Below are positions 1 to 35,239 of a stretch of DNA of 35,239 bases, one piece after another. Under the pieces are notes generated by a model. That model was not told the origin of the DNA, made no database searches, and saw only the letters and a list, made by a program, of their open reading frames with translations. The stretch spans positions 1 to 35,239 of the forward strand of contig JAGRGG010000061.1 of the NCBI GenBank assembly GCA_020445645.1. Direction: 5' to 3'. Position 1 is the first letter of the stretch, and each line of letters opens with the position of its first letter. This DNA comes from Geminicoccaceae bacterium (GTDB lineage: Bacteria; Pseudomonadota; Alphaproteobacteria; Geminicoccales; Geminicoccaceae). Both the position numbers and the translations under genes were made by a program.

Positions 1-1127
1 TCGGCTCGATCGTCGCCGACCGCGCTCAAGGGCTCAAGATGCGGGTCGTCGCCTACGACCCCTTCCTCTCCGACGAGCGGGCATCCGACATCGGCGTCGA
101 GAAGGTGGACCTCGACGACCTGCTGGCGCGGGCCGATTTCGTCTCGCTGCACACGCCGCTCACCGAGCAGACCCGCAACGTCCTCTCGCGCGAGCGGCTG
201 GCACGCACCAGGAAGGGCGTGCGGATCGTCAACTGCGCCCGCGGCGGGCTGATCGACGAGGCCGCCCTCTACGACCTCATCAAGGCGGGCCACGTCAAGG
301 GCGCAGCCCTCGACGTGTTCGCCAAGGAGCCGGCGAAGGACTCTCCTCTCTTCGAGCTGGACGAGGTGATCGTCACCCCCCACCTCGGCGCCGCGACCTC
401 GGAGGCGCAGGAGAAGGTGGCCCTCCAGGTGGCGGAGCAGATGAGCGACTACCTCGTCAAGGGTGCCGTCGTGAACGCGCTCAACATGGCCTCGGTCACG
501 GCCGAGGAGGCACCGAGGCTCAAGCCCTACATGAAGCTCGCCGAGCAGTTGGGCTCGTTCGCGGGCCAGCTCACCGAGACCGGGCTGAGGGGCGTCACGA
601 TCACCTACGCCGGCGACGCCGCCCGCCTCAACACGCGGCCCCTCACCCAGATCGTCCTGCAAGGGCTCCTCAAGCCGCTCCTCGCTAGCGTCAACACCGT
701 CAACGCCCCCGCCGTCGCCCGCGCGCGCAACATCGACGTCGCCACCGTCGAGCGCCAGGAGTTGAAGGGCTACCAGATCCTCGTCTCGGTCGAGGTCGAG
801 ACCGATCGCGGTCGGCGTGAAGTCTGCGGCACCCTGTTCCAGGACGCCGAGCCCCGCCTCGTCCGGGTGCGCGGCATCGACGTCGAGGCCCGCCTCGGCC
901 CCCACATGCTCTACGTGCGCAACGCCGACAGGCCCGGATTCATCGGCAATCTCGGCTGCACGCTCGGCGACGCCGGGATCAACGTCGCCACCTTCCACCT
1001 CGGCCGCGAGCGCCCCGGCGGCGACGCCATCGCCCTCGTCGAGGTCGACCAGGAGGTGCCGCCGGACGTGCTCGTCAAGGTCGCGGCCTTGCCGAACGTG
1101 CTCCAGGTGAAGCAGCTCGGCTTCTAG
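1..1127 (+). CDS. serA: D-3-phosphoglycerate dehydrogenase, 5'-truncated by the window edge
   Basis: Oxidises 3-phosphoglycerate to 3-phosphohydroxypyruvate with NAD, the first step of serine synthesis, in the cytoplasm. The reading frame is already open at base 3 and enters inside the NAD-binding Rossmann domain (ADRAQGLKMRVVAYDP), so the ATG at 39 is internal and the true start lies upstream of the window. The catalytic Arg in NCARGGLIDE, Glu in FAKEP and His in PHLGAATSE are all present. They are followed by the intervening domain of the long bacterial form and a C-terminal ACT domain (MLYVRNADRPGFIG...), which usually gives serine feedback control. About 375 residues are visible of the roughly 525 expected. 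The stop at 1125-1127 is followed by 95 bases before the next gene on the same strand. Confidence 0.96.
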   Translation, partial: GSIVADRAQGLKMRVVAYDPFLSDERASDIGVEKVDLDDLLARADFVSLHTPLTEQTRNVLSRERLARTRKGVRIVNCARGGLIDEAALYDLIKAGHVKGAALDVFAKEPAKDSPLFELDEVIVTPHLGAATSEAQEKVALQVAEQMSDYLVKGAVVNALNMASVTAEEAPRLKPYMKLAEQLGSFAGQLTETGLRGVTITYAGDAARLNTRPLTQIVLQGLLKPLLASVNTVNAPAVARARNIDVATVERQELKGYQILVSVEVETDRGRREVCGTLFQDAEPRLVRVRGIDVEARLGPHMLYVRNADRPGFIGNLGCTLGDAGINVATFHLGRERPGGDAIALVEVDQEVPPDVLVKVAALPNVLQVKQLGF

Positions 1128-1222
1128 GCGTTTGCCGCGAGGCACCGGCGTTGAAAGCCGGCGGTTAGGCATTTGTAAAGGTTCGTGGGCGATAATCCTG
1201 GCCATAGGTCAGGATCAAGCCG

Positions 1223-3613
1223 ATGTATCGTGTCTACGATTGTTTTGCCAAGGAGCACGACGGCCACCTCGTCCTGGTGGCCGTCGTCATCTGCCTGCTT
1301 GCCGTGTGGACGGCGTTACGCACGGCCGAACGCGGTCTTGCGGCGCCGAACAGGACGTGCCTTTGGCTCTGGCTCGCGCCCGCGGCCCTCGTCGCCGGCT
1401 CCGGCGTCTGGTCGACCCATTTCATCGCCATGCTGGCCTACGAACCGTCCCTGCCGGTCGCTTACGACGGCTGGCGCACCTTTCTGTCGGGCGGTGTCGC
1501 CGCCGTCGCCGCCGCCCTCGCCCTCGCCCTCCTCGCCGCCACGAAGGCGCGTCTGGCCCCGCCGGCCGGCGCCGTCTTCGGCCTTGGCGTCGGCGTCATG
1601 CACGTCACCGGCATGTCCGGGATCAAGGCACAGGCCGTCGCCACATGGGATCCTCTCCTCGCGGCCACGGCCGTCGGCCTCGGCGTCGTCCTCTCGGCCG
1701 CCGCCTTCCATCTCGCCTTTCGGGTCCGTCACCGCTACGCCGTCCTCTTCGGCACGGCCTGCCTCGCCCTTGCCGTCTGCGCCCTGCATTTCGTTGCGAT
1801 GGCGGCCTATCGCCTCGAACCGTCGCCCTTCCTGCTGCCCGTCCTCCCCGATCTGCCGAAGGGCTGGCTCGCGGTCGAGGTCGTCGTCACGACCTTCTTC
1901 ATCCTGAGCCTTGCCATCATCGGCACCATCGTCGACCGGCACCTCGACGCGCGGGCAAAAGGCGAGACGGAGCGGCTGCGGACCCTCGTCGACGCCGCTT
2001 TTGAAGGCCTCGTCATTCACGACCAGGGCACGATCCTCCACGTCAACGAGAGCCTTGCCCGCCTCGTCGACCGGCCGCGGGAGGAACTGGTCGGCCTCGG
2101 CATCTTCGACTGCCTGCCAGGGGAGGATGTCGACGAGGCGAAGGCGAGGGCCTTGCCCGGCGGCCGGTCCACCTATGAAGCCGAGATCGTCCGCCGGGAC
2201 GGCCGGCGCGTCCCGGTCGAGATCCTGGCCCGCGACGCCGTCTACGACGGCCGCCACGCACGCGTCGTCGCCGTGCGCGACCTGAGCGAGCGCCGGCAGG
2301 CCGAGGCCCGCATCCGCCACCTCGCCCACCACGACGCGCTGACGGGCCTGCCGAACCGCGCCCTCTTCCGCGACCGCTTGGGGCAGGCAATCGCGTTCGC
2401 CGCCCGCACGGGTGGACAAGTGGCCGTGCTCTGCCTCGACCTCGACCGTTTCAAGGCGGTCAACGACTTCTACGGCCACGCGACGGGCGACACCCTTCTC
2501 CGCAAGGTATCGGCCGCTTTGGCCGGGACGGTGCGCGAAGCCGACACGGTGGCCCGCCTCGGCGGCGACGAGTTCGCCATCATCCAGGCCGGGGCCGACC
2601 AGCCGAGGGGAAGCGCCGAATTCGCGGCGCGCCTCGTCGAGCGGCTCGGTCGCAGCTGCGAGCTTGACGGGATCCAGGTCGACGTCGGCACCAGCATCGG
2701 CATCGCCCTCTATCCCGACGACGCCCAAGACCCCGACGCCCTGCTCGGCAAGGCCGACCTTGCGCTCTACCGGGCCAAGGCCGACGGGCGCGGCACCTAC
2801 CGCTTCTTCGAGCCCGTCATGGACGAGCGGCTGCACGAGCGCCGTTGCCTGGAGGTCGAGCTTGGCGCCGTGATCGCCAAAGGCGGGCTCGTCCTCCACT
2901 ACCAGCCGCAGGCCTGTACCCGCACCGGCCGCATTATCGGCTTCGAGGCCCTCGTCCGCTGGCCCCACCCCAAGCGCGGCCTCGTCCCCCCGGGCGACTT
3001 CGTGCCGCTCGCCGAGGAGACGGGGCTGATCGTCCCCTTGGGCGCCTGGGTCCTGGAAGCCGCCTGCGCCGAGGCTGCGGCTTGGCCGCACGACCTTCGC
3101 GTCGCCGTCAACCTGTCGCCGGTCCAGTTCGCCCGCAACGACCTGCCGAATTTGGTCGCCGACGTTCTCGCCCGGACCGGCCTGCCGCCGTCGCGGCTGG
3201 AATTGGAGATCACGGAGGGCGTTCTCATCGCCGACAGCGAACGGGCGATCTCGATCCTGTCCCGCCTGAAGGAACTCGGCGTGCTCATCGCCCTCGACGA
3301 TTTCGGCACGGGCTACTCTTCCTTGAACTATCTGAGACGCTTTCCCTTCGATCGGATCAAGATCGACCGCTCGTTCGTCGCCGACCTCGGCCAGCCCAAA
3401 GCCGCCTCGATCATCAAGGCGATCATCGACCTGAGCCGTAGCCTGCGAATAGAGGTCCTCGCCGAGGGGATCGAGACCCCGGCCCAGCTCCAGGCCCTGC
3501 GCACGGCCTGCTGCGGCGAGATCCAGGGCTTCCTCATCGGCAAGCCCATGCCCGCCGCGTGCCTGCTCGAATTCCTGGCTGAAATGACCGCCGTCGTCAC
3601 CCGTCCCGGCTGA
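1223..3613 (+). CDS. MHYT-PAS-GGDEF-EAL cyclic-di-GMP enzyme
   Basis: A 796-residue inner-membrane signalling protein. Residues 1-240 form an MHYT sensor, a seven-helix domain thought to bind copper and sense diatomic gases. Its motif recurs at HFIAM (66-70), MHVTGM (126-131) and LHFVAM (about 189-194). A PAS domain (about 250-355) links to a GGDEF domain (360-530) with intact GGDEF at 447-451 and an RxxD product-inhibition site (438-441). The C-terminal EAL domain (545-790) keeps EALVR (575-579), the E of EITE (662), DDFG (692-695), KID (713-715) and E748. Both c-di-GMP synthesis and hydrolysis are therefore possible; which dominates cannot be read from sequence. ATG 1223 is preceded by AGG about nine bases upstream. 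There is no co-directional partner, so it appears monocistronic. Confidence 0.95.
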   Translation: MYRVYDCFAKEHDGHLVLVAVVICLLAVWTALRTAERGLAAPNRTCLWLWLAPAALVAGSGVWSTHFIAMLAYEPSLPVAYDGWRTFLSGGVAAVAAALALALLAATKARLAPPAGAVFGLGVGVMHVTGMSGIKAQAVATWDPLLAATAVGLGVVLSAAAFHLAFRVRHRYAVLFGTACLALAVCALHFVAMAAYRLEPSPFLLPVLPDLPKGWLAVEVVVTTFFILSLAIIGTIVDRHLDARAKGETERLRTLVDAAFEGLVIHDQGTILHVNESLARLVDRPREELVGLGIFDCLPGEDVDEAKARALPGGRSTYEAEIVRRDGRRVPVEILARDAVYDGRHARVVAVRDLSERRQAEARIRHLAHHDALTGLPNRALFRDRLGQAIAFAARTGGQVAVLCLDLDRFKAVNDFYGHATGDTLLRKVSAALAGTVREADTVARLGGDEFAIIQAGADQPRGSAEFAARLVERLGRSCELDGIQVDVGTSIGIALYPDDAQDPDALLGKADLALYRAKADGRGTYRFFEPVMDERLHERRCLEVELGAVIAKGGLVLHYQPQACTRTGRIIGFEALVRWPHPKRGLVPPGDFVPLAEETGLIVPLGAWVLEAACAEAAAWPHDLRVAVNLSPVQFARNDLPNLVADVLARTGLPPSRLELEITEGVLIADSERAISILSRLKELGVLIALDDFGTGYSSLNYLRRFPFDRIKIDRSFVADLGQPKAASIIKAIIDLSRSLRIEVLAEGIETPAQLQALRTACCGEIQGFLIGKPMPAACLLEFLAEMTAVVTRPG

Positions 3614-4211
3614 CCGGAGCATGGCCGGGGTGGTCCGGATCCCGTGAACCGAAGAAGCGGCGTTCGACGACGGGCCAGCCTGCCGCGTGGGGCCCGCCGC
3701 CGGGAAAGGTTCTGGACCGACAAGGGGGTTGGTCCTGCCGAAGGTTGAGATGGCAAGAGCTATCCAAATGCAGGGGCTGGACTTTTCTCTTGATTTTTCC
3801 ATATGCATTGGTAGTGCTTTCCCTGTGCCTGCCCGTGCCGTCCTGGAACCAAGATGGATTCATGATCGCAATGGCGTTCGTGGCGCCGTGCAGAAGGCGG
3901 GTGAGCACCAAGAGGGCAGGGCTGGCCGGGACGCGGCAGGGGGCAACCGCGCTCCTCCCGAGACCAGCATCGGTGCCCGCAGACGTTTTGCGTTCTACGG
4001 TCAGGGGGACCAGCCGAAGGTACCGTCGCGGCCACGGCAGGTTTTCCTGGCACAAAGTTACCGAAAGCGCGTTCCCTTGGGTGGACACGTCGCAATCAAT
4101 CCGTTCCAGCCACAAGGACAGGGCCATCGTTCCCGCTTCAGGCGAACGCAAGGCCGATACGGGGCCATCCATGCGCAGGTCGACAGCGTGAATTCCAAAA
4201 ATCGTTCTTCG
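3614..4211. other. intergenic stretch without a convincing gene
   Basis: Nearly 600 bases between the EAL gene and the next likely gene, with a more mixed base composition than its neighbours. One plus-strand frame is open from 3687 through the downstream gene. Another (3745-4191) would give a short hydrophobic run followed by arginine-rich sequence. Neither has recognisable motifs or the third-position GC bias of neighbouring genes, so I do not call them. No convincing promoter or terminator was found. Confidence 0.5.
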
Positions 4212-4868
4212 ATGTTTCCCTTCCGCCGGGGCGGGGGCAGCAAGAAGCGCAACCGCAACAACGGCGGCGCGGGCGGCCAGGGCCGGCCCTTCAACCCTGG
4301 CAAGCGCCAAGGGGGCTTCGGCTCGGGGGCCGAACTCCTCCCGATGCTGCAACCGGCGACGAAGGCGGTGGCGCAGGTGCTCGCCGGCAACACCCGGCTG
4401 TCCGGGCAGCTTGTTCAGGCGCGCAACGTGCTGGAGCAGGCCGAACGCCTCGTCGGCGATCATGCGGTGGAGCGAATGCCGCCCGCGATGCGCGAGGAAT
4501 TCCTGGAACAGCTCGCCCGGCTGAAGCTCACCCTTGCCGATGCCGAGGCGCATGAACGCGAGGCCGAGGCCGATCCGGACGCGCGCGAGCCGGAGCCGCC
4601 GCCCCAGCCCGTGCCGTTGGAGCGCCTGCGGGCGCTCGCCCTCAGCCTTGCCCAACCGCTCGAGGAGCCCGAGGTCAAAGCCCCGGCCCAAGCGGCGGCG
4701 CCCGTGGTGGAGGAAGTCCCCGCGCCCGAAAAGCTCCCCTCACCCGAGGCCGCGCCCACGACGGCGGAAGGCCCCCCCCGTCCCCGGCGCGCCGGCGAGG
4801 TTCTGCGTCTCAAGTCCACCCAGAGCAAGTCGAACCGTGACGACGAGGCCAAGGTCGGCGCACGCTAG
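4212..4868 (+). CDS. hypothetical protein with basic Gly/Arg/Asn-rich N-terminus
   Basis: An unrecognised 218-residue protein. The first 45 residues are rich in Gly, Arg, Lys and Asn (MFPFRRGGGSKKRNRNNGG...), like RNA-binding tails. Residues about 45-125 look helical (LLPMLQPATKAVAQVLAG, then a run ending LARLKLTLADAEAHE). The remainder is a Pro/Ala/Glu linker with a basic C-terminus. The frame has strong third-position GC bias from about 4212 onward but remains open upstream to 3687. ATG 4212 is chosen because the upstream translation looks random; GTG 4188, with AGG upstream, is an alternative. No clear Shine-Dalgarno sequence precedes ATG 4212. Nucleic-acid binding is only inferred from composition. 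Confidence 0.62.
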   Translation: MFPFRRGGGSKKRNRNNGGAGGQGRPFNPGKRQGGFGSGAELLPMLQPATKAVAQVLAGNTRLSGQLVQARNVLEQAERLVGDHAVERMPPAMREEFLEQLARLKLTLADAEAHEREAEADPDAREPEPPPQPVPLERLRALALSLAQPLEEPEVKAPAQAAAPVVEEVPAPEKLPSPEAAPTTAEGPPRPRRAGEVLRLKSTQSKSNRDDEAKVGAR

Positions 4869-5977
4869 GACGTTTCGCTTAGGTACGGGTTCGCGCAGGA
4901 CGCTCAGGCCGTTGCAACGGGGCATTTTCATGCCCTAGGAACGGATCCTGGTTCGCTGAAAATGTTCTGAAAATCGTCGTGAGCGGACCGAGTTGCCGGC
5001 CTGTCACGGCAAAGAGGATGCCGAAGGCGGGGACGTGAGGGTCGGCCATGGCCTTGGACAGGCTTGGCACGACTAGGGAGCGGGGGATCGGGTCGACCAG
5101 CCTCAGGGCATGGCGGCCTCCCGCAAGGTTTTCCCGCTCGATGGTTTCTTATCGGGCCTGTACCTTGGCTTCCGTGATCCTCCACCCCCGCGTGCCGGCA
5201 GTTCATGTCGACCCTTGTGGGCCTTCTCCTGAAGCCAGACCTGTCCGCGCCATGCAAATCATCAACAACAAGCTTCGGTTCAGGCAAGACGGTTGTTCCG
5301 TAAGGTCCGGACGGAAAGGAGATCGGTCTACGGGCCGCTTTCGAGCAGGACCGCCAGATAACCCATGACAGATCATAGTTGTGTTGAAGCCTGCCCCATG
5401 CCTGATGGTTCTTGTCGTCGTCCAGGTTCTTCAACAACGTAACGTTTCGCATGGACCGGCTCTTGAAGCGGCTCCAGGCGAAGGCAACTTCCTGTCTCGC
5501 CGAAGATGCTCCCGAGGACGTTTTCATCGACCGTAGGCCGGGCAACGTCGCACGGATCGTCAAGGTCGTAGTTTCATCGATCGCAAGGTTTGGCCGATCG
5601 CGCCGTAGACGCGTCGGATGTGCCGGGCATCATTTTCGGCCGGCGGCACCGCATCCACGAGGCCCGCACCGCCCCGGGCTCGGACCGCGCCTGCGGGTGG
5701 TTCGACGGCGTTCATGCTTCGCCCGTCCAACGTCTCGCGGGCTCGTCCGTGCGGCGGGTTTTTGGGCGGACGGGGCATCGGGTAGGGCTCCGAACGCGTA
5801 AACGCCCTGGCAAGGCGGCGGGGATGAGGACTAGAATCAGCCATGCAGGACCGTAGGAACGGTGTTCCGCCCGCTTCAAAGGTTCGATCGGCAGGATGGA
5901 ATGAAGAGGCCAGACCCCACGTCCTTGCTGCATGGAGGGTGGGGGCGACGGGGAGCCATCAGAGCAGGAAAGCAGCC
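4869..5977. other. gene-poor 1.1-kb region
   Basis: No frame on either strand gives a protein I recognise. Open frames of 90-210 codons exist (for example 4928-5563 on the minus strand and 5412-5801 on the plus strand). They mix codon types, lack ribosome-binding sites and look like chance open frames in GC-rich DNA or decayed genes. Composition varies along the stretch, with AT-richer parts near 4930-4985 and 5370-5450. A small RNA or a degraded mobile element cannot be excluded. Confidence 0.5.
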
Positions 5978-6166
5978 GTGCAGCATCCTAAGGATGAAGC
6001 CGCGGTGAAGCGGACGCTCGTCGAGCTTGAGGAACGGCTGGAGGAACTGGCCCGGTTCGAGAGCGCGATGCGGGCAAAGGCAAGGGGCGAGGGGTCGTCG
6101 GAGAAGCTGGAGGAGCGGATCGCGCGACGGATGTACGGGGCGTGGGACGACGCGGACTGGGGATAG
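5978..6166 (+). CDS. small helical hypothetical protein (62 aa)
   Basis: A 62-residue protein starting at GTG 5978, with AGGAA seven bases upstream (5966-5970). The sequence is highly charged and heptad-like (VKRTLVELEERLEELARFES), then IARRMYGAWDDADWG at the C-terminus, suggesting one coiled-coil hairpin. The frame is open further upstream to 5843, but that part has no coding character, and the ribosome-binding site decides the start. No family is recognised. It is flanked by gene-poor DNA on both sides, so no partner can be inferred. Confidence 0.55.
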   Translation: MQHPKDEAAVKRTLVELEERLEELARFESAMRAKARGEGSSEKLEERIARRMYGAWDDADWG

Positions 6167-6639
6167 CAGGGCCTCGAAGTTCCCTCGTGCAGCGCGACCG
6201 GACGATTCGACCCGAAGCCCGCCAATAGCGGATCCCCCGACGACGTTCGCTGCCCGTGGTCCCGAGCGGCCCACGCATGGGCCGGTGGCGGTGCGGCACG
6301 CGCCGCCGCCTGGATGCCGCCGGGGGCTGGCCCCGGTGTGAAATTTGGGCGGCAGCGCACGTGAAGCATCTCCTGGTGCCGCGTCAGGGCGTTTCCTTGG
6401 CTTCGTCTCGTGAACCTCGTTCGAGCGCGGCGCTCTGGCAGAGGGCCAAGCAGCGATGCAGGATGGCATACCGAGGCGGGCCAAGACGACAGTCCAGGAA
6501 GACCCGTCGGCACCGCCTTCGTTTTCACGCATCTATCCTCTTGACGCCGTTCCTCGAACTGCCACCCGTATTTTGACTGTTAAAGCAAACCATCGCGTTC
6601 AGGTAGTTGACGGTGGGGAAAAATATTAGGCGCCTATCC
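6167..6639. other. non-coding stretch upstream of transposase remnant
   Basis: No supported gene. Minus-strand frames here (5876-6532 and 5959-6528) are arginine/proline/serine-rich translations without motifs or start signals. The last 100 bases (about 6540-6635) become AT-rich and lead directly into the broken transposase, so they may be the former terminal region of the insertion sequence. No inverted terminal repeat was identified. Confidence 0.45.
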
Positions 6640-6948
6640 CCTTGACGCCCGGAAACCACAGGCGCTCCGCTGGGCCAGCGGTGCCTGCCCCGCCTCTGCT
6701 GTGGCGGCGGGCGGTTCAGCATCAAGGTCGGAACCCTTTTCAAGGGCAGCAAGGTTCCCTTGTCCAAGTGGTTCAAGGAGGTTTGGCTTGCGGCCTCGCA
6801 CCAGAAAGGCATCGCCAGCGCGCGGCTCGCCCACGACTTCGGCGTGACGCAGAAGACGGCTCGGTTCATGCCCCACCGCCTTCGCCACGCCGCGAGGACG
6901 CCGCCGTTCAACCAGCCGCCCGCCAGGAAAGGGCACCGTAGCAGGTGA
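6640..6948 (+). pseudogene. IS1595-family (ISXO2-like) transposase remnant
   Basis: Residues encoded from about 6711 read GRFSIKVGTLFKGSKVPLSK, then WFKEVWLAASHQKGIASARL and AHDFGVTQKTARFMPHRL. This is the helix-turn-helix part of ISXO2/IS1595 transposases, after the zinc ribbon and before the DDE core. Just upstream, RWASGACP (6668-6691), which resembles the start of the usual N-terminal zinc ribbon, is found in a different frame, and the in-frame sequence at that point has lost it. The frame ends at 6948, before any catalytic residues. The gene is therefore frameshifted and truncated and encodes no active transposase. No matching terminal repeats were found. Confidence 0.75.
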
Positions 6949-7052
6949 TGCGGAGCGGCGCCTTCTACGGTAGGGTGCCAGCGCCCCTTCGGCAGAAGGC
7001 CGTTTCGAAGATGGCGGCGACACGCTTCCGCCCCTAACCCCCGTCCCCAACG

Positions 7053-7093
7053 CCAACCTGTGCCGCGCCCGTGTGTCGGGCGGCACAGGTTGG
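7053..7093. terminator. strong stem-loop downstream of the diguanylate cyclase gene
   Basis: A perfect 14-bp inverted repeat: CCAACCTGTGCCGC at 7053-7066 and its complement at 7080-7093, with a 13-base loop. It lies about 35 bases past the stop of the minus-strand diguanylate cyclase, where a terminator would sit. No T-run follows on either strand, so intrinsic termination is uncertain. It could instead stabilise the mRNA 3' end or be the end of the neighbouring mobile-element debris. Confidence 0.5.
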
Positions 7094-7127
7094 GTGCACC
7101 GGGGGTACCGCACGGGGCGCACCCCGC

Positions 7128-8030
7128 TCAGCCGCTCTGGCCCTGCGACCGCCCTTCGGGGCGGGCGTCGGCGGCGCGGACACGGTCGCGGCCGCCGCGC
7201 TTGGCGTCGTAGAGGCCGAGGTCGCTTCGGGCCATAAGGTCTTCCAGGTGGGCCTCCTCGCCCCTGGCCGCGGCGACGCCGACGCTCAGCGTGAGGTCGT
7301 CCGGGGCGTTGCGGGCGAAGGCGGCGCGGATGCGTTCGGCGGCGGTGACGGCGGCGTCCCTGTCGGTCAGCGGCATGAGCACCATGAACTCGTCGCCGCC
7401 GAAGCGGGCGGGCAGGTCGGTCGAGCGCAAGGCATCGCGCAGGGCGTCGGCAAGGGTCACGAGCGCCGCGTCGCCGGCCTTGTGGCCGAGGCGGTCGTTG
7501 ACCGCCTTGAAGCGGTCGATGTCGAGGGCGAGGAGCGCGATCCATTGGCCGTAGCGGCGGGCGAGCGCCACGGCCTCGCGGCCGCGGGCGAGGAACTGGC
7601 GGCGGTTGTCGAGCCCGGTCAGCTCGTCGGTCGTCGCGAGGCGCCTGAGCCGTTCCTCGGCACCGAGCCGACGCTCGATCTCGCGCAACAGGCGCTGGCG
7701 GGTCTTCAGGAGACGCTCGATCGCCCGGAAGCTGAAGGCGAGGACCGGCAAGGCGAGGGCGAGCGGCAGCGTCATCCCCAAGGCGAGATGGAGGGCGAGC
7801 CGCGTCCTGGTGCTACCCGGCGGCGTCCAGGGCGAGAGGCCGACGAAGAAGACGCCGATGCCGAGGAGGGCGAGGAGGACGACGAGGAAGCCGCCGCCGA
7901 GCGCCATCCGCCGCCAACCGTGGCGGGCGACGAGGGTGACGACGAGGCGCCCGAAGCGCCCTTTGGTAAGATCGTCCTCCGGGTCGCCGTCGGGCGTCTC
8001 GGACAGTCCGTCCAGATCCTCGTCCGGCAT
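7128..8030 (-). CDS. membrane-bound diguanylate cyclase
   Basis: A 300-residue protein that should make cyclic-di-GMP from two GTP at the inner membrane. Two hydrophobic helices (about 42-66 and 78-100) flank a short periplasmic loop. A helical linker (104-130) leads to a GGDEF domain (130-280) with intact GGDEF at 211-215 and the RxxD inhibitory site RSTD at 202-205, exactly five residues upstream. ATG 8030 is supported by GGAAGG four bases upstream. The acidic N-terminal 25 residues and the small loop carry no known sensor domain, so the input signal is unknown. The next gene upstream on this strand ends 99 bases away. Confidence 0.93.
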   Translation of the reverse strand: MPDEDLDGLSETPDGDPEDDLTKGRFGRLVVTLVARHGWRRMALGGGFLVVLLALLGIGVFFVGLSPWTPPGSTRTRLALHLALGMTLPLALALPVLAFSFRAIERLLKTRQRLLREIERRLGAEERLRRLATTDELTGLDNRRQFLARGREAVALARRYGQWIALLALDIDRFKAVNDRLGHKAGDAALVTLADALRDALRSTDLPARFGGDEFMVLMPLTDRDAAVTAAERIRAAFARNAPDDLTLSVGVAAARGEEAHLEDLMARSDLGLYDAKRGGRDRVRAADARPEGRSQGQSG

Positions 8031-8129
8031 GGACCCTTCCCTCAGCCCTCGCGGCCCGGCACCCCCGGGAGCGGGGACGCACCCGGAAGGACGCTCGCCG
8101 GAACGGGTGGCGGGGAGGCGGGCAAGGGG

Positions 8130-8705
8130 CTAGCGGCGGTAGCGCCAGACGAAGGCAGGAGGGACGTTCAGCAGGACGAGGCGGGCGATCTCGGCCTTGA
8201 TGCCGAGCTTCTCCGCCGGCACCGGCGAGACGGGCGAGTAGGAGTACTGCAACATGCTCCCCTTGCCGCCCATCGCCCGGAAGCCCTGGTCGATGATCGC
8301 CTTTTGGAAGTCGAAGGGCATCTGCACCATCGGCAGGCCCGAGACCACCGTGCCGACGCTGGAGACGGGCTGGCGCTCCAGGATCTCGTCGAGGCGGGTG
8401 GCGTCGCCCTGGATCACGTTGACGCCGGGAAAGCGGTCCTTGAGGTACTCGTAGAGGTGGGTCTCAAGCTCGATGACGATGAGGTTGTCGCTGGGGATGC
8501 CCCGGTCGAGCAGCCCTTGCGTGATCGAGCCCGTGCCGCCGCCAAGCTCGACGACGTGCTGGCCCGGCGCCCAGGCCACCTCGGCGGCGAGCGCCTTGGC
8601 GAGGTAGCGCGAGGAGGGGATGATCGACCCCATCGACTTCGGCGAGCGAAGCCACTGCTTGAAGAAAACCTCGCCTTCCTTGACCACGTTCGACTGCTGC
8701 ATCAT
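8130..8705 (-). CDS. pmtA: PmtA-like phospholipid N-methyltransferase
   Basis: A 191-residue class I SAM-dependent methyltransferase. Motif I is VVELGGGTG (51-59), the acidic residue after beta-2 is in VIELE (77-81), GDATRL starts at 100 and motif IV is VSGLPM (121-126). The N-terminal FFKQWLRSPKSMGSIIPSS is typical of the short PmtA enzymes of rhizobia, which methylate phosphatidylethanolamine towards phosphatidylcholine at the inner membrane. The KsgA/Erm rRNA dimethylase fold is related, so substrate assignment is inference. The open frame extends 37 codons upstream, but ATG 8705 (or ATG 8702) has AGGG five to eight bases upstream and the family's usual length, so the longer N-terminus is rejected. 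A promoter lies at 8789-8816. Confidence 0.82.
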   Translation of the reverse strand: MMQQSNVVKEGEVFFKQWLRSPKSMGSIIPSSRYLAKALAAEVAWAPGQHVVELGGGTGSITQGLLDRGIPSDNLIVIELETHLYEYLKDRFPGVNVIQGDATRLDEILERQPVSSVGTVVSGLPMVQMPFDFQKAIIDQGFRAMGGKGSMLQYSYSPVSPVPAEKLGIKAEIARLVLLNVPPAFVWRYRR

Positions 8706-8788
8706 CCGATCCCTGGCGTCGATGGCGCGGCCGAGGACCGCCCCCGTTTGTGTTGGGCACCGTGCCGCTTCTTGCGGCGAACCGTTCG

Positions 8789-8816
8789 CACATACGCGAC
8801 CTTGCAGGATTGTCAA
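8789..8816 (-). promoter_or_regulatory. sigma-70-type promoter for the pmtA-like gene
   Basis: On the minus strand a perfect TTGACA -35 box (8811-8816) is followed after 16 bases by TATGTG (8789-8794). Transcription would start near 8782, leaving a leader of about 77 bases before ATG 8705. The site lies in the short gap after the gdh stop codon and hairpin, which supports separate transcription of the methyltransferase. Confidence 0.55.
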
Positions 8817-8827
8817 TCGCTGCCGCC

Positions 8828-8860
8828 ACGCTTCGCGCCCGTGCGGCGGACGCGAAGCGT
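8828..8860 (-). terminator. stem-loop after the NAD-GDH gene
   Basis: A perfect 10-bp inverted repeat, ACGCTTCGCG (8828-8837) and CGCGAAGCGT (8851-8860), with a 13-base loop. It starts seven bases after the gdh stop codon. No U-tract follows, so it may be a Rho-assisted terminator or an mRNA-stabilising structure. Confidence 0.5.
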
Positions 8861-8866
8861 CATTTT

Positions 8867-11800
8867 CTACGCCGCCACCTTCGGCACGAGCCGCGACGCG
8901 ACCCCGACGGCGACGCTGAGCATGGCGAGGTCCGGCCGCTCCACCCCTTCGATCTCGCCGATGAGCCCCCTGTGGCGGTCGAGGCCGCGCACGTTGGCTT
9001 CGAGCCAGCGCTCGACGGCGGCCTGCGGCTCCGTCCCGCCGTTGGCACGGCCGAGCGCCGGTTCCGTCTCCAGGGCCTGGAGGGTGAGCCGCTGGAGCAC
9101 GCCGGCCAGCTCGTCCTCCAGGTTCGTGAGGACGAGGCGGTCCCAGCGGGAGCGAAGGGCGGCCCCGCCAAGGCGCCCGTGCAGCCAGCCGAGGCGGAGC
9201 ACGGCGTCGAGGGCGAAGTAGACCCTGGCGGCGGCGCGCAGCCGGTCCTCGCCGCCGCCGCCCGCGACGGCGACGAGGTCGCAGGCGGCGCGGGCGTAGG
9301 GCAGCCTCGCCACGGCGACGGCGGTGTCGTCCGGCACGCCGTCGGCCTTGAGCCCGGCGACCCGGCCTTGCAGCTCCTCGGCGTGGACGGGGGCGACGAG
9401 CCCCTCCAGCCCGGCCATCAGGAGCCGCACCTGGGGGGCGAAGCGGTCGACCGTCTCCCTGATGCTCAAGGGTCCCTGGACGTGGGCGAGGAACCAGCGG
9501 GTGCCGCCGACGAGGGTGGCGCGCGCCTCGTTGAGCATCGCCGTCTGCCGCTCCGCCGGCACCTCGCGGCCGAGCGCCTCGACCGCGTCGTAGACGGCGG
9601 GCAGGGCGAGGCTGTCGCGGGCGACGATGTAGGCGAGCGCGATGTCGGCGAGGTGGGCGCCGGTCTCGTCCTCGATCTCGGAGACGAAGACTTCAAGCCC
9701 CTTGTTGACCATGTCGTTGGCGACGATCGTCGCCACGATCTCGCGCCGGAGGCGGTGGGCGGCGATGCCGTCCGCGAAGCGTTCGCGCAAGGGGGTGGGG
9801 AAGTAGTCGGCCAAGTCCTCCAGGAAGAAGGGGCGGTCGGGCAGCTCGGTCTCGAGCAGGTCCGCGAACACGGTCATCTTCGCGTAGGCGAGGAGGACGG
9901 CGATCTCCGGCCGGGTCAGCCCCCGGCCCGCCGCCTGCCGCTCGGCCAGCGCGTCGTCCGACGGCAGGAGTTCGACCAGACGGTTGAGGCGCCCCCTCGC
10001 CTCCAGCTTGCGCATGAAGCGCAGGTGGGCGTCGGTGAGGGCGGTGCCCAGCGCCTCGCTCATCGAGAGCGCGATGTTCTGGAGCACGTTGTCGCGGAGA
10101 ACGAGCCCCGCCACCTCGTCGGTCATCGAGGCGAGGAGCCGGTCGCGCTGCTTCATCGTGAGGTCGCCGGCCGCGACGGCTTCGCCCAGCAGGATCTTGA
10201 TGTTGACCTCGTGGTCGGAGCAGTCGACGCCGGCCGAGTTGTCGATGAAGTCCGTGTTGATGCGCCCGCCCTTGAGCGCGTACTCGATACGCGCCCTTTG
10301 GGTGCAGCCGAGGTTGCCGCCCTCGCCCACGACCTTCGCCCCTATGTCGCGCCCGTCGATCCGCAGCACGTCGTTCGACCGGTCGGCGGCGTCGGCGTGG
10401 CTCTCGAAGCTCGCCTTGACGTAGGTGCCGATGCCGCCGTTCCACCACAGGTCGACCGGGGCCTTCAGGATCGCGTTGATCAGGTCGGCCGGCGGCAGCG
10501 CCTCCGCCTCGATGCCGAGCACCCGGCGCATCTCGGGCGAGACCGGGATCGACTTCAGGGTGCGGGGGTAGACCCCGCCGCCCTCGCTGATCTTCGCCTT
10601 GTCGTAGTCGGCCCAACTGGAGCGGGGCAGCGCGAAGAGGCGCTGCCGCTCCTCGAACGAGGCGGCGGGGTCGGGGTCGGGGTCCATGAAGACGTGGCGG
10701 TGGTCGAAGGCGGCGACGAGCTTGATCTCTTCGGAGAGCAGCATCCCGTTGCCGAACACGTCGCCCGACATGTCGCCGATGCCGACGCAGGTGAAGGGGT
10801 CGACCTGCGGGTCCATGCCGAGTTCGCGGAAGTGCCGCTTGACCGACTCCCAGGCCCCCTTCGCCGTGATGCCCATCCCCTTGTGGTCGTAGCCGGCCGA
10901 TCCCCCCGACGCGAAGGCGTCGTCGAGCCAGAAGCCGTAGGAACGGCTGACGCCGTTGGCGATGTCGGAGAAGGTGGCGGTGCCCTTGTCGGCGGCGACG
11001 ACGAGGTAGGGGTCGTCGTCGTCGTAGCGCATTACGTCGGGGGGCGGGACGACGCCGCCTTCCTTCCTGTTGTCGGTGATGTCGAGGAGGCCGCAGAGGA
11101 AGGTCTTGTAGCAGCGGATCGCTTCCTCGACCTGGGCGGCGCGGTCGCCGCCCTGGGGCGGGCGCTTGACGTAGAACCCGCCCTTGGCGCCCACGGGCAC
11201 GATGACGCTGTTCTTGACCATCTGCGCCTTGACCAGGCCCAGCACCTCGGTGCGGAAGTCCTCCCGGCGGTCGGACCAGCGCAGCCCGCCGCGCGCGACC
11301 CGGCCGCCCCTCAGATGCACGCCCTCGACGTAGGGGGCGTAGACGAAGATCTCGAAGAGCGGGCGGGGCAGGGGCATTCCCGGCACCTTCGCCGGGTCGA
11401 ACTTGCACGACAGGTAGTCCTTGCCCCCGCCCGTCGCCGGGTCCGTCTGGAAGGCGTTGGTGCGGAGCGTCGCCCGGATCAGCTCCAGATACAGGCGCAG
11501 GATCCGGTCCTCGTCGAGGCTGGCGACGCCGTCCAGCCCCGCCTCGATACGCTTTTCCTGGGCCTCGCAGGCGACCGCCCGGTCCTCCTGCAAGGCGGGA
11601 TCGAAGCGCAGGCGGAAGAGCGCCGCGAGGTCGCGGGCGATGGCCGGGTTGGCGACGAGCGTGCGCTCGATGTAGGCTTGGCTGAAGGTGGTGCCGACCT
11701 GGAGCGCGTACTTGCAGTAGGCACGGAGCACGACGACGTCGGAAACGTCGAGCCCGCCCGCGAGGACGAGGCGGTTGAAGCCGTCGTTCTCGGCGCCGCC

Positions 11801-13732
11801 CGACCAGATGCGGCTGAAGGTGTTCTGGAACTTCTCCTTGAGCGCGTCGACGTCGATGACCTCGCCCGTCTCGGCGGTCATGGCGAAGTCGTGCAGCCAG
11901 AACGTGTCGCCGCCCTTGGCCTCGATCCGGGACGGCACCTCGGCGAGCACGCGGAGCCCCATGTCCTCCAGGATCGGCAGCGCGTCCGAGAGGTGGACCG
12001 GCTGGTTCGGGCGGATGAGGCGGAAGCGGACGAGTTCCGGCCCGTCCTCGAGACGGCGGTAGAGCGACATGGCGAGGCGGTCGGCGTCGTTGCCGAGCGC
12101 GTCCATGTCGAGGATGTCGGGCACGGCGGCGCGGGCCGGCTGGCGCTCCTGGTAGCCGGCGGGGAAGGCCTGCCCGAAGCGGGCGAAGAGGCGGTTGCCC
12201 TCCTCCTCGCCCTCGGCGTCGTCGAGGGCCTGGCGCAGCCGGTCGGTCCACGAGGTCGCGGCCTCGCGCAGGCGGCGCTCGATCGCCTCGGCGTCGAGAC
12301 CATCCCTGATGCCGTCCGGGGTGCGGACGATGAACAGGATGCGGGCCAGCGTCGATTCGGCGAGCTGGGCCTGGAAGTCGCTCTCCTTGCTGCCGAGCGC
12401 GTCTTCCAGGATCTCCTGGAATCGCTGGCGCACGGTGGTGTTGTAGCGCTCGCGCGGGATGTAGACGAGGCAGGACACGAAGCGCTCGAAGGGGTCCCGG
12501 CGCAGGATGAGGCGGATCTGCTGGCGCTCCTGGAGGTGGAGGATCTCCATCGCCGTGCGCAGGAGCTCGCCCTCGCCGATCTGGAACAGCTCGTCGCGGG
12601 GGTAGGTCTCGAGGAGGTGGGCCAAGGCCTTGCCGTTGTGGCCGGAGCGGGTGAAGCCCGACGCCTGGACCACCTGCTCGACCTTGCGGCGCAGGAGGGG
12701 CACGTTGCGGATGCTCAAGGAGTAGGCGGTCGAGGTGAAGAGGCCCAGGAAACGGTGCTCGCCGACGACCTTGCCGTCCGCGCCGTAGCGCTTGACGCCG
12801 ATGAAGTCGAGATAGGCGCTGCGGTGGACGGTGCTGCGGGCGTTCGCCTTCGTGATGGCGAGCGGCGGCGAGGGCTCCTCCGCCCTGGCCCTGGCCGCGG
12901 GCGTCATCGCGGCGAAGCTGCGCGACGGCAGCCCCTCGTCGTAGGCGCGAAGGAGGCCGAGGCCGGAGCCCTTGATGCGGCGAAGGGACAGCCCCCCTTC
13001 GCCCCGCTCCAGATCGTAGCTCGAAAAGCCGAGGAAGGTGAAGTTGTCGTCGGCGAGCCAGCGGAGGAAAGCCTCCGACTCCTCCAGCTCGGCGGGGTCG
13101 ACGGCCCCCTTCGCGTGGGCGAGCCCGTCCAGCACCTCGCCGACCTTGGCGCGCATCTCGCGCCAGTCCTGGACGGCGTTGCGGACGTCGACGAGGCTTT
13201 TGGCGATGTCGGCCTCGACGGCGGCGAGCGTCTCCCCGTCGCTCTGGCGGTCGATCTCGACGTGCATGAAGCTCTCGTGGGGTGCCCCGTCGTCGCTGGC
13301 GGGCCCTACGTCCAAGAGCCGCCCCTCGGCGTCGCGCCGCACGGCCATGACCGGGTGGATGACGAGGTGGGTGCCGAGCCCGTGGCGGGCGAGCGCCATG
13401 CCGACGCTGTCGACGAGGAAGGGCATGTCGTCGTTGACGATCTCGACGATCGTGTGGGTCGACTGCCAGCCGTGCTGGCCGAGCTTCGGGTTGTAGACGC
13501 GGATGAGCGCCTCGCCCGGCCGGCGGCGCGCCCCGAAGCGGAGGTGGGCCAACGCCTCGCCGTAGAGGTCCAGGGGGTCGCAGCCCTCGATGTCGGCGGC
13601 GGCGACGCTGCCGTAGTAGAGGCGGGCGAAGCGCTCGGCGAGCGGCGCCTCCTCCGGCCCCAGCCGTTCGCGGATCGTCTCGCCCAGATGGTCGACGATC
13701 TCGTCTTTCCGTTCCTTGACGTGCGCTTGCAT
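8867..13732 (-). CDS. gdhB: NAD-dependent glutamate dehydrogenase, 180-kDa class
   Basis: A 1621-residue cytoplasmic enzyme that deaminates glutamate to 2-oxoglutarate with NAD, feeding carbon to the TCA cycle when amino acids are catabolised. It matches the large L-GDH180 family in length and order. A long N-terminal regulatory half contains ACT-like segments (THTIVEIVNDDMPFLVDSVG). The central catalytic domain shows VPVGAKGGFYVK, DKGTATFSDIANGVSR, SAGYDHKGMGITAKGAWES, GIGDMSGDVFGNG and VVGEGGNLGCTQRARIEYA. A helical C-terminal domain follows. The frame opens at ATG 13759, but ATG 13732 has GGGAGGG six bases upstream and is the better start. A perfect hairpin follows the stop. Start and stop are intact and no frameshift was seen. 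Confidence 0.96.
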   Translation of the reverse strand: MQAHVKERKDEIVDHLGETIRERLGPEEAPLAERFARLYYGSVAAADIEGCDPLDLYGEALAHLRFGARRRPGEALIRVYNPKLGQHGWQSTHTIVEIVNDDMPFLVDSVGMALARHGLGTHLVIHPVMAVRRDAEGRLLDVGPASDDGAPHESFMHVEIDRQSDGETLAAVEADIAKSLVDVRNAVQDWREMRAKVGEVLDGLAHAKGAVDPAELEESEAFLRWLADDNFTFLGFSSYDLERGEGGLSLRRIKGSGLGLLRAYDEGLPSRSFAAMTPAARARAEEPSPPLAITKANARSTVHRSAYLDFIGVKRYGADGKVVGEHRFLGLFTSTAYSLSIRNVPLLRRKVEQVVQASGFTRSGHNGKALAHLLETYPRDELFQIGEGELLRTAMEILHLQERQQIRLILRRDPFERFVSCLVYIPRERYNTTVRQRFQEILEDALGSKESDFQAQLAESTLARILFIVRTPDGIRDGLDAEAIERRLREAATSWTDRLRQALDDAEGEEEGNRLFARFGQAFPAGYQERQPARAAVPDILDMDALGNDADRLAMSLYRRLEDGPELVRFRLIRPNQPVHLSDALPILEDMGLRVLAEVPSRIEAKGGDTFWLHDFAMTAETGEVIDVDALKEKFQNTFSRIWSGGAENDGFNRLVLAGGLDVSDVVVLRAYCKYALQVGTTFSQAYIERTLVANPAIARDLAALFRLRFDPALQEDRAVACEAQEKRIEAGLDGVASLDEDRILRLYLELIRATLRTNAFQTDPATGGGKDYLSCKFDPAKVPGMPLPRPLFEIFVYAPYVEGVHLRGGRVARGGLRWSDRREDFRTEVLGLVKAQMVKNSVIVPVGAKGGFYVKRPPQGGDRAAQVEEAIRCYKTFLCGLLDITDNRKEGGVVPPPDVMRYDDDDPYLVVAADKGTATFSDIANGVSRSYGFWLDDAFASGGSAGYDHKGMGITAKGAWESVKRHFRELGMDPQVDPFTCVGIGDMSGDVFGNGMLLSEEIKLVAAFDHRHVFMDPDPDPAASFEERQRLFALPRSSWADYDKAKISEGGGVYPRTLKSIPVSPEMRRVLGIEAEALPPADLINAILKAPVDLWWNGGIGTYVKASFESHADAADRSNDVLRIDGRDIGAKVVGEGGNLGCTQRARIEYALKGGRINTDFIDNSAGVDCSDHEVNIKILLGEAVAAGDLTMKQRDRLLASMTDEVAGLVLRDNVLQNIALSMSEALGTALTDAHLRFMRKLEARGRLNRLVELLPSDDALAERQAAGRGLTRPEIAVLLAYAKMTVFADLLETELPDRPFFLEDLADYFPTPLRERFADGIAAHRLRREIVATIVANDMVNKGLEVFVSEIEDETGAHLADIALAYIVARDSLALPAVYDAVEALGREVPAERQTAMLNEARATLVGGTRWFLAHVQGPLSIRETVDRFAPQVRLLMAGLEGLVAPVHAEELQGRVAGLKADGVPDDTAVAVARLPYARAACDLVAVAGGGGEDRLRAAARVYFALDAVLRLGWLHGRLGGAALRSRWDRLVLTNLEDELAGVLQRLTLQALETEPALGRANGGTEPQAAVERWLEANVRGLDRHRGLIGEIEGVERPDLAMLSVAVGVASRLVPKVAA

Positions 13733-13871
13733 CCGAAGCCCTCCCCTTGGCGGCTTCATGAAACCACAGCCGCCCGCCCGCGTGAAGCCCGCTGCTGCAA
13801 CCCCGGCGCAAGCCTGCGCGCCCTTGCCGAGGCCGGGGGTTCCCTGCTAGACCGTCCCCGCCGCACCGCAC

Positions 13872-13947
13872 GGCCCCGTAGCTCAGTGGATAGAGCGCGT
13901 GCCTCCGGAGCACGAGGTCACAGGTTCGAATCCTGTCGGGGTCGCCA
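13872..13947 (+). tRNA. tRNA-Arg (anticodon CCG)
   Basis: A complete cloverleaf of 76 bases including an encoded CCA. The acceptor stem GGCCCCG pairs with CGGGGTC, allowing one G-T pair. The D-arm is GCTC...GAGC. The anticodon arm CGTGC-CTCCGGA-GCACG carries CCG. The T-arm ACAGG-TTCGAAT-CCTGT is canonical, with G as discriminator. It reads CGG arginine codons, which are frequent in this genome. It stands alone, and its 3' end borders an AT-rich stretch that resembles an integration site. Confidence 0.97.
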
Positions 13948-14006
13948 AGCTTTTCAGTCGCTTAAGCTGATTGCTGCTTCCCAATTTTATGACTTCTTGA
14001 CATATT

Positions 14007-14025
14007 TGGGAGCACTCTGCGAGCA
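14007..14025 (+). repeat. paired octamer repeat downstream of tRNA-Arg(CCG)
   Basis: TGGGAGCA (14007-14014) and TGCGAGCA (14018-14025) lie 11 bp apart start to start and begin 60 bp after the tRNA CCA. The arrangement is nearly identical to that behind the tRNA-Arg(ACG) fragment at 16936-16954, where both octamers are TGTGAGCA. Such repeats next to a tRNA 3' end resemble arm-type sites of tyrosine recombinases. The sequence from 13948 to 14071 is AT-rich and codes for nothing I can support. Confidence 0.5.
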
Positions 14026-14071
14026 GGTTATCCTTGATCAACGCTAGGCCCATCATCCCTTTTGCCGTCAA

Positions 14072-15328
14072 TCACGCCCGCACCCTCGGCACCTCCTTGA
14101 GCCTCGTCGTGTAGGCGGGGCTCCTGTGGGCGGCGCGAGGGCTCCAGGCGGCCCCGAAGCCCATGCTTGCCACGCGGACGGTGCCCCGCCCATACCTCGC
14201 GTTGATCGCGTCCACGGCCCGCATGAGCGCGTCCGAGCGCGGGCGGGCGAAGAGGTCGAGCGGCGCCTGTCCCGCCAAGCGCAGGTCGTCGAGGATCACT
14301 CCCGCCTTGGCGTAGGCGAAGCCCTGGCGGTAGGCCGCCTCGACGCAGCGTCCGGCGGCGGCGGCGAGGTCGCGGGCGTCCGCCGTCATCGGCACGAGGC
14401 GGGCTGTGCGGCTGCCGTGGTGCTGCGGCCCTTGCCGGTGCCGGTCGGTGTGGAGGAAGGCGGTGAGCTGCCCGGCGATAAGCCCCTGCGCCCGCAGCTT
14501 CTCGCCCGCCTTGGTGGCGAACGCGGCGACCGCCCCGACGACGGGGGCGAGGTCGTGGAGGGGCTGCCCGAAGGAGCGGGTGACGGCCACGCCCTGGCGC
14601 GCCGCTGGCAAGAGGTCGAGGTCGAGGCAGGCAAGGCCGCGCAGTTCGGCCGCGACCCGCTCCAGGACCACCGTGCCGAGGCGTCTTGCGTGCTTCGGGT
14701 CCAGCGCCGCGAGGCCGCCCGCCGTCGTGACGCCGACGCCTTCGAGCTTCCGCCGCGTCGCCGGGCCGACGCCCCACACGTCCCCCACCGGGAGTGCCCG
14801 CAGCACCGCGCACCGCACGCGCTCATCCGTCAGGTCGCACACGCCGCCGAACGCCGGGTTCTTCTTGGCGACGGCGTTGCCGAGCTTGGCCAGCGTCTTC
14901 GTGGGGCCGAGGCCGACGCAGGTGGGGATGCCGGTCCAGCGCCGCACCGTCGCGCGCAGGTCCTGCGCGTAGGCCCAGAGGTCGCGCCCGTCGAAGCCCG
15001 CGAGGTCGAGGAAGGTCTCGTCGATCGAGTAGGCTTCGACGGCCGGGCTGAAGCCCGCCAGTGCCTCGTTCACCCGCCGGCTCATGTCGCCGTAGAGGGG
15101 GTAGTTCGAGGACAGGACCCGAATGCCGTGGCGGCGGACGAGGGGGCGGAGCCTGAAGGTGGGCTCGCCCATGCCGACGCCGAGCGCCTTGGCCTCGGCG
15201 CTCCTGGAGATGGCGCAGCCGTCGTTGTTGGAGAGGACGAGGACCGGCATACCCGCGAGCCTGCGGTCGAAGACGCGCTCGCAGGAGACGTAGAAGTCGT
15301 TGCCGTCGATGAGCGCGACCGGCGGCAC
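14072..15328 (-). CDS. umuC: DNA polymerase V catalytic subunit UmuC
   Basis: A 418-residue Y-family translesion polymerase, active with cleaved UmuD in SOS mutagenesis. The palm motifs ALIDGNDFYVSCERVF (Asp8) and SIDETFLDL (Asp103, Glu104) supply the catalytic metals. VLSNNDGCAISRSAEAK and SSNYPLYGDMSRRV are characteristic of UmuC. Helix-hairpin-helix and little-finger regions follow, and the C-terminus is a DUF4113-type tail (DAINARYGRGTVRVASMG). The start is GTG 15328, four bases after the umuD stop, so the two genes are translationally coupled. It is controlled by the SOS box upstream of umuD. Confidence 0.95.
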   Translation of the reverse strand: MPPVALIDGNDFYVSCERVFDRRLAGMPVLVLSNNDGCAISRSAEAKALGVGMGEPTFRLRPLVRRHGIRVLSSNYPLYGDMSRRVNEALAGFSPAVEAYSIDETFLDLAGFDGRDLWAYAQDLRATVRRWTGIPTCVGLGPTKTLAKLGNAVAKKNPAFGGVCDLTDERVRCAVLRALPVGDVWGVGPATRRKLEGVGVTTAGGLAALDPKHARRLGTVVLERVAAELRGLACLDLDLLPAARQGVAVTRSFGQPLHDLAPVVGAVAAFATKAGEKLRAQGLIAGQLTAFLHTDRHRQGPQHHGSRTARLVPMTADARDLAAAAGRCVEAAYRQGFAYAKAGVILDDLRLAGQAPLDLFARPRSDALMRAVDAINARYGRGTVRVASMGFGAAWSPRAAHRSPAYTTRLKEVPRVRA

Positions 15329-15332
15329 CGCT

Positions 15333-15752
15333 TCAGGCGAGCCTTCGCACGCAGCCGACGACGACGCCCCACAGCTCGCAGTCCTCGAGGCACGGGATCG
15401 GCTTCAGCTCGGGGCGGGACTTGTTCTCGGGGCACAGCCAGTGCCGCCCGTCCCTGTCGCGCACGAGGCGCTTGATCGTGAACTCGCCGAGCTGCACGGC
15501 GATGACGATCCGGCCGGGGGCGGGCTCCTCCGCCTTGTCGATGACGACGAGGTCGCCGCTCAGGATGCCCGCGTCCCTCATGCTGTCGCCGTCCACCTGC
15601 ATGACGAAGGTCGCGGCCGGGCGGCGGACGAGGTAGCCGTGCAGGTCGAGGCCGTCCTCCAGGTCGTCGTCGGCGGGGCTGGGGAAGCCGGCGGGCGCGC
15701 GCAAGGAAGGGCGGACGAGAAGGCAGGGCGCGTCCGCGAGCGGCACGGGCAC
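15333..15752 (-). CDS. umuD: UmuD-type S24 autoprotease, polymerase V accessory subunit
   Basis: The RecA-stimulated self-cleaving subunit of polymerase V. Cleavage should fall at Ala21-Gly22 in RAPAGFPSPADD (E. coli cuts Cys24-Gly25 before the same FPSPA motif). Catalytic Ser57 (GDSMRDAG) and Lys94 (FTIKRL) are present. The first canonical start is GTG 15752, giving 139 residues, but it has no ribosome-binding site. A perfect AAGGAGG at 15798-15804 lies in front of an in-frame ATC (15789-15791), which would give 152 residues; the start is therefore uncertain. The gene sits directly behind a LexA-type box and is followed four bases later by umuC. Confidence 0.92.
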   Translation of the reverse strand: MPVPLADAPCLLVRPSLRAPAGFPSPADDDLEDGLDLHGYLVRRPAATFVMQVDGDSMRDAGILSGDLVVIDKAEEPAPGRIVIAVQLGEFTIKRLVRDRDGRHWLCPENKSRPELKPIPCLEDCELWGVVVGCVRRLA

Positions 15753-15807
15753 GGGGTGCAGGGGCCGGTACGGCGGCGGGGCGCTGCGGATGGTCGGCCT
15801 CCTTCGT

Positions 15808-15822
15808 GTTCATGATATGTTC
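15808..15822 (-). promoter_or_regulatory. LexA (SOS) operator of umuDC
   Basis: GTTC-ATGATAT-GTTC on the plus strand matches the alphaproteobacterial LexA box GTTC-N7-GTTC exactly; read towards umuD it is GAAC-N7-GAAC. The spacer supplies TATCAT as a likely -10 element for umuD, with GTTTAC 16 bases further upstream as -35. LexA bound here would therefore cover the promoter. Confidence 0.88.
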
Positions 15823-15919
15823 CGATACGTGAGGTAAACCGAACGCGACGGCCCATGCAAGCCCGCTTTGCAGGTCAGGCTTAAGCGGGCGTTAACCAAG
15901 CCTCCCGCAAGATGCCTTC

Positions 15920-16135
15920 ATGGCGATGGCGGACGAGGACATCTTGCAAGTGCTGGCGGATCGGGCGGTGACGCTCGAACGCCTGCTGGAGCGCCATCTC
16001 GGCTTCGACCTCCTCGCCCGCTTCGAGGCCCTTCTCGATGACGGGATCGCCGTCCGCGACGAGGCCGGCGACCTGTTGCGCCGGATGGAGGGCACCATCA
16101 TGGACCTCGAAGACGACGCGCGGATCGCCGCGTGA
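15920..16135 (+). CDS. small helical hypothetical protein (71 aa)
   Basis: A 71-residue acidic protein, mostly heptad-like (ILQVLADRAVTLERLLERHL, then DEAGDLLRRMEGTIMDLEDD). It is probably a short coiled coil; no family is recognised. ATG 15920 or the next ATG at 15926 could be the start, as neither has a strong ribosome-binding site. It is divergent from umuD, with 97 bases between the SOS box and its start, and lies in the short segment between the two tRNA-linked sites. Confidence 0.55.
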   Translation: MAMADEDILQVLADRAVTLERLLERHLGFDLLARFEALLDDGIAVRDEAGDLLRRMEGTIMDLEDDARIAA

Positions 16136-16287
16136 GCCGTTCCGGTCGCCGCCCGTCGCATCGGCCGTCCATCGGCGGGCGCGAGCCACGCCCGCCGGCG
16201 CTTCGCCGTTAACCTTTCGTCAACCAACCGCTGTCATTCCTCCTCGGGCAGGGAGGGGTTGGCCCGCCCGTTCTTCCAGGAGGCGTC

Positions 16288-16659
16288 ATGGCGCGGTTGG
16301 CTTTCGGTCCGACGATGCGGTTCGGTATCGTCCTGTCTGCGCTGCTCGTACCCCTCGCCGCCTCCGCCGGGGAGATGCCGCCCGACGACGGCGTGATCGA
16401 GCGCCTCGTCGCACCGGAAGGGGAAGCGGCCCCGCTGGCGCCGAGCCTTTCGCCCGCCGCCCGGCGGCGCCTGAAGATGGATGTGACGGAACTGGCGGCG
16501 GCCGCGCTCGCGGCCGACAGCCCGCAGGTCGACATCGCCCTCGACCGCTGCCTGACGGACAGCCGGGCGAGCCTCGACCAAGGCCGGACGCAGCCGCTCA
16601 TCGCCTGCTTCAAGTCGGCAGTGGACGGACTGCGAGAAGGGTCGGACAGTACTTCCTGA
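16288..16659 (+). CDS. small exported hypothetical protein (123 aa)
   Basis: A 123-residue protein with a Sec-type signal peptide: a short basic start, then a hydrophobic core in MRFGIVLSALLVPLAASA with a likely cut after ASA, before GEMPPDDG. The mature part of about 95 residues has two cysteines (DRCLTD and IACFKS) that could form a disulphide in the periplasm. AGGAGG (16278-16283) lies four bases before ATG 16288, which fixes the start. An internal Met ten codons on also fits the signal peptide. No family is recognised. Confidence 0.72.
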   Translation: MARLAFGPTMRFGIVLSALLVPLAASAGEMPPDDGVIERLVAPEGEAAPLAPSLSPAARRRLKMDVTELAAAALAADSPQVDIALDRCLTDSRASLDQGRTQPLIACFKSAVDGLREGSDSTS

Positions 16660-16668
16660 CGACAGGCC

Positions 16669-16839
16669 CTAGCGCGCGTCACTCTGCAAGCGCGCTTCCT
16701 TGAAGATCCGGCGAGCGAGCAGGTCCGCCATCACGGCACGGGTTTCGGGTTCGGCGCCGAGCCACGTCATGATGTCGAGGTCGCGGCGCATCTCGGTCGA
16801 GCGGCGGATGGTCTCGGACAGGACTGCCTGCGCTACGGA
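16669..16839 (-). pseudogene. 3' remnant of an unidentified gene cut at the tRNA fragment
   Basis: The minus strand encodes 56 residues with strong coding character, including LSETIRRSTEMRRDLDIMTW, LGAEPETRAVMADLLARRIF and KEARLQSDAR, then TAG. The frame is closed upstream by a TGA lying inside the tRNA-Arg(ACG) fragment, and there is no ribosome-binding site. The start of the gene therefore appears to have been replaced when the tRNA fragment was brought in. A 39-residue product from an internal ATG is possible but unlikely. The family is not recognised. Confidence 0.55.
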
Positions 16840-16877
16840 TCAGAAGGTTGGAGGTTCGAGTCCTTCTGGAAGTGCCA
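16833..16877 (+). other. 3' half of tRNA-Arg(ACG), likely integration-site duplicate
   Basis: The sequence begins in the anticodon loop (CTACGGA, anticodon ACG). It continues through the 3' anticodon stem TCAGA, the variable loop, the T-arm GGAGG-TTCGAGT-CCTTC, the acceptor strand TGGAAGT, the discriminator G and CCA. The expected 5' half (acceptor ACTTCCA and the D-arm) is absent upstream, where a coding remnant is found instead. Elements that integrate into tRNA genes leave such a 3' duplicate at one end. It is not an identical copy of the tRNA-Arg(CCG) end at 13947, so its intact partner lies outside the window. Confidence 0.75.
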
Positions 16878-16903
16878 AGCCTTTCAATAGGTTAGCTCGT
16901 CTT

Positions 16904-16954
16904 TGCTCACAGGCTCTACCGTTAACTCCGGTTCTTGTGAGCATCCTGTGAGCA
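16904..16954 (+). repeat. TGTGAGCA repeats beside the tRNA fragment
   Basis: Two identical direct octamers TGTGAGCA (16936-16943 and 16947-16954), 11 bp apart, plus one inverted copy TGCTCACA (16904-16911). They begin 59 bp after the CCA of the tRNA fragment for the direct pair, and 27 bp after it for the inverted one. Position and spacing match the pair at 14007-14025, suggesting binding sites of the same integrase class or its directionality factor. Confidence 0.55.
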
Positions 16955-16986
16955 GATTTCCCGCCCTCGCATTGGTCCCTTGAGCA

Positions 16987-20118
<3,132 letters not shown>

Positions 20119-20435
20119 CGGGTGTCCCCTCCCGCGAGTCTCGCTAAAATGCCGTGAAAAGAGTATAGGCCGTCGATGGGCCGGTCACTGCGAAGCGGGG
20201 GCCGGCCCTTCCTTTGACGCCCGCTCGGGTTCGTTTCGAGGTCGCCCTTGGGTTCCTCGTTTGGTCTAAGCCATTGTTTTCGCCAAACTCCTTGGGTTCG
20301 TTTCGTCGTTCCCGCCGTCGCGCGCGCCGCTTCGCGGGACGCGCCGGCCCCCCGCCGGCAAAGCCCCCCATCCTACCTTTTCATCGCCCCGGCGTCCAGG
20401 GCGAGGGGAGGGCTCGGGTTCGTTTCGCAACCGCG
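20119..20435. repeat. hsdS-hsdR spacer with three direct repeats
   Basis: A 317-base gap without a supported gene. GGGTTCGTTTCG occurs at 20227-20238, 20294-20305 and 20416-20427. The first and last copies extend to an identical 16-mer (20223-20238 and 20412-20427). Copies are 67 and 122 bp apart, so they are not a coding-frame repeat. They may be binding sites or recombination scars in front of hsdR. Confidence 0.6.
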
Positions 20436-21752
20436 TCAGGCCACCCCGGCGGCGACCTTCTCCGCGTCGCGCACGCGGATCTCGCCGGACATGAGCTTGG
20501 GGAGGAGGAGGTCGCGGGTCTGGGCGAGGGTGCGGGACTCAAGCTCATTCGTAGCGATCTTCCTATAGAGGGAATTCACGAGCGCATCGAATTCGCTGTG
20601 TAGGCTACGTGAAGCCATCGTTACTGGGATAGGACGAAAATTTCTTTTGCTAATCTCTAAAAAAGTTGAGCCATTCGCCTTTTCTAGTATTTTAATCATG
20701 TTTGCCATGCACCATAACCAAGCAAATAAATTAGAAATTTTGTTTTTGCAAATCATTGCAATAAACCCTTGATTCACGGCAACGGGAATTTCGGCTAATG
20801 CCAAATAGCCGATTGGCGCTCTTGAAGAGAGCAGAACCGTTCCGACAGGTAATAAGCCCGAACCGATTTTTGCTAGACCATTGGATGTTATCTTACGGGC
20901 GGTACTCATCAGAACCGGGCTTGCCAAGGACGAAAGATCCTTCGGAGTAGCCCAGTTTATGTCCCCGTCCCAGAAAGCCGGTTCGCTCGTGCTTGGCGTC
21001 GAGCCACCGAGCACTTCGACTTCCTCACCGATGGTCGACGTCTCCCACCCCTCCGGCTTCCCCGCCGCGTCCAGCCGCTCGGGGAACAGGTCCCAGAGGT
21101 CGGGGGCAAGATAGGGGGCGCGGCCTTCGGCCTTGGCGCGGGTAGGGCCGAAATCGACGAACCAGTCCTTGAACACCGCCCGCGCCATCGCCTCCAGCGT
21201 CGCGTTCATGCGGCGGTTGAGGTCGATCTTGTCGTCGAGGGCGCCGAGGATGGAGGCGATAGCACGTTGTTCATTAAGTGGAGGTAGTAAAAACTTATAA
21301 TTTAGAATTTTACCAGGAGACGTATGCTTAACAGTAGATCCTGTATAACTTGCTAAAATCTCATTGCGATAATCGGGCGTTCTAAGTAACCAATGAACAT
21401 AACTTTGGCATATTTCGCTGTTTTTGATAATAATTTTGCCAAGGCGCTGATTGTGCAACAAGCGATGCGCGCTTTCTGGAATTCTTGCCGAATAGCCTAG
21501 GGTATCAGCCTCTTTACTTAAGTCAGTCATCGTCACAAGGAGATCGTTTGGCAACAGAATGAAATCTTCTGGCACTGGCCCGCCACGATAGAATTTGTGT
21601 TTTCCCCATTGAAATCCGCCACCAGCTGCAAAATTACCAGGAGTTAGCAGTATGTCTCCAGGTGGATTATCAAAAAAATATTCACCTTTAAAAGCAAATC
21701 CATGCTTTATATCTACAAGTTCGGCTAATTTAGCTGATTTCCAATTATCCAT
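20436..21752 (-). CDS. hsdS: type I restriction-modification specificity subunit
   Basis: A 438-residue subunit that determines the DNA sequence recognised by the HsdMSR complex. It has two target-recognition domains (about 1-165 and 235-385). They are separated by a conserved helical spacer ([20 protein letters not shown] to [20 protein letters not shown]) and closed by a second helix ([20 protein letters not shown]). ATG 21752 overlaps the end of hsdM by eight bases (ATGGATAA), so translation is coupled; the TTG one codon earlier is less likely. The two recognition domains are strikingly AT-rich while the helical spacers are GC-rich like the host, indicating imported recognition domains in a resident scaffold. 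Confidence 0.95.
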
Positions 21753-23559
21753 CAATATTAACCTTGCCTAGCTCCTCCCGAATCGTTCCCGCCAACCTCT
21801 CTCCCTTCTCGAACTGTCCCTCCAATTCTGCCCACAGCGCCGCGAACCGCTCCACGAACGGCACGTCGTCCTCGTCCGCCGCCACAGCACCGACGTAGCG
21901 GCCGGGGGTCAGCACGAAGCCGTGGTCGGCGATCTCCGCCACCGTCGCGGCCTTGCAGAAGCCGGGCACGTCGGCGTAGCCGCTTCCCTCACGCCAGCGG
22001 TGGTAGGCGTCGGCGATGCGGGCGACGTCGTCGTCGGAGAATTCCTTGCGCGTCTTGTCGACCATGTGCCCGAGCTTGCGGGCGTCGACGAACAGCACCT
22101 CGCTTCTGCGGTCGCGGAGCCGGCCACGGCCCAGCACCTCGCCGCCGCGCCTGTTCCGGGCGAGGAACCACAGGCAGGCGGGGATCTGGGTCGAGTAGAA
22201 CAGTTGGCCGGGAAGGGCGATCATGCAGTCGACGGCGTCGGCCTCGACCATGCGGCGGCGGATCTCGCCCTCGCCGCTCTGGGTGGAGGACATCGAGCCG
22301 TTGGCGAGGACGACGCCGGCCGTGCCGTTCGGGGCCAAGTGGTGGAGGACGTGCTGGAGCCACGCGAAGTTGGCGTTGCCGGGCGGGGGCGCCCCGAAGG
22401 CCCAGCGGGCGTCGTCGCGCAGGCGCCCGCCGCCCCAGTCGGAGACGTTGAAGGGCGGGTTGGCGAGGATGTGGTCGGCGCGCAGGTCGGGGAGTTCGTC
22501 CTCGTGGAAGCTGCCCTCGGGGTTCCAGCGCACGTCGGCCTCGATGCCGCGCACGGCGAGGTTCATCCGGCAGAGGCGCCACGTGGTGTGGTTCGACTCC
22601 TGCCCGTAGACGGCGATGTCGCCGATCCGCCCGCCGTGGGCTTCCACGAACTTCTCCGACTGGACGAACATGCCCCCCGAGCCGCAGCAGGGGTCGTAGA
22701 CGCGGCCCCGGTAGGGCTCCAGCATCTCGACCATCGTCCGGACGACCGAGCGGGGCGTGTAGAACTCGCCGCCGCGCTTGCCCTCGGAGCCGGCGAACTG
22801 GCCGAGGAAGTACTCGTAGACGCGGCCGAGCAGGTCGCGCGCCTCGCCCCGCCCGTGGCCGATGGCGATGTCGGCGACGAGGTCGATCAGCTCGCCCAGC
22901 ATGACGGGGCTGAGGGCGGGCCGGGCGTACTCCTTGGGCAGGGCGCCCTTGAGGCTCGGGTTCACCTTCTCGATCGCCGCCATCGCCTCGTCGATGGCCC
23001 TGCCGACGCCGGGCTGCTTCGCGCCCGCCCGGAGGCGCGACCAGCGGGCTTCCTTCGGCACCCAGAACACGTTCTCGGCCCTATAGGCGTCGGGGTCCTC
23101 GGCGTCCTCCGGGTACTCGGCCAGGAGTTCGGCGCGCTTCGCCTCGAAGCCGTCGGAGACGTGCTTCAGGAAGATGAGGCCGAGCGCCACGTGCTTGTAG
23201 TCGGACGGCTCCATGTTGCCGCGCAGCTTGTCGGCGGCCCGGAACAGGTCCGCCTCGAAGCCGAGGCTGGCGCCGCCGTTGCCGCGCTTGGCCTTGGGCT
23301 TCGGTTCGGGCGGGGGTTCGGGCGGGGGTTCGGGGTGGGCGAACAGGCCGGCCGGCGCTTCGCGCCTGTCGGTCAGCGCCACCGACCCGCCCCGGCCCCG
23401 GCCAAGCGCGACGCGGCCGTCCGCGACCAGCGCGTCGCGTGTCGTGGCGTAGGACGCCTCGTCCCAGCCGAGCGCCGCGCGCAGGCGCGCGTTGCCGGCC
23501 GATCCGCCGAGATCGGCCAGGGCGTCGATGAACCGTGTCTCGTTCGCGCCGTCCGTCAT
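21745..23559 (-). CDS. hsdM: type I restriction-modification methyltransferase subunit
   Basis: A 604-residue N6-adenine DNA methyltransferase subunit that protects host sites and supplies the methylase of the complex. The SAM-binding motif is [11 protein letters not shown] (288-298) and the catalytic motif is NPPF (367-370). The N-terminal 70 residues look like a small winged-helix module ([20 protein letters not shown], then [10 protein letters not shown]). A repetitive proline/glutamate linker ([14 protein letters not shown]) joins it to the usual HsdM helical domain. The frame extends to 23661, but ATG 23559 has AGGAG just upstream and begins the recognisable domain. It ends inside the hsdS start and lies 108 bases after the helicase gene. 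Confidence 0.95.
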
Positions 23560-23667
23560 GGGCTCCTCAAGCGATGTCCGTCGTCGTAACCGACTTCTGC
23601 CTTCTCGCCCCGCGCGAGGCAATGCGCCCGTATGGCGGCGAGGGAGGACGCGGGAGCGCAAGGCTTG

Positions 23668-25845
23668 TCATCCCCCTACGGCATCCATCAGCCGGCGCGC
23701 GAGGCGCGCGAGGCCCACCGTGTCTAGCCTTCGGCTCGCGTAGCCCAGCGTTTGCAACTCGTCGCCCAGGTAGACGTCGTACTTGTCCAGGCAGCGGTCC
23801 CTTACCCTCGCCGCCAGCGCGACCGGATCGGGGTCGGGCGCCCCGGCGATCCTCGCCAGCGCAGAAAGCACCTCCCCGGCGCTCCCCGCGACCTGCAGCG
23901 CCAGCAGCGTGGGCTCGGTCTTGAGACCGTGGGCGGCCAGGGCGAGCAGGAGGGCTTCCTGGCGCCGCCCCCCGACCCAGGGAAAGACCAGCGTGTCGTG
24001 ACCGTCCGCAAGGATCGGTCTTCGGGCAAGTCCCAGCCGAGCGAAGGTCTCCCGGCCCTCGCGCAGCAGCGCCCGCGCCCCGGGGTCGAGGTAGGCAGGG
24101 ACGCCGGCGTCTTCGTAGAGGCGGCGCATTTCGGCCACCACCGCGTCGTGGGGCGCGATCGTGCCGCCGCCGAATCGCGGCGCCTTGCCCGTGCGCGCCG
24201 GGACGACCTCGATCTCGCCCCGGTGGGCGTGAAGCGCCACGACCTGCCAGCGGCGGCCGGCGAAGAGGATGTAATCGCCCTGGAGGGGGGCGTGCTCGGC
24301 CGGCAGCGAGCCCAGCGTCTTCCCGTCGCAGACGAGCCGGTACTCCTTCGGCGTGTCGAACACGGCGAAGAAAGCGTAGGAAGCGAGCAGCCGCTCGCCC
24401 TCGCGCCCGGGCAGCAGCACCCCGTCCGGGGCCTGCTCGATCAGCCCCACCCGCGGGTCGCCCATCCGGCGCAGGAGCTTCTTGAACAGGGCGGCGTCGA
24501 CGTCGGCGAACGCGCCGCCGCGAACGAGGCAGTCGAAGGCGCGCCTGGGGGTGACGCCGCCGTGCTGGCCGATCAGGGCGAGGATCTGATGCGCGAGCGT
24601 CGAAAGGTGCGGCTCGCCTGTCCCCGACGGCTCCACCCAGCGCTTGAGCAGCAGTTCCACCATGGCGACCGTTTGCAGGAGGGTCGGGCGCAGGGCGTCG
24701 AGCGGGTGGGCGAGCGCGCCCAGCTCGCTTTCGGGAACGTACACCCTCAAGACGGCGGGCGCCCCCTCGCGGCGGCCGGACCGGCCGAGGCGCTGGCGCA
24801 TGCCCGCCACCGTGTGGCCGGGGCCGATCTGGGCCACCGCCTCGATGGCGCCCACGTCGATTCCCAGTTCGAGCGTGGTCGTGCAGACGATCGTGGCGGG
24901 CCGATCCGCCCGCTTCATCCTCGCTTCGGCTTCCTCGCGCAGGTCGCGGCTGAGGCTGCCGTGATGGGGCAAGAACTCCCCCGGCACGCCGGCCTCCTCG
25001 CTCAGGTCGTTCAAGGCCGCGCTGTAGATCTCGACCTGACGCCTGGACCCGGCGAAGATCAGGTTCTTGCCCCCGCGCAGGCTCTCGAACATGTCGCGGG
25101 CGATCCGCCGGTCGGCCGTGCCGGGGAGGGCGCCCCCATCCCCTCCGTCCGCCTTCGGCGGCTGGAGGGGGTCGAGGTAGCCTCGAACCTGCAGCATCAG
25201 CCGCAGGCCCGAGCCCTGCGACTCGACGACGGCAACCCCGTCCGGCGCGTTCGGCCGCAGGAAGGCGGCGGCGACGCTCAGGTCGGCCAGGGTGGCGGAC
25301 AGGCCCACCCGAGGGATCCGGCGCCCCGCCGCCGCCTCGAGGCGAACGAGAAGGGACTGGAGCTGCTTGCCCCGCGGCGCGTCGAAGAAGGCGTGCAGTT
25401 CGTCGATCACGACGTGCGTCAGGCCCTTGAACAAGCCCCTCGCCTCGCCCCCGCGCCGCACCAGGATGGCCTCGAGCGACTCCGGCGTGATCAGGACGAT
25501 GCCGTGCCGGGCCCGCCGGGCGCGGTTCTTCGCGGCTTGGCCGACGTCGCCGTGCCATTTGAAGACGGGGATGTCGAGATCCCCGCACAAGGACTCGACG
25601 CGGCGGAACTGATCGTTGATGAGCGCCCGAAGAGGGCTGACGTAGAGGGCGTCGAAGCCGGACGGCGGCGCCCCGGCGGCCGAGGCGATGCGCGAGACGA
25701 TCGGAAGGAAGGCCGCCTCGGTCTTCCCGCTCGCGGTGGCGGCGGCGATGACGGCGTCGCGCCGGCCCTCCAGCAGGACCGGGATCGCCCGCGCCTGGAT
25801 GTCGCGCAGCCCGCTCCAGCCCTGGCGCCAGATCCAGCGCCGCAC
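23668..25845 (-). CDS. sngC: Lhr-like DEAD/DEAH helicase of a Shango-like defence module
   Basis: A superfamily 2 helicase of at least 725 residues. Visible motifs are motif I TASGKT (37-42), motif II DELH (148-151), motif III SAT (183-185) and motif VI QRLGRSGRREG. An Lhr-type C-terminal region follows (LFAGRRWQVVALHAHRGEIE). It probably remodels nucleic acid for the ATPase and TerB-C proteins encoded upstream. The first canonical start is GTG 25845, but the frame is open further upstream into the ATPase gene and reads TPPFDLLHEEVRRWIWRQGW there. That is the normal beginning of such helicases, so the protein probably starts earlier at a non-standard codon or by coupling with the ATPase gene. 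BREX BrxHI helicases are related, but no other BREX genes are present. Confidence 0.8.
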   Translation of the reverse strand: MRRWIWRQGWSGLRDIQARAIPVLLEGRRDAVIAAATASGKTEAAFLPIVSRIASAAGAPPSGFDALYVSPLRALINDQFRRVESLCGDLDIPVFKWHGDVGQAAKNRARRARHGIVLITPESLEAILVRRGGEARGLFKGLTHVVIDELHAFFDAPRGKQLQSLLVRLEAAAGRRIPRVGLSATLADLSVAAAFLRPNAPDGVAVVESQGSGLRLMLQVRGYLDPLQPPKADGGDGGALPGTADRRIARDMFESLRGGKNLIFAGSRRQVEIYSAALNDLSEEAGVPGEFLPHHGSLSRDLREEAEARMKRADRPATIVCTTTLELGIDVGAIEAVAQIGPGHTVAGMRQRLGRSGRREGAPAVLRVYVPESELGALAHPLDALRPTLLQTVAMVELLLKRWVEPSGTGEPHLSTLAHQILALIGQHGGVTPRRAFDCLVRGGAFADVDAALFKKLLRRMGDPRVGLIEQAPDGVLLPGREGERLLASYAFFAVFDTPKEYRLVCDGKTLGSLPAEHAPLQGDYILFAGRRWQVVALHAHRGEIEVVPARTGKAPRFGGGTIAPHDAVVAEMRRLYEDAGVPAYLDPGARALLREGRETFARLGLARRPILADGHDTLVFPWVGGRRQEALLLALAAHGLKTEPTLLALQVAGSAGEVLSALARIAGAPDPDPVALAARVRDRCLDKYDVYLGDELQTLGYASRRLDTVGLARLARRLMDAVGG

Positions 25846-25915
25846 TTCCTCGTGCAGGAGGTCGAACGGCGGCGTCAGGGCGGGTATGGCCGTCTCCGAC
25901 TGGTCGTGGGCAGGC

Positions 25916-27232
25916 TCACAGCCGGAATTCTGCGAACCCTTCGTCGCTCGTTGCCGGACCCTCCGCCCCCTTGGGATCAGCGTTGAGCGGGCCCCGGTCG
26001 GGCGCGATCTCAGTTCTTTCGATCAGGTCGTCCCAGGCCGTGCCCGGGTTCTGGTCGAGGACGGCGAGCAGGTCGAGGAAGGTCTTGATCGTGTTGCGCG
26101 GCGTGCGGAAGTAGGCTTCTCCGATCTTCTGCTGGCAGTGCGCCATGAAAGCGTGCAGCGCCTCGTCCGGAACCGGGTAGTCGTCCGGGTTGCCCTGGGC
26201 GAAGACGTGACGGAGCTTCGTGAGAAGAACGTAGAGTTCCTCCGTCGTGAGCGCCGGCAAACGGATCACGGGTCCGGAGAAATCGACCAAGCCGTGCTTG
26301 ACGAAGCTGTTCTCGGCGAGCCGCGAGCGGAGTGCTTCGTAGGAGTAGAGCCCGCGGCGGGGATCGAGGAGAAATTCGGGCGTGCCGCCGAAGAGCACGC
26401 CGAAATGCTCGGCTCGACCTTGCAGGAGATCGTTCACGATGCGCAGGATCTGCTCGTAGTTGGCGTTGCGCGACGTGGCGTTCACGAGCTTGTGGAGGTT
26501 GACCATCTCGTCCAACACGACGAGGAAGCCGTCGTAGCCGGCGAGCCGCACGAAGCGGGACATGAGCTTCAGGTGATCGTAGACAGTGTCGTCGTCGATG
26601 ATAACGCGCACGCCCAGGTCGGATTTGGCCTGCGTCTTGAGCGCGTACTCGCCCCTTAGCCAGCGCAGCGCGGCATCCTTCAACCGGTCGTCCCCCGCCT
26701 CGAAGGCTTCCCAGTAACGGCGGATCACGGTTGCGAAGTCGTAGCCGGCCCGCATGTCCTGCAACACGGCAAGCCTCTTCTCGATCTCATCGCCGACGGC
26801 ATCCTCCGTGCCGGCGTGCCGCCTCGCCTCGCCGATGAAGCGCTCGATGATCGAGGTGAGGGCGCCGCCCTCGGGCTTGCTGCGGGTGGCGAGGTTGGTC
26901 ATCAGCACGGCGTAGAGGCCGCGCGCCTCGCCGCCGCTTGCGAATAGGCGCTGGTTGGGACCAAGGTCGGCGTGGGCCGTGACGAGTTTCGTTTCCAGGG
27001 CCACCAAACGCGCGAGGTTCAAGAAAAAAGTCTTGCCCGAGCCGTAGTCGCCGATGACGAAGCGCACGGTTGAGCCCCCTTGGGAAAGGTTGCGGATGTC
27101 CTTGACGATCTGCTCGATCTCCCGCGCCCGGCCGACCTGCACGTGCTGCAGGCCGAGCCGGGGAACGACCCCGGCACGCAAAGCCCCTACGATCGCGTTG
27201 CGATCCCTGACCTTGATGTCGCCACGTGCCAT
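25916..27232 (-). CDS. sngB: P-loop ATPase (BrxD/DUF2791-like) of a Shango-like module
   Basis: A 438-residue ATPase with Walker A GDYGSGKT (61-68) and Walker B FLVVLDEM (236-243). GLQHVQVGRAREIEQIVKDI at the N-terminus and FYSYEALRSRLAENSF-type sequence near residue 320 are typical of the DUF2791 group used in BREX (BrxD) and Shango. ATG 27232 follows the TerB-C gene by 17 bases, with GGGAAGG in front. Its stop abuts the helicase frame. In the known three-gene Shango systems, a TerB-like protein, an ATPase and a helicase are encoded together; this order fits, while BREX core genes (pglX, pglZ) are missing. Confidence 0.82.
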   Translation of the reverse strand: MARGDIKVRDRNAIVGALRAGVVPRLGLQHVQVGRAREIEQIVKDIRNLSQGGSTVRFVIGDYGSGKTFFLNLARLVALETKLVTAHADLGPNQRLFASGGEARGLYAVLMTNLATRSKPEGGALTSIIERFIGEARRHAGTEDAVGDEIEKRLAVLQDMRAGYDFATVIRRYWEAFEAGDDRLKDAALRWLRGEYALKTQAKSDLGVRVIIDDDTVYDHLKLMSRFVRLAGYDGFLVVLDEMVNLHKLVNATSRNANYEQILRIVNDLLQGRAEHFGVLFGGTPEFLLDPRRGLYSYEALRSRLAENSFVKHGLVDFSGPVIRLPALTTEELYVLLTKLRHVFAQGNPDDYPVPDEALHAFMAHCQQKIGEAYFRTPRNTIKTFLDLLAVLDQNPGTAWDDLIERTEIAPDRGPLNADPKGAEGPATSDEGFAEFRL

Positions 27233-27249
27233 TTTAATTTGTCCTTCCC

Positions 27250-28479
27250 TTACGCCTCGGGGGGCTGTTCAAGAACGGCGCGCGCGACGATGATAGGGTC
27301 GCCGTCCTCGATCACGGCTTCGTGAAATCGCTCCAATGCCCAATCATTGATCGTTTCAAGCGCGCCGTCAGGCATCAGGTCGAACGCGCGGGCGTGCGCC
27401 TCGTATTCCGGGCGGTTGCACCGCTCGATCGTCACCAGAACTTGCAGAAGGGCCGCGTGCCGTGCCTCGAGGCCGGGGTAGGGGCCATCCACGCTGGCTT
27501 CGGCGGCAGGAGGCACTGGAACTGGCGAAGGCTCGTCGTGGTCGAAGATTTCTTCCAGAATTCCACCTACGTTTCTGGTCTGTTCCTGGATCAGCTTGAT
27601 GCGGTCAGGATCCAAGAGGACCACGGTACGGACCAAAGGGCGATCCGTCCGAGGGAGCACTGGGGCGTCTTCCCCGGGAACCTTCGCCGACGCTTCCTTT
27701 ATTGGTTCGTCTGTCGACAGAACGGGTTCGTGCGGTACCGGGACAGACGCATCATTTTCTCCGTTTTCGCTGCCCAGACGAACTTGCCGTTCGTTGGCGA
27801 CGTAGGCGGAGGGGTAGGGAATCGAAAAGTCAGGTGGCGCGGCTTCGGCCAAGCCGCTCCGAACGGGCGCTTCCGGCAAGGTAGGCAAGGTTTGGGATTG
27901 TGGGATTAAGAGGGGCGACGGTTCGGATCTCCTGACAGCGTTGTTCGGCGTTTTCGCGTCGATGGCCTCGAAAGATCCCATAGGCGTAGTGACCGAAGCC
28001 TGTCGGAACATCTGGACGAGCCGGTCATGCGCGTCGCGCCGTTCGAGCTTCCCGTCGCCGTTCACGATACCAAAGACGCGCTCGACCCGCAGCCGTCGCC
28101 CAGTTTCCGTCTCTGTTGCAACGAGCAAGGCGACCCCGTTTCCTGTCCGCTCAGCGGCGCATATCTCGATGCTTAGCAAGATGTCGCGATCGTCATCGGC
28201 TTGATAGCCAAGCGTGGCTTGAGTCGGTTTTCTTAGTAGAATTTGTCTGCTTGGCCCCAGTGTCAAATTCCAAAGCTCAGATATTTCTTCCGGCTTACGT
28301 CCCCGTGTAGGAAAATATTGAAAGCCACTTGCAAGTGGAGCTACGATACTTGACCTATTGCGAGTGCCGTTTCTCAATTGTCTTGAGGGACATCCCTTCG
28401 CCAATCCGGATTGAATATATGCAAAAATGCTCAATATTTTCGCCCTGGTAGACAGTAGCTCGTATCGGCTTGATGCCAC
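27250..28479 (-). CDS. sngA: TerB-C domain protein, possibly N-terminally truncated (SngA-like)
   Basis: A 409-residue frame. Residues about 285-409 match the TerB-C pattern: LLDPDRIKLIQEQTRNVGGI, LEEIF, then LEARHAALLQVLVTIERC and AFDLMPDGALETINDWALER. Residues 190-285 form a Pro/Glu-rich linker. Residues 1-190 are not recognised, and the TerB-N and TerB domains usual in such proteins are not visible. The GTG start directly follows an in-frame TAG and has no ribosome-binding site, and the first 60 codons are in AT-richer DNA. The gene may have lost its true N-terminus, or the start lies elsewhere. The ATPase gene follows after 17 bases. The Shango assignment rests mainly on the neighbours. 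Confidence 0.6.
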   Translation of the reverse strand: MASSRYELLSTRAKILSIFAYIQSGLAKGCPSRQLRNGTRNRSSIVAPLASGFQYFPTRGRKPEEISELWNLTLGPSRQILLRKPTQATLGYQADDDRDILLSIEICAAERTGNGVALLVATETETGRRLRVERVFGIVNGDGKLERRDAHDRLVQMFRQASVTTPMGSFEAIDAKTPNNAVRRSEPSPLLIPQSQTLPTLPEAPVRSGLAEAAPPDFSIPYPSAYVANERQVRLGSENGENDASVPVPHEPVLSTDEPIKEASAKVPGEDAPVLPRTDRPLVRTVVLLDPDRIKLIQEQTRNVGGILEEIFDHDEPSPVPVPPAAEASVDGPYPGLEARHAALLQVLVTIERCNRPEYEAHARAFDLMPDGALETINDWALERFHEAVIEDGDPIIVARAVLEQPPEA

Positions 28480-28704
28480 CTATTGAGATGACGGTGTCAA
28501 GGCCCGCTTCAGTAACATTGCACGCCGATTGGACGCCGTGCATGACCAACCTTTCTTGGCGATAGCTTCTGTACCGGCCAAGACTTCGATATGTCGCTGG
28601 CTGTTCACACTATCCGTCATAAGCCCCCAAGTGATCGCCTTGAACGTTATCAACGTTTTATGCCCCGCGGCTACGCGCGAGGCAATCCTTTCCTGAGCTG
28701 GCAT
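28480..28704 (-). pseudogene. upstream open frame separated by TAG from the TerB-C gene
   Basis: A 74-residue frame from ATG 28704 (TTG 28707 also possible) ends with TAG. The next codon in the same frame is the GTG 28479 used above for the TerB-C gene. The two frames may thus be one gene interrupted by an amber codon. The sequence (ITWGLMTDSVNSQRHIEVLA and so on) is not recognised, and its codon use is less GC-biased than in the neighbours. It may equally be a chance frame in the gap after mcrC. Confidence 0.35.
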
Positions 28705-28745
28705 CAAGGGTGATGGTGAGGCGTCGCGGCAGGCAAAAAGTCCAA

Positions 28746-30020
28746 CTAGGTTTTAGTCGCATACGCTCGATTCCCAAAGGGACGGTGCGGCGGCAATGGC
28801 AACCGCTCGCCCGCGATGAGAGCCGGCAGGTCGAGACCGTAGGCGAGCAGGTCTGTGCCGTGGCCGTCCTTCAGGGCATAGCGCCGCATGAGGCCAGCGG
28901 GCATGGCAGGACTGGAAGGGTAGAGAAGGGCGACCTGCTGACAGTCGTAGCGGGCGGCGTAGGCGGCGAGCTGGTAGACGTCCCCTTGCGCGAGGCCCAG
29001 GTCCGCAAGCCCGGCGTCGACGGCCTTCCACTTGGCGTCGGCGACGAGGAGGACATGGTCCTCCCGGTCGAGCACGGCGATGTCCGGCCGCATCCTGAAC
29101 ACGGACGCGTCACCGTGGGCGGCGAAGTACCGTTGCGGGCCCTGCGCGACGACGCGGCGCCCCTCCCGACCCCAGTCGCGCGCGGCGACGGCGGCAACAA
29201 ACGCCTCGAACAGGCGGTTCATGTCGAACAGGAGTCCGAAGCTTGCCGCGCCGCCCGCCGCGACGTCGGGGTGGAGGTTGCGCAGAAAGGCTGCCGCCCG
29301 GGTGAACAAAGGTTGCCAGGGGGCGATGGTCCGGTCGAAGGGTAGGGCCTCGACGTCTTCCGCCCTGACCTTCATTGCAGCGACGTCTTCCAGGCGGCGG
29401 AGCAGCACGTTGGCCTCGCGCCGGGCTGCGCCCCCGACGGCGAGGTCGAGCATGACGCGCAGCGCGTGCTTCAGGGCGCGATTGTGGGCGTTGTCGAGGC
29501 TGAACTCGTCGTAGCGGCAGTAGAGCCGGGCTTGGTTCACGAGGTTGTGGCGCATCTGTCCCGGCAAATGCAGGCGGCCGCGCAGCTTAGTCAGGTTCTC
29601 CTCCTCATCGACGTAGCGGCGGATCGGCCCCCGGTGCAGCAGGGTCGTCGTTCGGCGGCAGAAGTCGAGGATGAAGACGTCGAGCAGGTGGTGTTGGTGC
29701 AGAGCAAGGTCGGCCACGTCGATCGTGGCGGCGAGGCGCTCGCCCGCGAGGCGCAGCATGGCGACGAGGCAGCGCCGCGTCCCGTCCGGATCGTCGAGGG
29801 AGCCTTGCAGCTTAGGTAGGATCTCGATCGTCAGGTCCCCAGCCTGCACGACGCCGCAAAAGGCGCCGAAGCACACGCTATGGTGGCACCAGGCGAGGAC
29901 GCCCTTCGGCAGGGCAGGCTCAAGGCGGGCCAGCGCCGCCGCTTGTGTCCGGGTCAAATCAGTCCCAGGTCCGCCGCCAATCGTAAGCCTCTGGTGCTCG
30001 CGCAGCGACAGGATGCTCAT
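28746..30020 (-). CDS. mcrC: McrC-type nuclease subunit of a modification-dependent restriction system
   Basis: A 424-residue partner of McrB that cuts DNA containing modified cytosines when driven by McrB GTP hydrolysis. The N-terminal half carries the McrB-contacting region (TIEILPKLQG; ENLTKLRGRLHL). The C-terminal half is a PD-(D/E)xK nuclease with MRPDIAVL (Asp313) and VADAKWK (Asp328, Lys330), then YQLAAYA. The start ATG 30020 overlaps the mcrB stop as ATGA, so the two are made together. The TAG stop is 38 bases before the small frame upstream of the TerB-C gene, so read-through into that module is possible. Confidence 0.94.
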   Translation of the reverse strand: MSILSLREHQRLTIGGGPGTDLTRTQAAALARLEPALPKGVLAWCHHSVCFGAFCGVVQAGDLTIEILPKLQGSLDDPDGTRRCLVAMLRLAGERLAATIDVADLALHQHHLLDVFILDFCRRTTTLLHRGPIRRYVDEEENLTKLRGRLHLPGQMRHNLVNQARLYCRYDEFSLDNAHNRALKHALRVMLDLAVGGAARREANVLLRRLEDVAAMKVRAEDVEALPFDRTIAPWQPLFTRAAAFLRNLHPDVAAGGAASFGLLFDMNRLFEAFVAAVAARDWGREGRRVVAQGPQRYFAAHGDASVFRMRPDIAVLDREDHVLLVADAKWKAVDAGLADLGLAQGDVYQLAAYAARYDCQQVALLYPSSPAMPAGLMRRYALKDGHGTDLLAYGLDLPALIAGERLPLPPHRPFGNRAYATKT

Positions 30021-32641
30021 TCGAGCGTCTCGTAAACCTTGCGCACCGCTTCGGGCGTGACCTCGACCTCGGGCGCCACCTCATAGACCACCCCCTCGGA
30101 CGCGGCCTCGGCGTTGCCGAACAGCTTCGAGGGCGAGACCTTGCCGGTGCGCACGATCTGCCGGCTAGGTTCCTTGACCTGGGTGTCCGCCAGCACGAGC
30201 CGGATCTTGTGCCAGTCCTCGTAGAAGTACTCCTGCAGGAGCGGCACGATCTCGCGGAGCAGCACGCGGCGCAGACTCTCGAAGTCGCGGACCTTCATCA
30301 GGTAGGCGTGGCCGAGCGTCTGGTCGCGGTGGAGCAGGTAGGCGATACGTTCGTTGAGCGCGGTCAGAAGGGCGCGAAGGTCGATCTCGCCGTCCTCGCC
30401 GTCGGGGATCGTGCCGTCGCCTGCGCCGATGACGGCTTCGGGGACCGGCATCAGTTCCTCGAAGCGAAAGCGCCGGCGCAACGCTACGTCGAGAAGGGCG
30501 AGCGAACGGTCGGCCGTGTTCATCGTGCCGTAGACGTCGAGGTTGGTCGGCACGCCGAACGTGTCGCCGGAGTAGGGTAGGGTTACCTCCATGCCGCCGA
30601 CGAGCCTGCCGACCTCGTCGTAGACGGCGCGCTTGTCGGGCTCGATAAGGGTGATCATCTCGCCGAAGATCTTGGCGACGTTGCCGCGGTTGATCTCGTC
30701 GATGAAGAGGGCATAGCGGCGGTGCGGGTTCAGCCTTGCCCGCTCGCACAGCCGCCGGAAAACGCCCGGCACGACCCTGTAGGTCAGGACGCCGTCGTTC
30801 GCCTCGGGGCGGATGCCTTCGATGAAGTCCTCATAGGCGTAGGCTTGATGGAAGGTGACGAAGGCGTAGCGTCGAATGGAGGACTTATCGCTCCCGGGAC
30901 CGGCTCTAAGGACGTCGAGCAACTCGACCAGATCGGCGCAGCCATCCTGCCACTCGCCGGTAAGGTGCCAGTTGCCGGCTTCATTCTTGTCGAAAACGAA
31001 GGGACTGGTGCGCCGTACTGGATTCACCTGAACATGCGGCGAGTCGAGCGGCACATGGTACTGCAGGGCGTTCCAGCACGTGGCGCGCAGCAACCTGTTC
31101 GCGCGGCCGGAGGCTTTGGCTTTCCAGAACGCGTGCTGCAGGATGTCGTCGACGGAAGCGGGGCGATTCAAGTCCGCCAGCACCAGAAAGGCGACCTGCC
31201 ACCACGTCAAGCCGGCCATGCGCTCCCGCAGCCACGTCTCGCGGTCGACCTTGACGGGCTCCTGCTCGTAGTCGGGCAGGTAGGCCGTGCGCAGGCGATG
31301 CGTCTTGCCGGTGCCGGGCGGACCGTAGAGGATCAGGTTGAGGGCCGAGGACGATGACGAGGGCATGGGCACCGCCTCCCCCATCTGGACCTTCTCGGCC
31401 GCCGCCAGCGGCGGCAGCCCTTCCCACAGGCGCTCCAGCCTGCGGGCGGCTTCGGGCAGAAGGGCAATATCCGAAGTCTGCGGCGACCACGTCTGCGTCG
31501 GGGCCTCGGCTTCCAGCTTGCCGATCCCGACGATCGGATCCTCGTCGGCATCCCGGATCGCGATGAACCCAATGTCGACGAAGCGCGTCGCTTGGCCCGC
31601 CTCGGCACGGCCCGGATCGTAATGCGGTGCTTCGTAGGCTTCCTTGACGATGCTGCCGCGGGCGATGATGCCCCGCGGCTCACGGTCGAGCCGAACGAGA
31701 TAGGCGACGTCACCCGCCTTCGGCCTCGTCGAGCTTGAGCGCCAGGGCATCGTGACGATCTCGCCAGCCGTCGTTGCCGCACGATTGCCGGCAAGATCTT
31801 TCCAGGTCCAGTTGTCAGGGTTCCAGGCGAACAGCCAGGCTTGGCCGGCTTGACTCCACCGGACCTTGATGTCGTCCTGGTAGAAGTCGATGCCGGCCGT
31901 GCCGCGCTCAGCTTCAAGGCCCTGGCGGATCTCGAGCAACGCTCGGTCGATCGCCGCGTCGTTCATGGCGCCGACGGCCTTGGGCTTGAGTCCCTTGAAC
32001 GCAGCGACGATCTTCTGCTTATCAGTTGCCGTCGTGATGCGCTCGAAGGTTTCGGGAAAGCAGAAGTAGCGTAGGATGTGGCGGAACTGGCGATGGCCGT
32101 CCATCGGCACCGTCGCAAGCCATGCCGAGAAGCGCCAGGGGTCAGCGAGCACGTGCCGCCGCTCGTCGGGCGTCAGCCCCTTGAAGACCCGCGTCAGCCC
32201 GATGAGGTAGACGAGCTCGCGCCAGCGGTTCGTATTGTAACCCATGCCGGGCGAGCCGATGCCGTGCAGGACAGGCGCGGCCAAGTAGGACACGTCGTCC
32301 GGCAGTTCCTTCTCTGACCAGCTCCAGACTTCACGAATCTTCGACGCCTTCATCTCGACGCTGACATTGGATTGGAACAGGTAAAGCAGCCACAGCATCT
32401 CGGCCATGAGCTGGCGCGCGTCGGGCGGGGCAGCCTTGACCTGCGCGTGCAGCTTCTCGAAGAAGGTGCCGCTGCCGGCGTCGGGGTTCTGGACGAAGTG
32501 CCGATCGAGCGCGTCAAGCAGGTTGGGCGTCCAAAGCGAAAGATCATCGATCAGAATGCTACTGTCCTGCACGAAGCAGCGTTCCTTCCACGCCGCCGCA
32601 GCCTTGAGGATCGGCGCGTGGTCCGGATGCGCGATAGCCAT
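30017..32641 (-). CDS. mcrB: McrB-type GTPase with EVE-like domain
   Basis: An 874-residue AAA+ motor of an McrBC restriction system. Residues 1-250 are helical and shared with similar McrB proteins. An EVE/PUA-like domain follows at about 265-395 (AWLFAWNPDNWTWKDL ... VDIGFIAI), the usual reader of modified bases. The AAA+ core has Walker A YGPPGTGKT (439-447), Walker B ALFIDEINRGN (644-654), the GTP-selecting GTMNTADRS (705-713) and arginine finger region ALRRRF. Between Walker A and the rest of the core lies an insertion (about 455-590) with a helical, winged-helix-like segment (AGLTWWQVAFLVLADLNRPA). ATG 32641 has GGAGG six bases upstream. It overlaps mcrC by four bases. Confidence 0.93.
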   Translation of the reverse strand: MAIAHPDHAPILKAAAAWKERCFVQDSSILIDDLSLWTPNLLDALDRHFVQNPDAGSGTFFEKLHAQVKAAPPDARQLMAEMLWLLYLFQSNVSVEMKASKIREVWSWSEKELPDDVSYLAAPVLHGIGSPGMGYNTNRWRELVYLIGLTRVFKGLTPDERRHVLADPWRFSAWLATVPMDGHRQFRHILRYFCFPETFERITTATDKQKIVAAFKGLKPKAVGAMNDAAIDRALLEIRQGLEAERGTAGIDFYQDDIKVRWSQAGQAWLFAWNPDNWTWKDLAGNRAATTAGEIVTMPWRSSSTRPKAGDVAYLVRLDREPRGIIARGSIVKEAYEAPHYDPGRAEAGQATRFVDIGFIAIRDADEDPIVGIGKLEAEAPTQTWSPQTSDIALLPEAARRLERLWEGLPPLAAAEKVQMGEAVPMPSSSSSALNLILYGPPGTGKTHRLRTAYLPDYEQEPVKVDRETWLRERMAGLTWWQVAFLVLADLNRPASVDDILQHAFWKAKASGRANRLLRATCWNALQYHVPLDSPHVQVNPVRRTSPFVFDKNEAGNWHLTGEWQDGCADLVELLDVLRAGPGSDKSSIRRYAFVTFHQAYAYEDFIEGIRPEANDGVLTYRVVPGVFRRLCERARLNPHRRYALFIDEINRGNVAKIFGEMITLIEPDKRAVYDEVGRLVGGMEVTLPYSGDTFGVPTNLDVYGTMNTADRSLALLDVALRRRFRFEELMPVPEAVIGAGDGTIPDGEDGEIDLRALLTALNERIAYLLHRDQTLGHAYLMKVRDFESLRRVLLREIVPLLQEYFYEDWHKIRLVLADTQVKEPSRQIVRTGKVSPSKLFGNAEAASEGVVYEVAPEVEVTPEAVRKVYETLE

Positions 32642-32674
32642 GATTTGCCTCCCTCAATTGGCACCAATGGTCAT

Positions 32675-32703
32675 GGCATAGGTTAATTGCGGGCGCATCT
32701 CAA
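32675..32703 (-). promoter_or_regulatory. candidate promoter of the mcrBC genes
   Basis: On the minus strand TTGAGA (32698-32703) and TATGCC (32675-32680) are separated by 17 bases. They would start a transcript near 32668 with a leader of about 27 bases before ATG 32641. The surrounding 200-base gap is AT-richer than its neighbours and is the obvious place for a promoter serving the defence genes. The -10 match is modest. Confidence 0.4.
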
Positions 32704-32853
32704 GAAGTAGGATGCGGCATCATTCTCCGGCGGAAGGCTGGGTGTCTCTAATAGAGAAACAACTTGGAAATATTGAGCGGCGCGGCCGCTTGTTCGCAGT
32801 TGCAACGATCGCATCAGTCGGAAAGACGACATTTGTGCCCTGACCGAATAGCT

Positions 32854-33183
32854 TCAAACGTCCTCCCCCTCGACCCCCAACCGTCGCAGCATCGCGAGCG
32901 CCATCCGTCTTAGATCCTGGATGTCCTTGGCATAGGCGCCGTGCCTATAGGCGTTCTGGTTGCCCCTTTGCCCGCCGCTGCCGTAGGCGCCGCCGTGCAT
33001 CCGGCAGCGGCGCTTGCCTTTCACGGCGGGGGCGCGGCAGCGGGTGTTGCTCCTGGTCCGCGCCCCGCAGCGCGGGCTCTGATGCATGGGTCGGACGCTC
33101 GTGGTGGAGGCGGGAGTGTCGGTGCCTACGGCGTCCTTAACGTTCATCCCGCTTTGCATGGGCCCGTTCTTGGCCTTCGTCAT
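32854..33183 (-). CDS. mobile-element protein with HGG and GNxNAxxHG motifs
   Basis: A 109-residue basic protein. CGARTRSNTRCRAPAVKGKR, with nearby Cys and His, looks like a small zinc-binding unit. It is followed by RMHGGAYGSGGQRGNQNAYR and HGAY, the pattern of a protein family common in alphaproteobacterial phages and islands. Its biochemical role is not established; some members are annotated next to phage packaging genes. It is the last of four genes joined by 4-base overlaps (ATGA at 33180-33183), so it belongs to a coupled cassette with the three upstream. Confidence 0.75.
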   Translation of the reverse strand: MTKAKNGPMQSGMNVKDAVGTDTPASTTSVRPMHQSPRCGARTRSNTRCRAPAVKGKRRCRMHGGAYGSGGQRGNQNAYRHGAYAKDIQDLRRMALAMLRRLGVEGEDV

Positions 33184-33806
33184 CGACCTCCCCCCTTGGC
33201 ACCCATCTTGATGCTGCCGACGATCGCCTGCCCGCCGTCCTTGACCTCGACCCGCTCGACCCGCACCACTTGCTGTGCTGGGGCACGGTGGCGCTTGAGG
33301 ACGCCCATCTGCATGGCGTAGGCGCGCAGGAGCTTGACGGCGAGGTTGCCGCTCGCCTGCTGGCGCTCGATCGAGTCCGACCGCGCCGCGTCCTGGAGGA
33401 GGCGCACGGCGAGGTGGTGCGTCGCCGCCATCTGCACGGCGAGTTGGCCCTCGACCTCGTCCCGAGGTGCTACCGCCGCCATGCCGGCGACGAGGGCATT
33501 GGCCGCCTGCACCGTGCCTCCAGCGCCGTCGTCGACGAGCCGGGCGAGGTCTTCCACGGCCTGGAGGGCGAACGCCTTCGAGCCGGAGCCCGTCGCCTCC
33601 ATCAACCTGCCGACGTAGCCCTTGACGTCATGACCCTCGACGGCGGGAGAGAGAAGGCTCTGCCCGTCCCGCTCCTGCCGCTCGAAGGCGGGTGGGACGG
33701 GTTCGCGCCGCGGCTTCGGACGCCGACGGCGGGTCGTTGGGGATGTGGTGAGGTCGTTTGCCACGGAGGATGCTCCGGTCGGGGGTGGGGAAGGAGTGCG
33801 GCTCAC
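33180..33806 (-). CDS. hypothetical protein of the mobile cassette (208 aa)
   Basis: A 208-residue protein. A disordered basic, proline-rich N-terminus (to about 50) is followed by a helical body (AFALQAVEDLARLVDDGAGG; QLAVQMAATHHLAVRLLQDA; NLAVKLLRAYAMQMGVLKRH) and a beta-like tail (QQVVRVERVEVKDGGQAIVG). That ending is typical of the proteins found beside the HGG-motif gene in alphaproteobacterial elements. Function is unknown. The GTG start (33806) overlaps the previous stop as GTGA, and its own stop overlaps the next gene as ATGA. Confidence 0.75.
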   Translation of the reverse strand: MSRTPSPPPTGASSVANDLTTSPTTRRRRPKPRREPVPPAFERQERDGQSLLSPAVEGHDVKGYVGRLMEATGSGSKAFALQAVEDLARLVDDGAGGTVQAANALVAGMAAVAPRDEVEGQLAVQMAATHHLAVRLLQDAARSDSIERQQASGNLAVKLLRAYAMQMGVLKRHRAPAQQVVRVERVEVKDGGQAIVGSIKMGAKGGGR

Positions 33807-34057
33807 GGCAAAGGCTCCCCGTGCAAACCTACTTCGGCGGGATCCTTGGCAAGTTCAGGCGCCACGGCCAGTGCCGCGCAGGCCATCCGCATGTGCCAGT
33901 CTGCCTGTGGCGCAGCCGGAGGTCCGGCGTGCGAAAAAAGCGAAGGAAGCGAAAAAACTCCCTCGCCCGGTCGACCGGTGGGCGATTCTGCACCCTTCCT
34001 AACCCTTTTTGCGCTTTTTTCGCGCCCGTGGTGCCGGGCAAGCTCTAGGTAGCTCAT
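33803..34057 (-). CDS. small hypothetical protein of the mobile cassette (84 aa)
   Basis: An 84-residue protein beginning MSYLELARHHGREKSAKRVR. A low-complexity middle (SPTGRPGEGVFSLPSLFS) and a helical C-terminus (MRMACAALAVAPELAKDPAE) follow. The start ATG 34057 overlaps the stop of the DUF3987-type gene as ATGA, and its TGA overlaps the next GTG, so this is a real coupled gene despite its size. Runs of A and T near 33937-34020 make it prone to slippage. Function is not known. Confidence 0.68.
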   Translation of the reverse strand: MSYLELARHHGREKSAKRVRKGAESPTGRPGEGVFSLPSLFSHAGPPAAPQADWHMRMACAALAVAPELAKDPAEVGLHGEPLP

Positions 34058-35239
34058 CGGATGGCCCTCCACCGTTCGGTGGGGCGTCCCCCCGTGTTTT
34101 CCCGCTCGCACGCCGCCATCCTCTGCCCCTTGAGCGCCTCTAAGGCGCGGTTGATGGCGGTGGCCGACTGGTGCCGGCCGAACAGGGCGGAGAGGTCGCT
34201 TCGGTTCATCCCGGCCGGAGCCTTCTTCAGCGCTTGCAGGATCGTGTCCGCCACCGGGTCGCCGAGCGTCTCGCCGAACAGGCAGGCGGCCGACGCCTCG
34301 CAGTAGTCCCACACCGCGAGCGCAGCCCTCAGGTGGACGGGGACGATCAGGCGGCCGCCGTCCATGATGGCGTAGAGCAGGGCAAGCCGGACAACGTGCG
34401 CCTCGCCGCGGGCGACGACGGCGCCCAAGAGCCCCGGCTTGCCCTCGCTCAAGGGCTCGTAGACCGCCGCCCACAGCGCGCGGGCCTCATCGTCCATCCG
34501 CACCTCACCGAGCCCGCGCGCCATCTCGATTTGTGCCCGCAGGCGGGGCACGAGGTCGCTCCAGTCGATCGGCCCGCCGCCGAAGGGCAGCAGCCTGGAG
34601 CGGCGCACGCAGGCGATCAAAAAGCGGTTGAGAAAGCCGTTCGCCATCTCGGTGCGGTTGAGGTCGCGGCGCAACTCGTCTTCGGTGATGTGACCGATGA
34701 GGCTGATGTGGGCGCCCGTGGCCCGCGCCGGGCTCGTCTTGGTCAGCGTGCGCAGGTCGCCCTTGTCCCAGGCGTCGCGGACGACGGCGGAGAGGATGCT
34801 GCCCTGCCGGTCCGCCATGCGCAGCACCGACGCGAACTCCTCCTCCACCACGAGCAGGCGCTTGTCGGCAACCCCGGCGTCGGCGACGGCCTCGGCGCCC
34901 GTCTTCTTGTCGGTCTTGATCCGGGGGATCGGGTCGCGCACCTCCCAGATCAGCCCTTCGCCGCTGGAGAGGCCCGACACGATGCGGTCCCGCTCCCATT
35001 CGTCGTCCACCTGCTTGAAGGGCTCGCGTGCCCGGTTCCACGACGTGCCCTTGCGCGCCTTGGCCGTCTGGCCGACGAGGAGCAGGTTCTCGTTGGCGTA
35101 GTGGCGGGTCGCCTCGACGCGGTAGAAGGGCGCTGTCTCGCCCGCCCGGCCGATGGCGTTGCCGGCCAAGACGATCAGCTGCAGGAGCACGGCGGCGGGG
35201 TCGGCCTCGGTTTCGTCTAAGCGGCGGTGCGAAAGTGTC
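34054..35239 (-). CDS. DUF3987-type replication-associated protein, 5'-truncated by the window edge
   Basis: The last 395 or so residues of a larger protein; the frame stays open to the window edge, so GTG 35190 is not the true start. Visible signatures are QLIVLAGNAIGRAGE, LLLVGQTAKARKGTSW (P-loop-like), RIVSGLSSGEGLIWEVRDP, DKRLLVVEEEFASVLRMADR, TLTKTSPARATGAHISLIGH and a C-terminal helix-turn-helix region (MNRSDLSALFGRHQSATAIN). These are features of DUF3987 proteins carried by phages and integrative elements, often fused to or near primases. A role in element replication is inferred. It heads the four-gene coupled cassette. Confidence 0.78.
   Translation of the reverse strand, partial: TLSHRRLDETEADPAAVLLQLIVLAGNAIGRAGETAPFYRVEATRHYANENLLLVGQTAKARKGTSWNRAREPFKQVDDEWERDRIVSGLSSGEGLIWEVRDPIPRIKTDKKTGAEAVADAGVADKRLLVVEEEFASVLRMADRQGSILSAVVRDAWDKGDLRTLTKTSPARATGAHISLIGHITEDELRRDLNRTEMANGFLNRFLIACVRRSRLLPFGGGPIDWSDLVPRLRAQIEMARGLGEVRMDDEARALWAAVYEPLSEGKPGLLGAVVARGEAHVVRLALLYAIMDGGRLIVPVHLRAALAVWDYCEASAACLFGETLGDPVADTILQALKKAPAGMNRSDLSALFGRHQSATAINRALEALKGQRMAACERENTGGRPTERWRAIR

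Follow-up and report, generated by a model that had tools for sequence, protein, structure and literature searches.

Reduced SngA in a Shango-type operon from a defence island of a Geminicoccaceae bacterium

The operon and its surroundings

The stretch of DNA analysed here (the window; 35,239 nucleotides) covers positions 1-35,239 of the forward strand of contig JAGRGG010000061.1 from a Geminicoccaceae bacterium (GCA_020445645.1; 291 contigs, 95.8% complete). In the ORF listing of the window, three adjacent genes on the minus strand follow one another in the order sngA-sngB-sngC (Table 1). As was originally predicted, they encode a TerB-C protein, an ATPase and an SF2 helicase. The Pfam matches of the three proteins (Table 1) are much stronger than chance would give. 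The predicted close spacing of the genes was also confirmed. The SngA stop is separated from the SngB ATG by 17 bases. The first ATG, GTG or TTG of SngC (25845) lies 70 bases past the SngB stop, but the SngC frame extends without a stop back to 26022 and thus overlaps SngB. The length of 409 aa for SngA is that of the longest ORF.

The surroundings of the Shango-type operon are a defence island, in agreement with the original prediction: McrBC-type genes are located upstream, and a type I restriction-modification set downstream. The tRNA-Arg gene followed by the UmuC-like polymerase (13872-15328) forms the left border of the island. Beyond tRNA-Arg there are ordinary chromosomal genes, including that of NAD-glutamate dehydrogenase. 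We found no repeat of the tRNA-Arg 3' end in the contig that would mark the other end of the island. Positions 32854-35190 of the window encode an HGGxSTG protein of the Terminase-small-like kind and a primase/helicase-like protein with DUF3987. The two suggest the presence of a mobile element next to the island, at the end of the contig. HsdM is 638 aa long, and about 130 residues ahead of its HsdM_N domain have no Pfam match. These residues may form an additional domain at the N-terminus, or the start codon may be located further downstream.

Table 1. Features of the sngA-sngB-sngC locus and its neighbourhood (window coordinates)
Feature	Position	Strand	Description
sngA-like ORF	27250-28479	-	409 aa as longest ORF, GTG start; Pfam TerB_C 9.9e-23; PADLOC SngA 1.4e-22
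SngA stretch homologous to Shango SngA	27259-27708	-	residues 258-407; includes TerB_C at 27268-27618
First ~83 codons of the sngA ORF, probably non-coding	28230-28479	-	GC 0.45; coding signal absent in every frame
mcrC-sngA intergenic stretch	28480-28745	-	GC 0.55; TerB_N traces absent in any frame
sngB, BrxC/BrxD-family ATPase	25916-27232	-	438 aa; PF10923 (BrxC_BrxD) 1.3e-148; PADLOC SngB 1.9e-169
sngC, SF2 helicase	23668-25845	-	725 aa counted from first GTG; PADLOC SngC 1.4e-247; DEAD 3.2e-30, Helicase_C 2.2e-13
SngC codons at the GTG and ahead of it	25843-25887	-	FDLLHEEV motif, in-frame ATA before it
McrC	28746-30020		upstream of sngA
Large McrB-like AAA protein	30017-32641		weak EVE match; upstream side
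HsdM	21745-23661		downstream; type I restriction-modification set
HsdS	20436-21755		downstream; type I restriction-modification set
HsdR	16987-20118		downstream; type I restriction-modification set
UmuC-like polymerase	14072-15328		further left
tRNA-Arg	13872-13947		further left

Relation to Shango and BREX

The Shango system consists of SngA, SngB and SngC (Johnson et al. 2023, PMC10250203). When intact, it reduces the plating of several phages by a factor of 10 to 100 and also protects cells in liquid culture (PMC10250203). Using the PADLOC models, we compared the window proteins with those of Shango and BREX. The ATPase matched SngB over profile positions 4-438 of 439, and its E-value for BrxD was only 9.3e-49. 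It scored 161.8 on the NCBIfam BrxD model, the cut-off of which is 350. The helicase matched SngC with residues 2-717 on profile positions 14-718 of 720, against an E-value of 2.7e-111 for BrxHI. The window SngB is about 58-67% identical to its 80 best relatives. PglZ, a core protein of BREX, was not found in the whole genome by a search that matched it in two control genomes, and there was no PglX or BrxC among the window proteins scanned.

The locus might be regarded as a fragment of BREX (BrxD and BrxHI), since both proteins match the BREX models too: the ATPase belongs to the same Pfam family, PF10923, and the SF2 helicases are related. However, the Shango models outscore the BREX ones by far, a TerB_C gene precedes sngB as in Shango, and PglZ is absent from the genome. 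We therefore rejected a BREX identity as extremely improbable. The profile matches strongly support the assignment of the ATPase to SngB and of the helicase to SngC. The ATPase was rightly predicted as DUF2791/BrxD-like, and it scores far better as SngB than as BrxD. The Lhr-type label of the helicase holds as far as the SF2 helicase is concerned and is otherwise approximate, because the protein is SngC, which in a helicase tree groups with BrxHI, DruE and DpdJ (PMC12278908).

Like the described Shango (PMC10250203), the window locus has a full-length SngB and SngC with their conserved positions retained, a TerB_C protein directly ahead of sngB, the A-B-C order on one strand and a location in a defence island. 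In contrast to it, the approximately 245 N-terminal residues of the window SngA are unrelated to those of Shango, and SngC has no ordinary start upstream of its conserved N-terminus. A Shango SngA contains TerB_N, usually TerB, and TerB_C; only TerB_C is present here. Of the Pfam families named in the original prediction, TerB_C and PF10923 were matched, and TerB_N is absent from SngA. The predicted Shango module is therefore borne out by SngB, SngC, the gene order and the PADLOC matches, but not by SngA or by the start of SngC. Because two of the three components and the gene order fit the definition of Shango and the domain make-up of SngA does not, we describe the locus as a Shango-type operon in which SngA is reduced, and not as a complete, standard Shango system.

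Changes in SngA and SngC

The window SngA matches the PADLOC SngA model only at positions 396-520 of 528 (125 positions), whereas its relatives cover nearly the whole model. In an alignment to the profile of 74 relatives' SngA, only residues 258-407 were placed (positions 657-800 of 807, 122 bits), and nothing upstream of residue 258 aligned. We then counted domains in 56 SngA-type ORFs, that of the window and 55 of relatives. TerB_C was present in all of them, TerB_N in 53 and TerB in 47. The domain scan gives counts only, and the three ORFs without TerB_N were deduced from profile matches: they are the window ORF and two of the relatives' (L024 and L102), the other 53 of the 55 having the domain. 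In L024, the ORF is an additional copy with TerB_C alone, next to a full SngA. The L102 ORF starts 55 bases from the contig end, and its match to the profile is good only beyond about position 391. Where there is room upstream, the SngA of relatives is about 670 to 1140 aa long, except in L093, where it is spread over two ORFs of different frames, and in L019. TerB_N was absent from the whole source genome, and the same search found it in six other genomes, one of them of the same family. No TerB_N remnants were found in other frames upstream of sngA. The window SngA, used as a query against genome contigs, had no relative there. Short TerB_C frames in three genomes (G456, G475 and G528) are located at contig ends and were not taken as evidence for a short SngA. 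The N-termini of SngA vary among relatives: eight of the 56 proteins, several of them from alphaproteobacteria (for example, L017, L044 and L059), begin with a peptidoglycan-binding PG_binding_1 domain, and the L023 SngA has an LprI-like match.

According to the codon scores, the coding signal in the SngA frame starts near residue 83, at about position 28230. From residue 83 to 409 the frame is open with a modest coding signal. Between 28230 and mcrC none of the frames scores as coding, and the local GC drops to about 0.43-0.56. Some other AT-rich spacers in the window have a GC of 0.46-0.52. Since such spacers occur elsewhere, the AT-rich stretch may be an ordinary spacer, with the SngA start near residue 83, or it may be one side of a break. 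The only repeat at this point is a 13-base imperfect inverted repeat, and no similar DNA was found in plasmids or in the genomes of the family.

The original prediction described the first 190 residues of the protein as unrecognisable. This unusual N-terminus is real, but the part without recognisable relatives extends over residues 1-245, and the first 83 or so codons of the ORF look non-coding. Residues 1-280 had no relative in plasmids, phages or PDB, and residues 85-280 had none in viral contigs. In 398 genomes of the phylum and in genomes of the same order, nothing matched the N-terminal part convincingly. Scattered weak matches in 18 other genomes of the about 400 searched, with E-values from 0.004 to 0.05, were attributed to chance. 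Structure models built without an alignment were of low confidence, with a pLDDT of 34 for the whole SngA and of 50 for residues 64-170, and gave no fold match in Foldseek. Judged by eye, residues 95-162 looked WYL-like. We rejected this identity, because residues 74-280 have no Pfam hit and the model has no Foldseek match. The source genome encodes one WYL protein.

The remaining parts of the operon are well conserved. SngB deviates at 7 of 148 near-invariant positions and SngC at 4 of 146, in both cases inside the range of similarly divergent relatives. All eight invariant SngA columns, which are located in the TerB_C part, are kept. Because the conserved positions are retained, SngB, SngC and TerB_C have been under constraint until recently.

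It turned out that the start of SngC is anomalous. In relatives, SngC starts near the SngB stop and often overlaps it. The window counterpart of this start is a GTG at 25917-25919 that overlaps the SngB stop; this GTG is not in the SngC frame, and translation from it would end after 14 codons. The SngC frame contains no ATG, GTG or TTG upstream of the conserved FDLLHEEV motif, which ends with the GTG codon at 25845. The motif is preceded by an ATA in the same frame (25885-25887), and GGAGA lies a few bases before this ATA. In contrast to the window SngC, an ordinary start codon precedes the motif in each of the 85 relatives checked.

Impaired operon or working variant

On balance, we favour the explanation that this is a Shango-family operon in which the 5' part of sngA was truncated or replaced, the TerB_C tail was kept and sngC lost its normal start, and that it was probably impaired recently. 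In an intact Shango, SngB (an AAA-type ATPase) and SngC presumably act on DNA as a motor that blocks phage propagation, and SngA would be a regulator or sensor joined to them via TerB_C. In the window locus, TerB_N and TerB would have been lost with the 5' part of sngA, leaving the TerB_C tail next to sngB. The motor genes are intact at their conserved positions, but the presumed sensor part is gone and SngC is probably translated weakly. The operon has therefore most likely been impaired recently or is inactive. The loss of TerB_N and TerB, the N-terminal region without relatives, the coding break at about 28230 and the start of SngC all argue for impairment. Interruption of sngA by IS elements in other Shango loci (L151 and L019) points the same way. 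Against it, the deviations in SngB and SngC do not exceed those of similarly divergent relatives, and the invariant SngA columns are kept; with residues 83-409 open and modestly coding, decay would have to be recent. A further point against impairment comes from Acetobacter musti, where a second, TerB_C-only ORF lies directly before sngB. This suggests that TerB_C-only proteins can persist.

The Acetobacter musti locus (L024, 2834-5950) encodes a full-length SngA, then a short zinc ribbon-linker-TerB_C ORF, then sngB. The short ORF (5252-5950) resembles the window SngA in being short, in its unrelated N-terminus and linker and in the position of its TerB_C directly before sngB. It differs in following a full-length SngA and in having a zinc ribbon as its N-terminus, and its identity to the window protein, 38%, is confined to TerB_C. 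It is the best support for the main rival explanation, a functional reduced variant, which we consider rather unlikely. SngA would then be a short adaptor that docks a different sensor onto SngB and SngC. Its N-terminal domain would be small and beta-rich (about residues 95-162) and would be followed by a disordered linker and by TerB_C. SngC would start at a non-standard codon (ATA or CTG). The coding signal from about residue 83, the retained conserved positions of TerB_C, SngB and SngC, and the variable N-termini of relatives' SngA, such as PG_binding_1, are consistent with such a variant. However, its N-terminal region has no relatives in any collection searched, the models are of low confidence without a fold match, Acetobacter musti keeps the full SngA as well, and the start of SngC is anomalous. 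It is correspondingly doubtful that the locus is a minimal working Shango, in which TerB_C alone would serve as the docking module between the SngB-SngC motor and an exchangeable sensor at the N-terminus, and TerB_N and TerB would be dispensable. Damage to a normal Shango might also be mimicked by an assembly error, namely by the chimeric joining of sequences near 28230, by a single-base error ahead of SngC, or by both. The break in GC and coding signal at 28230 is abrupt, and the SngC start is out of frame exactly where relatives overlap the SngB stop. We consider this improbable, because two separate errors would be needed in one operon, GC-rich island genes flank the AT-rich stretch on both sides and no TerB_N fragment is left elsewhere in the nearly complete genome. 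Thus, we are probably dealing with a damaged or unusually reduced copy and not with a novel type of system.

In the plasmid collection, SngB relatives occur on 695 plasmids, 452 of Klebsiella and 144 of Salmonella. Among the plasmid loci inspected, an uninterrupted SngA of the TerB_N type was present in both Salmonella loci and in one of the two from Klebsiella. In two interrupted cases, ISVsa5 interrupts SngA on a Klebsiella plasmid (L151, NZ_CP020062.1) and an IS3 element splits it on a Yoonia plasmid (L019, NZ_CP021432.1); sngB and sngC look intact in both.

If the window locus is merely damaged, it is an example of the decay of a defence operon within an island, and a caution that a three-gene Shango call may conceal an incomplete SngA. 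As a natural TerB_C-only locus with conserved SngB and SngC, it separates the domains of SngA and so makes their roles directly testable.
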